Program-made: the position numbers and the translations under genes
Source of the DNA: Succinimonas amylolytica DSM 2873
Lineage (GTDB): Bacteria; Pseudomonadota; Gammaproteobacteria; Enterobacterales; Succinivibrionaceae
Length of the DNA stretch: 64,000 nt
Direction: 5' to 3'
Assembly (NCBI RefSeq): GCF_000378405.1
Contig: NZ_KB899637.1
Coordinates: 336,374 to 400,373 of the forward strand
The notes under the pieces: model-generated
The model's database searches: none
Told to the model about the DNA's origin: nothing
What the model saw: the letters and a program-made list of their open reading frames with translations, nothing else
Shown here: piece by piece, positions 1-64,000 of the stretch
How positions within the stretch are numbered: position 1 is the stretch's first letter
Layout of the letters: each line of letters begins with the position of its first letter

Positions 1-101
1 GATTTTAAATATGAAGTTTTATCGATATAAATTTTTCCTTCATCGATAATTGCTTCAAAATCAGACTCGCCTATAGGAAATGATTTTACAGAAATTGTCA
101 T
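1..101 (-). CDS. AAA-ATPase-like/PD-(D/E)XK family protein, N-terminus only
   Basis: The reverse strand starts at ATG 99-101, five bases after a GGGAGAG-type ribosome site, and stays open to the left edge. The visible 33 residues include PIGESDFE and KIYIDKTSYL. This is the N-terminal signature of the AAA-ATPase-like (PF09820) proteins that usually carry a PD-(D/E)XK nuclease domain (PF08011) at the C-terminus. Two complete relatives lie at 20975 and 49891, where the matching segment reads FVDKSDF or FVDKTDF. The P-loop and nuclease parts lie outside the window, so completeness cannot be judged. The biochemical role of the family is not established. Confidence 0.7.
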   Translation of the reverse strand, partial: MTISVKSFPIGESDFEAIIDEGKIYIDKTSYLK

Positions 102-403
102 TATCAGCTCTCCCTCGACTGTGCCTGTAGCACCGCCACTGTTCCTGTGCTATCTTAAATCATCCTCAATATAGCATATGAAAGCCATTTTCTGGTATTT
201 CGGAGAGGATTTTAGACAGGTCAGGAGGAGTTTTCGGGAGTTTTACTAACTCGTATAACAAAACGATGTCTGTTCCTGAAAATACCGCTGACTGCCCGGT
301 AATGCCGGGAACGGCAGCGGAGGCAGTGCCGGAACAGCGCGGTCATGATAACTGAATGCGGTGAGGCCCGATCGGTGGATAGCGGTACGATACCGGTCTT
401 CTC
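102..403. other. Intergenic region, no gene recognised
   Basis: This gap separates the partial ATPase gene from the terminator of the aas-type gene. It is AT-rich near 150-250 and presumably holds the promoter of the leftward ATPase gene. The short open frame at 221-406 has no ribosome site and no recognisable protein character, so I do not call it. Confidence 0.5.
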
Positions 404-438
404 CAAAAAAAGAGACAGCCGCGGTAGGTGCTGTCCCT
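404..438 (-). terminator. Rho-independent terminator of the aas-type gene
   Basis: Read on the minus strand, GGGACAGC (430-437) pairs with GCTGTCTC (412-419), one G-U pair included, across a 10-nt loop. Seven U residues (405-411) follow. It lies about 45 bp after the stop of the leftward acyltransferase gene. Confidence 0.85.
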
Positions 439-481
439 TGTGATATCCGGTGCCGTTATTTCTGAAGTGGCCGGAGGCTAT

Positions 482-3400
482 TTACCGGCCTTCAAGAATT
501 TCCAGAGCCATTTCCCGAACCTTAAGATAGTCAATCTTGCCGGTGCCGTTAAGCGGTATGGACGCTGTGTTTTCAATATATTTGGGCACTGCCAGCTCAG
601 ATACTCCCTCGGTCCGGAAGCGTTCCCTGATTTCCGCTCTGGAGGCCTCCCGCCCGGAAATCAGGAGCATAAGCTGTTCGCCCTTTTTCTCGTCCGGAAC
701 AGCCACTACGGCCAGCGGGGTGTCCGGATACAGCCGGGCGAGTACGGCCTCCACCTGAGTCAGGGAAATCATTTCTCCGGCTACCTTGGCAAAGCGCTTG
801 GCACGTCCCTTGATATGAATGAAGCCTTTTTCGTCTATTTCCGCAATGTCTCCGGTGTCGTACCAGTTATCATCTGGCTTTTCCAGCACTCCCGGCGCTG
901 TTGCTCTGAGGTAGCCCATCATCACATTGCCGCCGCGGATCCAGAGTCTGCCCCCTGCGTCTATGCCCGGAACCGGCTCCAGCCTGGTTTCGATTCCCGG
1001 CAGTGCTCTTCCGGCAGTATTGCGGCGGTAGAACATGTTGGTATTTACCGAAATTACCGGAGCGGTTTCGGTGGCCCCGTACCCTTCGAGAATCCGGATG
1101 CCGAACTTGTCATTCCACATGTTGACCGTGTCTTCCTTCAGCTTTTCGCCGCCGGATACCGCAAATCTCACAGAGTACATGTCATAGGGATGGGCGTACT
1201 CGGCATACCCCTTGAGGAAGGTATCGGTTCCGAATATTGCGGTGGAGTTGGTTTCATACACCAGAAGGGGGACGTTCTTATAGTGCAGGGGGGACGGGTA
1301 CATGAATACCTTCATGCCGCTTATCAGGGGCAGGAGAGTGCCGGCGGTGAGTCCGAAGGAATGAAACATTGGCATGGAATTGAACACCGAGTCCAGCATT
1401 CCGAAGGGAAGAACAGCCTGAAGCTGCACGATATTGGTTTCAATATTGCAGTGACTCAGCACCACGCCCTTGGGAAGACCTTCGGATCCGGAGGTGAACA
1501 GTACCACTGCCGGAGAACGGGAATCCTTTTTGCCGCCGGCAAGACGGAAATAGGAGCGGAACGGTCTCAGAAGATCCAGGGTGGCGGCCAGCTTGGTACC
1601 AAGGCCGATTTCTCCGGCCAGGTCCTCCAGATACCGCACGGTGATGGAGTGATCCCGCAGCGCCTGATCCAGGGCCTGGAATCCGGCATTAATGAAGGTC
1701 TTCGAGGTGTACACTGTCTTTACCGGTACCGCATCGCAGCAGGCTACCAGGTTTTTAGCGCCTACAGAGAAGTTCAGCATGCAGGGGAGTTTTCCGGCGG
1801 CCTGAAGCGCCATGAATACCACCACCGAGGCGGCGGAGTTCGGCAAAAGCAGGCCTACGGATTCCTGAGGCTCATTCTTTTTGAAGTAGCGGCCCAGGGT
1901 CATGGCCCGGATATAGATTCCGGCATTGGTTAGCGGTTTCCGGTTGTGATCCTCCAGCATGACCTTGCGAAGTCCAGCGGTTTTCATGGTATCGATAAAG
2001 GAGGCGAAAATGGTGTTTTTGGTAGTGACACTGGCCTTTACCTTCATTTCTGCCATGAGATCGTACATGATGTCGGCAGCCTTTTCCTTGCGGGCCCGGC
2101 CGTGGTATTCCTCGGGAACCTGGAACCTGTAGGGCGGCATCACGTTAATCACGATGCGGGAGCGGGGTTTCTGATGGAACTTTCTGCCGAAACGGGAAAA
2201 GATGGAAAACTGGCTGCCGTCGATGATTACCGGAAGCACCAGGGCATCGGCCTTGTCGGCCACCACAGCACTGCCGGAGTAGATCTTCATCAGGGTGCCG
2301 GTGGTGGTAATGCGGCCCTCCGGGAAGATAACCGGAATATGACCGTTGTTCACCTCCCGGATCATGCTTCTGAGAGCCATGGGGCTGGCGGGATTAATGG
2401 TGTAGTAGCGTGGCGCCAGTGCCAGGAAGATCCGGAAGTACCATTTGGAGGCGATCTGGGTATCTACGGCATAGGAGAGATCATCATGCAGATAGGTCCA
2501 GAGCAGCATACCGTCCAGGAAGGAAGTGTGGTTGGCGATAATCACGCAGCGCTTTCCCTTTACTGCCGCGAAGTTTTCCAGTCCCTCGCATCTGGCACTG
2601 TAGAAGATGCGGAGAAATTTTCTGGAAAGGGCCCTTAGAATCGGGATCGGCAGAATTCCCACGGTAATGAGCGCTCCGGCAATGCAGATCACGGCCGTAA
2701 TCACCGCCATAAGGCACATGCCGTTCTGAGCTCCGGCGATAAAGGTGCAGCCCATGCCAATAAGGGAGGTTATCACGGTGAACACCGCGGCGGTGATATT
2801 GTTGGCGGACATGATGCGGGAGCGGATTTCATCGGGAGAGACCTCCTGCAGGCAGGCGGTTACCGGTACGATGAACATAGCGGCGAAGAAGGTAATCAGG
2901 AATACGCAGGATACCAGGTGGATTCCCGAAAACGTGGAAAGATAGCCGGTTATCAGGTTCAGTCCGTCCTGAAAGGTTTCTGCGGCAGCTACCGGAGGCG
3001 TGAGGGGTGTCTGGAAGTAGAGCAGCAGAGCGAAATCAGTCATGAGCACGGCTTCGATAACTGCGGACAGGGGCAGGAAGGCATTGAGGGGCTGATTTTT
3101 GTAGACCTTCGAAGCCATAATGGCGCCAAGACCGATGCCGAGACAGAACGGTCCCAGGAACAGCGGGTTCAGAATCTCCTGACCGACGCTTCCGGTATAG
3201 ATGTTCTTAGCAACCTGGGAGAGCTGCACCATAAAGGTTACGGTAACGCACCAGGCCCCGGCCAGACCGATGAGTGACAGAAAAACCGCCCGGGAGTGCT
3301 TCACAAATTTCAGATTGGCAAAGGCCGATCTGATAAAGAAGAGATCCACCTTTGTTTCCGGATCCGCCGGTTTCTGGGAGGGCATCCGGGATGCAAAGAA

Positions 3401-3961
3401 GAAGCCCAGGGAGGACAGTGTCAGCAGGATTACCGGAAAATACGGATTTATGGTAGCGCCGGCGATAATTCCGGATATGGTGCCCGCAAACTTAAAGACG
3501 TAGGAGCCGGACTCCAGGGCGGAGTTTGCCTGGATCAGCTGGCCCTTTCCGGTAATGAAGGGGATGATGCTGAGACGTACTGGGGTGAAAAAGGCTGCCT
3601 CGACACCGGTGAAGAACATGCCGGCCAGCATGCCGATTTCCGATTTCATAAGATAGGAGACGGAGATCAGCAGGGCGATGCAGATTTCAAAAAGCTTGAT
3701 GCATTTCAGAAGCCGGGCCTTGTCAAACTTGTCGGAGATTTCGCCGGCCATGGTGGAAAACAGAAAAACCGGCACCATGAAAAGGCCGGTTGCCAGGAAT
3801 ACCATGTTTTGTGAATGGGTATCCGAATTTGAGAGCAGCGCGCTGGTAACGAATGCCAGAAAACCGGCCTGTATAAAGCTGTCGTTGAAGGCTCCCAGAA
3901 TTTTTACTGAAAAAAATGACAGGAAGCTGCTATTTTTGCTCAGCGGAGTTTGATTTTCCAT
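482..3961 (-). CDS. aas: LplT-Aas fusion: MFS transporter / lysophospholipid acyltransferase / acyl-ACP synthetase
   Basis: An 1159-aa three-domain protein for lysophospholipid recycling. Residues about 1-445 are a multi-spanning MFS domain like LplT, which flips lyso-phosphatidylethanolamine to the inner leaflet. Residues about 450-640 are a PlsC-type acyltransferase with the H478-x4-D483 catalytic motif (NHTSFLD) and a FPEGR motif at 546-550. Residues about 650-1159 are an AMP-forming acyl-ACP synthetase with the phosphate loop FTSGSEGLPKG near 822, GYGATE, and YDTGD. E. coli encodes lplT and aas as separate adjacent genes; three-domain fusions are known in other proteobacteria. It stands alone on the minus strand with a clear terminator, and a CRP-like palindrome lies about 200 bp upstream. 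The ribosome site is weak. Family assignment is firm; the substrate is inferred. Confidence 0.93.
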   Translation of the reverse strand: MENQTPLSKNSSFLSFFSVKILGAFNDSFIQAGFLAFVTSALLSNSDTHSQNMVFLATGLFMVPVFLFSTMAGEISDKFDKARLLKCIKLFEICIALLISVSYLMKSEIGMLAGMFFTGVEAAFFTPVRLSIIPFITGKGQLIQANSALESGSYVFKFAGTISGIIAGATINPYFPVILLTLSSLGFFFASRMPSQKPADPETKVDLFFIRSAFANLKFVKHSRAVFLSLIGLAGAWCVTVTFMVQLSQVAKNIYTGSVGQEILNPLFLGPFCLGIGLGAIMASKVYKNQPLNAFLPLSAVIEAVLMTDFALLLYFQTPLTPPVAAAETFQDGLNLITGYLSTFSGIHLVSCVFLITFFAAMFIVPVTACLQEVSPDEIRSRIMSANNITAAVFTVITSLIGMGCTFIAGAQNGMCLMAVITAVICIAGALITVGILPIPILRALSRKFLRIFYSARCEGLENFAAVKGKRCVIIANHTSFLDGMLLWTYLHDDLSYAVDTQIASKWYFRIFLALAPRYYTINPASPMALRSMIREVNNGHIPVIFPEGRITTTGTLMKIYSGSAVVADKADALVLPVIIDGSQFSIFSRFGRKFHQKPRSRIVINVMPPYRFQVPEEYHGRARKEKAADIMYDLMAEMKVKASVTTKNTIFASFIDTMKTAGLRKVMLEDHNRKPLTNAGIYIRAMTLGRYFKKNEPQESVGLLLPNSAASVVVFMALQAAGKLPCMLNFSVGAKNLVACCDAVPVKTVYTSKTFINAGFQALDQALRDHSITVRYLEDLAGEIGLGTKLAATLDLLRPFRSYFRLAGGKKDSRSPAVVLFTSGSEGLPKGVVLSHCNIETNIVQLQAVLPFGMLDSVFNSMPMFHSFGLTAGTLLPLISGMKVFMYPSPLHYKNVPLLVYETNSTAIFGTDTFLKGYAEYAHPYDMYSVRFAVSGGEKLKEDTVNMWNDKFGIRILEGYGATETAPVISVNTNMFYRRNTAGRALPGIETRLEPVPGIDAGGRLWIRGGNVMMGYLRATAPGVLEKPDDNWYDTGDIAEIDEKGFIHIKGRAKRFAKVAGEMISLTQVEAVLARLYPDTPLAVVAVPDEKKGEQLMLLISGREASRAEIRERFRTEGVSELAVPKYIENTASIPLNGTGKIDYLKVREMALEILEGR

Positions 3962-4125
3962 AGAATCAGTTATCCCTGTTGTGCAGAAGTGCTTAAAAAT
4001 CCCCTGAATAATCCGCAGTTTCGGATGGAAACCGCCTGACCGGGCAGAGTGTCTCCGGACAGCAGGACGGCAGAGCTTTTGCGACTGGTGCCACCCCTCT
4101 CTGAAAATGTTATCATCTTAATGAC

Positions 4126-4175
4126 AGATGTTATAAAAATGTTAAATTTTTAAAATTAATGTGAAGTTTATCACA
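4126..4175 (-). promoter_or_regulatory. CRP-type site and putative promoter of the aas-type gene
   Basis: TGTGA (4160-4164), a 6-bp spacer and TCACA (4171-4175) give a perfect CRP palindrome. On the minus strand a TATAAC -10 candidate lies at 4130-4135. A start near 4124-4126 would put the palindrome centre about 41.5 bp upstream, the class II CRP position. An imperfect inverted repeat (TTATCATCT/AGATGTTAT, 4110-4135) overlaps the start region. Regulation of the leftward gene is inferred from geometry. Confidence 0.6.
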
Positions 4176-4236
4176 TTGAGTCTAAAATGCAAACTGTATC
4201 GCCGTGGCCGCGGCAGTGTTCTGGAATGGCCTTCTC

Positions 4237-4734
4237 CTACAGGAGGTCCTGGATAACAAAATGCAGCCAGATGCTGTCCTTTGCCGTGCGGCAGCTGTTC
4301 ACCTCGGCATCTCCGGGCAGAATTTTTATTTTTCTGAGGAGTCCTGTAAAGTCGGCGCGATAGTACCCGGATTCCTTCTCAGCAGTGAGTTTCAGAGGCC
4401 CCGGGATGAGTCCTACCAGCTTTGATTCCAGGCCGGAGGACAGAAGAGCGCCGGTCAGAAAGTTCATAACGCTGCTGCCGAGATGTTCCGCGGATATCAG
4501 ATAAAGCCGGGCCACTGCGGATTCCCGGGTTATCCTGATGCTGTCAATCCGGAGATGAAGCCGGATCCGTCCGGCTTTGTTGTGGGTGAAGGTAATGGAA
4601 AGCTCCTCCCCGTCTGCCCGGAATTCCGGATCGGAAAATGCCGGGTGGGCCTTTTCCCTGGCCAGCTTTTCCAGTGCGGGAAGGGAGACGGTGATTTCTC
4701 CCTCGGCGAAATTTCTGCTGTTGAATGAGTCCAT
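4237..4734 (-). CDS. Hypothetical protein, 165 aa
   Basis: No family recognised. The start is supported by AAAAGGAA about 6 bp upstream. The protein has no signal peptide or obvious transmembrane helix. The middle part alternates hydrophobic and charged residues (LSITFTHNKAGRIRLHL, RIDSIRI), which suggests a beta-sheet domain, followed by a hydrophobic helix-like segment (HLGSSVMNFLTGALLSSGLE) and a basic C-terminus. It is transcribed alone, leftward, toward the CRP-site region of the next gene. The coding appearance (ribosome site, amino-acid balance, strong competing frames absent) supports a real gene, but nothing visible gives its function. Confidence 0.7.
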   Translation of the reverse strand: MDSFNSRNFAEGEITVSLPALEKLAREKAHPAFSDPEFRADGEELSITFTHNKAGRIRLHLRIDSIRITRESAVARLYLISAEHLGSSVMNFLTGALLSSGLESKLVGLIPGPLKLTAEKESGYYRADFTGLLRKIKILPGDAEVNSCRTAKDSIWLHFVIQDLL

Positions 4735-5229
4735 AGGGGATTCCTTTTAAACATGGAATAAAAAATACGGAAGACAGTTTCGGATGACGGAGGAATAGCA
4801 GACCTCTTTTATCCTGTCATTTACATTGTCTTCTCCTGTCATCTACCCTGTCTTCTCCTGTCATTTACAACTGTCTTACTCAGTCAGTCAGAGACGCTTA
4901 TGGTCTGTTAGCCAGTTTTGCCAGAAAAAATGAGCTAAAGGCCAGGAAAAGGCTAACCTTCCGGAGTTTTTGTGAAATCTGCCTCGCGGTTTCCTGTTAA
5001 TCCATTACAGAGACATTTCCTATTTCCGTCTAGCCACAACAGGATTCAGGGGCTGAATGAGAGCAAAATATCTGAAACCGCTATTCTGGCAGGGGCAGCT
5101 TAGTGTTTTAGGACTGAGCTGTGCAGAACGCCGGCAAAACCGGAGTTCTGGCGCCGGTATTAGACCCGGGGCTTAAGCACAGCCAGGCCCCTCAGGCAGC
5201 AAAAAGTTCTGACCGTCCGGAAATTTTCG
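4735..5229. other. 495-bp intergenic region between hypothetical gene and GTPase operon
   Basis: No gene recognised. It holds a 22-bp triple tandem repeat (4812-4878). It also has a widely spaced inverted pair, GTTAGCC (4907-4913) and GGCTAAC (4951-4957). Near 5167-5197 a GGGGC/GCCCC stem is visible just beyond the GTPase operon, but it lacks a T-tract, so I do not call it a terminator. Confidence 0.5.
4812..4878. repeat. Three tandem copies of a 22-bp unit
   Basis: The unit TCCTGTCATTTACATTGTCT plus TC occurs at 4812-4833, 4834-4855 and 4856-4878, the last one base longer. Copies differ at a few central positions. It is intergenic. It lies upstream of the leftward hypothetical gene, so it could be a regulatory array or a slippage product. 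Confidence 0.7.
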
Positions 5230-6363
5230 CTATCTGAAGGCGTTCAGCTTTTTTGCAATCTCCTCCTCTACTCCGGACTCCGCCTGATCCAGACTGGCGG
5301 CGAAGCTTTCCAGATCTTCGGTAAGCCTGGCGCTGACCTCCCGGAGTCTTTTGACAAATCCATCCCGGTAGGTGTCATTTCTGATGAAGGCGAACAGCCC
5401 CAGACTGATGACGGTGGTAATAATAGTGGCCGCATATTCCTCGAAGCCGCTGCTCCAGGCCTGAATCCGGGTATCTCCGATGTCATCCATCAGCCGGTGG
5501 AGGCCCTGGAGCTTTTCGGAAACGTCGATGCCGGTGTAGCCCCGGATCACTTCCACGCACATCCTGTCAATAAGAGTCAGGCTGTCTCTGAGATCCGCAT
5601 AGACGCTGCTGATCTCCCGGAGATAATTCTGCCGGGCGGTGTCCTCGAGTTTTGTCCTTAGCTCGTCTCCGAAGATGGTGAAGAAGCCGGTTTCCCGGTC
5701 AAAGACGCGGATGGTATTCGTCTCGGCCCGGTCTACCGCTTCCTTCATCTCCGTCCGGGTGCGTATCCGGAGGTGATACATGAGGTTGCTCCGGAGATTA
5801 AGGCAGATTTCCCGGAAGATATCATTCCGTCCCAGCTGCTCTGTGGCCCGGCCGCTGCGCAGCTTCTGGCTTACCGATTCCACCGGAATGCAGGAAAAAC
5901 CCGGATACGCGCTGCCCAGCACCTCCAGTGCGGCATTTTTTTCCTGAGAGGAGCAGAGTCCCCATTTGGTAAGCGCAAAAATCAGCCGGTAGCCCATAGC
6001 GATAAGAGGCTTCAGGATATGGTCCTGCTCATATTCCTCCAGCCGGGACTTTTTGGCATCGAAACAGTAGATAACGGTGTGAATCCAGTCCCTGATGTCC
6101 GGCCGGCCGCTCTGCCGAACCAGTTCCTCCTGGAGGCTGTCCCACCACTCCCGGGCCTTGTCAGCCTCGAGGCCCCAGCTGTCCCAGACCACGATGCTCA
6201 TGTTCCTGTAGGGAAACGGTTCGTGGCGGTGGAGCCCCTTTGCGGTTACCGGCCGGCCGGCCCGGGCCACGGCGATTTCCTGTCCGTAAAGGTAGTTTAC
6301 CAGGGTGGACTTGCCGGCACCGGTTTTGCCGAGAATCAGAATATTGGTGGGAAATGCGCTCAT
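5230..6363 (-). CDS. P-loop GTPase with membrane-associated C-terminus (YfjP/Era-like fold)
   Basis: A 377-aa protein with a G1 motif at residues 12-19 (GKTGAGKS), a G2-like segment around GRPVTAKG, and a G3-like WDSWG. The expected G4 motif [NT]KxD appears as TKWG, so the Asp that reads guanine is missing. Base specificity or activity may be altered. The second half is helical, with one hydrophobic stretch (YAATIITTVISLGLFAFI) followed by coiled-coil-like charged sequence, as in membrane-acting GTPases. Its ATG overlaps the stop of the upstream GTPase gene (TAATG), which implies translational coupling. Two different GTPases made from one message suggest a heteromeric pair. The cellular role is unknown. 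Confidence 0.85.
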   Translation of the reverse strand: MSAFPTNILILGKTGAGKSTLVNYLYGQEIAVARAGRPVTAKGLHRHEPFPYRNMSIVVWDSWGLEADKAREWWDSLQEELVRQSGRPDIRDWIHTVIYCFDAKKSRLEEYEQDHILKPLIAMGYRLIFALTKWGLCSSQEKNAALEVLGSAYPGFSCIPVESVSQKLRSGRATEQLGRNDIFREICLNLRSNLMYHLRIRTRTEMKEAVDRAETNTIRVFDRETGFFTIFGDELRTKLEDTARQNYLREISSVYADLRDSLTLIDRMCVEVIRGYTGIDVSEKLQGLHRLMDDIGDTRIQAWSSGFEEYAATIITTVISLGLFAFIRNDTYRDGFVKRLREVSARLTEDLESFAASLDQAESGVEEEIAKKLNAFR

Positions 6364-7619
6364 TACTGTTCCTGCTCTCCGGAAATCGCGCCATGGGAAT
6401 TCCGGTACTCCTGAACGAATTTTTCAGCACAGGACTTCATGGCATCACTGCTGAAGATTTCCCGGAAGGTGGTGGCTGTGAGGGAACCCTCCAGCAGCTT
6501 TTCGTTAAGAAGCTGGCAGGATTTGCTGAGCGTCATGCCGGTAACAAAGGTGAGGGAGCTGGCCACTCCGGCATTGACAATGGAGCCGATGACGCTCCCA
6601 GCTCCGGGAAGCAGCTTCATAAGGTTTCCGGCCAGGGATTTTCCGATAACAGGCATTACGATTTCGACAACGCCGGTGCCCAGGACTTTTTCAAAATCCG
6701 CCATGTTCCAGAGGGTGAGGATTTTAGCGAACAGGGTCAGCTGTATCGGAGTAATCACTGCGGCGTCCGAGAACGGTATCGGAGAGCAGGCTGCACTCCC
6801 GGCGGCCGTGGCGGCGGCAGAAACCCAGTTTCTGGCGATCCGGGACTTTTCATCAAAGCCCCGGCGGCAGGAAATGATAAAGGCATTCCGGCGGGCCTCC
6901 TCTAAATGATCAAGCGACCAGCCGTATAGCTCGTTGAGTCCCTGCGGAACCGGGATTCCGGCATCCGTGGAGCTTTCGAAGATGGAGATTTTCCGGCTTT
7001 CCTCCGGATCCGGACCGTCCACTTCGCTGCTAATGATTCTTTTTAGCTCTTCGCAGTCCTCTTCGGTAGCCACATCGATCTGGGTCAGAACAGCTGCTAC
7101 CGGTTTTTTAAGGCTGCGGAACTGCTTAATAAGGGAAACATCCACATCGGTTACCCGGCCCCCGGGGGCGCTTATGCAGTACCAGACAAGATCGATGCGC
7201 TCCTGCTCCACGGCGTTCATGATAAGGTCACAGTATTTCTGTCCTGCCGCCTCCCCTGCGTCGCGGCGGTCGGAGAACCGGGCTCCGGTTTCATAGCCCT
7301 CGGAATCGTAGACAATTACCGGGATTTCGGTCCGGGAGATTTTCTGGACGCCGTGAGTTACCGGGGTGCCGGGGCCGGCTGGGCAGACCGCCCGGTTAAA
7401 CACCAGGTTGCAGAGAGTGCTCTTGCCGCAGCCGGTGGCTCCGGCCAGGAGAATTCTGGGTTTTTCGTTCTCGGCGTACCCTGACAGAAAGCTTTCCATT
7501 TCATCCCGGAATCTGTTCTGAATTTTGGTTATCTCTTCCTGCTGGTTTGTGTCATTGCTGCTCATGGAGGTGCCTTTATTCCTGAATGCTGTGAAGTGCG
7601 GGATGATGCTTCCGGACAT
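6363..7619 (-). CDS. P-loop GTPase with DUF697/YcjF-like C-terminal domain
   Basis: A 418-aa protein with G1 at residues 60-67 (GATGCGKS), G2-like GTPVTHG, G3 DSEG, and G4-like TQID, so this partner keeps the guanine-recognition Asp. Residues about 270-390 are rich in Ala/Gly and hydrophobic residues (AAATAAGSAACSPIPFSDA, then VIGSIVNAGVASSLTF). That is the pattern of DUF697-type membrane-associated domains found behind Era-like GTPases. The chosen ATG has AGGA with 7-bp spacing. A second ATG 18 codons later (7565) also has a usable AAAGG. It is first in a two-gene operon with the GTPase at 5230. Confidence 0.87.
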   Translation of the reverse strand: MSGSIIPHFTAFRNKGTSMSSNDTNQQEEITKIQNRFRDEMESFLSGYAENEKPRILLAGATGCGKSTLCNLVFNRAVCPAGPGTPVTHGVQKISRTEIPVIVYDSEGYETGARFSDRRDAGEAAGQKYCDLIMNAVEQERIDLVWYCISAPGGRVTDVDVSLIKQFRSLKKPVAAVLTQIDVATEEDCEELKRIISSEVDGPDPEESRKISIFESSTDAGIPVPQGLNELYGWSLDHLEEARRNAFIISCRRGFDEKSRIARNWVSAAATAAGSAACSPIPFSDAAVITPIQLTLFAKILTLWNMADFEKVLGTGVVEIVMPVIGKSLAGNLMKLLPGAGSVIGSIVNAGVASSLTFVTGMTLSKSCQLLNEKLLEGSLTATTFREIFSSDAMKSCAEKFVQEYRNSHGAISGEQEQ

Positions 7620-7794
7620 GGAAGCATCCTGAATTTCCTATGATTATAGACTTGAATTTTCAGAAATTTAATTTTGAAAAACAAAATGTGAACGTGCTCG
7701 AAAGTTTTATGCCACCGGGATCTTCCGGAGTAATGGACTGTCAGGAGAAATTCTGTAGCTTCCGGGGAAATGATTCCGGAAAGGGGACGTTTTC

Positions 7795-7837
7795 AGAAAG
7801 AGGCCGCCGGTTTTTCGCAGAGGGGGCGGCGGCGGCC
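7795..7837 (-). terminator. Putative terminator after the metal P-type ATPase operon
   Basis: On the minus strand GGCCGCCG (7830-7837) pairs perfectly with CGGCGGCC (7802-7809), followed by the short U-rich stretch TCTTTCT. It lies about 60 bp after the last gene of the operon. The T-tract is modest. Confidence 0.55.
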
Positions 7838-7895
7838 TTAAGAAATGCTGACGGTATATGACCGGGCAGAAGCCCGTCACCAACAAAAACTGTCT

Positions 7896-8219
7896 TCAGG
7901 CGGGAACGGCAGCGGATTCAGCTACGGCTGCGGAGGACTGCTGACCGGCCCGGGCCTGCTGCTCGGCAATGAGATCCTCCAGATGCTCCTTCTGCCGTTC
8001 CAGTTCTGCCAGATCCAGGCTGTCAGTCAGCACGGCAGAGCCGGCAGCTGCCGGAACCGGGGCGGATCCGGCGGCAGCACCGGTGCTGTTCATGCGGTTC
8101 TTGATGTTTTCCAGGGAAGCGATAATAGTCTGGCGGTGATCGCTGTAAAGCTTGTAACCGGCGGCTCCGGCCACCAGGCCAACTGCCATGCCCCAGAGGA
8201 AATTCTTTTCTAGTATCAT
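7896..8219 (-). CDS. Small membrane-anchored protein of the metal ATPase operon, 107 aa
   Basis: It begins with one hydrophobic segment (FLWGMAVGLVAGAAGYKLY, residues about 7-25). A helical, charged region (ERQKEHLEDLIAEQQ) and an Ala-rich tail follow. The architecture resembles YtxH-like small proteins. It starts about 35 bp after the P-type ATPase stop on the same strand and is last in the operon, so it is probably an accessory or stabilising subunit. I recognise no named family, and no metal-binding Cys or His cluster is visible. Confidence 0.75.
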   Translation of the reverse strand: MILEKNFLWGMAVGLVAGAAGYKLYSDHRQTIIASLENIKNRMNSTGAAAGSAPVPAAAGSAVLTDSLDLAELERQKEHLEDLIAEQQARAGQQSSAAVAESAAVPA

Positions 8220-8253
8220 CTCAGGTAAACTCCTGTTTCAGGTGTGTAAAGTG

Positions 8254-10404
8254 TCAGAAGCGCGGCCCCTGACGGTCAGTCTCCAGAGGCTCGCCGGAAG
8301 ACCGGGGCTTCTGGATATTCATTTTTTCAAAAAGCAGCCGGGAACTGTTAAGCACCACGGCCACAGTTGAGGCGTTATGGATGGTGGCGGCCAGGAGGGG
8401 ATTGATTTTCCCGAGCGCCCCCAGAAGCAGTGCTGCCGAATTTACAGCAATGGTAATGGCGAAGTTCTGACGAACCAGATACATGGTGCGCCGGCTGAGC
8501 TTCAGAACCTCCGGAAGCTTCAGCGGTTCATCCGAGGTGATGGTAATGTCAGCCGATTCCAGTGCAATGTCCGTGGATTTTCCGCCCATGGCCACGCCGA
8601 TGTCGGCATAGGCGAGAGCCGGGGCGTCATTAATTCCGTCTCCTACCATAAGCACCCGGGACCCCCGCTGTTTTCCGGCAATGAAGTTTGCCTTGTCCTG
8701 CGGCAGCATGTTTGACTGGTATCCGTCCAGATCCAGCTGTCTTGTTACGGCCTCGGCATTCTGCTTTGAGTCTCCGGTCAGCATCAGGATTTCATCAATG
8801 CCTTCACGGCGCAGTCTGTTGATGGCCCGCTTAAGATCCTTACGGATCGGGTCGGCAATCAGCACGGCCCCCATAATTCTTCCGTTTTTCGCCACGTAAA
8901 ATACGTTCCAGGCTCCTTCGGGAATTGTGAGGCCGGAGAGACCGGAGATCCGGTTCTCGTCCATGAAGGTTCTGCTGCCCACCAGCACCGAGGTCTCGCC
9001 GCCGGGCAGGGACAGTGAGGCCCGGATGCCGCGTCCTACCACCGCCTCGGTGCGGGCGTTCTTAGGAATGGTGATATTCCTTTTTTCTGCATAGGACAGG
9101 ATTGATTCTGAAAGAGGATGGGATGAATTTCTCTCCGCCGCAGCCGAAAGCATCACGAGCTCCTCCTCGTCGGCGTCCGGAGCGGTGATGATTCCCGTGA
9201 CCACCGGGTGTCCGGCGGTAATGGTGCCGGTTTTGTCCAGAATGACGGTGTCCACATCAGAAAGATGCTCGATGAAATTTCCCCCCTTGACCAGCACGCC
9301 GATCTGAGCTGATCTGCTGATGGCGGCTGAAATGGCAGTGGCTGTGGATAGTCTGAGGCCGCAGGAGTAGTCAATAAAGAACATATTCAGCACCCGCTGC
9401 ACATCCTTGGTGGTCACATAGACCAGACCGGCGGCGATAAACGAAATGGGTACCAGCATGCTGGCCAGACGATCGGCAAAGTTCTGCACCGGAGCGCGCC
9501 GGTTCTGGGCGTTCTCCACCATGTGCACTATTCTTGAGAGGTTGGTGTCGTCTCCGACCCGGTGAGCTTCAATCACGAGCTGTCCGCTTTGAACCACGGT
9601 TCCGGCAAAGACCGTATCTCCGGGAACCTTGTAAACCGGGACAAATTCTCCGGTGAGAGAGGACTGATCCACTGAAGCGCTGCCGGAGATGACCACCCCG
9701 TCAACGCTGATCTTTTCGCCCAGGTAGACAGCCACCTGATCCCCGGCCTTCACGTCGTCAATGCGAACCTTTGCTACCGTGCCGTTGACAATCTTCCAGA
9801 TGAATTTTTCCTTGAGTCCCAGAAGGTGCGATATGTGCTTCCGGGCCTTTTCGGCAGCCGACAGGGAGAGCATTTCGGCAAAATTTGAAAGAACCAGGAG
9901 CGACAGACTCGATTCGGGTTTTCCGGCCAGAATAGACGCGATGACGGCAGTGGCAGTCAGGGTGTCGGCATTCGGAGAATGCTCGCGAATCAGTCCGGAC
10001 GCCCCGTTTCTGATGATTTCCTTCGAAATCAGGATTACAAAGGCGCTTCTTATGAGTGATATCTTTCCGAACAGTACCGGAAAGGATCTTTTAACCGCCT
10101 CCAGGAGCGCAAAGCCCCCGAGTGATATCAGCGCATTGATTTTGCAGATCCGGGCTTCGGCCTCCGGATCGCTTTCCGGCTCCCGGGACGGCCTGCGTGA
10201 TACGGATCGGCTTTCCCGGCCCAGGAGGGCGGGCAGAAGCTTCAGTACTTCAGGATCCCGGAAATAGATGCTGAAGGAGCCGTTATCCCCGGCAAAGGCG
10301 CTTTCCACTCCCGGAAGGGCTCGCGTCCGGGCTTCGATGAGATAGCGTCTGTTTTTTTCAATGCCGTCCGGAAGCTGCAGGACTGAATGATAAAGCTTTG
10401 GCAT
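8254..10404 (-). CDS. Heavy-metal-translocating P1B-type ATPase
   Basis: A 716-aa ATPase with the TGE actuator motif (251-253), phosphorylation site D390-KTGT, HPLSES nucleotide-binding His motif, and GDGINDAPALAYAD hinge. The N-terminal 60 residues form a degenerate HMA-like domain without the CxxC pair. The membrane metal site normally reads CPC, CPH or SPC, but here it is YSCGLRLSTA (S347-C348-G349), with no proline and a single Cys. I therefore cannot name the transported metal. The upstream gene overlaps its start by 47 bp, and a small membrane protein follows, giving a four-gene operon. Family assignment is firm. Confidence 0.93.
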   Translation of the reverse strand: MPKLYHSVLQLPDGIEKNRRYLIEARTRALPGVESAFAGDNGSFSIYFRDPEVLKLLPALLGRESRSVSRRPSREPESDPEAEARICKINALISLGGFALLEAVKRSFPVLFGKISLIRSAFVILISKEIIRNGASGLIREHSPNADTLTATAVIASILAGKPESSLSLLVLSNFAEMLSLSAAEKARKHISHLLGLKEKFIWKIVNGTVAKVRIDDVKAGDQVAVYLGEKISVDGVVISGSASVDQSSLTGEFVPVYKVPGDTVFAGTVVQSGQLVIEAHRVGDDTNLSRIVHMVENAQNRRAPVQNFADRLASMLVPISFIAAGLVYVTTKDVQRVLNMFFIDYSCGLRLSTATAISAAISRSAQIGVLVKGGNFIEHLSDVDTVILDKTGTITAGHPVVTGIITAPDADEEELVMLSAAAERNSSHPLSESILSYAEKRNITIPKNARTEAVVGRGIRASLSLPGGETSVLVGSRTFMDENRISGLSGLTIPEGAWNVFYVAKNGRIMGAVLIADPIRKDLKRAINRLRREGIDEILMLTGDSKQNAEAVTRQLDLDGYQSNMLPQDKANFIAGKQRGSRVLMVGDGINDAPALAYADIGVAMGGKSTDIALESADITITSDEPLKLPEVLKLSRRTMYLVRQNFAITIAVNSAALLLGALGKINPLLAATIHNASTVAVVLNSSRLLFEKMNIQKPRSSGEPLETDRQGPRF

Positions 10405-11068
10405 TTTTACCTCTGATCTTAAGGAAACACAATCCCCACCATACCATCTGCGGACCGCTGGGCATCTGCTTCATCGTTACCATTTTGTAGATGCCGCGGG
10501 ATATCAGGACTACTCCCAGGAGAGACGGGAGATCGAAAAACCCCTTTGTATGATCGCTGATGCGGCTGCTCAGCAGGGCAAGGCTTTCCAGGAAATGATC
10601 CCGGAAGCTGGTGCCGCAGAGCGCCGGAACGGCCCGGGAAGCAGGGCCGGCCGTACCTGAAGGACTGGCGCTATGGACGCCGCCGGATAGAATCTCGCCT
10701 ATCAGATCCCCGGCCGAGGTCGGGGACTGGCTGGCAGTGAGAAGATTGGCATTCAGTTCGTCGAATACCCGGCAGATATTCACCCGATCCTCGGCGTAGG
10801 TGATGAGAAGCGATCCGGTGACCGGATTGCTCTCGGCTCTGAAAACTCCCGGGACCGTCCGGAACTTGCCCGCGAGCTCCGCGGCGAATTCCGGATCCTT
10901 AAGAACCTCCGAGCGGTAGCGGATACGGCCGGGAATGCGGTGCACCTGTTCAAAAAGAGGAACTGACCCGGTCCGGCCCGGCGCAGGATTACCGCCAAGT
11001 CTCCGGAGAACAAATCCCAAAACGGGCTTTGCAAGAGCCATCCCGAGGCACATAAGAAGCTGATTCAT
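10358..11068 (-). CDS. HMA2-like domain protein, 236 aa
   Basis: The N-terminus is hydrophobic (LLMCLGMALAKPVLGFVL). Residues about 38-110 form a ferredoxin-like HMA-type domain (HRIPGRIRYRSEVL, then ITYAEDRVNI) without the canonical metal-binding CxxC. The C-terminal half contains a second hydrophobic segment (LPSLLGVVLISRGIYKMV). The protein resembles the HMA_2 family (PF19991) that accompanies atypical metal P-type ATPases. Its ATG overlaps the stop of the upstream HMA-like gene (ATGA), and its own end overlaps the ATPase start by 47 bp, so the three are tightly coupled. Role as chaperone or regulator of the pump is inference. Confidence 0.82.
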   Translation of the reverse strand: MNQLLMCLGMALAKPVLGFVLRRLGGNPAPGRTGSVPLFEQVHRIPGRIRYRSEVLKDPEFAAELAGKFRTVPGVFRAESNPVTGSLLITYAEDRVNICRVFDELNANLLTASQSPTSAGDLIGEILSGGVHSASPSGTAGPASRAVPALCGTSFRDHFLESLALLSSRISDHTKGFFDLPSLLGVVLISRGIYKMVTMKQMPSGPQMVWWGLCFLKIRGKNAKALSFSPAASGRH

Positions 11069-11445
11069 CTGGACTCCTTTAAATAGCCGGATTTAAGTTC
11101 TTCTTCAATTTTTTTAAGATACGGGTTCTGTGCAACCTGTTCCGGATCATAGCTGATCAGAACAGACCCGGTTCTTTGATTAACGGCAAAACCGGTGATT
11201 TCCGGAAAGCCGGAAAAGGCGCTTTCCAGAAGGGCGGCGTTTTCCGGATTGTTAACGACAAGCCGGCTGTAGCAGCGAATTCTTCCGGGAAGGAAGCTGC
11301 TTACCCGTACCGATTTCAGAAAAGCCTTCCAGGGATCCGAAAATTTCTCGAAAAAACCGAACATAAAACTCTCCGAGTTAAACAGTTCAGACAGCCTGAA
11401 TTTCAGTAAGCGCTTTATGCCTGAGGAGGATTTTTTGACAGGCAT
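11065..11445 (-). CDS. HMA2-like domain protein, first gene of the metal ATPase operon
   Basis: A protein of about 126 aa whose C-terminal two thirds form another HMA-type fold (LPGRIRCYSRLVVNNPE, then GSVLISYDPEQV). As in its neighbour, no CxxC metal site is present. I chose ATG 11443-11445 because GGGGA lies 7 bp upstream; a GTG seven codons earlier (11466) is possible but has no comparable site. The gene overlaps the next HMA2-like gene by ATGA. It stands directly downstream of the TAACAGG repeat array, so it likely leads the operon. Confidence 0.78.
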   Translation of the reverse strand: MPVKKSSSGIKRLLKFRLSELFNSESFMFGFFEKFSDPWKAFLKSVRVSSFLPGRIRCYSRLVVNNPENAALLESAFSGFPEITGFAVNQRTGSVLISYDPEQVAQNPYLKKIEEELKSGYLKESR

Positions 11446-11502
11446 TAGCTGTCCCCGTCTTATCACTTTTCAGATAAGCATGACAGGCTAATCTTTGCCG
11501 CT

Positions 11503-11599
11503 TAACAGGCTGTTTATGTGTTATTGCTAACAGGTGTTATCCTGATCTAACAGGTTGTTTGTACATTCCTGCTAACAGGTGTTACCCGTTTCTAACAGG
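11503..11599. promoter_or_regulatory. Five TAACAGG direct repeats with 25/20-bp alternating spacing
   Basis: TAACAGG starts at 11503, 11528, 11548, 11573 and 11593. The second and fourth copies extend to TAACAGGTGTTA, an almost perfect 12-bp palindrome. The others continue as TAACAGGCTGTT or TAACAGGTTG. The array sits 60-160 bp upstream of the metal ATPase operon and probably binds a regulator cooperatively. A related set precedes the TonB-receptor remnant at 52234. Confidence 0.75.
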
Positions 11600-12196
11600 T
11601 TGCATTATAGCCGATAACCTGCAAAATGAAATATGGCAGCAAAAATATGTGACTTATATGTCAAAATTGCCGTGATTTCCATCCCGGTAACCGCCAGGGG
11701 CCGCCGGTGCTGTCTCCCCTGTGGATTATCCCGCACCGGCGTTTTCTTTCTCAGAGGCTATTCTTATTCAGCCTTTCATTCATTCTTTATTCCCTCCCTC
11801 ATTCTTCTCTCATTCATTCCTGCTGTTCTGACTTTTTCTTTCGCGGCGCGGCCCTGATAGTTTCTGGGGCTCCAGAATGTTTCCGGCCAAGGAGGGAATC
11901 CTGTTAAGGCTTTTTTTACGGTCTCCCGCCAGATTGTCATTACAATTATCCCGTATCTGACGAGGCGTGCCGTTTTCTGAGAAGAAGCTCCAGGAGCTTT
12001 TGGGGGGAGACGGAGGCCGCCTCCGCGTTTTTTGCTGAATGAACGGGAAAGCAGTGCTTTCTCTTCTGCGCCTTCGGGCGCGCTGGTCTGTTTCCTCCGG
12101 GAAACAGTTTTATGCTCGTATGAGCGCTGGCTGCCGGTAATCATGGCAGCAAAAACGCGGGGGAGTAATCCTTCGCTCATTTTGAGGTAACTTAAT
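11600..12196. other. Intergenic region upstream of the CobS-like ATPase
   Basis: I see no convincing gene. Short open frames on both strands lack ribosome sites and consist of low-complexity Ser/Arg/Phe-rich sequence. A pyrimidine-rich stretch with repeated CATTC words occupies 11780-11830. The promoter for the rightward ATPase gene must lie here, but I cannot place it. Confidence 0.45.
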
Positions 12197-13234
12197 ATGT
12201 GCAAAGAAACACACCTAGACAGCAGTAATCAGGGCGATGCCCTTCCCACCAGGAATGTTTCCTTCCGGTTCGGCGATCTTTTTCCCGGATTTGAGGGGGA
12301 CTCCAGGACGATTTCGGTGCCGTGCTATCAGGATGCCGTGAGCATGCCTGCGGTGGCCCGTCTTATTCCGAAGCGTGAGGAAGGTTACGTATTTCAGGAG
12401 GATCTTCTGGAAGGCGTTCTTGATTATCTGAGCGCCCCCATGAACGATGCGCTGTACATTTTCGGACCGTCCGGGTCCGGAAAAACCAGTACGGTGCATC
12501 AGGTGGCGGCGCTGGCAGGCTGGCCGGTGGTGGAAATGACTCTGAACGGGAGGTTTGAAATGACCGATCTTACAGGGCACAACACCATTATCCGGGGCGA
12601 GGTGAACTTCGTGTACGGTCCTCTGGTCAGGGCTCTTAAGTACGGCTACATTCTTCTTCTGAATGAGATCGATCTGGCTGATCCGGCTGAGCTGGCCGGC
12701 CTGAACGATGTGCTTGAGGGACGGCCTTTGACCATTGTGCAGAACAATGGAGAAGTGATTACTCCGCATGCAAATTTTCGGATGATAGTAACCGCCAACA
12801 CCGCAGGTTCGGGTTCAGAGGAATCCTATGCGGGAACCCGGCTTCTGAATCCGGCCTTTCTGGATCGTTTCCGGTTCCTGGAGAGCAGCTACATGCCCCA
12901 GGAACGCGAGGAGCGGCTCCTCAGGGAGCAGTATCCGGAGCTCGGGGCCGGTATTGCCGGGGCCATGGTGCGTACTGCCGCCGAAATAAGAAGATCGCAT
13001 ACCTGTCAGGAGGGAACCACCGTTTACATGACCATTCCGATGACCACCCGGGCTCTTCTGCGGTGGGCTCATCTGTGTCAGGACGGGGAAGGCTCTCCGG
13101 AAAGGATCCGTCAGGCGCTGGACAGCTCTTTCGGATTCCGGATAACCAGAGAGGAACGGGTGTACCTGCACCGGATCTTCGAGGATATCCTGGGAAATGC
13201 GACGGCAGAAGAGGCGCAGGGCCGCGATAAATAA
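12197..13234 (+). CDS. CobS/MoxR-like AAA+ ATPase
   Basis: A 345-aa AAA+ protein with Walker A GPSGSGKTS at residues 90-98, Walker B-like LLLNEID at 153-159, a sensor-1-like IVTANTAG, and arginine-finger context LLNPAFLDRFR. The NEID variant is typical of the CobS/NorQ/CbbQ branch of MoxR-type ATPases, which remodel partner proteins together with VWA-domain proteins or cobaltochelatase subunits. No such partner lies next to it, so its client is unknown. GAGGT about 8 bp upstream supports the ATG. It ends at a rho-independent terminator and appears monocistronic. Confidence 0.85.
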   Translation: MCKETHLDSSNQGDALPTRNVSFRFGDLFPGFEGDSRTISVPCYQDAVSMPAVARLIPKREEGYVFQEDLLEGVLDYLSAPMNDALYIFGPSGSGKTSTVHQVAALAGWPVVEMTLNGRFEMTDLTGHNTIIRGEVNFVYGPLVRALKYGYILLLNEIDLADPAELAGLNDVLEGRPLTIVQNNGEVITPHANFRMIVTANTAGSGSEESYAGTRLLNPAFLDRFRFLESSYMPQEREERLLREQYPELGAGIAGAMVRTAAEIRRSHTCQEGTTVYMTIPMTTRALLRWAHLCQDGEGSPERIRQALDSSFGFRITREERVYLHRIFEDILGNATAEEAQGRDK

Positions 13235-13285
13235 ATCTGCGCCAGGTCCTTCTCTCTCCGGACGGGGGAGGAGGATTTCTTCGAA

Positions 13286-13321
13286 GGAGTCTCGGGAATC
13301 TTTTTCCGGGACTCCTTTTTT
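13286..13321 (+). terminator. Rho-independent terminator after the CobS-like ATPase
   Basis: GGAGTCTCGGGA (13286-13297) pairs, with a bulge, with TCCGGGACTCC (13305-13315). Six T residues follow. It lies about 50 bp after the stop codon. Confidence 0.8.
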
Positions 13322-13495
13322 GTGCATGCTGCGGCTGCATTCTGGTCTCTGGTGATTCCTGCTGTGTTTTTAGCGTTTTTGCATTACAATTGCGAGGCGG
13401 CAGCGCAAAGTAACCGGAGCGGCCAGTGTGATTCGTTTTTCCGGAAAGAAAGCGTGTAAGCAACAGAAAATATGGAATAACAGCAGGGAAATCCT

Positions 13496-14599
13496 ATGGG
13501 TGGAGTTTTTTATTATTTTATTGCCCTTGTGGTGCTTGTCGGGGCGGCCTTTTTCGCTGTGCTGCTGATCTTTGATTTTCTGGGGGCTGGGCGGGCTGGC
13601 GGGTTATCGGATGTGGGGATTGTTCTGGGCGTATTGGCCGCTATATCTCTGACAGTGTATATTGCGGACAGAATCCGTATCAGAATTCATGACCGCCGGA
13701 TCCTCAGGAAAGCCGCCGAAATGGAAATGCGAGCCTATTATGAGAGTCCGGAATGGCAGCAGGGCTACCGGAGCTATCTGGCAGCTCATCCTGTTAAGAA
13801 AATTTCCAGAGGCGGTACCATCCCCCTGTTAAAGAGGTTTTTTAAGTTCTCCGGCATGAATTTCCGGGCTGCCGGCTGTTTAACACTCATAGCCGCAGTA
13901 TATTATTTTCTGGTGGGAAGTGACGGTTTTTCTGCAGTAAGCTTGATCCCGCATATCCGGAACACTTTTGTGGTGGCGGTGATATTTTACGGCTTCATCT
14001 TTTTTCCGGTGATTTTCATTACCACGGTGCCCTTCAAGTCATGGCGGAAAGCGCGCCGCAGAAAAAATGCGCGCAGCCTTGACAGTCTGGAAAAGCTTTA
14101 TGAAGGGGCGGGGTATGTTTCCTCCGGGGAGGCTCTGATTGTGCTGGGAGAGCGTGAAGTGCTCCTCTGTAACCTGGAAGGCGTCATGTCAGTTCCCTGG
14201 GAAAGAATCAGAGGGGTATCCCGGGTTGTCCGGACCTATCAGACCTATCTTTTTGAACGTCCTGGCTACCCCCCGGTCTACAGCACCGGAATGGAATTCG
14301 AAACCGGGATCTGCCTTACTGTAGCTCCCGGAGATTTCGTTTCCGGGGACGATTTTCCTCAAAACTGGGTTGCACACGAGCTTGCAGATTATCTCCGCAG
14401 CCAGGTGAAATCCGGGAACACCTATGCCAAAGAGGGCTTTACCCTGCATTTTTTGTTTAACGAGTACCAGATGGTGTTTCTGGAGGCGGAAATCAGGAAA
14501 AGAATCGGCCAGTCTGAGGAGGAATCCTATGTCCGGAGAATCTATGAGGCTCCCGGGAGGAGGGATTTCGGCAATTACAATCTCTCGGATTATGTGTAG
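13496..14599 (+). CDS. Multi-spanning membrane protein of unknown function, 367 aa
   Basis: Two hydrophobic segments lie at the N-terminus (FIALVVLVGAAFFAVLLIF and VGIVLGVLAAISLTVYI). Two more lie in the middle (LTLIAAVYYFLVG, FVVAVIFYGFIFFPVIFI). The C-terminal 180 residues form a soluble domain. Its segment ALIVLGEREVLLCNLEGVMSV-like, then VPWERIRGVSRV, has the look of a PH-like beta domain as seen in bacterial membrane-tethered bPH proteins. That resemblance is inference. AGGGA precedes the ATG at good spacing. I recognise no family. Confidence 0.75.
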   Translation: MGGVFYYFIALVVLVGAAFFAVLLIFDFLGAGRAGGLSDVGIVLGVLAAISLTVYIADRIRIRIHDRRILRKAAEMEMRAYYESPEWQQGYRSYLAAHPVKKISRGGTIPLLKRFFKFSGMNFRAAGCLTLIAAVYYFLVGSDGFSAVSLIPHIRNTFVVAVIFYGFIFFPVIFITTVPFKSWRKARRRKNARSLDSLEKLYEGAGYVSSGEALIVLGEREVLLCNLEGVMSVPWERIRGVSRVVRTYQTYLFERPGYPPVYSTGMEFETGICLTVAPGDFVSGDDFPQNWVAHELADYLRSQVKSGNTYAKEGFTLHFLFNEYQMVFLEAEIRKRIGQSEEESYVRRIYEAPGRRDFGNYNLSDYV

Positions 14600-14686
14600 G
14601 AACCGGGATTAATAATCCTGGGGCGGAGCATTAAAGCCGCCGGAACTGACCGGAAACTCTTTTGAAACTAGCTTAAAGGAGGATAA

Positions 14687-15205
14687 ATGAAGATATTCGT
14701 AACGGGAATTCTGCTTCCGGCTTTTCTTTTTCCGCTGGCGGCCGCAGCCGCATGGACTGCCCATGACTATGCCGGCGGTACCCGCAGCATTTATCTTGAT
14801 GACACGGCCGGGGCGGCAGTGAGTCTGGCGGTGGTCGGCCGGGCGGGAGAGCTCTCCCCGCGGAACACGGCGGCATTCCTGGCTTCCCGCGGATCCTGCG
14901 CAGCACCGGTTTTCCGGGAGATTTCCGAAGTTCCGGGGTACCTTCTGGAATGTCCCTCCGCAGTAAGCGAGTATCTTTTTGATGACGGGGAGCGTCTGCT
15001 GCTGGCGGCTACCCGCTGTCAGGGGGTAGCGGTCTGCCCGCATCTCCAGAGCTTTGTTGCGGAATTCGGCAGAAAGGGGGCGCCGCTTCCGGAACCCGAA
15101 AAGCCGGCGTTAACTGACCTCCAGGCGCGGATGGAGGCGGCTCTCAGGGCTGAACGTGACAGAAGAGCGAAGGACAGTGCAGCCAGCTCGGGAGAAGGGA
15201 ACTAG
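14687..15205 (+). CDS. Secreted/periplasmic hypothetical protein, 172 aa
   Basis: The start is decided by a strong AAAGGAGG site. Residues 1-22 form a Sec signal peptide (MKIFVTGILLPAFLFPLAAA, then AAAW), so the protein is likely periplasmic. The mature part holds four Cys residues (GSCAAPVF, LECPSA, TRCQGVAVCP), possibly two disulfides. The C-terminus is charged and helical (LQARMEAALRAERDRRAK). It is 90 bp after the membrane-protein gene and co-oriented, so the two may share a message. No family recognised. Confidence 0.78.
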   Translation: MKIFVTGILLPAFLFPLAAAAAWTAHDYAGGTRSIYLDDTAGAAVSLAVVGRAGELSPRNTAAFLASRGSCAAPVFREISEVPGYLLECPSAVSEYLFDDGERLLLAATRCQGVAVCPHLQSFVAEFGRKGAPLPEPEKPALTDLQARMEAALRAERDRRAKDSAASSGEGN

Positions 15206-15227
15206 CGCCTCCTTCTCCTTTTCCCGT

Positions 15228-15249
15228 ACCGGCGTCACTGGCCGGTTTT
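15228..15249 (+). terminator. Hairpin between secreted-protein gene and Rrf2 gene
   Basis: ACCGGC (15228-15233) and GCCGGT (15241-15246) pair perfectly over a 7-nt loop, followed by four T residues. It overlaps the last codons of the convergent Rrf2 gene. The T-tract is short, so confidence is moderate. Confidence 0.5.
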
Positions 15250-15711
15250 ATCAGATGCGGCAGGATCCCCGGAAGCAGCGGAGGTACCGGTATCCGGTGC
15301 GGGATCTGGTGCAGTAAGGAGATCGCTGAGCCTTTTGCCGTAAAAGAAGTTTCTTACCAGATCGTCGAATTCCTGCCACAGAGGCAGGGTTTTGCATTTG
15401 TCCCTGCGGGGACAGACATAGTTCCTGTTGGCCAGACAGGCCACGGAGGAAAGTGCTCCCTCCATAAGCTCCACAATTTCTCCTATCGTATACTCTTCGG
15501 GCTTCCGGGCCAGCCGGTATCCGCCGCCCTTGCCGCTGACTCCGATAATGAGGCCTCCGGTGACGAGGCTTCTGACAATGATTTCCAGATACTTCTTGGA
15601 AATTTCCTGCCGTTCGGAGATATCCCGGAGCGGAATATAGCCCCCGTCGTGTTCCTGTTCGGCAAGATCAATCATAACCCGTATTGCATAGCGGCCGCGT
15701 GTTGAAATCAT
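15235..15711 (-). CDS. Rrf2-family transcriptional regulator (IscR/CymR-like)
   Basis: A 158-aa Rrf2 protein. Its N-terminal winged helix begins MISTRGRYAIRVMIDLA; the wing motif GKGGGYRLA is at residues 61-69. Three Cys residues, C92, C100 and C106 (spacing x7 and x5), resemble the Fe-S ligand set of IscR (C92, C98, C104), so an Fe-S cluster or thiol sensing is possible. The C-terminal 25 residues are a disordered Ala/Pro/Asp tail. AGGAAA precedes the ATG. The gene diverges from the metY-cysK locus, whose promoter carries an inverted repeat over its -35 box. A CymR-like role in sulfur and cysteine control is therefore inferred. IscR itself is less likely because no isc genes are nearby. Confidence 0.88.
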   Translation of the reverse strand: MISTRGRYAIRVMIDLAEQEHDGGYIPLRDISERQEISKKYLEIIVRSLVTGGLIIGVSGKGGGYRLARKPEEYTIGEIVELMEGALSSVACLANRNYVCPRRDKCKTLPLWQEFDDLVRNFFYGKRLSDLLTAPDPAPDTGTSAASGDPAASDKTGQ

Positions 15712-15821
15712 AGAATGTTTTCCTGTTCTGGCTATTTATTATTATTTTTTAGAAAAACTTTGCAGAGAATTGCTGTGATTGTACTTCTGTGAATCCTGAT
15801 TGTTTTTTCATCAGTTCCGAT

Positions 15822-15856
15822 TCCTTATTATACTTAAGGATTTACCGGATAATCAA
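15822..15856 (-). promoter_or_regulatory. Putative promoter/operator of the Rrf2 gene
   Basis: On the minus strand a perfect TATAAT (15826-15831) lies inside the inverted repeat TCCTTA/TAAGGA (15822-15827 and 15835-15840). A TTGATT candidate -35 lies at 15851-15856, with a long 19-bp spacer. The gene starts about 110 bp downstream. An inverted repeat over the -10 box suggests autoregulation. Confidence 0.5.
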
Positions 15857-16025
15857 CCCTGTTCCGGTCGTTTTCTGGGTAGCGAATCCTCCGGAAAGTC
15901 TCCGGTTCCGTAATTTTTGCAACTCCGAAATTCAAAATTATTATTCCCGGAGAACCTTTGTCTCCAAAGGATTTTCTCCATTATGAAGCACATTCTTCAA
16001 AAAAAATTTCATTGAAAATCCTTAA

Positions 16026-16060
16026 TACCTATTGACATAGTAGGTAAATGGCATTACTAT
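16026..16060 (+). promoter_or_regulatory. Sigma-70 promoter with operator-like inverted repeat, metY-cysK
   Basis: TTGACA (16032-16037) and TACTAT (16055-16060) are separated by exactly 17 bp. TACCTA (16026-16031) and TAGGTA (16041-16046) form a perfect 6-bp inverted repeat with a 9-bp spacer that contains the whole -35 box. A protein bound here would block RNA polymerase. The divergent Rrf2 regulator is the obvious candidate. Transcription would start near 16067, giving a leader of about 485 nt before metY. Confidence 0.75.
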
Positions 16061-16246
16061 AGCGTCATTCCTTCAGGAAACGTGAAGACGGCCTCTGGGA
16101 CGGCATTCCGGGTTCTGGAAACAGAGCAGGGCCTGAAGGATGATGAAGAAATGAAAATACCGGCGCTGGCTTTAAACAGCAGAAGCCGGCACGGACCGGC
16201 CATATTTTTACCGCCGGATTCATCACCTGATGACAGGGAGGACAGT

Positions 16247-16342
16247 ATGACAATTTTTGGAACTTCCGGTTCTCTATATTACAAATACGGCAATATCACT
16301 GCCTCATGTCCTTGCTTTTGTTTCTGCCGAATGTGTCATTAG
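16247..16342 (+). CDS. Cysteine-rich leader peptide of the metY-cysK attenuator, 31 aa
   Basis: ATG 16247-16249 follows AGGGAGG (16235-16241) with 5-bp spacing, the best ribosome site in this leader. The peptide begins MTIFGTSGSLYYKYG and ends SCPCFCFCRMCH. Cys occupies positions 21, 23, 25, 27 and 30: five of the last eleven codons. The first segment of the antiterminator (16348) starts five bases after its TAG. This is the arrangement of amino-acid leader peptides such as TrpL or HisL, but for cysteine. A GTG in the same frame at 16082 could extend it to 86 aa with the same end. The gene is too short for ordinary gene calling. The role is inferred from the codon run, the RNA stems and the downstream genes. 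Confidence 0.82.
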   Translation: MTIFGTSGSLYYKYGNITASCPCFCFCRMCH

Positions 16343-16347
16343 CTGGT

Positions 16348-16463
16348 GTCGGATTCATTCCGGAGGCTTTCCCTTCAGGAAGATGTCAGGACTGCGTTTT
16401 ACGTCCTTGTTCCCGAATCTGACTGCGTTGATTTATCAGGGTGGCGATTCGGGCTTTTTATTT
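16348..16463 (+). promoter_or_regulatory. Cysteine-responsive transcription attenuator (antiterminator/terminator)
   Basis: Terminator: CCCGAATC (16412-16419) pairs with GATTCGGG (16446-16453), followed by CTTTTTATTT. Antiterminator: GTCGGATTC (16348-16356) pairs over nine positions, one G-U, with GAATCTGAC (16415-16423). Both stems use GAATC at 16415-16419, so they exclude each other. A ribosome stalled at the Cys codons would leave 16348-16356 free and allow readthrough. A ribosome reaching the stop codon would cover it and allow termination. Confidence 0.8.
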
Positions 16464-16551
16464 CCTGAAGCCCTTCATGACACCGGAACAGCATTAACAA
16501 ACAAGTAATCACCGATATCCGTCAGGATTGTTTTTTTTGGAGAAAAAAGAA

Positions 16552-17835
16552 ATGAGCAATTACAGATTTGAAACCCTTCAGCTTCACGTAGGCCAGGAAC
16601 AGGCTGATCCTGCTACCGATGCCCGTGCGGTACCCATTTACCAGACTACCTCCTATGTCTTCCATAACAGTCAGCATGCCGCTGACCGTTTCGGGCTTCG
16701 GGATGCCGGCAACATCTATGGCCGTCTTACCAATCCTACTGAGGATGTTCTGGAACGCCGTATTGCAGCTCTTGAAGGCGGTACCGGAGCGCTGGCGGTA
16801 GCCTCCGGTGCTGCAGCTATTACCTACGTAATCCAGGCTCTGGCGGCCTCCGGCGGTCATGTGGTGGCCCAGAAGACCATATACGGCGGCAGCTACAATC
16901 TGCTGGCGCATACTCTGCCGCAGTACGGGATTTCCACCACCTTTGTGGATATTCACAACCTTGAAGAGGTGGAGAAAGCCATTACCGGCAATACCCGTCT
17001 TATCTACATTGAAACTCTCGGCAATCCCAACAGCGATATTCCGGATATTGAGGCTCTGGCCGAAATTGCACATCGCCACGGTCTTCCGCTGGTTACTGAC
17101 AACACCTTCGGCACGCCGTATCTGATAAGACCTATTGAGCACGGTGCCGACGTGGTGGTGCATTCCGCCACCAAGTTCCTGGGCGGACACGGCACTACTC
17201 TGGGCGGAGTGATCGTGGATTCCGGCCGCTTTGACTGGAGTGCCTCCGGCAGATATCCGGGCATTGCCGCCCCCAATCCCAGCTATCATGGAGTTTCCTT
17301 CCAGCAGGCTGCCGGCCCCAATGCCCTGACTGTCTATATCCGGGCCATTCTGCTCCGGGATACCGGTGCTGCCATTTCTCCCTTTAATGCCTTCCTGCTG
17401 CTTCAGGGCGTGGAAACTCTGTCCCTGCGTCTGGAGAGACATGCGGAGAATACTGCGAAGGTGGTGGAATACCTTTCCCGGCATCCGCAGGTAGCAAGAG
17501 TGAATCATCCTTCACTCCCGGATCATCCTGACCATGAGCTTTACAAAAAGTATTTCCCAAATGGCGGAGCCTCGATTTTCACCTTTGAGATAAAGGGCGG
17601 TCAGGAGGCAGCCTGGAGGTTTATCGACAGCCTTAAGATTTTCTCCCTGCTGGCCAATGTGGCTGATGTGAAGAGCCTGGTGATTCATCCGGCCTCCACC
17701 ACTCATTCCCAGCTTTCGGAAACCGAGCTCCGGGAGGCGGGAATCACCCCGGGCACCATACGGCTGTCAGTCGGTGTGGAGCATATTGATGACATTATTG
17801 CCGACCTGGAAAACGGTTTTCAGGCAGTTAAGTAA
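16552..17835 (+). CDS. metY: O-acetylhomoserine sulfhydrylase (PLP enzyme)
   Basis: A 427-aa Cys/Met-metabolism PLP enzyme of the MetY type, which forms homocysteine from O-acetylhomoserine and sulfide; some members also use O-acetylserine. Landmarks are QTTSYVF near residue 30, YGRLTNPTEDVLERRIAALE, the PLP-binding lysine K208 in SATKFLGGHGT, and a C-terminal SVGVEHIDDI. Its length and the extended central region fit MetY rather than the shorter MetB/MetC/MetZ group. ATG 16552 is chosen because GGAG lies about 9 bp upstream; a TTG eight codons earlier is unlikely. It is the first structural gene behind the Cys attenuator and is followed 37 bp later by cysK. Confidence 0.92.
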   Translation: MSNYRFETLQLHVGQEQADPATDARAVPIYQTTSYVFHNSQHAADRFGLRDAGNIYGRLTNPTEDVLERRIAALEGGTGALAVASGAAAITYVIQALAASGGHVVAQKTIYGGSYNLLAHTLPQYGISTTFVDIHNLEEVEKAITGNTRLIYIETLGNPNSDIPDIEALAEIAHRHGLPLVTDNTFGTPYLIRPIEHGADVVVHSATKFLGGHGTTLGGVIVDSGRFDWSASGRYPGIAAPNPSYHGVSFQQAAGPNALTVYIRAILLRDTGAAISPFNAFLLLQGVETLSLRLERHAENTAKVVEYLSRHPQVARVNHPSLPDHPDHELYKKYFPNGGASIFTFEIKGGQEAAWRFIDSLKIFSLLANVADVKSLVIHPASTTHSQLSETELREAGITPGTIRLSVGVEHIDDIIADLENGFQAVK

Positions 17836-17872
17836 TTTTGAATTATTAGCGGATATTTGAGGAGACTATAAT

Positions 17873-18808
17873 ATGTCCGGCATTCATAAGAGTTTTGCCG
17901 ATCTTATCGGCGGTACCCCGCTTCTCGAAGTAACCAATATCGAAAAGGAGCTGGATCTTAAGGCTACGGTTCTCGTCAAGCTGGAGTATTTTAATCCGGC
18001 CGGAAGTGTGAAGGACCGCATTGCCCGCGCCATGATCGCTGACGCTGAGGCCCGCGGCGCCCTGAAGCCCGGTTCGGTCATCATTGAGCCCACCAGCGGC
18101 AACACCGGTATCGGCCTGGCAGCCATTGCTGCCTCCCGGGGCTATCGTATCATTCTCACCATGCCTGAGACCATGAGCGTTGAAAGACGCAATATTCTGA
18201 AATTCTACGGTGCCGAGCTGGTGCTTACCGAGGGTAGCAAGGGCATGAAGGGAGCTATTGCCAAGGCTGAGGAGCTGCACCGGGAGATCCCGAACAGCTT
18301 TATTCCGGGCCAGTTTGTAAATCCGGCAAATCCGAAGGTGCACCGCGAAACCACCGGTCCTGAGATCTGGAAGGATACTGAAGGCAAGGTTGATATCTTC
18401 ATTGCCGGTGTCGGCACCGGCGGTACCGTAACCGGTACCGGAGAGTACCTTAAGGAGCAGAATCCTGACATTAAGGTGGTGGCTCTGGAGCCTCTGGATT
18501 CGCCGGTGCTGTCCGAAGGCAAGGCCGGCCCCCATAAGATTCAGGGTATTGGTGCCGGCTTTGTTCCCGACGTTCTGAATACCGCCGTTTACGACGAAGT
18601 GTTCCGCGCTTCCAACGAGGATGCCTTCAGAACATCGCGCCTTCTGGCTAGGAAGGAGGGCATATCCGTGGGTATTTCCTCCGGTGCCGCTCTGTTTGGG
18701 GCCATTGAACTGGCAAAGCGTCCGGAGAATGCCGGCAAGGTGATCGTGGCTCTGCTTCCGGATAGCGGTGACAGATATTATTCGACGCCGCTTTTTGCCG
18801 CAGAGTGA
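17873..18808 (+). CDS. cysK: Cysteine synthase (O-acetylserine sulfhydrylase)
   Basis: A 311-aa fold-type II PLP enzyme making cysteine from O-acetylserine and sulfide. The PLP lysine is K47 in [11 protein letters not shown]. The substrate/phosphate loops [10 protein letters not shown] (about 77-86) and [12 protein letters not shown] (about 182) are intact, as is GISSGAA near the C-terminus. Length and motifs fit CysK/CysM type; I use cysK because of the close match to the CysK core. A GGAG site precedes the ATG. It is cotranscribed with metY, so both sulfide-assimilating reactions fall under the same leader. A strong terminator follows. Confidence 0.95.
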
Positions 18809-18890
18809 TTTCCTGGGAAGGAAGCGATTTATGATCAGGGACGTTCCCGGAGATTTCTGGCGAGTGTCCGGGACAGCCTGATCGGCATTA

Positions 18891-18934
18891 CCCTTCCGGC
18901 AGTTGGCTCCTGGAGCCGGCGGAAGGGCTTTTTT
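18891..18934 (+). terminator. Rho-independent terminator of metY-cysK
   Basis: CCCTTCC-GGC (18891-18900) pairs with GCC-GGCGGAAGGG (18915-18927), giving a long GC-rich stem, followed by six T residues. It lies about 85 bp after the cysK stop. Confidence 0.88.
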
Positions 18935-19030
18935 GATCCCGGAGAATTGATTTTTGAGAATTCCTGAAGCTTGTTGCTGATTCAGGGCATGACGAGCAGA
19001 GCAGACGGTTTATGATAATCAGGAGACAGT

Positions 19031-19672
19031 ATGACAGCAAGAGTACTATGCTTCGGTGATTCCAATACCTGGGGGTATATTCCCGGTGCTGCCGGGCATC
19101 CCAGACTGGATTTCGACGAGCGCTGGCCCGGGGTCCTGACCCGGCTTTCCGGAGTGGAAGCCGTGGAGGCCGGACTCTGCGGCCGCACCGCCTGGTTCGA
19201 TGATCCCCGGATTCCCGGCAGAAACGGTCTTGCTGCGCTGCCCGGAATTCTGGCAGAGTCCGGCTCTCTGGACTTTGCGGTGGTAATGCTGGGCACCAAT
19301 GACTGCAAGACCTGCTATCATGCCACTCCCGAGCTTATCGGGGAAGGTCTGGAGCGCTGCCTTGATCTGATAGCGGAACGGGTACCGGCCCCAGGGATTC
19401 TTCTGGTGTCGCCGGTGTTTCTCGGTACAGACGTCTGGCATCCTGATAAGGATCCGGACTTCAGTCCCGCCTCGGTGGAGCTTTGCCGGAAGCTTCCGCA
19501 GACATACAGTGCCATCGCGGCCAGAAGGGGGCATCGCTTCCTGGCGGCCTCGGATTATACTGAAGCCGGATGCTGGGATCTGGAGCATCTTGATACTGCC
19601 GGACATTTCCGGCTGGGGCAGGCGATTAGTGCGGAGCTTAACCGCATGATCCCGGATTTCCCGAAATTCTGA
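19031..19672 (+). CDS. SGNH/GDSL-family hydrolase (esterase/lipase fold), 213 aa
   Basis: All catalytic blocks are visible: block I FGDSNTWG with nucleophile S11, the oxyanion-hole Gly in block II, block III GTND near residues 91-94, and block V with the LDTAGH Asp/His pair near 190-197. No signal peptide is present, so the enzyme is cytoplasmic. The family cleaves ester bonds, often acetyl groups, in varied substrates; the one used here cannot be told. AGGAG lies 5 bp before ATG. It is a single-gene unit between the cysK terminator and the convergent viperin-like gene. Confidence 0.9.
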   Translation: MTARVLCFGDSNTWGYIPGAAGHPRLDFDERWPGVLTRLSGVEAVEAGLCGRTAWFDDPRIPGRNGLAALPGILAESGSLDFAVVMLGTNDCKTCYHATPELIGEGLERCLDLIAERVPAPGILLVSPVFLGTDVWHPDKDPDFSPASVELCRKLPQTYSAIAARRGHRFLAASDYTEAGCWDLEHLDTAGHFRLGQAISAELNRMIPDFPKF

Positions 19673-19811
19673 GAAATGCCATTCCCGTTCCCAGGGTTCT
19701 CTCCCATCGCATTTTTTCTTTTTTCCGCGGCGGGGGAGCTTTTTTGTCACGGAGAGCCCGGGAGGATCCGGAATGCCCCGGAGCCTTCCGGGCTTCATGA
19801 ATGGTCTAGGT

Positions 19812-20777
19812 TCAGAAGGTATACCGGGAACGGTAGAGTCTGTCGTTAAAGCTGAGCCTGGCGAGTCCCGCGGCGAGATCTCCGTTTGCGGCGTCGGCCA
19901 CCGGAACATAGCTGTCATTCAGGGTGTTATCCACCAGAAAGCCCCGGGCGTCGATCATCAGATAGGCCGCATGCAGATCGCTTTCCAGCACGGCCTCGCA
20001 GGTATCCGAGATTCTGGTTTTCACAGACAGGGCGGCGTCCCGGTCAGAAATTCTGAGTCCGGTGTTGCGTTCGGCATAGTCCCGGTATTCGTGATCCGAA
20101 ACCACAATGTCCGCATTGGAGAAGCTGGCGTTCCGGAACAGATTCATCTTGAAGATTTTCCAGCGGGAGACCGGCATGGTCCTGATGAACCGGGCCATGT
20201 TTTCGGATTTGTTGAGTGCGGAGACCACCGTGTTGATCTTGATGCTGCAGTTCCCGCTGATCTGGACCACAGTATCCAGCAGGGAGGCAAGCCGCTCGCT
20301 TCCCAGGATCCGGCCGCTTCCGGTGCACCGGCCGATTTTCTTCAGGGTTTCCGGATTCATGCTGTCTATGGAGAGCCCGAGGCAGGAGAGCAGGGGGACA
20401 TGTCTTTTCAGCCACGCATCGGTCATCAGAAATCCGTTGGAGATTACGGATACCGGATGTCCCAGGGAATGGATATACGAGGTGATGGCGGTAAAATCCG
20501 GATGCATAAGAGGCTCGCCTCCGGCAATGTTGAAGGAGCAGCCGGGCACAAGGCTCCGGCAGCGGTCGATGATTTTCCGCCAGGTGTCAAAGCGGAGTAC
20601 CCGGCAGGATCCGAAATGGGCGAAGCAGTGCCGGCAGCGGTAATTGCAGGTTTCAATAATGTGGAGATTGAACTTAAGTCCGTGCCGGGGCATCTGAGGG
20701 GTGGCGGTTCCGGAAACGGCAATGGGAGCAAAGCCGGAAGTGCAGCCGGAAACGGAGCTGGAATTCTGGGCGGTCAT
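19812..20777 (-). CDS. Prokaryotic viperin-like radical SAM protein (putative antiviral nucleotide synthase)
   Basis: A 321-aa radical SAM protein with the cluster motif C44-x3-C48-x2-C51 (TCNYRCRHCFA) preceded by FNLHIIE. The spacing and flanking residues are those of viperins. Further viperin hallmarks are FNIAGGEPL, VSVISNGFL, SIDSMNPET with an IGRCTGSGR, and above all KINTVVSALNKSENM followed by PVSRWKIFK. Animal viperin has KINSVINRFNVEEDM and PVRWKVFQ at these places. The C-terminal YLMIDARGFLVDNT also matches. Viperins convert CTP, GTP or UTP to chain-terminating 3'-deoxy-3',4'-didehydro nucleotides. ATG 20777 is chosen for its GAGGTG site; a GTG four codons earlier is less likely. No nucleotide kinase is adjacent. 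Substrate choice is unknown. Confidence 0.85.
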   Translation of the reverse strand: MTAQNSSSVSGCTSGFAPIAVSGTATPQMPRHGLKFNLHIIETCNYRCRHCFAHFGSCRVLRFDTWRKIIDRCRSLVPGCSFNIAGGEPLMHPDFTAITSYIHSLGHPVSVISNGFLMTDAWLKRHVPLLSCLGLSIDSMNPETLKKIGRCTGSGRILGSERLASLLDTVVQISGNCSIKINTVVSALNKSENMARFIRTMPVSRWKIFKMNLFRNASFSNADIVVSDHEYRDYAERNTGLRISDRDAALSVKTRISDTCEAVLESDLHAAYLMIDARGFLVDNTLNDSYVPVADAANGDLAAGLARLSFNDRLYRSRYTF

Positions 20778-20889
20778 AGGGCACCTCACTGTTGTTTTCT
20801 GATGGCTGGGGGGACTGTCAGGCGTTGCTACTGCCTTTTCTAAATTATCGGCTACCCGGAAGGCCGTTACGGAATAAAAAGGTGCGGAC

Positions 20890-20932
20890 TGTAATGCCCC
20901 CGTAAGTTGAACAAACCTGCGGGGGCATTACA
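20890..20932. repeat. Perfect 13-bp inverted repeat
   Basis: TGTAATGCCCCCG (20890-20902) and CGGGGGCATTACA (20920-20932) are exact reverse complements around a 17-nt loop. The hairpin lies 43 bp after the stop of the leftward ATPase gene, and T residues appear about 10 nt beyond its minus-strand 3' side. It may be a loose terminator, or a mobile-repeat relic. Confidence 0.75.
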
Positions 20933-20974
20933 GCGAGATCCTTTGAATGTAAGAATTAGTATTGACTGGAGTGT

Positions 20975-22627
20975 TTAATCGAGTTTTTCAATCAGGCACC
21001 GGTGCTCCTTGGTCTTAGTGCTGTAATTGATTCCTGCAATAATGATATTCCGGTATTGTCCGGTATAGCGTTTGAAATATTCCTGAGATTTAATCTGGCT
21101 TATTGCCTCTTCTGCAGAACCGTCATATTTAAATTCAATCAGGATAAGAGGCTGTCTCCCTGTTATTGGCTCATACACTAAATCAGCACGTCCCTTACCT
21201 GCCTGATCTTCCCGGTGACAGCTGTAATCATCAAGAGTTGCCCATAAAAGACCGGTCATCACGCAGTATGTTAGAGATTCCTCGTCGTTGTAATCGAGAA
21301 GAGCTACGGCTGAGGAATTATGGATTTCCTGAATAATTGCAGATACGGTTGCTCCGTCAAGTTCCTTAATAGCATTGAGCAGATTTTCAGACCGTTTGAT
21401 GTTTGCCATCCGCCCGTACCAGTTCTGCTCTCTGACAATGTCCATCAATGCAGCCTTGATTTCGGCATTAGGAACATAGGCAGTTTTACGATATTGATTT
21501 TTTGTTTCTGAACATCCAAGATAGCCAAGACATACCAGAAGACTGAATACATCATTCTTATCTTTTATGTTCACCATGTCATTCTGGAAATTGGCACAGC
21601 TGAAAGTAACTTCATCTCCTTCAATTAAACTGATAATGTCTTCTCTTATGCCCTGAAAATCAGTGTTGATGAGGCGGACAAATTCTTCATTTGACGAAGT
21701 TCCGCTCCAGTAGCTGATACATTCGTTTCGGCTGACAGCCTTGCATACTGAGTTAGGATTGTAAATATCAGTTCCTTTTATTTTGTAGCCCTCGTACCAT
21801 TCCTTTAAATTCTGATGTGAAACTTTACAGTTAGGTGATTTTACAATGTTGGCTACTTCATCCTCCGTAAAACCAAAGTAAGGAGCATAATTCCCCGGAG
21901 AGAGCATGTTATATTCATCAAAGCCATTCAATGCTGATTGGGAATTGTATTTTTTGATTGGCAGAATGCCGGTGAGATAAGCTAATGCAAAGCAGGCTTT
22001 ACCGCCATCGGATTTAAACAGATTTTTTAACAGTCTGATAAATTTCTTCTGCAAAATTTCGTCATCACGGTATTCACGATATACCAGATCCCACTCATCC
22101 ATAATAAAAATGAATTTAGTATTTAAATCCTGGGTGATTGCAAGTAGAGTTTCCAGAAGCCCGGTATTTCCAGTCTGATGATTTTCGAGACATCCGGAAA
22201 ATTTACTGCTGGATTTTAACTCTTTAATGACTGAATATTCGAAATAGTCAACCAGATCATTAACATTTTCGACGCTCTGTTTCTGACTGGAATAACCATC
22301 AAACAGTCCGTCAATGGTATTCATATCAATGTAGATGACATCGTATTTATTAAGATGTTCGACATAATCGCTTTTATCAGCAATATGCAGACCGTCAAAT
22401 ATTTTTTTGTCGGCATATCCTCTGGAATAATAGGCTAAAAGCATATGAGCCGTTACGGTTTTACCGAATCTGCGGGGACGGGTTACAGCCATAAAACGGT
22501 CGTCTTCATTTAGTCTTTTATTGGTTATTTCAATAAAATCAGATTTATCAACAAACAAATACCTGTCTTTTCTGTTGGCAAGACTTACAAAGCTGTTTTC
22601 TATGGTCGGATTCAGAATGATTCCCAT
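20975..22627 (-). CDS. AAA-ATPase-like / PD-(D/E)XK nuclease family protein, 550 aa
   Basis: The N-terminal half matches the AAA-ATPase-like family (PF09820): VDKSDFIEITN, then a P-loop variant VTRPRRFGKTVTAHM, and FIMDEWDLVYREY as the Walker B region. The C-terminal part carries a PD-(D/E)XK-like core (GKGRADLVY, then LILIEFKYDGSAEEAI). ATG 22627 is chosen for GGGGAG about 10 bp upstream and for agreement with the paralogue's start at 51555. Proteins of this type are abundant in gut anaerobes and are of unknown function; mobile-element or defence links are often suspected. The base composition is visibly more AT-rich than neighbouring housekeeping genes. Confidence 0.88.
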   Translation of the reverse strand: MGIILNPTIENSFVSLANRKDRYLFVDKSDFIEITNKRLNEDDRFMAVTRPRRFGKTVTAHMLLAYYSRGYADKKIFDGLHIADKSDYVEHLNKYDVIYIDMNTIDGLFDGYSSQKQSVENVNDLVDYFEYSVIKELKSSSKFSGCLENHQTGNTGLLETLLAITQDLNTKFIFIMDEWDLVYREYRDDEILQKKFIRLLKNLFKSDGGKACFALAYLTGILPIKKYNSQSALNGFDEYNMLSPGNYAPYFGFTEDEVANIVKSPNCKVSHQNLKEWYEGYKIKGTDIYNPNSVCKAVSRNECISYWSGTSSNEEFVRLINTDFQGIREDIISLIEGDEVTFSCANFQNDMVNIKDKNDVFSLLVCLGYLGCSETKNQYRKTAYVPNAEIKAALMDIVREQNWYGRMANIKRSENLLNAIKELDGATVSAIIQEIHNSSAVALLDYNDEESLTYCVMTGLLWATLDDYSCHREDQAGKGRADLVYEPITGRQPLILIEFKYDGSAEEAISQIKSQEYFKRYTGQYRNIIIAGINYSTKTKEHRCLIEKLD

Positions 22628-22806
22628 AACTTTAATCTCCCCGAACTCCACATCATCGGCTGTCATTTTAGCACGGCGCCGAATTTTTATCCGTGATATG
22701 GGACGGAACTTCCTGTGAATAAATATCAGTGCTGTTTATATGTTAGTAATTTAACTGGTCTTAGCAAATAATTAAACTGTTGTCTGATACTTGATCCGTG
22801 AACAGG

Positions 22807-23073
22807 TCATTCATCAAAATACTGCCTTCTTATCATCATTTGTTTAAATTTTTCAGCCTCTCTGGCACATTCGCTTTCTGTCATACTGGAACTGTATCTT
22901 TCATGCGGATGAGTCTCATAGTATTCTTCCTGAAAAACCACCGCCCGGCAGATGAACTCTTCGGTGGTGTGGGAGTCTATCCCCCCCTGCGCGATTATGG
23001 CACGCGGCGGTTCATACTCAGGATTTGTCAGGATGGGAATAGCGGCAAAACGTGACCTGTACTGTAAAATCAA
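22807..23073 (-). CDS. Small hypothetical protein or gene fragment, up to 88 aa
   Basis: The frame ends RRQYFDE and has a well-mixed soluble composition (TTEEFICRAVVFQEEYYETH, then SECAREAEKFKQMM), which looks protein-like. The only available start is TTG at 23073, with no ribosome site. It may therefore be the 3' remnant of a longer gene. It lies between the ATPase-like gene and the pilin gene. I recognise no family. Confidence 0.35.
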   Translation of the reverse strand: MILQYRSRFAAIPILTNPEYEPPRAIIAQGGIDSHTTEEFICRAVVFQEEYYETHPHERYSSSMTESECAREAEKFKQMMIRRQYFDE

Positions 23074-23283
23074 TTTTTGGCAGTTGTATTATGGGGAGTT
23101 CTTCACGGATGAACTGACGAACTGCCTGTTACAATTAAGAAGTGGGGCTGGTGTTGTGTCCAGACTGTAAATATGGATGCTGCCGTACATATTAATTCAT
23201 AAAGCCGGCCTGTTTTTCGGGCTTTAGGAACGGCGTTATAAAAACTGTGGATCATGGGATGCTGCCATAGAAGGGGGCCAAAA

Positions 23284-23865
23284 ATGAAAAGACATCGTAT
23301 GCAGGGGTTTACGCTGATAGAGCTGGTGGTGGTGATTGTTATTCTGGGCATTCTGGCGGCCACGGCAGCTCCTAAGTTTATGGATATCCAGAAGGATGCC
23401 CGTATTGCCAAGCTGGAAGGACTGAAAGGGGCTATCCGCAGTGCGCAGAATATGACCCGGAGCAAGGCGGTTATTGCCGGACTGGAGACCAAGGATGCGC
23501 CTCTGAACGGCACACAGATTTACGTGTGCGAAAGCGGATCGGCCACCGATACCTGCAACGCTTCAAACGGAATAGCAATATCCCATGGCTATCCGGCTGC
23601 GAGTGCGGCCGGCCTTCTGAAGGCGCTCGATCTAGATGCTGTTCAGGCCGATGATTCCAATGTCAGGCAGCATGACTGGGCGTACCGGATTAAGGACTGG
23701 GGGAACGGAAAAGGCCAGATTCTGATTGCGCCATCCGAGATGCCGGTTCCGGAGCAGTATCAGAGCGAGAGCCCGGCATCAGGCTGTTTCATCTTCTATG
23801 ATCATCCCTATATGGAGTCGTCGGTGCTGAAGAAACAGCTTATTGTGGTTACCGACGGATGCTAG
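23284..23865 (+). CDS. Type IV pilin-like / MSHA-type major pilin
   Basis: A 193-aa prepilin. The class III leader MKRHRMQG is followed by the cleavage/methylation motif FTLIELVVVIVILGILAA, with the conserved Glu five residues after the cleavage site. The remainder (APKFMDIQKDARIAKLEGLKGAI) is close to the MshA group of mannose-sensitive haemagglutinin pilins. Two C-terminal Cys residues (SGCFIF and DGC) could form the D-region disulfide. ATG 23284 is supported by AAGGGGG; a GTG-type upstream extension is not needed. No pilus assembly genes are adjacent, so it would rely on machinery encoded elsewhere. It ends with a strong terminator. Confidence 0.88.
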   Translation: MKRHRMQGFTLIELVVVIVILGILAATAAPKFMDIQKDARIAKLEGLKGAIRSAQNMTRSKAVIAGLETKDAPLNGTQIYVCESGSATDTCNASNGIAISHGYPAASAAGLLKALDLDAVQADDSNVRQHDWAYRIKDWGNGKGQILIAPSEMPVPEQYQSESPASGCFIFYDHPYMESSVLKKQLIVVTDGC

Positions 23866-23885
23866 CAGAAGTATTTTAGGACCGG

Positions 23886-23913
23886 GGAGATCCTGGGGGA
23901 TCTCCTTTTTTTT
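23886..23913 (+). terminator. Rho-independent terminator after the pilin gene
   Basis: GGAGATCC (23886-23893) and GGATCTCC (23898-23905) pair perfectly over a 4-nt loop and are followed by eight T residues. It sits 20 bp after the stop codon. Confidence 0.92.
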
Positions 23914-24103
23914 GCCGTATGAGGATGGGAAATATACCGCGAGTACCGGAAATCAATTCCTGACAGTGCTGGTGAATGGGGGAAGGATGCCGGTATGCGA
24001 TGGTGAATCATCCCCGGAAAGGATCCTTTTATCTCCCGGACTTCGGGGTAACCTCAGAAGGAGCTAACAGGGGAGGGGCTTTCCTTATGCCTCGCCCGTG
24101 CTG

Positions 24104-24595
24104 CTAATTTCTGCCGAACAGGGGCCTGCAGGATTCTTCAATGTATTCCAGCTTTTTCAGGCTTCCTTTTTTAGGCTTCACCTCTCCCGCCTTTTTACCA
24201 TCGTAGTAGAACTCTATTTTTGCGGCCGCTGACACTGCTTTGATAAAAGCCTTCCAGTTGTCGGCACCAGACTGACTGGAAGTAATCACATTGGGAACCC
24301 CGTACTGGTTTGCCCCCTTATCAAAGGTGTAGGCGGTGCCGCTGATGAGGATTTCGAGTTTATGATCCTTCTGGGCAAAAAGATCCGTGCCGTTAACCAT
24401 AACCTCTATCATGTGCTCTGCGGTGTTGCTGAAGGCTTCGTTACAGGCTATGCGGAAACTTGCCTTCCCATTGGAAATGCTGTATTCCTGCCAGCCCTGA
24501 CCAAATCCGCTGTCCCAGATATTGGGTGCGGCCAGAGCTTGAGCGGAAAACAGAAAGGTAAAATATGCAAAAATTTTTGAAACCTTATTGTTCAT
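24104..24595 (-). CDS. Secreted hypothetical protein, 163 aa
   Basis: A Sec signal peptide is evident (KIFAYFTFLFSAQALA, cleavage likely after ALA-A). The mature 140 residues contain two Cys residues (RIACNEA and ESCRPLF), one near each end, which could form a disulfide. The sequence is rich in beta-prone segments (HKLEILISGTAYTF, KIEFYYDGKKAGEV). AAGG at 8-bp spacing precedes the ATG. I recognise no family. It is a lone leftward gene in the accessory region. Confidence 0.78.
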   Translation of the reverse strand: MNNKVSKIFAYFTFLFSAQALAAPNIWDSGFGQGWQEYSISNGKASFRIACNEAFSNTAEHMIEVMVNGTDLFAQKDHKLEILISGTAYTFDKGANQYGVPNVITSSQSGADNWKAFIKAVSAAAKIEFYYDGKKAGEVKPKKGSLKKLEYIEESCRPLFGRN

Positions 24596-25279
24596 AAAAA
24601 TACCTTATTACTAATACCGGGCAGTATGGGGAATTAAACAGTTTAACTGCACTTTCCTGACATAACGAATCAGTTGTATCAAAACATATCTTATATCTTT
24701 GTGCTTTGTAAACGTATATGTATAATTTATGGTTATAACGTGCTGAATGTCTGTGATTTACCATGACAGCTATTTTCTGATGCTAAAAAGTGCTACTGGA
24801 AATAGCAAGGTTTTCGGGATGCTATGGTGATGAAGATAAGAGATTTAGCTAAGAGGCTGCCCCTATAAACTCAAAGTCTGAGGTACTGGAACAGATGTGT
24901 GTTTAAACAGGATTCCTCAATAAGACGGATAGTAATTAAATGATCTTGTTATGCCGGAGACCACGGTTTTACTGTTGTGGACAATATAATACTGCGGTGC
25001 CCTCATTTAATGAAATCAAATCAAAGGGGGGGAGGTGTGAAGATTTTTAAAATGAGGAAGACTGGAATGTGCCCGGATATGACAACATCTCAAGGTGAAG
25101 TGATGTAGCATAGTTGAGACTGTGTTTTGATATTGGGCTGGTTTTTATATTTTTCTTTACCTTTTCTTTTGGGCTTGTCGTTATCACCCCACGTTTTGTT
25201 AACAAAGCAATTCTTTTCATGCAAGAGTTTTGACATGGGGGGGACAGACTCTGAAACAGTATTCTCATGAGGCACATGT
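24596..25279. other. AT-rich intergenic region upstream of the kinase gene
   Basis: About 680 bp between divergently oriented genes. AT-rich stretches near 24680-24740 could hold promoters for both directions. A GGGGGGAGG purine run occurs near 25026. No frame is convincing: candidates at 25047-25323 (minus) lack ribosome sites. The region may contain decayed sequence from past insertions. Confidence 0.45.
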
Positions 25280-27979
25280 ATGGTCGAAACTAAAATCAAC
25301 GCAACACTTTCCAGCAAGTTCAAAAAGACTCAGGTAAACAGTGTTCAGAAGCTTCCGGATATAACGGGGCTGACTCTTGATGAATTCAATGTTGATTCCA
25401 GATTGGACATCATTTCCGGGGAGGCGGATATCTACCTCTGCTCCGGAAGCGGAAATTTCGCAGGGAAGAAGTTCCTTCTCAAATATTATCGCCGGGAAAA
25501 TGCTGTAAAACCAGATGTGCTGGAAAAGCTGAAAGCCGTAAACAGTCCCTTTGTGGCCCCGGTGGAAGGATATGGCGAATATCAGGGACATCAGTATGTG
25601 GTGCGTCCGTATTATGAGATGTCGGCTTTATCGGAACTCCTGGCGGGGGGTACCCGTTTTTCTGAAGAAGAACTGAAGTCGCTTATTATTCCGTCTATTA
25701 TCGAAGGCTTGAAAGCTGTACATGATGCCGGGATCCTGCACAAGGATCTCAAGCCTGCTAATCTGATTCCTGATGATGCCGGGGAGCATATTGTTCTTAT
25801 TGATTTCGGTATCAGTTCCGATGCCGGGAATAATACCTTTGTGGTTACTCAGACGGGCATGACTCCTTTTTATGCTGCTCCGGAGGCCCTGCAGGGGATA
25901 TTCCACCGGGAAACCGACTACTATGCTCTAGGCATTACCGTATTTGAACTCTTTACCGGATTTACTCCTTTTCAGAACCCTAGGCTGTCTCCGGAAGAGG
26001 TAGCAAAGCTGGCTTTTATCAGTAAAATCGAGTTTCCGGAGGGATTCCCGGAAGACCTTAAAAAACTGGTTTTGGGGCTCACCTACAAGGATATATCACA
26101 TAGAAATGAATTGAATAACCCCAACAGAAGATGGGGCTATGATGAGGTTAGTAGATGGCTTAATGAAGAAGCTGTGCCAATACCGGGAGAAAACGACAGT
26201 ATTGGACAGAGTCAAAAATTCCTTCCATATAGCTTTTGCGGGGTGAAATACCAGAGCCTTGGTGAATTAGTTAAGGCTCTTCTAAAAAATCCCAAGGCCG
26301 GAATCCGGGAGATTGGTAGGGGGATTCTAGCCCATCATTTCAGTCTTTTTGATCCTGTAGGTGAAAAGCTTTGTAGGGAAGCCGAGGATAATCTTCAGAA
26401 AAATACAGATTCGGTATTCAGTTTCAAGATCTTTTACAGACTGATGTACACACTGTCTCCGGAGATAAAATCACTTTTCTGTGGCGGTCTTGAATTTGCG
26501 AATCTGACAGAGCTAGGAGGGGCTGCTGTTGTTAATGCTGCCTCGGGAAACAGTAAGTTTTGCAAAGAGTTTGAGCTTTTACAGAGAGCTTTCTTGGGTT
26601 TTTATGTAGTATCAGTCATTAAGAATGTAACTGCTTCGAACCTTATTTCAAAAGCAGATGAACAGATTGCCCGTAATCGGTACTCGGATTTCCAGATTGC
26701 CTGGATTCTAGGTTATGCATTGTCAGAGAAGAGGAATATCAGAGTGGGCGATACGGCCTTCAGCTGTCCTGCGGAGTTCTTTGGGTATCTCAGAAAAATG
26801 GAGGCTGACAAAGGTTTTTCAGGCTACATAAAATACATTGAGGATAATCACCAGGATCTGGAATTCTTTGCGGCCTGTATTCCGGAAGAAAAGACCAGAC
26901 AGGCTTTAAGGTTGGTTCTTGAAGATCTGAACCGAGCTATATTCGGAAATGGAGAATTTCAGTTTAAAAATGCGAAGGCCTTTGATGATTATGTAGGGAA
27001 GCTCTTCCGGGAAAAGAAGACTTACCACCTCTACCATATCCTTAACACTTATGATGCAGCTCTTAGAGAGGTGTCCGAAAAGATCTGGAAATCGAGCTCA
27101 CATGAGAATCTTCGAAGAACGGTATCCGGTTTTATAAGATTTGCGGAGTTCATATTCCCGACGGAGCTGGATCTTAAGGACTATCTTGAGAAGCTTTTTC
27201 AGGAGAACAAGGATACTCCGGAGTTTTTCAGAAACTTTGTCAGTTATCATAATGCCTCCCTGACAGAACTTGAAAGGAGATCCGGGCTTTCTCAGGTTAT
27301 CAGTAAATTCCGTTCCTATGGCAGTGCTAATCCTAAAATACAGGGAGATATTACGGTAAAAGGGATCACGTATCCTTCTCTTCAGCCACTGAAACTTAAA
27401 ATCGGTGAATATTTCAGGTTTGGAAATTATCCTCAGAATAGTGCAGGAAGCACGTCTCCTATTGAATGGCTTGTTTTGGAGGTTAATGGCAATGAGGCTT
27501 TCATTATCAGCCGATATGGTCTGGACTGCCATCAGTATCATTATGCTGAGTATAAAGAAATAACATGGGAACAATGCGATCTCAGAAATTGGCTCAATAA
27601 CGATTTCCTGAAAGCTGCATTCTCTAAAGAGGAACAGAAACGGATAATATTGTCGGAGGTCGTTAATGAAAGTAACCAGCGATATGGAACTAAAGGCGGG
27701 AATAATACATGGGATCGTGTTTTTTGCCTGAGTATTGCAGAAGCTCGGAAGTATTTTGATTATGATTATGCAAGAAGGTGCGGATCTACGATTCTGACGA
27801 AAACAAGTGGAGCATATTCCGGAACTGGCGGGGTTTGCTGGTGGTGGCTACGATCTCCGGGCTACAACCAATTTGATGCTTCTTTTGTGAATACACTCGG
27901 TGTACTGAACTTGACTGGTCATAATGCCGTTCGAAAAAACGGTACCGTGCGTCCGGCTTTACGGTTGCTACTCTCTTAG
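25280..27979 (+). CDS. Ser/Thr protein kinase with C-terminal DUF6273 domain
   Basis: An 899-aa protein. Residues about 40-295 are a eukaryotic-like kinase: ATP lysine K68 (FLLKYY), catalytic loop HKDLKPAN at 154-161 with Asp and Asn intact, DFG at 175-177, and an APE-like AAPEAL. The HRD Arg is Lys. The middle 400 residues are helical and unassigned. Residues about 705-899 match DUF6273: PIEWLVLEV, WEQCDLRNWLNNDFLKAAF, VFCLSIAEA, WWWLRSPG, and the closing GTVRPALRLL. DUF6273 has a C-type-lectin/FGE-like look and may be the sensor. No transmembrane helix is seen, so it is cytoplasmic. It lies 363 bp before the helicase/methyltransferase cluster on the same strand and may belong to it. Confidence 0.88.
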   Translation: MVETKINATLSSKFKKTQVNSVQKLPDITGLTLDEFNVDSRLDIISGEADIYLCSGSGNFAGKKFLLKYYRRENAVKPDVLEKLKAVNSPFVAPVEGYGEYQGHQYVVRPYYEMSALSELLAGGTRFSEEELKSLIIPSIIEGLKAVHDAGILHKDLKPANLIPDDAGEHIVLIDFGISSDAGNNTFVVTQTGMTPFYAAPEALQGIFHRETDYYALGITVFELFTGFTPFQNPRLSPEEVAKLAFISKIEFPEGFPEDLKKLVLGLTYKDISHRNELNNPNRRWGYDEVSRWLNEEAVPIPGENDSIGQSQKFLPYSFCGVKYQSLGELVKALLKNPKAGIREIGRGILAHHFSLFDPVGEKLCREAEDNLQKNTDSVFSFKIFYRLMYTLSPEIKSLFCGGLEFANLTELGGAAVVNAASGNSKFCKEFELLQRAFLGFYVVSVIKNVTASNLISKADEQIARNRYSDFQIAWILGYALSEKRNIRVGDTAFSCPAEFFGYLRKMEADKGFSGYIKYIEDNHQDLEFFAACIPEEKTRQALRLVLEDLNRAIFGNGEFQFKNAKAFDDYVGKLFREKKTYHLYHILNTYDAALREVSEKIWKSSSHENLRRTVSGFIRFAEFIFPTELDLKDYLEKLFQENKDTPEFFRNFVSYHNASLTELERRSGLSQVISKFRSYGSANPKIQGDITVKGITYPSLQPLKLKIGEYFRFGNYPQNSAGSTSPIEWLVLEVNGNEAFIISRYGLDCHQYHYAEYKEITWEQCDLRNWLNNDFLKAAFSKEEQKRIILSEVVNESNQRYGTKGGNNTWDRVFCLSIAEARKYFDYDYARRCGSTILTKTSGAYSGTGGVCWWWLRSPGYNQFDASFVNTLGVLNLTGHNAVRKNGTVRPALRLLLS

Positions 27980-27987
27980 CATGTCGT

Positions 27988-28122
27988 ATGGAACACTTGC
28001 GGATACAACAAATGCGAAAAACTAAGGCATGCCCCTCATGTAAAGGAACTCTCGCAAGAATCCACATTCCAGAGGAGAGGACACACCGATGTCATTGTCC
28101 TATAAAACCAGTAAGTTCGTAA
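27988..28122 (+). CDS. Candidate zinc-ribbon microprotein, 44 aa
   Basis: The frame from ATG 27988 reads MEHLRIQQMRKTKACPSCKG and ends HRCHCPIKPVSS. The CPSC and CHC pairs are spaced like a small zinc ribbon. It starts 9 bp after the kinase stop, but no good Shine-Dalgarno is visible. It could be an expressed microprotein or a relic, since the next 200 bp contain a clear gene fragment. Confidence 0.35.
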   Translation: MEHLRIQQMRKTKACPSCKGTLARIHIPEERTHRCHCPIKPVSS

Positions 28123-28228
28123 ATTTTCAAATATCGAATTCTGGAGTATTTATGAGGTTGTTCACATTTTTATATTTGTATTCCGTATTTATGAATAATT
28201 AACAAGGGTAATGTTTAGTTTTATCTTT

Positions 28229-28303
28229 ATTAGAAGATATTTCCGAAAGTGGTTTAATGATGAGTTTATAAAGGCTGTATTTGCTGAAGTTGGATATAGC
28301 TAA
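28229..28303 (+). pseudogene. DUF6273-domain fragment
   Basis: The frame reads RRYFRKWFNDEFIKAVFAEV and closes with GYS and a stop. It aligns with LRNWLNNDFLKAAF in the DUF6273 domain of the kinase at 25280 (shared R-x-W-x-N-[DN]-[DE]-F-x-K-A-x-F). There is no start, no remainder of the domain and no ribosome site. It is therefore a relic of a second DUF6273 gene lying directly before the helicase gene. Confidence 0.65.
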
Positions 28304-28341
28304 GCAGAATTAAGATAGATTTTTTATTTTGAGAATTCGTT

Positions 28342-31300
28342 ATGATTAACAAATTTACTACGTCAGTTGGCGAACATATTATTGTAAGAGGCGAAGAGTT
28401 TATTGTTCAGAAAACTGAAAAGCTAGGAGATGATAACTCTTACAGAATAACCGCTATGGGAGTTTCAGAACTGACACGGGGGCATACCTTTATTTTTCGT
28501 ACTGATTTGGAATCTCCAGATGAAATTAAAAAGTTAGAGCCGAAAAACACAGTATTTGTGGAGGATAATTCCGCCAACGCCAGAAAGACCATCGTTTTTC
28601 TGGAAAATGCCGTCAGAGGAAGCTATGGCTACTTTGATGACTATGATCCTGATAACACCGCTGAAAATACCTCCGAAACTGATTCCGGCGGCAATGCTCA
28701 GGTTTTTGTGGCAGACCGTTGCGCCGCTGACTGTCTTCCCTATCAGTATGAACCCTTTTATAAGATTCTGAAGCTGCCCCGTCCCAGATTTCTGATAGCC
28801 GATGCGGTGGGGCTTGGCAAGACCGTGGAAATCGGGATTATTCTTGCGGAAATGATTCACCGGGGACGGGGACAGCGCATTCTGGTTTGCACCATGAAAT
28901 CCATTCTTACCCAGTTTCAGGAGGATATCTGGAATCGTTTTGCCATCCCGCTTACCAGACTGGATTCTCTCGGGGTAGAACGTATCCGGCAGCAGGTACC
29001 CATCGGCGCCAATCCTTTCAATTACGTTGACAGGGTCATTATTTCCATTGATACCCTGAAAAACGATGTTAAGTTCAAGAACTATCTTGAGAATACCCAT
29101 TGGGATATCGTGGTGGTGGACGAGATTCATACAGCTGCCAATGCCACCACCCAGAGAGGTGAACTTGTTAAGCTTTTGTCTGACCGCTGTGACAGCCTGA
29201 TCTTTGCCTCCGCTACCCCGCACAACGGAAAACCGGAATCTTTTGCCGGAATTATGAGAATGCTGGAACCTTCTCTGGTGCCCGTTGGATGGGACTATCA
29301 GATAGACAACAAGGATGAAGAGCAGAAGAGGTTTTATCAGGATCTTCTGGATCTCTGGAGATCATACTTTGTCAGGAGATCCAAGCAGGATGTCGGCAAA
29401 GAGGCTGGTGAGCAGTTCCGGGAAAGAAAAATCATCCCCCTGGAGTTCCGGCTCAACCAAAATGAAATAGCATTTCTCAAGCTCCAGCAGAAGCTAAAAT
29501 CCCTGGTGCTTAAGGAGTGGAGCGATAACAGCAGCGGCAAGGTCCGGGATAGCACCCAGCTTTTCCCGGTAACACTGTTTAAATCATTTCTATCCTCTCC
29601 CGTGGCCGCTTGCGAAACCATTAAAAACCGTCTTAAAAGGCTTAATGTCAAGCTATCCTCCTACGGTAGTAGCGACGCACCTGATCTCAGGCAGGAGATA
29701 CGTGATCTTGAAGATTTAAGATCCGTTTTGGATAGCGAGGCCTCCTTATCCGGAAGAGCAAATGATACCCGGTACCAGCGCTTCCTTGCGGAGCTACGCA
29801 AAATTGGGTGGAAAGGGGATGCCAAGTCTCCGCGTATCGTGGTGTTTACCGAAAGGGAGGAAACTCTCAAATATCTCAGGGATGCCGTTATTGCAGATTT
29901 CGGACTGGAGCACGAGGCGGAGAATTTTTTGGTGTCATCAGCCGCAGATGAAGCTATTGCCGGAAAGACTGCAAAAACAAAGGGCCGAGGCCGTAAAAAT
30001 GCAGGCTCTAACGACGATAGTAATGCCGCCGGTATTTACAGTCCGGGCAATAGGAACCGCGTAGTTAAAATATTTTCCGGGAAGATGACTGACACTGAAG
30101 CACAAAGTCTGGTAGAGAACTTCAGTCTGGAAAAGAGTTCCATCCGCATGCTCATCACCACTGATGCCGGAGCTGTTGGCATTAACCTGCACTTTTTCTG
30201 CCACATTATGTTCAACTATGACATTCCCTGGTCATTGATAACGCTGGATCAAAGGAACGGCAGAATTGATCGTTATGGTCAGAAGGAATCTCCTGAAATC
30301 TATTACCTTATTGCCCGCACCTCTGATCAGAAATTTGATAATGAGAGTCTTACCGAAACACGACGGAATTTCAGGGATGACAGCAAGGAGAATAACAGAG
30401 AGCCTCTCAGCATTCATGAAGATCAGATGACGGATTTAAGAATAATAAGCCGACTTATCAGCAAGGAGGACGAAGTTCATAAAACGCTCCATGGAGAGGC
30501 TAGTGCCGTGATGTCACTTTATGATGCCAGGAAGGAAGAGGAAAGAACCTTTAAGGCAGTGGCTGAAGAGGATGAAGGTTTTCTGGAACATCCTGCCGAA
30601 GACACGGAGGTAAAGGATGACTTTATTGAGTTCCTGCTCGCCGGTGGCGGTGAAGACGGAGGGGAAGATGGAAATGATGCAGCGTCTTTGACGGATGATT
30701 TGGGACTTTTTTCCGAAGCTATGCAGGTACAGAAGTCCAGTCGCAGATTATCTTTTTATGACAGCAAAGGCGGTGAACGCGAGAACACTTTCAGATTCTA
30801 CAAGGATCTTTTTGAACAGCTTAACAACTATTCTCCGGATGAAGGTGGCCTTGCAGAAGGAGAAAAGACGGTTTACGACAGGGAGAAGATTGTCAGAATT
30901 GATATTCAGAAGAGTGAATCCCTGAGAGACTGTGTTACTGATTTCCTGCCCGGGGAATGCGTTCCCAGGGAAGGAATAATGAAGTTTTCTTCAGACATTG
31001 ACGATCTTAAGAATGCCATAGCAAAAGCCAGAAACTCAACTCTTGATAATCATAGGTGGTCGGAGCTCAATGTTCTTTACGCCCAGCATCCGGTAATGAA
31101 CTACTATATCTCTCTTTTTGATTCTCTTATCGGCCGGGAAATAGCTCTGGCTGTGTCCACTCCGGAGGTCCCGGAGGACGAGGTCTGGTTTTTCTGTCAC
31201 GGCACGGTGCCCAACGTAACCGGAGCTCCGGTGATAAACGAATTTTATGTGGCCAGATCCCGGTATGTTCAAAAGGAGGATCCCGAGCAGCCTGATGAAC

Positions 31301-31758
31301 TGGGGGATTTTGCGATTGTGAACTCTCTGGACCTTTTGAATAAAGAGGAAGGAGCTTTCTTAAGAAAACCGGCATTTGAGGCCAGGAATTTTGCGGCCGG
31401 CGAGCTTGCATTTATTCAGGAAAACTTTTCAGAAGCGTACGGCTCTATTGAAGTCTGGGAATACTTCAAAGAACGCTCGGAGCAGGCCGAAAAACAGCTT
31501 ATGAAAGCCAAGGAGCTGCAGCTTAAACATCTGGACAAATGGAGGATGCTGTCAGAAAGCAATATTGCGGCATCCCGCGGTTTAATTGCCAAAAGGGAGA
31601 AACTCCAGAAGGACACTGTCGCCGAATATGAACGCTGTCGGAATAGCTATGACAGCTTTTACAGCCTGAAAAGCATTGGCGACAGCACAGGCCCGGAAAA
31701 CATTGCCATAAGGGTACTGGCGGTATTCTCGAATATCACCGCTCATTTTGATAAGTGA
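28342..31758 (+). CDS. SNF2/RapA-type helicase (DISARM DrmD-like)
   Basis: A 1138-aa SF2 helicase of the SNF2 group. Motif I is AVGLGKT near residue 155, motif II DEIH near 259, motif III SATPHNG near 290, motif V GAVGINL near 610, and motif VI RNGRIDRYGQ near 638. The order and spacing match DrmD of class 1 DISARM and related HepA/RapA-like defence helicases. The C-terminal 400 residues contain an acidic linker (EDGGEDGNDAAS) and a long coiled-coil-like helix (EQAEKQLMKAKELQLKHL). Such enzymes translocate on duplex DNA. It is the first gene of a co-oriented cluster with a methyltransferase and two further helicases. Defence function is inferred from that context. Confidence 0.88.
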   Translation: MINKFTTSVGEHIIVRGEEFIVQKTEKLGDDNSYRITAMGVSELTRGHTFIFRTDLESPDEIKKLEPKNTVFVEDNSANARKTIVFLENAVRGSYGYFDDYDPDNTAENTSETDSGGNAQVFVADRCAADCLPYQYEPFYKILKLPRPRFLIADAVGLGKTVEIGIILAEMIHRGRGQRILVCTMKSILTQFQEDIWNRFAIPLTRLDSLGVERIRQQVPIGANPFNYVDRVIISIDTLKNDVKFKNYLENTHWDIVVVDEIHTAANATTQRGELVKLLSDRCDSLIFASATPHNGKPESFAGIMRMLEPSLVPVGWDYQIDNKDEEQKRFYQDLLDLWRSYFVRRSKQDVGKEAGEQFRERKIIPLEFRLNQNEIAFLKLQQKLKSLVLKEWSDNSSGKVRDSTQLFPVTLFKSFLSSPVAACETIKNRLKRLNVKLSSYGSSDAPDLRQEIRDLEDLRSVLDSEASLSGRANDTRYQRFLAELRKIGWKGDAKSPRIVVFTEREETLKYLRDAVIADFGLEHEAENFLVSSAADEAIAGKTAKTKGRGRKNAGSNDDSNAAGIYSPGNRNRVVKIFSGKMTDTEAQSLVENFSLEKSSIRMLITTDAGAVGINLHFFCHIMFNYDIPWSLITLDQRNGRIDRYGQKESPEIYYLIARTSDQKFDNESLTETRRNFRDDSKENNREPLSIHEDQMTDLRIISRLISKEDEVHKTLHGEASAVMSLYDARKEEERTFKAVAEEDEGFLEHPAEDTEVKDDFIEFLLAGGGEDGGEDGNDAASLTDDLGLFSEAMQVQKSSRRLSFYDSKGGERENTFRFYKDLFEQLNNYSPDEGGLAEGEKTVYDREKIVRIDIQKSESLRDCVTDFLPGECVPREGIMKFSSDIDDLKNAIAKARNSTLDNHRWSELNVLYAQHPVMNYYISLFDSLIGREIALAVSTPEVPEDEVWFFCHGTVPNVTGAPVINEFYVARSRYVQKEDPEQPDELGDFAIVNSLDLLNKEEGAFLRKPAFEARNFAAGELAFIQENFSEAYGSIEVWEYFKERSEQAEKQLMKAKELQLKHLDKWRMLSESNIAASRGLIAKREKLQKDTVAEYERCRNSYDSFYSLKSIGDSTGPENIAIRVLAVFSNITAHFDK

Positions 31759-31910
31759 TGCTGAGCAATTTGGTAAAGGAGCTGTCTTTGAAGCACTGAT
31801 TTTTCAGGAACAGCAGCTATAACGGCAGATAAACAGCTGACAGCCAACAGACAGAAAATCCCGGAAGCTGTGATTCAGAAGGCTTCAGGGAGCGAGATAA
31901 GGATTTAAAA

Positions 31911-34900
31911 ATGGACAATCTGAGCAAGGAACAGTCTCTTTACAGGTTTATCACGAATGAAGGCGACTTTTTTACGGATGATTACCTGGATGAATCGTTT
32001 GCCGGCAAGGTTTTTGATAACTCATTTCTGGGCAAAAAGAACAAGATTTCGGAAGATGATTTTGCCGCATCTTCAGACTCCGCTGCTACACCATGGGGGA
32101 ACAGCGCAGAGATAAAGGCCGGCATCAAGAGTGCCATGGGCAAGCTCAGAGATCTTTACGGTGAGTACAAGGCCAAAATTCACGATCCCCGTTCTGAGGC
32201 CAAGGGCATTATAAAAGAAACCTCCTTATTCCACGGTAAACTGCTGGAGGATATACTATGGTACCGGTATGAGGTTATTGGCGGCAAGGCAGATAATGAT
32301 GGGCATCCGGTTCCCTACAGTGAAATCTACTATTTAAATGGCCCTGATGATAAGGAAAAGTCCATTGTTCCGGTACGGCACATTATCCGCAATAAAAATG
32401 ACGCCTCCGTGAGAATGCTGATCATGGAGATGCAGCCCGAAATCGAAAACGGGGCATATTCTCCCGGAGGTCTCTGCAAGCAGCAGATTTCCGGCAAAAC
32501 TCCTGAAGAAGAATCAAAGCTGCCGCAACGGTATTTTCGGGAACAGTGGAAAGATGTCTTTAAGGTACCGGAAGGTTATCACATCAGCCCTTCGGTAATC
32601 AGGGATGCGATTTCAGAAATCTCTCATGGGGAAAAGTCTCTCCGTCCGGAATACATTCTTCTTCTTGCCGGACCTAAAATCTACCTCATAAAAACCGACG
32701 TCTGGGATCAGCAGTCCTATCTCATGCTGGACATTGATGAACTTATTTCCGGCATGACAGCATCCCAGAAATCCGAGAACTTATTCATGATCTTCTGGCT
32801 CCTTGTGGCCGCTCCGGAGCTCCTGGGAGATACCGGCATGATTGCCCGGCTCATTGAGGACAACAGAAGCCATGCCTATTCCGTAACCTCAGAGCTTAAA
32901 ACCGGCGTTGTGAATGTCATTAAGATCCTGGGCAACGAGGCCAGCTATTATTTCGGGAAACACCCGAAGAGCTGCTTTTGCCAGGATTTTTCCAGGACCG
33001 GAAAGGAACGGGAAATCTTTAACACTGCCGTCCTGAACGACTGCCTTATCTATGTTTACCGGCTCCTCTTTATTTTTTTTGCGGAATCCCGCAAGGGAGA
33101 ACTGGGGCTGGCACCGGAAAGAGACGATGCCTACGATCTCGGGTATTCCCTGGAGCATCTTCGGGTGCTGGCTCTCCGGAAGCTCCGTTCCCGTGGTGAA
33201 AACGAGGACTTCTTCTTTGATAACTCCATGAAGAAGCTCTTTGCTCTTTACGGCAAAGGATCCTCAGACCTTATTATAAAGAACGGCTATCGTCCGGAGG
33301 GCAAGGGCGGGCTCACCGAAGAATGGCTGCGCCGCATTGATTCACCGATATTTTCAGATGCGGGGCTTACCTATTTTAAGGAGCTCCGGATCCGGAACTC
33401 CGAATGGCAGAAAATCCTGAAGAATCTTTCCGTAACCCGGAGAAAGAGCAAAAACGGCCGTATTCGAACCGGACTTATCAACTACGCCGCTCTGGGGGTT
33501 AACCAGCTGGGCGCCGTTTATGAAAACCTGATGTCCTACCGCTGTTACTACGCCGAACAGGATCTCATTCAGGTTCACAACAGCAAGGAGACTAATCCCG
33601 ATCTCTATCTTCTGGATGACTATGACAATCTGGGCCGTTATGATTTTAAGAACGAAGTGGTTCATGATCCCGAAGATCCAAACCGTCCTCTGATTGTCAG
33701 CAAAGGTTCCTTTGTCTACTGGCTGAGTACCCTGGATCGCAGTCGTTCCGCCTCCTTCTACACTCCGGTATCCCTTACCAGAAGCACAGTCAAATACACT
33801 TTGCAGGGAATCCGGGAGCGTTTGGACAAGGGGGAAATGGACTATCGGGAGATTCTGGATCTCAAAATATATGAGCCGGCTATGGGCGCTGCCGCGTTCC
33901 AAAATGAGGTGATAGATCAGCTGGCAGAGCTTTACCTTGATTGCGCCATTAAGGATGAATCCCGCAAGTCCGACGGCAGGAAGCTCTCACCGGAGAAGTA
34001 TCGTAACGAGCTCACCAAAGTCAAGGCCTTCATTGCCACCCGTAACGTTTATGGAGTGGACATGAACCCCCATGCTCTGGAGTTAGGAAAGCTGGCCCTG
34101 TGGCTGAACACCATTCACCGGGGCATGGAGCCGCCGTTTTTTGTAAACCGTCTCTGTGTGGGAAATGCCGTGCTGGGAGCATCGTTAACCTATTACAACA
34201 CCACCCAGAGGCTTAAATACGACGAGAAAAAGCAGGGGTTTGTTAACTGGTGGGAATACCGTAACCCGCCCAGAGTGGAATTTCCTGCAGGTAGGGTTTC
34301 CAGTAACGGCAAAAGAACGAAGGGGTTCAAACGCCCCAAGGCCGGCTTCTATACCTTCCTCCTTCCTACCCCGGAAATGGGAGAGGGGCTTAAAATTGCC
34401 AAAACTGTGGACATCACCTCCTGGAAGTCTGCAAACAAGGCTAATCTTGACATTCTTAAGATAAAAATCGCTGACTGGACTAAACCGCTCAAGCATGAAG
34501 ATATTGACAGGCTTCAGACACTATCAAAAGCTTTTGATGTGAAGCTTAAGCTTTATTACCAGTATCAATCCGAGCTTACTGGGATTTCCGCTGTTATCAG
34601 TGATGTCTGGCCTAATTTCAGCAAAGTAGCAAAACAGTCGGGCGCCATTGATCTCCTTCAGGGAGCTTTTCGGATTAACTTCAATCAGAAGATTGACCTT
34701 TTAGACAAGCTGGATCGGGACGGTTCTCCGGCCTCTCAGGTACGTATGGTGATGAATTACTGGTGTGCTCTCTGGTTCTGGCCGGTGGATAAATTTGCCG
34801 AACTTCCGGATCGCGACCAGTTCTGGAGTGATCTTGAAGCAATTCTCGCCATGGATGACATGATGACTGTCAAAAAGAGTGAGAGTTCACAAACCTCAGA

Positions 34901-37022
34901 TGAGTGGGGCTTATTAGCAGGTACTGTTGAGACCACGGAAGAGTTTCAGGATTATAAGCCGCATATGAGCTTTGAAGACCTTAAAAAGCTTTCAGATGAA
35001 TTTGAAGAAAAGCTGGACAGGGATTTTTGGGAGAGCCCCCGTATCCGCATCGTCAAGGAGGTATCTTCTCGCAAGAAATTCTGCCATCAGGAACTGGAAT
35101 TCCTGGAGGTATTCTGGGAGCGGGGCGGCTTTGACATAATTGCCGGAAATCCTCCCTGGGTGGTACCCTCATTTGACGTCATAAGCATCCTATCGGAAAG
35201 GGATCCCTCTGCGGATGTTAAGCGCATCAAGGCGCCGGATGCTCTTAAAGAAGCTACGGAAAAGGTAAAAGAGGATCCGGCTTTTAACCATTTTTACGAA
35301 AGAGAGCTTCTGGAAAACTCTCGGGAAACCGCCTTTACCAACATCAACAACCCGGAGGTTCACGGTAACGACCTTTACCGTATTATTCTGTCCCGATCCC
35401 TTAAAATGTTGAGTTTCCGAGGTTTTATGGGGATGATACATCCGGTATCTGTCTTTACCGATGCTAGGGGCGGTGATTTTAGAAGGCTTCTCTATCCGCA
35501 CCTTAAATATCATTTTCGGTATGCCAATGAACGGCTAATCTTTCCTGAGGTTGATCATAACGCAATTTTTAGTGCTAATGTCTATCGGGGCAATGCTGAC
35601 AATATTTCCATAACTGAGGTAGCAGGGCTTTATTTTCCGGAGGAATTAGACTTGATATTCCGAAAAGGGACGCCGGAACATGACCGTCTAGTTCATTTCG
35701 GAACTTCGGAAATACAGGCAATCAGGGATGCTTTTGAACCTGATTCCAATCCTGATTCACCAGTATTTGTGGCCCTTCCTGACCAGCAAACATTGGATGT
35801 TATTAAAAAATTTACGGAAATAAAGGAGAGAATAGGAGATTTAAAGCCGGTAGTATCAATCTTATTTAATAATACCACTGGAGTTCAAAAAGGTTCTATA
35901 AAATACGAAAACCGCCAACCAGAAGCACCTATAGAACTGATTCTGACAGGGCCTTTGATTACTGTAGGTAATCCTTTATTTCAATGTCCGCGGAATCCTT
36001 GTGTTAAGAATTCAGATTTGGATGCTATCGATTTAACAGTTATTACTGAAGATTATCTTCCCAGAACCACACTTTCACCGGCACTACCTATTCCAGAATT
36101 CCGAAAACTTTCAGAATTTGCTGACACAGAGATGTATTTAAAGGATTATCCGGAGCTTACACAAGATAATAAGGAAGAGATTAAAGAACTGCAGAATGAA
36201 GAGCTTTTAAAACATTATAAGATTTCAGTAAGAGCTATGTTAGATCTTGATAGTTCTAGAACGGTACATATCTCTATTACATCTCCTTCAGTGAGTCATG
36301 TAAATGGATTAAAGTCCATATTCTTCAAGGATGAACGAGATACAATAATGGTAGCAGCGGAAATGATGTCTGTACTGTATGATTATTTTATCAAAAGTAA
36401 AGGAAGTAAAAATTATCAGATAAGTACTATCCTGCAATCTCCATTATTCTTATTATCTTCTTTCAAGCAGAATATTTTTTCCAGAGTACTCCTCCTGAAC
36501 TGTCTCACTGTTTATTACCGTGATCTCTGGGAACGAAACTTTGATGAATCCTTCATTGAAGACTCCTGGAGCATTTCGGATGAACGGCTTAAACCTTTTT
36601 TCAGCCTCACCAGAGAATGGACTTCGGCTATACCTCTTCGTAACGATTTCGAAAGAAGACAGGCTTTGGTGGAAATTGATGTCCTGGTGGGTATGGCCAT
36701 GGGCTTTACTCTGGATGAGCTATGCTTTATGTACCGGAGTAAATTCCGGGTGCTCCAGCAGAATGAAGCCGATACCTGGTATGACCGCAAGGGGCGGATT
36801 GTTTTCACCATAGCCCAGAGCGACGTGGGAGTAGAGCGGGCTCTTTTTGAGGAGTATCAGAAGCGGGCTGCCAACGGCGAAACCGAATTTGTCTACACCG
36901 TCACCAAAAATCAGCTCTATTTGGGCCGGAAAATAACCTATTACGCTCCCTTCAACAAGTGCGACCGCATCAAGGATTACGAAACCGCCTGGAAGCATTT
37001 TGAGAAGGTGCTTGGAAAATAG
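31911..37022 (+). CDS. Very large N6-adenine DNA methyltransferase-like protein (DrmMI/PglX-like)
   Basis: A 1703-aa protein. The AdoMet-binding motif I reads EPAMGAAAF near residue 654, where active relatives usually have DPAxGSGxF. The catalytic motif IV NPPW is at about 1080 (IIAGNPPWVV). Between them VYGVDMNPHALELGKLALWL is typical of Eco57I-type/type IIG and PglX-like enzymes. The N-terminal 600 residues and the C-terminal 600 are unassigned; the latter probably recognises the target. Methylation would mark self DNA, as in DISARM and BREX. Motif I lacks the usual Gly-Ser-Gly, so activity should not be assumed. An AAGGA site precedes the ATG 152 bp after the helicase gene, and a small gene follows after 18 bp. 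Confidence 0.87.
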   Translation: MDNLSKEQSLYRFITNEGDFFTDDYLDESFAGKVFDNSFLGKKNKISEDDFAASSDSAATPWGNSAEIKAGIKSAMGKLRDLYGEYKAKIHDPRSEAKGIIKETSLFHGKLLEDILWYRYEVIGGKADNDGHPVPYSEIYYLNGPDDKEKSIVPVRHIIRNKNDASVRMLIMEMQPEIENGAYSPGGLCKQQISGKTPEEESKLPQRYFREQWKDVFKVPEGYHISPSVIRDAISEISHGEKSLRPEYILLLAGPKIYLIKTDVWDQQSYLMLDIDELISGMTASQKSENLFMIFWLLVAAPELLGDTGMIARLIEDNRSHAYSVTSELKTGVVNVIKILGNEASYYFGKHPKSCFCQDFSRTGKEREIFNTAVLNDCLIYVYRLLFIFFAESRKGELGLAPERDDAYDLGYSLEHLRVLALRKLRSRGENEDFFFDNSMKKLFALYGKGSSDLIIKNGYRPEGKGGLTEEWLRRIDSPIFSDAGLTYFKELRIRNSEWQKILKNLSVTRRKSKNGRIRTGLINYAALGVNQLGAVYENLMSYRCYYAEQDLIQVHNSKETNPDLYLLDDYDNLGRYDFKNEVVHDPEDPNRPLIVSKGSFVYWLSTLDRSRSASFYTPVSLTRSTVKYTLQGIRERLDKGEMDYREILDLKIYEPAMGAAAFQNEVIDQLAELYLDCAIKDESRKSDGRKLSPEKYRNELTKVKAFIATRNVYGVDMNPHALELGKLALWLNTIHRGMEPPFFVNRLCVGNAVLGASLTYYNTTQRLKYDEKKQGFVNWWEYRNPPRVEFPAGRVSSNGKRTKGFKRPKAGFYTFLLPTPEMGEGLKIAKTVDITSWKSANKANLDILKIKIADWTKPLKHEDIDRLQTLSKAFDVKLKLYYQYQSELTGISAVISDVWPNFSKVAKQSGAIDLLQGAFRINFNQKIDLLDKLDRDGSPASQVRMVMNYWCALWFWPVDKFAELPDRDQFWSDLEAILAMDDMMTVKKSESSQTSDEWGLLAGTVETTEEFQDYKPHMSFEDLKKLSDEFEEKLDRDFWESPRIRIVKEVSSRKKFCHQELEFLEVFWERGGFDIIAGNPPWVVPSFDVISILSERDPSADVKRIKAPDALKEATEKVKEDPAFNHFYERELLENSRETAFTNINNPEVHGNDLYRIILSRSLKMLSFRGFMGMIHPVSVFTDARGGDFRRLLYPHLKYHFRYANERLIFPEVDHNAIFSANVYRGNADNISITEVAGLYFPEELDLIFRKGTPEHDRLVHFGTSEIQAIRDAFEPDSNPDSPVFVALPDQQTLDVIKKFTEIKERIGDLKPVVSILFNNTTGVQKGSIKYENRQPEAPIELILTGPLITVGNPLFQCPRNPCVKNSDLDAIDLTVITEDYLPRTTLSPALPIPEFRKLSEFADTEMYLKDYPELTQDNKEEIKELQNEELLKHYKISVRAMLDLDSSRTVHISITSPSVSHVNGLKSIFFKDERDTIMVAAEMMSVLYDYFIKSKGSKNYQISTILQSPLFLLSSFKQNIFSRVLLLNCLTVYYRDLWERNFDESFIEDSWSISDERLKPFFSLTREWTSAIPLRNDFERRQALVEIDVLVGMAMGFTLDELCFMYRSKFRVLQQNEADTWYDRKGRIVFTIAQSDVGVERALFEEYQKRAANGETEFVYTVTKNQLYLGRKITYYAPFNKCDRIKDYETAWKHFEKVLGK

Positions 37023-37040
37023 CACCGTGGCAGTGAGATC

Positions 37041-37424
37041 ATGGATATTGGAAAGCTTAATACCAAAGTGAATTTCGTTGAAGGTTACGACAACGAGCCG
37101 TTTGTAATTTTCAAAATCAAGGATTCCAATGAACCATTTTTAAAAATCTGGGAGGGTTTAATTTCAGATTTGCTTGAAAATCCGGATATGTCAGGCAATG
37201 GCTGGAAAGGGTTAACCAGGGATTATCACGAACTGAAGGGTATTTGGGCAGATGGCGGTGAAGACACTGAAATAGATGCGGCTGAATACCTGAGTGATCT
37301 TGCATACTACGTTAACCAGTCATTTAGTTATGAAGAAACAGCGGAAATGCTGGAATCTCTCATCAAATACTTAAGTTATGCGAAAGAACAAGGTTTTGAA
37401 ATCATGGCAAAATTCATTAACTGA
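37041..37424 (+). CDS. Small acidic protein within the helicase/methyltransferase cluster, 127 aa
   Basis: It begins 18 bp after the methyltransferase stop with a GTGAG site, so it is almost certainly cotranscribed. The protein is acidic and soluble with no membrane segment. The N-terminus looks beta-stranded (TKVNFVEGYDNEPFVIFKI) and the rest helical (AAEYLSDLAYYVNQSFSYEE). I recognise no family. Small proteins in this position of multigene defence systems are often inhibitors or assembly factors, but there is no direct evidence here. The next 280 bp up to the large helicase contain no convincing gene. Confidence 0.75.
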   Translation: MDIGKLNTKVNFVEGYDNEPFVIFKIKDSNEPFLKIWEGLISDLLENPDMSGNGWKGLTRDYHELKGIWADGGEDTEIDAAEYLSDLAYYVNQSFSYEETAEMLESLIKYLSYAKEQGFEIMAKFIN

Positions 37425-37706
37425 TTTACCTGATGAGGAGTATCCAGAAGCACTATGCTCACAGCACAGAGGATTGTCTGCCGTAGGAAAACGAAACTCA
37501 GTCCAGTCCTTTCCGCTTCACGTGCTTCACCCATGTTTTTCAAAAAACAAGGCGTAATCTATGAGCCTGTTCGCATATTAAAGTCCCCCACTGGTTTTAT
37601 CATGGATAAACTTTATTCCGGCAGGATATACTTTATTTCATGTTAAATCCGGACTTCGGGGATTATTGCAGAGTTCGGAAGCGTTGTTCAGAGTTTGGGT
37701 GATTTT

Positions 37707-40700
37707 ATGCTGCCGTACGAAGAAGCCTTGGAAGTTCGTGAAGCTCTTATGGGATATATTGTCAGCCAGTATCCTCTATCAGATCCTGCTGTCATGAAGG
37801 AATTTCAGTCATTTCTCCAGGATCCTGAAAAGGGCATTTTCAGAGGGCCTTTTGTTTCCGCCAGCCTGCCATTTAAAGCTACGGATCCAGCTGAAACCGA
37901 AGCTCTTTCAGACTATCTCGCGGTAAGGCCGAAATTCACTCCCTTCACTCACCAGATGAGGGCCTTTAAAAGACTGGCCACCTGGGATTACCTGAGAAAT
38001 ATTCCCAGAATTCCGGAACCCGTCATTATGACCACGGGTACTGGCTCCGGAAAAACTGAAAGCTTCCTGTTCCCAGTACTGGATTACTGCCTTCGCATGA
38101 ACCAAGGGCAGGGTAATAGCAAGGTCGAAAGCAATAATAATAGCGCCGGACAATACTACCGGAAACCAGGGGTTAAGGTTATTATCATGTACCCCATGAA
38201 TGCTCTGGCAACGGATCAGGCCAAAAGACTGGCCCAGGAGATTGCGAGACTTCCCCTGGGCAGCGACGGAAAGCCCCTGGTTACCGCCGGACTTCTTATC
38301 GGGCAGCACCAGCCGGAAAAAAACGGCAAAAAGGGATCCCTAGGAGGAAAAAGCGCTTCCCGGCAGGTTTCCCGTGAACATCTCCGGCTCCCGACGACCA
38401 TGGGAGAGGATCACATAATTGAGGATCGTGAGACCATTATCAGGGAAGTTCCGGACATCATTCTCACCAACTTCAAAATGCTGGACAGAGCCCTTATGCT
38501 GGAGGAGTTTCATAATCTCTGGACCGGAAATATTCCGGATCCTGATGAAGTTCAGCCGGGCCAGAAATTTCATCCCTGTCTCAGATTTATTGTTCTTGAT
38601 GAAATTCATACCTATGACGGTGCTCAGGGATCAGATGTGGCCAATCTTCTCCGGAGACTCCGCTTAAAGCTCAGGCTGACGTCAGAGGAACTGTGTCCGG
38701 TGGGCACCTCCGCAACCATTGGCGGCAGCAGCATTGCCGAGTATGCCTCTAAAATCTTCGGGGGGGACATCACGGATGAGGCTGTCATAAAGGAGACTCG
38801 CCTCTCCCTTAATGAATTTCTCAGGGAAGGAAATGAGATCTCAGGAGGTCTCCCGGATATAGCTCAGGTGATGCGCGAGGATCTTTCTCTCAAGGCGGTA
38901 CAGGATCTCAGCGCCTCCGAAATTATTTTTGCGGAGGAGATCTGCCTCGATCGGATTTCCCGGGTCTGGTTTCCCGCATACGACAAGGAATTTCCCATAC
39001 CGCTGGAAAAGCTTCCGGAAAGTATAGCCGCTGAAAGGAATCAAAAGGCTCAAAATAACCAGGAGAATCCGCTCTCGGAAGAATCACCGGGGTTGCTTTC
39101 CCTGACGGATCGTCTGGATATTTCCCGGGATATTGTGTCCCGGCGGATATTCCGGGGACGGTGCGTCCGGGGACTCCAGAAACAGAAGGCTTTCCGGGAC
39201 ATTATTTCAGCTGTTACTTTGGGCAATATTCCGGATACGGCGCTACTTTCTTATGTGGAAAATGATCCGGAATTCGAAAAGCTTTTTAATGACTTCAAGG
39301 CTTCTGGCAGCTTTGCGGGTAAACTCTCTTTGGCTGCTGAAGACAGTTCTGCTGAAGACAGCCACACGGCAGAAAACGGCGTGACTGCCAGAATAAGAAA
39401 AGAAGCTGCAAAACGCATTTTAAGGCAGCTTCTGGATCTTATTTCCGGCTCCGATGCCGAGGATTCCACAGCGGATTTTCAGAAGCCCTTTCTGTATATG
39501 CGCATTACCATGTGGGTGCGGGAGCTTACTTCTTTGGCTCGGGTGGTAGCACGGAATCCGTCATTTGTGTTTACCAAGCAGTCCCGGAGACCGGAGTTAA
39601 ATGTAGCAGTGCTTCCTATGTGGAGCTGCAGAAAGTGTGGCGGAAGCGGCTGGGTAGCTCTCCTGAATCAAAGAGGGGATTCTTATGAGCATTCCTTCTC
39701 TGCAGTCGGTCAGGCTTTTATGGGGGATAATTCGGATCTCCGGCTCCTGGTGCCCCGTAACGATCCGGAGGATACCAGACTTCGGGAGCGTATTCCAGAT
39801 AGCGGGGATCTGCTTCCGGATACCAAATACCGGAGGCCGGTAATTGCAGGAGAGGCCCTGAAAAAGAAGGGGACGGTGAAAAAGATTCGGCTCTCTCCGG
39901 AAGATCTTAAAATAGGGGATGACAGCGGTGCTGGCTCTGTTTTGGACAGTGCAACTGAAGTAGCTGACTGGCTGAAAATGGTGCCGGCATACGAGTACCG
40001 GTTTATTTCACAGTCTAAATCCGGCGAATCTGTAAAATTCCGGCAGGTCTGTCCGTTCTGTCTGGCTTCCTCTTCCATATCTCTGGCAGGAGGCCATGTT
40101 TCATACCTGTCTTCGGTAGCTATGAATGCAGTGATGTCCAGTGAGGCCTCGGGACAGAAAGAGAATGATCGCCGGCTTCTGGTGTTTTCCAATGCCGTGC
40201 AGAACGCCGCATTTCTGGCCGGCGTCTACGAGGATCGCAGCTTCCGCTTTGCCTTCCGTCATGCCATGACCGAGTATTTCAGATACTGGAAGGGGAAGAC
40301 TCCGGCGGAACTGCAGCCCTCCGGGATCAGTCTCCGGGATTATGTTTCAGGATTTGTGTCCTATTTTACGGATAAGCTGGGACACGGGGATCCCCTGTCC
40401 CGGGATTTTATTTCCTTTTTCCGTCCGTCTCAGGAGATGATGTATTTCCGGTATGAGGATTACTGGCATGATGCTGGTATTTCCGGGGATAAGGCAGGTG
40501 ATAAATCCGGTGCAGCAGATGAAAGCAGGAGGCAGGAATTTTTAACGGCATTTAAGAACCGCATGATCTGGGAATGTGTAAATGAATTTGCCGAAGCCAG
40601 TGACGACGGCCGTTCTCTCATGGTAACGGGTACCCTGGCAGCTGATTTTGATCCTGCAAAGCTCCGGAAGGCGCAGGATCTTGTCAGAAAATACCTGGTG

Positions 40701-43700
40701 AATATCACCGGCTATGATTATGCCAAAATTTCTCCTGACAAGCTCGCTATAAACCCCGGGGATTCACCGGAAGCAGTTCATGAGAAGGAGGAGCGGCTTT
40801 ATGGCTTTATTTCTTCCTTCCTGCATAGTCTCAGGGAACGGGGAGCCATCGAAACCCCTTATACCAGCTGTTACCGAGGTAAAGCTCTTTATGATATCAG
40901 CTGGTTTTCTTTAAAGCCTGCGGGAGATTTCCGGGAGCTTACCCCCATCTTTAACATTTTCAATATCCCGAGACTGGCGGCAGTCATGTCGGAGGACAGT
41001 AAAAGCAGAGATGCCAAGGATTCCTATAAGATAGTAGAAACCATCAAAATTTCGGATACCGGCCGCTCCCGTTATTTTGAGATGTTTTCCCGGGCCTTTC
41101 TGGATCAGGAGGTAACCTTTGCTGACGAGGAAGGAATTGTCAGGAAATTTTATGAGAAGCTCTTTCAGGCTCTGGAGGAATCCGGCCTTCTGGTCAGACT
41201 GAATCCCGACGCCGCTGGCAGGGATATCGGGGAGCTTTATTACATTCCGCTGGAAGCGGTGCGTATATCCGATGAACTTGTCTCCCTGGAATGTCCGTCC
41301 TGCGGCCACAGATCTCATACTCTCCGGAATGCTCCCGGCCGGGAATATCATATCTGCCCAGTTATGATCCAGCACAGCTTTCAGATGCTGGAACGGAATC
41401 CTCTGCGGGATCACTGCCTTGACAGCCATCAGGGGCCGGATTCAGGGCATACCTGGGTTAATCGTTATTACCGGGATCTCTACAGTACCCGATCCAGTCC
41501 CAGAATCACCGCCCGGGAGCATACCGGCATTTTAACCCGTTCTCTCAGGGAGGACACCGAGCAGGCTTTCAGGAAGGGGGGCCGAGGAGAGAGCGTCAAT
41601 GTGCTTTCAGCCACTGCCACACTGGAAATGGGCATCGATATCGGGGATCTTAATACCCTGATTCTGGCTGGCCTTCCGGAAAATACTGCCAGCTATCTGC
41701 AAAGAACCGGTCGCGCCGGAAGAAAGGAGGGCAGTTCTCTGGTACTGAACTTTGCCAGAGCAGGTTCCCGCTATGATCTTTACTATTTTGACCGGCCTCT
41801 GGATCTTATGCAGGGGCAGGTAACCACCCCGGGCTGCTTTCTGGAATCCTTTGACATTATCCGCCGGCATTTTCTGGCCTATTGCTTTGATTCGGCCCTG
41901 ACAGACAGCTTTGTAACCGGAAACAAGACTGTGTGTATCCGAAAAACAGGTTTTAACGGCAGCTCCATCCCGGAGTTTGTGGACGCTATTGAAAAGTATG
42001 TTGCAGCGCACAGGGAGGATCTGCTCTCCAGGTTTGCGAGCGTCTATCAGCCCTCTGAGAAGCGGGAAATTCAGGGAATGTCAGGAGTCTTTTCCAGAGA
42101 TGAAGGTGCAGAAAGCCTAGAGGTGGAAGATGTTACAGACACCTTCTGGAAGGAGGCTGATCGCTATCAGGAGCTTTTTCAGGAACTGGAACGCTTTGTG
42201 AAAAGCGGAGAAATTTTTCAGAACCTGAGAGGAGAGTTTATCCGTCTTGCGGAGATTATCAGGGAGCTTTACGAACAAAGGAGCAGTTATCACGAAATCC
42301 TTGATGCGATTCCGGAGGCTGACAAGCATCGGAGACAGGAATACAGGGAACGGCTTCGGATGGTTAATATCCGCTTAAACAGGCTCCTTAACGACCAGAA
42401 GCCACTGGAGTTTATGGTGGATCAGGGACAGCTCCCAAATTATGCCTTTCCGGAAAAGGGAGTGAGCTTTACCGGCCAGATTATGGATTTTACCGGCCCC
42501 TCTGATGAGAAGAATAAGAAAAAGACCGTCAAATCCAAGAAACTCCGTTCTGAAATTGTGGAGCTTACAGAGCCTGCCAATGTTGCTCTGACAGCTTTGG
42601 CCCCTGATAATACCTTCTATTCCAACGGACATCGCTTTGTGGTTATGGGGGTGGATCCTGCAGCTTTAGGAAACAGGGGGGATCCTTCGGCTACCGGCAG
42701 ATCCGAGAGTGTCAGGAGCTTATCCGCAGCAAAAATTTCGGGCTCCGGACTTATCAGGTATTACTATTGCGGGAAATGCGACGGCCTTTTTGTGGATGTG
42801 AAGAAACAGACCTGCCCGAAATGTGGCTCATTGGGACTTAAACAGCATTTCTTTATGAAGATGCCGGCCATGCTAAGCGAAATGCCCCGCAAAAATGCCA
42901 GTTTGCTTAACAATGCCCGGGAAGAACGGGATTTCGATACCTATATAACCCAGAATCATTTCTCCTTTGAAAACAGAAAGGGGCCAGCCTATGTGATCCG
43001 GGAAATTCCCTTTGCCGTGGAATTCTGCGACAAGGTAAACATTACTGTGGTTAATTACGGCAATAACCGGGAATCTGACAGGGAGTCTCCTACGGTCAAT
43101 GGCAGAAAGGTTAGGAAGCACGGGTTTGTGGTGTGTACCTCCTGCGGCAAGATCACTTCTCTCCGGGACTATTATGAAATGCATCGCGGAGATTTCGACG
43201 AGAGCAGCCAGAGGTACGAAAGAGAGCAGTCCAAGAGTCAGGTAAAACCGGAGGATCCTCATTTCCGGTTTTGCAGATATCAGAAGCTCACTAGTCTTTG
43301 CGACGAGATACCCGGTACCGGTCAGCGTCTTTTTGCAGAAACCTGGCTTATGAGGGAATTTTCCACCGAAGCTCTCCGCATCCTTCTCCCGTCCTATCAC
43401 AACCTGTCATCCGGTAATGGCAACAGCGGCACTGAGAAGGGGGAGATGATCCGTGCTGTACTCCGACAGGGTATTAAGTCCTATTATGGAGGTTCTCCGG
43501 ATCATCTGGATTTTGAGTTCTATAACGAATACAACCATAGAACCGCCAACTTTGACGAATATCTGGTGATTTATGACAGAGTCCCCGGAGGTACCGGATA
43601 TCTTAAAAAGCTTATGGAAAAGAGTGATGAGGCGGAAAACAGACTGGTATTTCAGGACGTGTTCCAGGCCGGATACCAGGCGATTTCCGCCTGCCGCTGC

Positions 43701-45608
43701 AGCTCTGACGGCTGCTACAACTGCGTGAATTTTTACGGACAGGACAGAAATCAGCTTAAAAAATCCCGCACGCTCAAGTATGTGGAAAGTCTTCTGAAGA
43801 GAACTGAGAGTGCCGTGCAGGGGTTCCAGGAATATCATGATGATCTGGCAAGTCTGAGACAGGGGGAAGAACCTGATGAAAGCATGCTGGAAGGTGATTT
43901 CATTAATCTTCTGGAGGATTACGCCGGGGGATGCGGAGACACCTTCAGCGCATTGGATGATGAAGACGGCTCTGTATGGCAGTGGAAGGGATCCCGGATA
44001 GAGGCTCTCCCTGATCGAAAAAAGAGGGGGCTTAAATTTGAATACCGCATCATTTCTCAGGCAGATATCTGCACTCAGGAGATTCGCCGGATACCATATA
44101 CGGTGCCGGATTACCTGTTTGAACTCAGGAGCTATGAAGTAAGCTGTTATGAGGAAGATGGTTCCGGGATCATTATGCAGAAATATGATGTCCGGGATGA
44201 GGATCAGAACAATACGGAGAACTCCTTCGTTCCCGCTAAAATTCTTCTCTATCTTGACGGCTACCGGTATCACGGCTGCAGCATTTCCGGAGAAGAGCCG
44301 CGGTTTTTCCGGGATCTGGAAATCAGAGAGGAGCTCAGAAAAGGAAACTCCGGGAGGGCTAGCCAGTATATTACCTGGACCCTTACCTGGGATGATATTG
44401 CAAAATATCAGAAAAATGAAATGTCAGGAGATGACAGAGAGTCCATATGCAGCTGTGACAGCATTTTTGAAGACTATATCAGAGGAGAGGAGAATTCCGT
44501 ATTACAGAAGGCTATCGGTGTCAGACTTAAGGAGTATGTAGCTGCCGCCCGGGATCTTAAGGAAAAAAGATCATCCTTTTCTCGGAGTAAGGATCCTTTC
44601 GGAAAGGATGCTTTAAATCAGCTTCTCTTTATCCTGCTGCACCCGAATCCTGATTATTTACGGAAAGTGTTCTTCGGTTTTACGGCAGTGGCTCTGATAC
44701 CGAACCCCAGAGCTGCTGTTTTGGCCGATAGCATTCTTAATCTTCCTTTTACTGATAATCTCAATGATGTTTCCGAGGCTTGTGCGACCCTGATGAGAGA
44801 GATGAAGGCTGGAAAAACAGGTGATATATATCTGGCCGGAAGGGATCCTTTTCACGATAAGGGCGGAAATATCCCCCGTATTTACTTTTCCCTGTCAGAT
44901 AAAGGGGAACTCAGAGGATCGGTGCATTTCCGGATAGGGCTACCGGGATTTCAGAATGCCGATGGCGGAAACATTAATCAGAGAAGCAGGGATCTTGATA
45001 AACAGGAATGGCGGAATTTCTGGCATGCCTACAACCTGCTGGCCTTGCTTCCGCGTTATGCGGAAATTACCAGACAGGAGGATCTTATTTGGCTGCCACA
45101 AGATCCTCAGAATGCCGTTCAATCTGCTGCCGTTATTTCCGACAGCGTTCCGGAGCAAGTTTCCGGTAATGCGTCAGAGGCGCCTGATTTGTCAGAGAAG
45201 CCAGGTGACATCAGCTATGAAGAGGCGCTTAAGGACTTAAAGCTTCCCGATGGTTTCGAGCTTAAGGCAAGGGAATTTTCAGAGAAAGAGCTTGGTAGAT
45301 TCTACCCCGAGATTTCAGAGGCAATGAAGCTACTCGGCAGATCCGGTCTTCTGGGGGCAGATTTTGTTTTCGGTGAGGACTGTTATGACGACGATGATCA
45401 TTTTGCTGCCTTTATTTCCGATCCTCTTAAACTTGTAGTGGAACCGGGGGAGGATGATGATCTTTATTTTGCAGAAAAGGGGTATCTCGTGGTGCTTGGC
45501 AATGGGGATGTAGCCGAATATGAAAGAATTAAGGAAGCCGGAGGGAGAGTGGTGTTTTCAAAAGACTTCAGGCTTGGTGATATTCCCTGCTGCATGGAGC
45601 AGGAGTGA
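37707..45608 (+). CDS. Giant DEAD/DEAH-type helicase with DUF1998 and nuclease-like tail (DrmA-DrmB fusion / DruE-like)
   Basis: A 2633-aa protein. Helicase motif I is TGTGSGKTE near residue 110, motif II DEIH near 297, and the C-terminal lobe shows SATATLEMGIDIG and QRTGRAGR near 1331. Several Cys-pair ribbons are scattered through it (CRKCGGSG, CPFC, CPSCGH, CGKC/CPKCG, CTSCG). A DUF1998 region near 1955-2010 has VPGGTGYL and the metal-binding cluster CRCSSDGCYNC. Further on, LDGYRYHG and WTLTWDDI resemble the nuclease-like tail of DUF1998 helicases. In DISARM the helicase (DrmA) and DUF1998 protein (DrmB) are separate; in Druantia DruE they are joined. ATG 37707 is preferred over a TTG at 37695, though the ribosome site is weak. 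Confidence 0.88.
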   Translation: MLPYEEALEVREALMGYIVSQYPLSDPAVMKEFQSFLQDPEKGIFRGPFVSASLPFKATDPAETEALSDYLAVRPKFTPFTHQMRAFKRLATWDYLRNIPRIPEPVIMTTGTGSGKTESFLFPVLDYCLRMNQGQGNSKVESNNNSAGQYYRKPGVKVIIMYPMNALATDQAKRLAQEIARLPLGSDGKPLVTAGLLIGQHQPEKNGKKGSLGGKSASRQVSREHLRLPTTMGEDHIIEDRETIIREVPDIILTNFKMLDRALMLEEFHNLWTGNIPDPDEVQPGQKFHPCLRFIVLDEIHTYDGAQGSDVANLLRRLRLKLRLTSEELCPVGTSATIGGSSIAEYASKIFGGDITDEAVIKETRLSLNEFLREGNEISGGLPDIAQVMREDLSLKAVQDLSASEIIFAEEICLDRISRVWFPAYDKEFPIPLEKLPESIAAERNQKAQNNQENPLSEESPGLLSLTDRLDISRDIVSRRIFRGRCVRGLQKQKAFRDIISAVTLGNIPDTALLSYVENDPEFEKLFNDFKASGSFAGKLSLAAEDSSAEDSHTAENGVTARIRKEAAKRILRQLLDLISGSDAEDSTADFQKPFLYMRITMWVRELTSLARVVARNPSFVFTKQSRRPELNVAVLPMWSCRKCGGSGWVALLNQRGDSYEHSFSAVGQAFMGDNSDLRLLVPRNDPEDTRLRERIPDSGDLLPDTKYRRPVIAGEALKKKGTVKKIRLSPEDLKIGDDSGAGSVLDSATEVADWLKMVPAYEYRFISQSKSGESVKFRQVCPFCLASSSISLAGGHVSYLSSVAMNAVMSSEASGQKENDRRLLVFSNAVQNAAFLAGVYEDRSFRFAFRHAMTEYFRYWKGKTPAELQPSGISLRDYVSGFVSYFTDKLGHGDPLSRDFISFFRPSQEMMYFRYEDYWHDAGISGDKAGDKSGAADESRRQEFLTAFKNRMIWECVNEFAEASDDGRSLMVTGTLAADFDPAKLRKAQDLVRKYLVNITGYDYAKISPDKLAINPGDSPEAVHEKEERLYGFISSFLHSLRERGAIETPYTSCYRGKALYDISWFSLKPAGDFRELTPIFNIFNIPRLAAVMSEDSKSRDAKDSYKIVETIKISDTGRSRYFEMFSRAFLDQEVTFADEEGIVRKFYEKLFQALEESGLLVRLNPDAAGRDIGELYYIPLEAVRISDELVSLECPSCGHRSHTLRNAPGREYHICPVMIQHSFQMLERNPLRDHCLDSHQGPDSGHTWVNRYYRDLYSTRSSPRITAREHTGILTRSLREDTEQAFRKGGRGESVNVLSATATLEMGIDIGDLNTLILAGLPENTASYLQRTGRAGRKEGSSLVLNFARAGSRYDLYYFDRPLDLMQGQVTTPGCFLESFDIIRRHFLAYCFDSALTDSFVTGNKTVCIRKTGFNGSSIPEFVDAIEKYVAAHREDLLSRFASVYQPSEKREIQGMSGVFSRDEGAESLEVEDVTDTFWKEADRYQELFQELERFVKSGEIFQNLRGEFIRLAEIIRELYEQRSSYHEILDAIPEADKHRRQEYRERLRMVNIRLNRLLNDQKPLEFMVDQGQLPNYAFPEKGVSFTGQIMDFTGPSDEKNKKKTVKSKKLRSEIVELTEPANVALTALAPDNTFYSNGHRFVVMGVDPAALGNRGDPSATGRSESVRSLSAAKISGSGLIRYYYCGKCDGLFVDVKKQTCPKCGSLGLKQHFFMKMPAMLSEMPRKNASLLNNAREERDFDTYITQNHFSFENRKGPAYVIREIPFAVEFCDKVNITVVNYGNNRESDRESPTVNGRKVRKHGFVVCTSCGKITSLRDYYEMHRGDFDESSQRYEREQSKSQVKPEDPHFRFCRYQKLTSLCDEIPGTGQRLFAETWLMREFSTEALRILLPSYHNLSSGNGNSGTEKGEMIRAVLRQGIKSYYGGSPDHLDFEFYNEYNHRTANFDEYLVIYDRVPGGTGYLKKLMEKSDEAENRLVFQDVFQAGYQAISACRCSSDGCYNCVNFYGQDRNQLKKSRTLKYVESLLKRTESAVQGFQEYHDDLASLRQGEEPDESMLEGDFINLLEDYAGGCGDTFSALDDEDGSVWQWKGSRIEALPDRKKRGLKFEYRIISQADICTQEIRRIPYTVPDYLFELRSYEVSCYEEDGSGIIMQKYDVRDEDQNNTENSFVPAKILLYLDGYRYHGCSISGEEPRFFRDLEIREELRKGNSGRASQYITWTLTWDDIAKYQKNEMSGDDRESICSCDSIFEDYIRGEENSVLQKAIGVRLKEYVAAARDLKEKRSSFSRSKDPFGKDALNQLLFILLHPNPDYLRKVFFGFTAVALIPNPRAAVLADSILNLPFTDNLNDVSEACATLMREMKAGKTGDIYLAGRDPFHDKGGNIPRIYFSLSDKGELRGSVHFRIGLPGFQNADGGNINQRSRDLDKQEWRNFWHAYNLLALLPRYAEITRQEDLIWLPQDPQNAVQSAAVISDSVPEQVSGNASEAPDLSEKPGDISYEEALKDLKLPDGFELKAREFSEKELGRFYPEISEAMKLLGRSGLLGADFVFGEDCYDDDDHFAAFISDPLKLVVEPGEDDDLYFAEKGYLVVLGNGDVAEYERIKEAGGRVVFSKDFRLGDIPCCMEQE

Positions 45609-45634
45609 TCCGGGATATGTAAGGAGATGATGCT

Positions 45635-47812
45635 ATGTCAGAATACAGTGTAAATTTAACAGATACGTTCAGTGATGCCCTGAAAAACTGTCCCAGCAGG
45701 ATACGGGGGAGCTTTGCCGGAATTTGTAACACCCTCAGAAATATTGAGGACAAAGAGCTTCAAAAATATCGCAGCAGTGATGACAATGCTGCTGGAATTG
45801 AGCTTTACACTATGCCGGCCGGAGATAATCTCTCCTATGAATTTCTGGCCGGAAAAATCTCCTGTGCTTTTATTCTTATTTACATCGGTTCATCTGATGA
45901 TGTCAGAAAATGGCGTACCGGATACAGGATCATCTGGAATTCCGATATTCAGGAGCTTCAGATCTCCAAGACCTTCAAGCTGGCCGGGATTGCACAGAAA
46001 CATCAGAAAGCAGCTCCGGAACCAGAACCGGATTCGGAAGCTGTTTTCGCAAGGGCAGAAGAAGAATGTAAATCAGATCTGCTCAGAAATCTTTCGGATG
46101 AAGATCTTTCCAGACTGGGGGTTCCAGGGGATCAGTTTGATCTGGTACGGAGTTTTGTATCTCTCACAGAGCTTCAGAAGTACGAAGATGTTTTTGCAGA
46201 TGGCGTGTTTGAACGTCTCCGGGATATTATTACCGGATCGGACACGGCGGAGAACATAATTTTCGAGATTCGGCAGTCTCTTGTAAAAGATACGGACATC
46301 AACAATCAGATCAGCGGGAATCCTCAGGCAAGACGTCATATTTGCAGCTGTGATGATCCTGTTATCAGCGCTTTTTTCAGTTCCAGTGATGCTGAGAATT
46401 TTGATAAATGGACAGCTTTTCTGCATCCTTCACAGACAAAGTATGTTACCAGAAGCTTCAAAGGGCCTTTCAAACTTACCGGAGGTGCCGGTACAGGCAA
46501 GACCGTGGTGGCCCTGCACAGAATGAAGTGGCTGTCAGGTAAATATGATAAAACCAAAATTCTTTATCTGACATTTACCAATGCGCTTTCAGACAATATA
46601 TCAGTTCTTAAAAGAAAAATAGGATGCCATTCATCACTTTGCGAGAACAAAAACATTAATTCTCTCCTGAAAGCCTTGGGGCAGAAGTACGATCTCATTA
46701 ACCGCAATACAGTAATTCTCTATCGCAACGAAGAACGTAAGAATCTTATGAATGAAGCCATGAGCCGTGTGCAGTTCAGCCTTGGAAAAACTGCATCCTT
46801 TCTTCTGGAGGAATACGATCAGGTTATTCTGGCCAACGGTATTGAATCAGAGAGGGATTATTTTAAAGCGCGAAGAACAGGGCGCGGCTCTGAAAAGATT
46901 AGTCGTCTCGACAAGGCAGAAATCTGGGAGGTTATTGAGAAATATAATGAGATTAAATCCAACAGGAATTTTATAGACCCTCTGGAACTCTATACTTTGG
47001 TTACAGAGAAGCTGGAAGAATGCAGTTCCGGTATGAAACCTTACCAGCATGTTATAGTTGACGAATTTCAGGATTTGGGAAATGTAGAACTTAAGTTTGT
47101 CAGAGCATTGGTGCCACAGGGCGAGAATGATATTTTCCTGGTGGGAGATCCCTACCAGAAAATCTATTCCGGTATCCGGATAAACTTTTCCAAATGCGGC
47201 ATTGATATTCGCGGACAATCCCGGCAGCTCAAAATTAACTACCGTACAACAGATGAAATACGTGAAAAAGCTGTTTCGGTGGTCAAAACACTGCAGATTG
47301 ATGACGGAAATGATGGTACGGAGTCCCTTAAGGGATATTTTTCTGTAATGCACGGCGATCGTCCCAGGTATATGTTTTATAGAACCCAGGAGCAGGAATA
47401 CAGCCACATTGTTGAAACCATGAAGGAGTTACTGGCATCTGACGATTACCGCAAATGGGCTATCTGCGTGACCACTCCTTTCAGGCAAAATGTTCCGATA
47501 ATCACAGAGATGCTTGAAAACATGGGAATTACAGTAGATCCTGATGACAGAAAGAAGGGGAACGGTATTAAACCGGGACATGTATATGTTAAGACCATGC
47601 ATGAGGTTAAGGGATTGGAATTCGGCGCGGTTTTGGTTTCCGGAATATCGTCCAATAAGATGGGCTATTCCAAAAATCAGGGCCCTGAAGAACAGAGGCA
47701 GGAGTCGGAAAAGTTTCGCTCTCTGGTTTATGTAGCTCTTACCAGAGCTGTCAGGTTCGCTGAAATTACAGGTCATGGCAGCAATCCATATGAAGGTTTT
47801 GATGTAAACTGA
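45635..47812 (+). CDS. UvrD-like superfamily 1 helicase
   Basis: A 725-aa SF1A protein with Walker A GGAGTGKTV near residue 284, Walker B VDEFQD near 475, GDPYQKIYSG (motif III), HEVKGLEF (motif V), and YVALTRA (motif VI). It is shorter than UvrD/Rep, so accessory subdomains are reduced. The first 100 residues (beginning MSEYSVNLTDTFSDALKN and including LSYEFLAGKISCAFILIY) are not helicase and faintly resemble a RelE/ParE-type toxin fold; this is inference. An AAGGAG site and a 26-bp gap tie it to the giant helicase gene. SF1 helicases of this type act on single-stranded DNA and are common in defence clusters. Confidence 0.87.
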   Translation: MSEYSVNLTDTFSDALKNCPSRIRGSFAGICNTLRNIEDKELQKYRSSDDNAAGIELYTMPAGDNLSYEFLAGKISCAFILIYIGSSDDVRKWRTGYRIIWNSDIQELQISKTFKLAGIAQKHQKAAPEPEPDSEAVFARAEEECKSDLLRNLSDEDLSRLGVPGDQFDLVRSFVSLTELQKYEDVFADGVFERLRDIITGSDTAENIIFEIRQSLVKDTDINNQISGNPQARRHICSCDDPVISAFFSSSDAENFDKWTAFLHPSQTKYVTRSFKGPFKLTGGAGTGKTVVALHRMKWLSGKYDKTKILYLTFTNALSDNISVLKRKIGCHSSLCENKNINSLLKALGQKYDLINRNTVILYRNEERKNLMNEAMSRVQFSLGKTASFLLEEYDQVILANGIESERDYFKARRTGRGSEKISRLDKAEIWEVIEKYNEIKSNRNFIDPLELYTLVTEKLEECSSGMKPYQHVIVDEFQDLGNVELKFVRALVPQGENDIFLVGDPYQKIYSGIRINFSKCGIDIRGQSRQLKINYRTTDEIREKAVSVVKTLQIDDGNDGTESLKGYFSVMHGDRPRYMFYRTQEQEYSHIVETMKELLASDDYRKWAICVTTPFRQNVPIITEMLENMGITVDPDDRKKGNGIKPGHVYVKTMHEVKGLEFGAVLVSGISSNKMGYSKNQGPEEQRQESEKFRSLVYVALTRAVRFAEITGHGSNPYEGFDVN

Positions 47813-48157
47813 TGGCAGTTATTAGGATGTCCTTCTTTGTTTGGTCTGGCTTTTCAGAGATGAGGAGGGAGCCGGCATCGTCGTTTCATTGCCTTTTTTT
47901 ATGGCGTGTCGATGCCCAGATAATATGTCCATCTTTTGCTCAATCGCTTTGTCCCTGTCTATTCCTTTAGAGAACCAAAAAGTACTTGAAAAGGGATCAG
48001 TTTAATACTTCCCACAGAAAATAACGGTGAAGAAATGGAAGAATACTCTTGAAGTTTGAAGAAATGGTACTACAATCGCTTCTTAACATTGAATAAACGG
48101 TAGTAAACTATAATCGCAACTTTGAAGAAATGGAATAACAAGCTTCAGGGAGACAGG
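47813..48157. promoter_or_regulatory. Intergenic region with repeated boxes upstream of the AAA/DUF4143 gene
   Basis: TGAAGAAATGG occurs at 48028-48038, 48057-48067 and 48123-48133; the last two extend to TTTGAAGAAATGG. ACTACAATCGC (48069-48079) and ACTATAATCGC (48107-48117) form a second pair. The latter contains TATAAT (48109-48114), a good -10 box. The boxes flank the likely promoter and could be operator copies. GGCATCG/CGATGCC (47874-47880 and 47910-47916) form a weak inverted repeat after the UvrD-like gene. Confidence 0.5.
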
Positions 48158-49495
48158 ATGTTTAAAAGAAAGGCTCTGGAAAAGTTAAAATACTGGAAAG
48201 AAAAAAAAGCTCCAAAGTATGCTGCGCTTTTGGAAGGAGCCAGACGTGTCGGAAAATCAACCATTGCCGAAGAATTCGCAAAACAGGAGTACAGAACGTA
48301 CATAAAAGTTGATTTTGCCAACATAACTCGAGATATCCTTGATTTATTCGATGACATCGCGAATCTGGATATTTTCTTCCTTAGATTGCAAATGTCAATG
48401 GGAGTAAAACTGCATAGAAGGGAATCTGTTATTATATTTGACGAAATACAGCTTAGGCCAAAAGTGCGTCAGGCTGTAAAATACTTAGTTGCTGATGGAA
48501 GATATGATTATATTGAGACCGGATCACTGCTTAGCATAAAAAAGAATGTCAGGGATATTGTTATTCCATCAGAGGAAATGAGAATACAGATATATCCCAT
48601 GGACTATGAAGAATTTATGTGGGCCATCGGAAATGATACCTATAGTGTATTAAGGGATTTATATAAGCTTGGAAAACCGATTGGAAATTCATTAAATAGA
48701 AAGCAGATGAGGGATTTCAGAATATACATGGCGGTAGGAGGAATGCCGCAGGCCGTGGAAGCCTATGTGGAAGGGAGGACTTTTACAGAAATTGATGAAG
48801 TGAAGAAAGAAATTATAAATCTGTATAAGGATGATTTCTTTAAAATTGATGGTACAGGGTTAATCGGAAGAATGTATGATTCTGTTCCAGCTCAGCTAGC
48901 TACGGATAAACGAAGCTATGTTATTTCGGCAGCTACAGGCAAAAAGAAGATTGACAGGGATTTAGAGCGTTTGCATGATTTGCTGGATTCAAAAACTGTA
49001 CTATCATGCCACAATGTATTTAATCCGGGTATTGCGCTGCCTCAAACGAAAGATAATGATACATTCAAATTATATTTGGCTGATACAGGGCTTTTTACTA
49101 CGATAATTTTTAACTCGTCAGGAAAGACTGATGAAGATATCTATAAGAAATTATTAAGTGATTCGCTTCCTGCAGATTTAGGATATCTGTATGAGAATGC
49201 TGTTGCTCAGATAATCGCCGGATCAGATAGAGATCTTTATTATCATACCGGGGAGAAAGAAAACAGTTCTCATTATTACGAAATTGATTTTCTGCTTGCC
49301 TCAAAAACAAAAATTGTTCCGATTGAGGTAAAATCGTCCGGAATTGGTAAACATGAATCGATCACTGTATTTCAGAAGAAATATTCCCAGTATGCAGCAA
49401 ATGGTATACTGTTATCTCAAAAAGATATAAACAGCGTAGGAATGCTGAAATTATATCCAATTTACATGTTGCCATTTATCGTGGAAGAATTATAG
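48158..49495 (+). CDS. AAA_14/DUF4143 ATPase, 445 aa
   Basis: The N-terminal ATPase has Walker A EGARRVGKST, Walker B IIFDEIQ and sensor-like ETGSLLSI, typical of the AAA_14 family. The C-terminal DUF4143 domain ends in a PD-(D/E)XK-like signature (YEIDFLLAS, then IVPIEVKSSG). ATG 48158 follows AGGGAGA with good spacing; a TTG at 48122 is unlikely. These proteins are widespread and abundant in host-associated anaerobes, with no established function. The gene is AT-rich and stands as a single unit behind a repeat-bearing promoter region, after the defence cluster. Confidence 0.88.
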   Translation: MFKRKALEKLKYWKEKKAPKYAALLEGARRVGKSTIAEEFAKQEYRTYIKVDFANITRDILDLFDDIANLDIFFLRLQMSMGVKLHRRESVIIFDEIQLRPKVRQAVKYLVADGRYDYIETGSLLSIKKNVRDIVIPSEEMRIQIYPMDYEEFMWAIGNDTYSVLRDLYKLGKPIGNSLNRKQMRDFRIYMAVGGMPQAVEAYVEGRTFTEIDEVKKEIINLYKDDFFKIDGTGLIGRMYDSVPAQLATDKRSYVISAATGKKKIDRDLERLHDLLDSKTVLSCHNVFNPGIALPQTKDNDTFKLYLADTGLFTTIIFNSSGKTDEDIYKKLLSDSLPADLGYLYENAVAQIIAGSDRDLYYHTGEKENSSHYYEIDFLLASKTKIVPIEVKSSGIGKHESITVFQKKYSQYAANGILLSQKDINSVGMLKLYPIYMLPFIVEEL

Positions 49496-49890
49496 TTCAC
49501 TAAGAATGATTAGCTGACAGCAGTGCTTTTGCAGAATTTTTATTGCAGCTGCCGATGACTCTCAGAGTCTGTCCTTTTTTGCTGTTTTTCATATGCCATG
49601 GTTACTTCGTTGGGGGACAATTTTTTTATCTGCATCCCCCCTTTGTTTGGGCACTGGAGAGCAGCGACAGGAGCTCAGCGTCATCTGCAGCAGGGCTGAG
49701 CAGCGGGGCGCTGTTCCCAGGAAGTGGCAGGCAGTGAACTCCGGTAAAAAAAGACGGTTGCTGCCAGAGTGCTATTCCTGCAGAGAAGGCAGTGAAGCAG
49801 CAGTTTTATTTAGCAGGGAAACAGTGTTATTAGCAAGACATTCCCCGTTGTCTGGGATAACCTGCATAAGTATCAGATTCTTTTGAAGAA
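49496..49890. other. Intergenic region between convergent ATPase-type genes
   Basis: GACTC-TC-AGAGTC (49557-49569) followed by a T-rich stretch (near 49575) could terminate the rightward DUF4143 gene, but the stem is short. The rest shows nothing I recognise. The short frames at 49543 and 49593 lack coding character. Confidence 0.4.
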
Positions 49891-51555
49891 TTAGCTGAGT
49901 TTTTCAATAAGACACTTATGCTCTTTAGTTTTCGAATCGTAATTAATGCCTATAAGCAGTACATCGTTCGGATAATCCCCCTCACGATATCTGCTGAAAT
50001 ATTCTTTTTCCTTAATCTGGTTTATCGCAGCCACGGCACTGCTGTCATACTTGAATTCGATAAGCAGTATTGGCAAGGAGATATTGTTTTTCGGAAAGTA
50101 GACGAGATCGGCGCTTCCCTTGCCTGACTGCAGCTCCCGGAAGCATTCATAATCTCTTTCTGTGCACCACATAAGTCCTGCTATCACGCAGAATACCAAA
50201 GCTTCTTCCCTGTTGTAGCCAAGCAGCGACACGTTGGGAGAATTATGGATGCTAGATATAATCCCGGCAACTTTATCGCTGTCCAGAGCCTGGATGGCAG
50301 TAAATAGTTCCAGGGAACGCTCAATAACCGGCATGGAGTTATACCATGACTGAGTCTTTACAATTGCAGTGAGAGCGGTTCTGATTTCCTGATTCGGAAC
50401 ATATGCCAGCCGGTAGTTACCGCCGCCATCCTCGCACCCCAGATATCCCAGGCACACCAGAAGACAGAATATGTCGTCCCTGCTTTTGATGGTAATCATG
50501 TCGTTTTCAAAATTACTGCAGTCGAACTTATATTTTCCTCCGGCAATAAGGTTCAGAATATCTTCCTTGATACCGTCAAAGTTCATATTGACGAGACGTA
50601 CAACCTCTTCATTTGATGATGTTCCGCTCCAGTAGCTTATACATTCATTTCTGCTTACTGCTTTAGAGACGGAATTAGGGTTGTATATGTCGATACCTCT
50701 GATTTTATAGCCTTCATACCATTTCTTTAATTCCTGACTGGATATGCGGCATTTAGGAGAATTTACAATTTCCGCAACTTCGTCTTCGGTAAAACCGAAG
50801 TAGCAGGCAAAATCGCCGGGTGCGAGCATGTTGTATTCATCAAAGGTGTTCAAAGCAGACTGGGAGTTGTATTTCTTGATTGGCAGAATACCGGTGAGGT
50901 AGGCCAGAGCAAAATTGGACTGACCTTTTTTGCCCTTAAACAATCCTCTTAAAAAATCAATAAAGGATTCCTGCAGCACTGTATCATTGCAATAATCCCT
51001 GTAAATCAGATCCCACTCATCCATAATAAGAATGAATTTTTTCTTCGTGTAATCTGATATGACTTTTAATGCCGATGACAGATTTTTCTTACCTACTTTT
51101 CTGCTCTTGCTGAACAGTTTTTCATAGGTCTCATTTTCCTTCAGTTCTTCGATTACTGAGTACTGCAGATAATCAACAATCGTAGTAATTCCTTTAATAT
51201 GCAGATCTTCGTCTTCTGTGTAGGCGATGTAATCATCTCTGATGGAGTTCATGTCGATGTAAATAACATCATATTTGTTCAGATGTTCGGCAAAGCTGTC
51301 ATTTCCGGAAATTTTTAGCTCGCTAAAAATTTTCTGGCCATTGTAGGCTTTTGAATAGTAGGCCAGAAGCATATCTGCGGTGACGGTTTTTCCGAATCTG
51401 CGGGGGCGGGTCACAGCCAGCAGCTTTCCATCAGTATTAAGAAGAGCGTTGGTCTGGGCGATAAAATCGGTTTTATCAACAAATATCCTGGTATTCCTTG
51501 CTTCGGCAAGCTCAATAAAAGAATTGCCTGCGACAGGATTTATGATATCCCCCAT
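49891..51555 (-). CDS. AAA-ATPase-like / PD-(D/E)XK nuclease family protein, 554 aa (paralogue)
   Basis: Same domain order as the protein at 20975: VDKTDFIAQTN, P-loop variant VTRPRRFGKTVTADM, Walker B region FILIMDEWDLIYRDY, then GKGSADLVYF and LILLIEFKYDSSAVAAI for the PD-(D/E)XK core. Long stretches are identical between the two, for example AYLTGILPIKKYNSQSALN and the AVSRNECISYWSGTSSNEE block. The start at 51555 has a GGGGGAGGT-type site just upstream. The two genes lie in the same orientation on either side of the defence cluster. Function is unknown. Confidence 0.88.
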   Translation of the reverse strand: MGDIINPVAGNSFIELAEARNTRIFVDKTDFIAQTNALLNTDGKLLAVTRPRRFGKTVTADMLLAYYSKAYNGQKIFSELKISGNDSFAEHLNKYDVIYIDMNSIRDDYIAYTEDEDLHIKGITTIVDYLQYSVIEELKENETYEKLFSKSRKVGKKNLSSALKVISDYTKKKFILIMDEWDLIYRDYCNDTVLQESFIDFLRGLFKGKKGQSNFALAYLTGILPIKKYNSQSALNTFDEYNMLAPGDFACYFGFTEDEVAEIVNSPKCRISSQELKKWYEGYKIRGIDIYNPNSVSKAVSRNECISYWSGTSSNEEVVRLVNMNFDGIKEDILNLIAGGKYKFDCSNFENDMITIKSRDDIFCLLVCLGYLGCEDGGGNYRLAYVPNQEIRTALTAIVKTQSWYNSMPVIERSLELFTAIQALDSDKVAGIISSIHNSPNVSLLGYNREEALVFCVIAGLMWCTERDYECFRELQSGKGSADLVYFPKNNISLPILLIEFKYDSSAVAAINQIKEKEYFSRYREGDYPNDVLLIGINYDSKTKEHKCLIEKLS

Positions 51556-52233
51556 AAGTTAACCTCCCCCAGACTTTCATGACTCCATTATTCTAACATG
51601 ATACAGATTTTTGATCCGTGATAGACGAATTTAAAAGAAGCATCTGTCAAATCTTTGCATTCTGCTATCCCCTTTAATGCCTGTACAGGGGGTGTTCAGC
51701 ACTTGTCTGACGCTGATTCACAAAGTATTAAACCGGAAAGCTTTTTATGTCATTGATTTTTACATTCTGTTATATCTCTCTCTTTCTCTCTCCAAAAATT
51801 TCTCCGGCCGTGAGCGCGCAGTCATACCGTCCTGATCTTCTGCCCTTTTTAAAGGGGGAGATTAGCTCCAGCTGTATTTACTTTCAGGATCCGGCCGTAT
51901 CCCCCCGGCTTTCCCCCGTATCATTCTTGCTGATATTTTCGGCTGGTATTTTTTAATCCTTATGATCTTCAGTGGTGTCTCTTGTTGCTCAAAATTTGTA
52001 CAGATACTGATAAACAAAGGGCTTGCGGCATGGTGGTAATGAAAATCTTTATTAGTTTTTGCTAATTCTGGTTAACAGGTGCTAACAAAAGTGTTATCTT
52101 TGTCGCGTTTTTTTTGCCGGTGTTCTTGCCGGGAGAAACTGTGTCATGGATTTTTTGTGAGAAAACTGCAGTTCATCTGACATGGTCCCGAACGGAAGCT
52201 GGCAGTGCCGTTTTGTTTGGAGATTAAGACGTT
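51556..52233. other. Intergenic region between the ATPase paralogue and the TonB-receptor remnant
   Basis: About 680 bp with no convincing gene. A rightward frame at 51747-51956 is rich in Ser/Phe/Leu with no ribosome site and is rejected. The distal part carries the TAACAGG-type boxes described separately. Confidence 0.45.
52073..52096. promoter_or_regulatory. TAACAGG-type operator upstream of the TonB-receptor remnant
   Basis: TAACAGG (52073-52079) is followed 10 bp later by TAACA (52083-52087) and the inverted TGTTA (52092-52096). These are the same words as in the array before the metal ATPase operon at 11503. Shared control by one regulator is inferred. Confidence 0.6.
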
Positions 52234-52823
52234 ATGTTCGGGAATTCAAAAACCTTTAGATTTGTTATGACGACACTGGCCGCCTCCGTGGCGGTATCTG
52301 CCGGCGCTGACGAAGGTGCGGAGCAGTATGATTTTGAGCTGGATACCATAAGTGTTACTGCTAACAAATACAGTCAGAATATGGTTTCTCTGAGCGGTCA
52401 GGCAGCAGCACGCTGAGGGCGGAAACCGCCTTTACCGCCCATTTCCCGGTATATGATGAATCGGGAGATCTCCGCTATTCAGATGTGGCGCAGGTGATTG
52501 CCGGATGCGACAGAAACCTTGACGGAGGGATTTATCTGAATGGACAGCTTTTTTATGATCGCTATAGTTCATACCGTGATGATTATGGCCTGACTTTTGC
52601 CCTGAGCCAGAAATATTTTAATGATTCTCTGAATGTTGGCATAAACGCTCTTTACGGCCGTGAGAATGAGCATTCGGTGGAAGTGTTTGCCGAATATGCC
52701 GTCAGCGACAGTCTGAGCATGAATATCAGGGGGTACTGGATAGGGGGCGGCCCCGCCTACGGAATGTACCGGTCCTACGACCGTAACGATTATGCGGAGC
52801 TCGGCTTTAAATACTATCTCTAG
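52234..52823 (+). pseudogene. TonB-dependent outer-membrane receptor remnant (internal deletion and frameshift)
   Basis: The 5' part (52234-52416) encodes a signal peptide (FVMTTLAASVAVSAGA) followed by the start of a TonB box/plug (YDFELDTISVTANKYSQN), then stops. From about 52398 the next frame continues STLRAETAFTAHFPVYDESG and runs to 52823 as alternating beta-strand sequence (GIYLNGQLFYDRYSSY, SLSMNIRGYWIGGGPAYG) ending in GFKYYL, like the C-terminal strands of an outer-membrane barrel. About 200 codons are present where a receptor has 600-900. Plug and most of the barrel are missing, so it cannot function. It is preceded by the TAACAGG-type boxes. Confidence 0.75.
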
Positions 52824-52840
52824 GCAGGCGCATTTTTTCA

Positions 52841-52865
52841 GGCGCTTTTTTCACGCCGCTTTTTT
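52841..52865 (+). terminator. Weak hairpin-T-tract after the receptor remnant
   Basis: GGCG (52841-52844) and CGCC (52854-52857) form a short stem followed by GCTTTTTT. Similar AGGCGC-TTTTTT words repeat just upstream. The stem is short. Confidence 0.4.
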
Positions 52866-53226
52866 CAGGTTTCATGCAGCTTCTTTTCAGGCATTCCTCT
52901 GGCTGGAATCATCTCAGCTGTTTTTCTCTTAGGACGTGCCGGAGATTCCGGTTTCCGGTCAGGATCTGCTCTGAGACCGGGCCGGTTCTTATCCTGAAAT
53001 CCTGAATGCTGCGTGATATGCCAAATTTCTTCTGAAAGCCAGGTGAAACCGCCAGGAAACAGGATAAAATGCTATGAGGATCTGTTCGCGAACCATGAAT
53101 TTTTGGGCCATGACTGAAGGCTTCCTGTGCAGCATTCAGTATACAGCGCCCCTCGCGGCACCGGAATGCGGTTTTGCTAAGGCGCAGCATTTTTCCGGAG
53201 CGGCGTTTTTACACGGAGGATTAAAC
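52866..53226. other. Intergenic region upstream of the NIF3-like gene
   Basis: No gene is recognised here. The NIF3-like frame stays open upstream to 53074, but the sequence there has no NIF3 character and the strong GGAGG site lies at 53216-53220. The promoter is not obvious. Confidence 0.45.
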
Positions 53227-54030
53227 ATGACTGGTTTTTGCAGCACGGACGCCGGGACTTCCGTATCCGGTGCGGGCGGTGTTTCTCTTCAGGAGGTGGC
53301 GGCCTTTATAGCCGAGTATCTCCGGATTCCGGAGTTCCCGGATCCGAGCTATAACGGACTTCAGGTGGAGGGGGAACGCTCCCGGGTTTCCCGGATTGTC
53401 ACTGGGGTAACCGCAAATGTTGCGCTTTTTGAGGAGGCGCGATCCCGGGGGGCCGATCTGGTCATGACCCATCACGGGCTGTTCTGGAAGGGGGGCGATC
53501 CCCGCATTACCGGAGTTCTGGCACGCCGGGTACGGACACTTTCGGGAATGTCTCTCATCGCCTGTCACCTCCCTCTGGATGCGCATCCGGAAATCGGCAA
53601 CAACGTTCTTCTGGTAAAAATGCTGGGAGCGAAAAATCTGGGATATCTCACCGGCAGGCCTCAGGGAATCACTGTTCTGGCGGAATTTGACACTCCGGCG
53701 CATCCGGAGGCGCTCCGGAGGCTTATTTCGCAGGAGCTCGGCCGGGAGCCCCTGGTCATGGGCCCCGCAGACAGACCGGTCAGAAAAATCGCTGTCTGTT
53801 CCGGAGGCGGCGGTTTTGTGCTGGAGGAAGCCCTGCCTCCGGATCTGGACGCGCTTCTTACCGGAGAGGTTCACGAGCAGCATTTTCACCTGGCCCGGGA
53901 GCTGGGCATCACCGTTTTTGCCGCCGGCCATCATGCTACGGAAAAATGCGGCATCAGGGCTCTTGGAGATGTGGTGGCCTCCCGTTTCGGAATCACGGCC
54001 GAATTTGTTGATATTCCGAGTCCGCTCTAG
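53227..54030 (+). CDS. NIF3/YbgI family metal-binding protein
   Basis: A 267-aa NIF3-like protein. The dinuclear metal ligands are visible: MTHHGLFWKG (two His), CHLPLDAHPEIGNN (Asp), and AAGHHATEKCG near the C-terminus (His and Glu). GEVHEQHFHLARE is also conserved. Members are often annotated as GTP cyclohydrolase 1 type 2 homologues, but that activity is not established for most; E. coli YbgI is of uncertain function. The ATG at 53227 is fixed by a GGAGG site 6 bp upstream. It is a single gene before folC. Confidence 0.92.
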   Translation: MTGFCSTDAGTSVSGAGGVSLQEVAAFIAEYLRIPEFPDPSYNGLQVEGERSRVSRIVTGVTANVALFEEARSRGADLVMTHHGLFWKGGDPRITGVLARRVRTLSGMSLIACHLPLDAHPEIGNNVLLVKMLGAKNLGYLTGRPQGITVLAEFDTPAHPEALRRLISQELGREPLVMGPADRPVRKIAVCSGGGGFVLEEALPPDLDALLTGEVHEQHFHLARELGITVFAAGHHATEKCGIRALGDVVASRFGITAEFVDIPSPL

Positions 54031-54148
54031 TGCTTTACCGGGATCTGCGGCATTCTGACCGCTCCCCTGCGGCGTAATTTCAGACTCCCGGCTTCCGGTT
54101 TCGGCCGGGGGCCGAACGGGCCTCCGGATTCCCGGCTGGGTTTTTTAT

Positions 54149-54184
54149 TTGCCTGATGGAGTTTTTCTGGCAGTCCTGTATAAT
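54149..54184 (+). promoter_or_regulatory. Putative promoter of folC-dedD
   Basis: A perfect TATAAT lies at 54179-54184, about 54 bp before the folC start. No good -35 box stands at the usual distance; TTGCCT at 54149 is too far. GCAC-TCG-GTGC just after it could form a small hairpin at the start of the message. Confidence 0.45.
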
Positions 54185-54237
54185 GCACTCGGTGCATTTT
54201 GAAGGGATTTCTTTTTTTACAGAGAAGGTAGCAGCTG

Positions 54238-55572
54238 ATGATGAGCGGAACCATGCCTGCCCCCAGTATTGAAGCCTGGCAGGAATATCTTGGTAAGGTC
54301 AATCCGAATGTAATTAAGCTCGGTCTGGAAAGGGTGCGGCATGTGGCTGCCGTGCTGGGCGTGGATACTGTGGGCGAGGATGTCAGGGTTGTTACCGTGG
54401 CCGGCACTAACGGCAAGGGATCCACTGCCGCCATGCTGGCCGCCATTCTGGAAAACGCCGGCTATCGTACCGGTCTCTATACTTCCCCCCATATCAGAAC
54501 CTTTAATGAGCGGATCGTCTACGGCGGGGTCATGGCTTCTGACGATGATCTTATCGAAGCCTTCGAAGCCGTATATACCGCCATGGATGACGATCATGAG
54601 CTGACATTCTTTGAATTCACCACGCTGGCGGCCCTGTATATTTTCCGAAACCGGCTCTGTAACGTGCTGGTGCTGGAGGTCGGACTGGGCGGCCGGCTGG
54701 ATGCGGTCAATATTCTGGATGCCGATATTGCCCTGATTCCCAGTATCGGTCTGGATCACTGCCAGATACTGGGCAGCACCCTGAAGGAAATTGCCTATGA
54801 AAAGGCCGGCATTATCAAGGATCATACGGTAGCGGTGGTTACCGGGGAGCTTCCCGAGGTCTGCCGGAATGAGATTGGCTCCCAGGCGGCACAGCACGAG
54901 GCGGCGCTCCATATCGTCGGAAAGAATCTTAAGATCCGCACTGTCGATGCCACTCATTTTGATTTCCTGGCTCCTATCGAAATACTGAATCTGGAGGTTC
55001 CCGCACTGCCGCTGATAAATGCTCCGCTGTCGGTGGCGGCTGCTTTGCTGCTCAGGCTGGTGTTTAAATTCGGCATTTCGGACTCCGATATCCGGGCAGG
55101 ACTCCGCAATGCCACGCTGCACGGCCGGCTGGAGAAAATCTCCGCCAGTCCGGACGTGCTTATTGATGTGGCCCACAATCCCCCGGCCGCCCGTTATCTC
55201 GCCCGGTATCTTAATCTGAATTCCAGACCCCGCAATGCCGTAATCGGGATGCTGAAGGACAAGGATATTGAAAACACGCTGAGGGAATACACGGATCTGA
55301 ACCTCTTCGAGCATTATTATGTATGTTCTCTGCCCGGAGAACGCGGCGCCCAGGGATATCTTCTGGAGGATAAGCTTACGGCACTGGGAATTCCCCGGTA
55401 CCGGATACAGACCTTCGATACAGCCGCCCAGGCTTACAGGGCCGCTCTGGCAGAGCTTCCTGTGGACAGTGAGCTTCTGGTGACCGGATCCTTCATTACC
55501 GTGGAGGAGGTTCTGAAAAGCATTGATGAAAATCAGGTCTGGCATGCGGCAGGAAAGCAGGAGGTAGCTTAA
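54238..55572 (+). CDS. folC: Bifunctional folylpolyglutamate / dihydrofolate synthase
   Basis: A 444-aa Mur-ligase-family enzyme. The P-loop is AGTNGKGST at residues 55-63, followed by YTSPHIRTFNERI, the metal-binding ITSIGLDH-like segment (IPSIGLDHCQILG), YEKAGI, and the C-lobe DVAHNPPAA. It adds glutamate to dihydropteroate and extends the tail of reduced folates in the cytoplasm. Two adjacent ATG codons (54238 and 54241) are equally served by the AGAAGG-type site. The stop overlaps the dedD ATG (TAATG). The folC-dedD order is conserved in enteric gammaproteobacteria. Confidence 0.95.
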   Translation: MMSGTMPAPSIEAWQEYLGKVNPNVIKLGLERVRHVAAVLGVDTVGEDVRVVTVAGTNGKGSTAAMLAAILENAGYRTGLYTSPHIRTFNERIVYGGVMASDDDLIEAFEAVYTAMDDDHELTFFEFTTLAALYIFRNRLCNVLVLEVGLGGRLDAVNILDADIALIPSIGLDHCQILGSTLKEIAYEKAGIIKDHTVAVVTGELPEVCRNEIGSQAAQHEAALHIVGKNLKIRTVDATHFDFLAPIEILNLEVPALPLINAPLSVAAALLLRLVFKFGISDSDIRAGLRNATLHGRLEKISASPDVLIDVAHNPPAARYLARYLNLNSRPRNAVIGMLKDKDIENTLREYTDLNLFEHYYVCSLPGERGAQGYLLEDKLTALGIPRYRIQTFDTAAQAYRAALAELPVDSELLVTGSFITVEEVLKSIDENQVWHAAGKQEVA

Positions 55573-56633
55573 TGTCAAACAAAATAGCCAAGGTTGTCAT
55601 TGGTTTTTTGGTAATTACCGGTGCCACTGCCTATATCCTTCCGATTCTGTATCCTGATGACGGTCAGGATCCCCTCCCGCTGGATGTAAGAGCGGCTTAT
55701 ATCAGAAGTCAGTCGGCAGCTGCCACCCATACCGCTGCTGCCGCAAAAGGAGAGCAGGGGAAGGACGATGATGACGGCAATTTGTCTGATACCGAGTTTG
55801 CCGGTAATGAGCCTCTGGGCTATATGGATGGTGAAGAGGATGGCTACGGGGGCCTCCTGGACGAGAACGGAGCTCCGGCCCCGGCCGACAGCAGTGGGAA
55901 CCGGGTGGTTTCCGGCGTGGTGGTTGGCGGGGATGCTGAAAGCTCCCGCTCCGGTTTTGTAAATAACCCCACTGCTACCGGATCCACTCCGGCTGAGGCG
56001 GCCCGGGCTCACAAGGAAAACCGGGAAAGAGATCTGGCTCTGAGAGTGGAAAGAGATCGTCAGGCCCGGGAGCAAAGTCTTCTGGAGGCCCAGAAGAAGG
56101 CTGAGCAGGATCGCCTGAAGCAGGAGGCCCAGAAAAAGGCCGAGCAGGATCGCCTGAAGCAGGAGGCCCAGAAGAAGGCCGAGCAGGATCGCCTGAAGCA
56201 GGAGGCCCAGAAGAAGGCCGAGCAGGATCGCCTGAAGCAGGAGGCCCAGAAGAAGGCCGAGCAGGATCGCCTGAAGCAGGAGGCCCAGAAGAAGGCCGAG
56301 CAGGATCGCCTGAAGCAGGAAGCTCAGAAGAAGGCTGAACAGGAGAAAAGGGCCGCTCCGGCAAAGGGCGGGGATGCCATTCCCGGAGGCCGGTATCTTC
56401 AGATCGGCGTGTTCAGTACCATGGCTCAGGCCGAGGCAGCGAGACAGCGTCTTAAGAATCAGAAGATCCGGATCAGCAAGGACAGTTCCATAAAGCCGGG
56501 GTTCGGCTACAAGATTGATACCGTGTCCCGTCCCGGACAGTATGTCCTTCTGGTGGGACCGACCACCGGAGACAAGGTGCTTAATGAAATCAAGCCCCTG
56601 GTGGGCAGCGGCTCCTTTGTGGTTTCGCGTTAG
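55572..56633 (+). CDS. dedD: DedD-like SPOR-domain cell division protein with 13-residue repeats
   Basis: A 353-aa inner-membrane protein. One N-terminal helix (VVIGFLVITGATAYILPIL) anchors it, followed by an acidic periplasmic linker. From residue about 173, six identical copies of AQKKAEQDRLKQE and a partial seventh form a TolA-like helical rod. The last 75 residues are a SPOR domain (YLQIGVFSTMAQAEAARQRL, then YVLLVGPTTG), which binds denuded peptidoglycan at the division septum. The rod-like repeat makes it longer than E. coli DedD (220 aa). It is translationally coupled to folC. Family assignment rests on SPOR plus location. A hairpin terminator follows. Confidence 0.9.
   Translation: MSNKIAKVVIGFLVITGATAYILPILYPDDGQDPLPLDVRAAYIRSQSAAATHTAAAAKGEQGKDDDDGNLSDTEFAGNEPLGYMDGEEDGYGGLLDENGAPAPADSSGNRVVSGVVVGGDAESSRSGFVNNPTATGSTPAEAARAHKENRERDLALRVERDRQAREQSLLEAQKKAEQDRLKQEAQKKAEQDRLKQEAQKKAEQDRLKQEAQKKAEQDRLKQEAQKKAEQDRLKQEAQKKAEQDRLKQEAQKKAEQEKRAAPAKGGDAIPGGRYLQIGVFSTMAQAEAARQRLKNQKIRISKDSSIKPGFGYKIDTVSRPGQYVLLVGPTTGDKVLNEIKPLVGSGSFVVSR
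56088..56342 (+). repeat. 39-bp tandem repeat inside dedD
   Basis: Six near-identical 39-bp units start at 56088, each encoding AQKKAEQDRLKQE, with a truncated seventh from 56322. Unit differences are single synonymous bases (for example GCT/GCC, AAG/AAA). The length is a multiple of three, so copy-number change would keep the frame. Confidence 0.95.
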
Positions 56634-56672
56634 AGTGAGTACTTAAGAGTTCTCAGGGGCTTTCATGAAAAG

Positions 56673-56700
56673 AGACCGGAAGGAGACTTCCGGTCTTTCC
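56673..56700 (+). terminator. Hairpin after dedD
   Basis: AGACCGGAAG (56673-56682) pairs perfectly with CTTCCGGTCT (56687-56696) over a GAGA tetraloop. TTCC follows, so the T-tract is poor, but the stem is strong. Confidence 0.7.
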
Positions 56701-56817
56701 TGTTACTGGAGGACTGTTTATGCCGCAGCGGACGGAAGGCTCAGCGTCTTCCTTCGTCTCCCCTAAAAGCTGTGAACGGCCCTTTACGGGATTTCCGTCA
56801 TGCGGGGCCTCGCTCTC

Positions 56818-57456
56818 CTAGCCTTCCATACTGTCCTTCAGCCGGTTAAACATGTCGCACCCCTCCAGATCTCCCAGATGGCAGCTTTTGCCGTAATAGT
56901 GTTTTGCCTGCCGGAGATCCGGATCCACTCCGTTGCCCCTGTAGTAGATGGTGCCTGCCGCGTAGCAGCCGCTGCCGTCTCTCAGGTTGCAGGATTTTTC
57001 AAAAAGCTGCTTTGCTTCCTGGTAGTCCTGTTCGGTTTCGCTGTTTCCGGTAAAGTAGATAAGCCCCAGATCGAAGCAGCCGTGGCTGTTGTCAAGGTAG
57101 CAGGACTTTTCAAAAAGCTCCATAGCCTGCCGGAGATCCTGGCCGTCTACGCCTTCCCGTCCTTCGGAATGAAGAATTCCCAGGGCCCAGCACCCCTGGC
57201 CGTTTTCCTGAGAGCAGGCTTTTTCAAAATAATCTCGGGCAGACCGGTATTTATTCTCCTCATAGGCCAGGTGCCCGAGAGCATAGCATTTACTGCCGTT
57301 ACCGGAATAGCACTGCTCTTCAAAGGAACGGAAATCCTGAAATCCGGTAGCTGCGTCCGGGGCCGGGAGTCTGATATCAGAGGCCGGTGCGGCGGTGCTG
57401 GCTGTTAGTGACAGCAAGACTGCCAGCGAAGATAAAAGAGAAAACTGTCTGAACAT
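56818..57456 (-). CDS. Secreted Cys-rich Sel1-repeat protein (HcpA-like), 212 aa
   Basis: ATG 57456 is fixed by a GGAGGG site 6 bp upstream; the frame also reads 12 codons further up. Residues 1-26 are a signal peptide (LLSSLAVLLSLTASTAAPA). The remainder is a run of about four to five Sel1-like helical repeats. Each contains a Cys pair (CYSGNGSKCYALG, CSQENGQGCWALG, CYLDNSHGCFDLG, CNLRDGSGCYAAG, CHLGDLEGC), as in the Helicobacter cysteine-rich proteins, where the pair forms a disulfide within each repeat. The protein is likely periplasmic. A second protein of this type lies at 58092. Specific partners are unknown. Confidence 0.88.
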   Translation of the reverse strand: MFRQFSLLSSLAVLLSLTASTAAPASDIRLPAPDAATGFQDFRSFEEQCYSGNGSKCYALGHLAYEENKYRSARDYFEKACSQENGQGCWALGILHSEGREGVDGQDLRQAMELFEKSCYLDNSHGCFDLGLIYFTGNSETEQDYQEAKQLFEKSCNLRDGSGCYAAGTIYYRGNGVDPDLRQAKHYYGKSCHLGDLEGCDMFNRLKDSMEG

Positions 57457-58091
57457 AATACCCTCCTGGAATGTCCGTTCTTCGGATTTCAAAAGAAAAG
57501 CCGGTTCTGTCTGTGGTGCGCTGTTCTGTCCGGGGCTGTATCTGCAGTTTCAGCGGAAAATTTCAGCCGCTTCTTTCGGATTCTGAACCGGGACACTGTT
57601 ACTACCGGCTCTGCAGCACTGACACCGGTAAAACGCCTGAAATCTGAAAAGGTTACAGAGGCTCCGGGACCGCCGGCAGTGTGCCAGACCAGAGAGCAGC
57701 CGGATACCAGAATACTGGAGCCAGGAAACAGACAGTAAAGCTGGCGGTTTTCGGGACATTTTATAAAGGCAGGGACACCAGGCAGACCTCAGGAAAAAGA
57801 AGGGGCGGAAACCAGAACAGGAGGGATGATCCTGCTGAACCTGGCAAGTTGTAGTTTACAGTTTTTCCTCTTTGTGAAAGAATTCCTGCACCTGAGGGAA
57901 TCCCTTTTTCTTCTTTTTGCGGAACCGGCTCCCGGCATGTTTTCCGGCACATATTCTTAAAGGATCATGAAAGCAGTGATTCCCTGATACCGGAGTCTGG
58001 CGGCAGAGTATTCCGGGAGTCCGGATGGTGTCAGGATTAGGAGCAGTGCCTGCCTGACGGTGCTTATTGCGGAATTCTGCCAGTATTAATA
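57457..58091. other. Intergenic region between the two divergent Sel1-repeat genes
   Basis: About 635 bp between divergent genes. It must contain both promoters, but no strong -35/-10 pair stands out. A poly-pyrimidine stretch with GGGAATCCC is near 57897-57905. Short frames on the minus strand (57550-57952) have no coding character. Confidence 0.45.
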
Positions 58092-58838
58092 ATGGAGAAC
58101 AGTCTTTTGAAAATTATCCTGAAGTTTTTGATACTGATCGTGTGCGCGCTGGTATTTGCCGAGGTCAGTATGTTTTATGACAATAATTACAGCCCGGAGG
58201 CCAAAGCCCTGAAAAGGCTTGAGGAAAGCTGTGATCAGAAGGACGCTGCAGCCTGTCTGGAGCTGGGAGATAAATACAGACACAGGTCTTCCCGCCTTAG
58301 TGCTGACGTTCTCGAGAAGGTGTATGCGTACGTTCGGAAGGCCTGCGAATACGGCAGCGGCGAGGGCTGTGTCAGAATCGGGGCGCGATACCGTGTGGGA
58401 GATGAGCTTCCCCAGGATTTTAATCTGGCGCGGGAGTATCTTCAGAAAGGCTGCGATACCGGCGCTCCGGACGGCTGTGCCGTTCTTGGCCATCTGTATA
58501 TGAACGGAGACGGGGTGCCCCGGGAGCCGGAGACGGCCCGCAGGTATTATCAGAAATCCTGTGATGGGGGGAGCGGACTGGGATGCTATTCTCTGGGGCG
58601 GATTTACCTCGCAAATGATTTCGATGACGCCGGTATCAGCATTAAGGATCTGTTTCTGAAGGCCTGTGCCTCTCAGATTCTGGATTCCTGCGAGATTGTG
58701 CGAAAACTTGCTGAAGAGGAGCGTTTTATGAAGCAGGAGCCGCAGCTTTCCGGCTCCTCTGAAAACGTAGCGGACAGTGCCGGCGGTTCTGACAGGGAAG
58801 CTGCTCAGGATGCTTTAGAAGGGAGCAAGGACAAATGA
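58092..58838 (+). CDS. Membrane-anchored Cys-rich Sel1-repeat protein, 248 aa
   Basis: A single N-terminal hydrophobic segment ([20 protein letters not shown]) without a clear cleavage site suggests a membrane anchor. Four to five Sel1-like repeats with paired Cys follow ([52 protein letters not shown]), then a short C-terminal acidic tail. It is the same architecture as the protein at 56818, but divergently transcribed. Its stop overlaps the pdxH ATG by four bases (ATGA), so the two genes are coupled. The ribosome site is weak. Confidence 0.87.
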
Positions 58839-59476
58839 TTGACGTATCAGGGCTGAGAAGAGTTTATGCCGAGGGCGGGCTTTCCCGGGAGGATCTTACC
58901 GGGGAACCCATGGATCTGTTCGAAAAATGGCTCCGGCAGGCCATTGATTCCGGAATGCCGGATCCTACCGGCATGGTGGTAAGTACCGTGGACGGGGAGG
59001 GGCAGCCCTCCAGCAGAATGGTGCTGCTTAAAAACTATGACCGGAAAAGCCTGGTGTTTTTCACCAACTACGGTTCCCGGAAAGCCTTGCAGCTTCTTAA
59101 CAATCCCCGGGTGGCGATACTTTTTCCCTGGTTTATGCTGGAGCGGCAGGTGGCCTTTCTGGGACATGCCGAAAAGCTTACCCCTGTTGAAGTGGTGAAG
59201 TATTTCACCTCCCGTCCCCGGGATTCCCAGATCGGCGCCTGGACGTCGCACCAGTCTTCCAGAATCAGTGCCCGGGCTGCGCTGGAAAGCAAGTTCATGG
59301 AGCTTAAGCAGAAGTTCAGCAAGGGGGAGATTCCGGTGCCTACCTTCTGGGGCGGTTTTCGGGTTTTCTTTCATAGCGTGGAATTCTGGCAGGGGAGACC
59401 CAGCAGACTGCATGACCGTTTCATCTATGAAAGAAACGCTGCCGGCGGCTGGGATATCAGCAGACTGGCCCCGTAG
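58835..59476 (+). CDS. pdxH: Pyridoxine/pyridoxamine 5'-phosphate oxidase
   Basis: A 213-aa FMN enzyme making pyridoxal 5'-phosphate. Family blocks are intact: [10 protein letters not shown] and [13 protein letters not shown] (FMN/phosphate binding), [23 protein letters not shown] and the C-terminal signature [16 protein letters not shown]. The length matches E. coli PdxH (218 aa). It overlaps the upstream Sel1-repeat gene by ATGA. PLP produced here is the cofactor of MetY and CysK in this window. It is convergent with the TraG-like gene. Confidence 0.96.
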
Positions 59477-59507
59477 GCTTCTGCCGAAAGAGCCTTTCGC
59501 TTTTCTT

Positions 59508-62303
59508 CTACGGCTCCCGCAGCATTTCCAGAGCTTCCCGGTTCCCGGCTGCAGCCGCCTTAAGGCGGTTAATCAGGGCATAGCGCTCCCGGCTGTCGGG
59601 ATGAGTCTTTTCGAAATCCCGGAGCAGATCCGGGGAGAGCGCTTCCCGTTTTCTGAAGGCCTCGTAAACCTGGAGATCTGCTCCGGAAAGACTGATCCCG
59701 GACGGTTCTCCCGGGGTTCCGCTCATAAAGCTTCCTGCCGGTACCGGCTCCCGCAGCATTTCCCGGCGGAGGGTGTCCGTCCGGGCGGCGAGAGCGGAAT
59801 TTTCAGAACGGCCGTTCAGATCCCTGAGCTTTTCCCTGTAGAATTCCCGGGGATCCGGATCCTGGAGGATTCCGGGAGCCGGAACTGTCTGCTCCGGAGG
59901 GGTAACCGCAGCTCCGGAGGAAAGTCCGGATTCCGGAGTCCCTTCCGGCTGCGGGAGCCCGGCAAGGTTTTCCCGGCCGATGCCGAGTGCCTCCCGAACC
60001 AGCCTCCAGCCCTCTACCGGAGATTTTTCGTTAAGAGCGGTCAGGGAGGCTGCCGCATAGGCCTGAGAACGATCCGGCAGAAGAGATTTCATGAGGGGCA
60101 TAAGCTCCTCGGTACGCCGGGAGAGACTCACATCGGCGGAGTTAAGCTCCATAAGGCGTTTCATAACTGCCGGATTCCGGGAGACAAACCGGCTTACGGT
60201 GCCGCCGTCGAAGCGGTTTTCGGCTCCGAAGGATGACTTTTCGGAACGGAGTCCGGAAAGCTCCTCCCGCGCCTGCACGGCCTTCCGGGCGCTTTTCTGG
60301 AGCGTGCGGGCGGCAGATGCGGAGATTCCCTGCACTGCGCTTTCGGAAACGCCCCGGGCGATATCCCGGGATACGGCTTCGCTGTAGGAGGTCTTAAGCT
60401 CCGAGCTCCGGGAGGCTGATTCCAGTTCGCCGGCCAGACGGGCTATCTGGCTCTGCTTTCCGGCACCGGATCCCCGGGACAGCGACATGGAGGCCAGGCT
60501 TCCGAAATCGGCAGCTGTTCCCGAGAGCATTAATCCCAGAGCGCCGCGCACGGCATGGGTTTCCGCCTGCGTGAGGCCGATCCGCTCCCCGATTTCCCGG
60601 CTCTTCCCGTTAATGATTCCGGCGGCTTCGGATGAGGAGGCGGCGATGCTTTCTCCCGTGCTCTGGATTGTGCTCGCGGTTACGGAACGGCTTCTGGATG
60701 AGGCCCGGGCGTTTTCCAGGCTTTCCTGAAAGGACTCTTCCGCGGATCGGGCCTGTACTGTCGCGCTGGATACTGCCTTGTCCAGAGTTCCGGAGAACGA
60801 CACCGCCGGCAGGAAGCTCTGGCCGCCGGACAGCACCCCGCCCGAGAGCCGGCCCATTTCCATTACCGGAGACTGCGCTACCAGGGCGGGGGAGCTGGCG
60901 GATTCCGGAGCCAGTACCTGGCTCCGGAGATGCTCCCGCCCGGCCAGGCGGCCGGTAAACGACTGGAGGCTCTGCGTTCCGCCGTACAGGACCAGGGTGG
61001 CCAGCACCGGAATCCCGGCCGCCAGCATGCCTCCGGTTCCCAGATATGATGCCGCCGTCTCATGGATTTCCGCCAGTCCCTCCCAGCTTTCGGGAGGGAC
61101 GGCCATGGCGGAAAGCGCCTTTCTGCTGCTCATCAGTATGTAAAGATTGACCACGGCCAGAAGCGGCTGCCAGAGCTGGATCCAGACCATGAGAAGCAGG
61201 TAGCGTCCCAGGAGAGCAAGTCCTCCGGTTCCCAGAAGCAGCACAAAGCACATGAAAGGCGAGATGGCATAGGCCAGGGCCTCGAAGAAGGTCAGAAACG
61301 GCCTTACGGAGTTAAAGAACATGCTTTCTTCTGCGGCCAGCTCCGCATTCCGGGACTGAATAGCGTCCGACAGCATTACCGCAGCGCTGAAGGCATGCTC
61401 GTCCTGGTACTTTTCCCGTGCGGCCTCCCGGTACAGAGGCAGAAGCACCGCCGCCAGCATATAGTTACTGACGCTGACTCCGGCCTGTCCCAGCGCATCC
61501 AGAGCATTCCGGACATCCGTAACCCCGGAGCCGTCCCCGGAAAGATCAGGACTGCCGCTGTTTGCCGCGGCGCTCCGGAGCCTGTTTATGAAAAAAGGCA
61601 TGTAGACATGTCCGGAATAGCTCTTTAGCTCTTCATGGGCTTCACGGCAGGTAAGATTGTGCATACCGGTTCCGGTGTCCACGGCAGTGCCGTAGATATC
61701 GGACAGAAATGCCGTGCCGGAGATGACGTTTTTGGCCTGAAAGATCTGGTCCGGAGTCAGGGCGCCGATATCAATTCCCACCAGGGTGCATTCCCGGAAA
61801 TAGTTTTTCCAGGATTCTGCAAAGGAGCCCCGGCCGCCGGGGGCATCGGCCAGAAGCCGGGCCTTGCCGATGACCTCCCGGAGCCGGTAGAGGATAGTCA
61901 GGGAGTTGGCAAAGCCCCTCTTTTCGGCCTCGGGCACCTGAAAGGCGGTTTCGAACACGGCGGCGGTTTTTCTGCCCAGACCGGAGACTATTCCTCCGGC
62001 GGCGGCCATCCCCAGAGGAACCCCGGAAACCGGATACACTCTTCCGGAATAGACATCGTGAATTGCCACGTCGGCCCGGGGCACGAAGAACAGGAGGTAC
62101 ATGAGAAAAACCATGAGAAGCTGTCCGAAGGAAATGCCGCTGCCCCGGAGGCTGCCCAGAAAGCCCTGCAGCAGCACGGCCAGTACCAGAGCGATGGCGG
62201 CCAGGGATCCGGTAATTCCGGAGCTGAAAATCATTCCGGTGCCGTTCAGCACGGATTTCAGGAATGCCGCATCCCCGATGCTGTAGATTGTCCAAACGCT
62301 CAT
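59508..62303 (-). CDS. TraG-like conjugative transfer protein (TraG_N domain), orphan
   Basis: A 931-aa protein with the N-terminal signature of F-type/SXT TraG: WTIYSIGDAAFLKSVLNG, then the periplasmic VAIHDVYSGRVYPV. Hydrophobic segments lie near residues 27-50, 55-75 and 340-430. The C-terminal half is Ser/Ala/Glu-rich and helical (VSSATVQARSAEESFQESL, SGLRSEKSSFGAENRF). TraG works in mating-pair formation and stabilisation of F-type type IV secretion. A strong AGGAGG-like site precedes the ATG. No traN, traH, traF or other transfer gene is present in the window, so it is an orphan, or the edge gene of an integrated element outside it. Confidence 0.87.
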   Translation of the reverse strand: MSVWTIYSIGDAAFLKSVLNGTGMIFSSGITGSLAAIALVLAVLLQGFLGSLRGSGISFGQLLMVFLMYLLFFVPRADVAIHDVYSGRVYPVSGVPLGMAAAGGIVSGLGRKTAAVFETAFQVPEAEKRGFANSLTILYRLREVIGKARLLADAPGGRGSFAESWKNYFRECTLVGIDIGALTPDQIFQAKNVISGTAFLSDIYGTAVDTGTGMHNLTCREAHEELKSYSGHVYMPFFINRLRSAAANSGSPDLSGDGSGVTDVRNALDALGQAGVSVSNYMLAAVLLPLYREAAREKYQDEHAFSAAVMLSDAIQSRNAELAAEESMFFNSVRPFLTFFEALAYAISPFMCFVLLLGTGGLALLGRYLLLMVWIQLWQPLLAVVNLYILMSSRKALSAMAVPPESWEGLAEIHETAASYLGTGGMLAAGIPVLATLVLYGGTQSLQSFTGRLAGREHLRSQVLAPESASSPALVAQSPVMEMGRLSGGVLSGGQSFLPAVSFSGTLDKAVSSATVQARSAEESFQESLENARASSRSRSVTASTIQSTGESIAASSSEAAGIINGKSREIGERIGLTQAETHAVRGALGLMLSGTAADFGSLASMSLSRGSGAGKQSQIARLAGELESASRSSELKTSYSEAVSRDIARGVSESAVQGISASAARTLQKSARKAVQAREELSGLRSEKSSFGAENRFDGGTVSRFVSRNPAVMKRLMELNSADVSLSRRTEELMPLMKSLLPDRSQAYAAASLTALNEKSPVEGWRLVREALGIGRENLAGLPQPEGTPESGLSSGAAVTPPEQTVPAPGILQDPDPREFYREKLRDLNGRSENSALAARTDTLRREMLREPVPAGSFMSGTPGEPSGISLSGADLQVYEAFRKREALSPDLLRDFEKTHPDSRERYALINRLKAAAAGNREALEMLREP

Positions 62304-62728
62304 GAATTCCTCCTGTATTCAGGGAGTCCGGTGCTGTAATTTCCGTCAGGCGGCTTTTTGAAAGCCGGTCTCATTGCGGGGGATTGAATCACAGATTTTT
62401 TTAGGAACCGTAAAATAAGCCATTGAGTACTGGATCGGGAATCCCGTCCGGGCCTGATTTTCTGGGGCGGGACAGTGTTACGGAATTTTTGCGGCAGCGG
62501 TGCAGATTTCCGGAACTATTCCAGCCGTGCCGCAAAGCTGCTTTTTCTCTCTGCTGTTTTGGGGAGACTGGTAGCGGCAGTTCCCCGCCAGTCCGGAGTT
62601 CTGTTTTTCGGGATGGTATTTACTCAGGCCGGATGACGTGTATAATGCGCTGGTTTTAGGAGCCTGCCGGAGGCGCTGCCCCGAGCCGGCTGGAAATGGC
62701 CCCGGAAAACCGTCCTGGAAGCGCAGCT
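62304..62728. promoter_or_regulatory. Intergenic region with promoter of the glycosyltransferase gene
   Basis: A rightward promoter is likely: TATAAT (62641-62646) with TTTACT (62619-62624) 16 bp upstream. Transcription would start near 62653, about 75 bp before the ATG. I see no gene in the remainder. Confidence 0.55.
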
Positions 62729-64000
62729 ATGTTTTTTAAAGTCCGTAATATGAAAAAAGAAAAAGCGATTATGTTTGCCGTAACCCCGGAGCTTTATTTT
62801 GCTCTGGGGGTTCTCCTGGTAAACATCACTTCGATAGAGCCAGATACCTACGATTTTCTGGTTTATGAAGACGGCCTTACGGACGAACAGAAGGATTTCC
62901 TGAAGAAACTGGTCCGGAATCGCATAGTCTTTGTGCACTACAGCTATGCTGACTGGTGCCGGGAGCATGGAATGGATCCGGAGGCGCAGTCGCTGCCCCA
63001 GACAAAGGCACTGGTGCGCTATTCGCATCTTAACTTTTCAAAGCACAAGATATTTCAGGCTCTGGCAGAGTACCGGAGAATTCTGTACCTTGACGTCGAC
63101 ATGCTGGTGCTTGGCAGTCTGGAGGATCTGTTTTCCAGGAAGGGGGTGGTTGCCGCCCGCGGGGGGCTCTTTCTGGAAAGCTTTAAGCGCATGATGGGGG
63201 AGAAGCTGTACAGCACAGTGGATCTTTCGTGCGTTACTGACAAGATGTTCATGATTAATGGCGGCCTCTTCTATGCGGACGACAGCTGTGACTACGAGGC
63301 CCTGTATGCCACAGCAGTGGCTTTCATTTCCCAGTGTCTTATGTACGAGCCCCCCAAAACCGGTCTGGACGAATTTGCGTTCATGTATACCTGCTATGCC
63401 AATTCCGTAACTCCGGAGCTTCTGATAAGGGATACGTATAACACCCGTTTTTTTCAGTGCGGGCAGCGGCCTCTTATTGTTCACTTTCAGGGCGGGGCGG
63501 AATGCAAGCCCTGGAGCAAGTCAGACAAATGGCAGCTTGTTTATCCTGAATGGTACAGCTATTATCAGAGATGGACTTTGGCGGGAGGTGAGCCTTACGG
63601 GCCGGGGATTCAGCTCAGTCTCAAAAAGAACCTGATAATATCGTATCTGGCAAACAGTGCCTTTGTGAAGGTTCTGAGCATCATTAATTTTCATGATTAT
63701 CCCGGATTAAGGTACTGCGGTCCTGATAATTCCGCTCCCGATATATTTAATTTTTTGCTTGCCGGGAATGCTGTCTATATTAAGGTTCAGGTCGACAAGT
63801 ATCCTAAATTCAATTACGTTCTGGGCCTGAAGACACATGCCAAATGCGATCTTCTGGATACCGTGTTTACGGACAGAATAAATGACCTGGCTGACAGAAA
63901 TTCCTTATTCGCCGTCAAGTTTGCCAGGGATTCCATCCACCTTTATACCGCTGCCGTCCCCGAGGATGAGCTGGGGAGCACGTTCCGCTATTTCCATAAT
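62729..64000 (+). CDS. Glycosyltransferase family 8-like protein, 3' end outside window
   Basis: The frame from ATG 62729 (TGGAAG about 8 bp upstream) stays open for 424 codons to the right edge. The key segment is YLDVDMLVLGSLEDLF near residue 115, the DxD metal/nucleotide-sugar motif of GT8 enzymes. It is followed by MINGGLFYAD and GLDEFAFMYTCY, where family members have NSGVMLIN-like and DQD-like motifs. IVHFQGG is like the usual HFxGxxKPW element. It probably transfers a sugar to a surface polysaccharide or glycogen-like acceptor; this is inference. Residues after about 290 are unassigned. Confidence 0.8.
   Translation, partial: MFFKVRNMKKEKAIMFAVTPELYFALGVLLVNITSIEPDTYDFLVYEDGLTDEQKDFLKKLVRNRIVFVHYSYADWCREHGMDPEAQSLPQTKALVRYSHLNFSKHKIFQALAEYRRILYLDVDMLVLGSLEDLFSRKGVVAARGGLFLESFKRMMGEKLYSTVDLSCVTDKMFMINGGLFYADDSCDYEALYATAVAFISQCLMYEPPKTGLDEFAFMYTCYANSVTPELLIRDTYNTRFFQCGQRPLIVHFQGGAECKPWSKSDKWQLVYPEWYSYYQRWTLAGGEPYGPGIQLSLKKNLIISYLANSAFVKVLSIINFHDYPGLRYCGPDNSAPDIFNFLLAGNAVYIKVQVDKYPKFNYVLGLKTHAKCDLLDTVFTDRINDLADRNSLFAVKFARDSIHLYTAAVPEDELGSTFRYFHN

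Follow-up and report, generated by a model that had tools for sequence, protein, structure and literature searches.

A predicted cysteine-sensing attenuator before metY-cysK of Succinimonas amylolytica and a wider family of Cys-Arg-Met leaders before metY

The metY-cysK genes of Succinimonas amylolytica DSM 2873 are very probably controlled by a ribosome-mediated transcription attenuator that would read the charging of tRNA-Cys. This reading of the leader region, put forward in the original prediction, is supported by the parts found there, by their conservation within the genus and by covariation in a distant family of related leaders; the regulation itself is predicted. The window, meaning the whole stretch of 64,000 nucleotides that was analysed, contains the following features.

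15235-15711, minus strand: divergent Rrf2-family regulator (IscR/CymR-like), TIGR00738 over cut-off
16026-16060, plus strand: predicted promoter TTGACA-17-TACTAT with inverted repeat TACCTATTGACATAGTAGGTA, the best plus-strand promoter-like match
16235-16242, plus strand: leader-peptide ribosome-binding site, AGGGAGGA, read from sequence
16247-16342, plus strand: leader-peptide ORF of 31 aa, MTIFGTSGSLYYKYGNITASCPCFCFCRMCH and stop, read from sequence
16307-16336, plus strand: putative sensor, five Cys codons (C21, C23, C25, C27, C30), read from sequence, with a core common to relatives
16327-16333, plus strand: arm 1, CCGAATG, tentative, from sequence; could pair with CATTCCGG, with one bulge, and so sequester arm 2
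16348-16356, plus strand: arm 2 (GTCGGATTC), 5' strand of the predicted antiterminator, from sequence and fold; kept in G001
16356-16363, plus strand: arm 1' (CATTCCGG), candidate partner of arm 1, tentative, from sequence
16412-16459, plus strand: predicted intrinsic terminator, CCCGAATC...GATTCGGG plus C and UUUUU, from the fold; kept in G001
16415-16423, plus strand: arm 3 (GAATCTGAC), 3' strand of the predicted antiterminator, sharing GAATC with the terminator, from sequence and fold
16552-17835, plus strand: metY, O-acetylhomoserine/O-acetylserine sulfhydrylase, TIGR01326 at 636 bits (cut-off 495)
17873-18808, plus strand: cysK, cysteine synthase A, TIGR01139 at 452 bits (cut-off 351)

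The leader peptide and its ribosome site lie exactly where they had been predicted, and its Cys codons, which start at 16307, 16313, 16319, 16325 and 16334, include five among the last eleven codons. This cluster is beyond chance. At least five Cys in eleven codons occurred in any ORF of the leader region in 1 of 4,000 dinucleotide shuffles, and neither strand of the 64-kb window has a second ORF of this density. Cys codons thus cluster beside the switch, as codons for the regulated amino acid typically do in ribosome-mediated transcription attenuators, and translation of the leader ORF is predicted from its SD, its ATG and the frame statistics of the wider family described below. The ribosome site has counterparts in two genomes of the same genus, GGGAGGAC being kept in G001 and GGAGGAC standing in G002. 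Within the cluster, the codons for Cys-Arg-Met form a core (TGCCGAATG, 16325-16333) that recurs among the relatives.

The two stems proposed in the original prediction, and their mutual exclusivity, were recovered at the same positions. Arm 2 and arm 3 can form nine pairs, one of them a G.U, and the terminator stem joins CCCGAATC (16412-16419) to GATTCGGG (16446-16453), after which come C and UUUUU. The folding energy of the terminator is -19.8 kcal/mol (z -2.27), equalled by 5 of 200 shuffles. Because GAATC belongs to both stems, they form a mutually exclusive antiterminator and U-tract terminator of the kind that defines the attenuator class. The complete folds are nearly isoenergetic, at -41.2 kcal/mol with the terminator versus -40.3 kcal/mol with the antiterminator forced, and this difference of less than 1 kcal/mol is what a switch needs. 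Both stems are placed 97 nt before metY-cysK. Taken alone, the antiterminator duplex of the window is not beyond chance (shuffle p 0.18), and comparison with relatives must therefore decide; it is from the sequences of these relatives that the duplex gains weight.

For the switch itself, we infer a sequence of events that runs from the transcription start and ribosome stalling to the direction of the response and the role of a repressor. Transcription would start just after 16060, downstream of the putative promoter, and a ribosome would begin the leader at 16247 and, where Cys-tRNA is scarce, stall on a Cys codon. Were C30 (16334) to occupy the A site, the front edge of the ribosome would lie just before arm 2, and the free arm 2 could pair with arm 3, so that no terminator would form and the polymerase would continue into metY-cysK. 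With ample cysteine, a ribosome at the stop codon (16340) would mask the first half of arm 2, arm 3 would fold into the terminator, and transcription would end at the U tract. The front edge of a ribosome lies about 12 nt past its A site. The first base of the Cys codon at position -1 stands 14 nt ahead of arm 2 in the Clostridia set introduced below. In the window, C30 (16334) and arm 2 (16348) are likewise 14 nt apart, as are TGT and the paired UUUUCGGGCAUAU of G030. This spacing implies that low cysteine would lead to antitermination and high cysteine to termination.

A second input to the promoter probably comes from the divergent Rrf2-type regulator. The predicted promoter elements, TTGACA-17-TACTAT, span 16032-16060, about 185 nt upstream of the leader ORF, and the inverted repeat (16026-16046) is a candidate Rrf2-type operator. 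This repeat is kept, with changes, in G001, G002, G018, G026 and G030. The regulator, which the IscR and CymR equivalogs match only below cut-off, is a likely repressor of the same promoter, judging from sequence. The downstream assignment to metY-cysK had likewise been predicted and agrees with the curated models, both proteins scoring over cut-off. The 16S rRNA of the genome is 86% identical to that of E. coli. Several other elements of the window may be recorded here. A second terminator-like stem, GCCGGCACGGACCGGC then CATATTTTTA, lies ahead of the leader at 16151-16207, and an upstream ATG at 16151 is in frame with the leader ORF, in a frame that is not conserved in G001. On the minus strand, 19812-20789 encodes a prokaryotic viperin (NF038283 over cut-off; PADLOC pVip), likely an antiviral radical-SAM enzyme situated near sulfur genes; adjoining it, also on the minus strand, is the gene of an AAA-ATPase-like protein with a PD-(D/E)XK domain (PF09820, PF08011; 20975-22666).

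Conservation within the genus supports both the leader and the stems. In G001, at about 79% DNA identity to the window, the leader ORF can be aligned, free of indels, as far as the Arg-Met codons (YYKNGNITACCPRLCFRRM against YYKYGNITASCPCFCFCRM); it contains ACCPRLCFRRMPENC, retains the Cys cluster and, having no stop ahead of arm 2, runs through that arm. Three pairs between its arm 2 (GTCAGGTTC) and arm 3 (GAATCTGAT) have changed one-sidedly and 9 of 9 still pair (duplex shuffle p 0.008), and the terminator is conserved. The second genome of the genus, G002, encodes PSCRMCLCRAA, with the segment SCRMCLC, and has kept the promoter together with a different but equivalent terminator. Another genus, represented by G026 and G030, has leaders of the FFAMCCRM type (MFSIPTVGYFFAMCCRMLILRAY and MFKFGSLTVSLFFAMCCRMQYFRAY, respectively), with arm 2 CGGGCAUA, an arm 3 containing UGCCCG, and terminators. 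The leader of G075 contains FCMCCRMRHSRAA, with arm 2 CTCCCGGGCA and arm 3 TGCTCGGGAG. Duplex shuffle values are 0.018 for G026 and 0 of 500 for both G030 and G075. Conservation of the Cys run and covariation of the stems had been named beforehand as checks on the prediction, and their outcome speaks for it. The ORF, the Cys codons and both stems do persist in the genus, while the long Cys run is not family-wide; compensatory changes occur in the Clostridia set, while stem substitutions in the window's genus are only of the pair-keeping kind.

These comparisons also bear on whether the Rrf2-type repressor could be the sole regulator, with the leader and stems as remnants of a once functional attenuator. 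G018, near the window by MetY, has the promoter and keeps the operator, and no leader was found in its upstream region, which makes the attenuator a dispensable device; the copy in the window has, in addition, diverged beyond the reach of the covariance model described below. Nevertheless, nine antiterminator pairs and the terminator have survived in G001 at about 79% DNA identity, and the window retains five Cys in eleven codons, a density seen in a single shuffle of the 4,000, so that control by the repressor alone is very unlikely. Elsewhere in the window's own genome, 28 TGYCGAATG sites yielded no other convincing leader; L153, considered as a second one, is a Cys-rich ORF inside a long gene, in another frame.

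The attenuator appears to belong to a much wider group of leaders, found in gut bacteria of unrelated lineages. The MetY protein encoded in the window shares about 78-85% identity with its counterparts in Clostridia of the rumen and gut and in a few other bacteria, and an equivalent leader is found upstream of metY in about 34 of 80 named loci, mainly from gut Clostridia. In 25 of the 80, an SD-led ORF before metY encodes ...MCCRMxxSRA... or close variants, nearly always with the base order TGTCGAATG-N5-CTCCCGGGCA ... TGCCCGGGAG-terminator-U. A model search added seven loci (L117, L091 from Synergistes, L112, L131, L121, L098 and L113) and, in L137, placed one element in the gap between metY and the gene that follows it; leaders of another Cys-rich kind precede metY in L094 and L124. 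Long Cys runs were rejected as a signature of the family, most relatives having one to three Cys codons before Arg-Met. As read from these sequences, its hallmark is one to three Cys codons right before Arg-Met (TGYCGAATG), about 14 nt ahead of arm 2. Searches of NCBIfam and Pfam gave no matching entry for the leader peptides.

By pattern search, 25 of 32 of these genomes, as well as 18 of 392 genomes of one order, contain the element, with a handful of matches overall in the reversed-pattern control. The distant set comprised 42 pattern-found leaders, one of them judged spurious; L200, with neither an SD nor an arm 3, was dropped as a chance pattern match. Since the pattern requires the core and the spacing, their constancy in pattern-found sets is partly by construction; every match of a looser scan, which asked only for TG[CT]CG[AG]ATG, read TGTCGAATG. 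Elsewhere the element precedes cysK (L204), a distant relative of O-acetylhomoserine sulfhydrylase (L206), polar amino-acid ABC permeases (L168, L192), a MetQ/NlpA lipoprotein (L205) and an SBP_bac_3/NlpA protein (L174). Cystine may be the transported substrate, the transporter models scoring below cut-off. In the distant genome G743 (L213), the leader before metY contains CCCCRMTFSRAFNMA and the promoter repeat CCTATTGACAAGATAGG resembles that of the window, so that operator and leader recur together. The sole member with a full layout and no Cys in its core (MYDMRM) is L121 (2192-2380), perhaps a degraded or differently tuned copy, and arm 3 is absent in L081/L088. In many distant leader ORFs (for example L077, L080, L090 and L095), Arg-Cys-stop (CGATGTTGA) forms the end or lies close to it, giving a further Cys site downstream of arm 2.

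The antiterminator covaries in the distant family. Across 37 aligned leaders it is paired in 99.2% of cells, arm 3 having been picked as the best match to arm 2 with the CCGGGAG core fixing the register. Compensatory changes affect 4 of 10 pairs (10 cells versus a shuffle mean of 0.9; 0 of 500 shuffles as high), and sliding the arms abolishes the pairing signal. The arm 1:arm 1' stem (GUCGAAUG:CGUUCGGC in Clostridia) can form in 77-83% of cells and showed no covariation in the Clostridia alignment; it was not accepted as a proven stem. The nine bases of the core are near-constant, whereas its proposed pairing partner varies.

Strongly conserved nucleotides and a covarying helix before the genes of one pathway would also be expected of a ligand-binding, riboswitch-like RNA in which the short ORF is incidental. 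In Firmicutes, conditional termination by Cys-specific T-boxes and SAM riboswitches governs sulfur amino-acid genes, a logic that the present leaders would share; those RNAs, however, sense tRNA or SAM directly and without a leader peptide. Here, an SD-ATG ORF occupies the Cys-Arg-Met frame in 47 of 49 elements and the other two frames in none, and its starts, 8-18 codons upstream of the core, shift by whole codons. The switching helix is the only one both predicted and covarying, with no binding-domain structure, and the Rfam covariance search of the window region returned no match at gathering score and no T-box or SAM riboswitch up to E 1. The sole T-box encountered (L073) lies more than 1.2 kb before metY, and the riboswitch or T-box reading, scarcely credible on this evidence, was set aside in favour of the attenuator.

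One genus, g8, appears to have kept the sensor and changed the output. Five of its genomes (L033, L036, L037, L038, L041) have, about 110 nt upstream of metY, an 11-codon ORF with a single Cys codon that ends in NCRM or SCRM and a stop (TGTCGAATGTGA). A perfect hairpin joins the final codons of this ORF, stop included (AATGTGAATAT), to ATATTCACATT, immediately ahead of AAGAGG, the ribosome site of metY, and other arms in the genus (AATGTGAATTT and AAATTCACATT) show a compensatory change from A:U to U:A. No terminator was found in the metY upstream regions of g8. The g8 leader is likely, from its sequence, a case of attenuation of translation with one Cys codon.

So short a peptide, with its single Cys, also fits a nascent-peptide or codon-specific arrest. 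In this reading, the fixed Cys-Arg-Met codons (TGY CGA ATG) would halt the ribosome because a small molecule is sensed, or simply because they form a slow site, and not through shortage of Cys-tRNA. The core reads TGTCGAATG at nine bases even where this was not demanded, and the surrounding peptide varies. Several members, however, have Cys without the exact core (MCCLM, MCMRM, ICWRM, MCSRM, RCGRM, ICYLM), and the window and L094 multiply Cys codons instead. Cys is also enriched at two adjacent positions, standing at -1 in 42 of 49 elements, at -2 in 33, and within three codons in 48, L121 excepted. Arrest of this kind is therefore unlikely, and the sensing of tRNA-Cys charging remains the preferred reading.

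The relation of the window to this family was also approached with a covariance model, R1, trained without any sequence from the window's own family, f1. Matches directly before metY were obtained in G030 (E 2.9e-8), G075 (4.2e-7) and G026 (1.3e-6). R1 does not score the window copy, G001 or G002, and the window is therefore called a divergent relative and not a scored member. Like the Clostridial leaders, it has, upstream of metY, an SD-led ORF with the TGYCGAATG core (TGCCGAATG) in frame; its tie to the family thus lies in position, promoter repeat, core and arm layout as read from sequence, and not in the model. R1 gave 0 matches across 248 genomes of the window's order and matched 2 of 299 genomes of the Clostridia-type phylum, both figures being lower bounds under strict filters and sampling. 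The f1 sequences occupy several positions in the MetY tree, interspersed with those of Clostridia, Synergistota and Spirochaetota (L028-L053, L058-L137); five label changes are drawn, of which the starred branches force only one. This suggests, short of proof from the tree, repeated horizontal transfer of metY in gut habitats, perhaps together with the leader. A speculative and rather doubtful extension would be a mobile cassette, in which metY and its Cys-Arg-Met leader moved repeatedly between Clostridia and a gammaproteobacterial family. In this cassette TGTCGAATG would act as a codon- and peptide-specific stalling site (Cys plus CGA-AUG context) with two outputs, one being termination of transcription and the other, in a single genus, exposure of the ribosome site of metY.

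Classical ribosome-mediated attenuators are those of the E. coli trp, his, phe and leu type. The present system resembles them in its SD-led leader, in the clustering of end-product codons, in an antiterminator and a U-tract terminator that exclude each other, and in the biosynthetic operon downstream. It differs in that the amino acid is Cys, in that most relatives carry arm 2 inside the leader ORF, and in that some appear to act on the metY ribosome site instead of a terminator. Cysteine had been described in the original prediction as seldom reported for this mechanism; it is less unusual than that, given the cases in Actinobacteria (PMC1262725; Canestrari 2020, as presented in PMC13236596) and before cysS in Rhodobacterales (PMC8632094). 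For Actinobacteria, Cys leader peptides without terminators have been proposed (PMC1262725), and those of mycobacteria respond to Cys, according to the citing account (Canestrari 2020, cited in PMC13236596). These polycysteine ORFs are likewise short Cys-run ORFs before cysteine-biosynthesis operons, with a Cys-responsive effect reported in that account. As far as the cited passages describe them, they are leaderless, lack a recognised terminator and act translationally or possibly through Rho, whereas the leader of the window is SD-led, has an intrinsic terminator and follows a predicted promoter by about 185 nt.

The closest counterpart in Proteobacteria is the uORFC-8-2 motif, a predicted ribosome-mediated attenuator with Cys codons and an intrinsic terminator (PMC8632094). 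That motif precedes cysS, has tandem Cys codons at 14-15 and is confined to Rhodobacterales, whereas the present leaders have a Cys-Arg-Met core and precede metY or cysK; in the window, metY lies downstream and Cys stands at 21, 23, 25, 27 and 30. By description, the family also resembles the metL leader before metNIQ of Streptomyces lividans (MSTTSDRTPATEATTTPGARCMCRRMCAF), which has a Cys/Arg/Met cluster, CMCRRMC, before a sulfur amino-acid transporter; metL is leaderless, has no clear terminator and is assigned to methionine by its authors (PMC8079986). As published, it ends in RCMCRRMCAF (PMC8079986). To us, this cluster suggests that Cys and not Met may be sensed there. No account of a Cys leader of the present kind before metY/cysK or transporter genes was found in the open-licence literature, and the family is absent from Rfam. 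Cys attenuators are thus already known, and the metY-centred family of Cys leaders is so far unnamed.

In gut bacteria, the supply of cysteine ties together the use of sulfide, redox and the synthesis of methionine. A Cys-leader family absent from Rfam would explain how metY, cysK and uptake genes are tuned in many rumen and gut Clostridia and in some Proteobacteria, and the family yields predictions as to which short ORFs are real. It would also offer a natural case of an attenuator that has seemingly moved with its gene between phyla and whose output has changed from transcription to translation.
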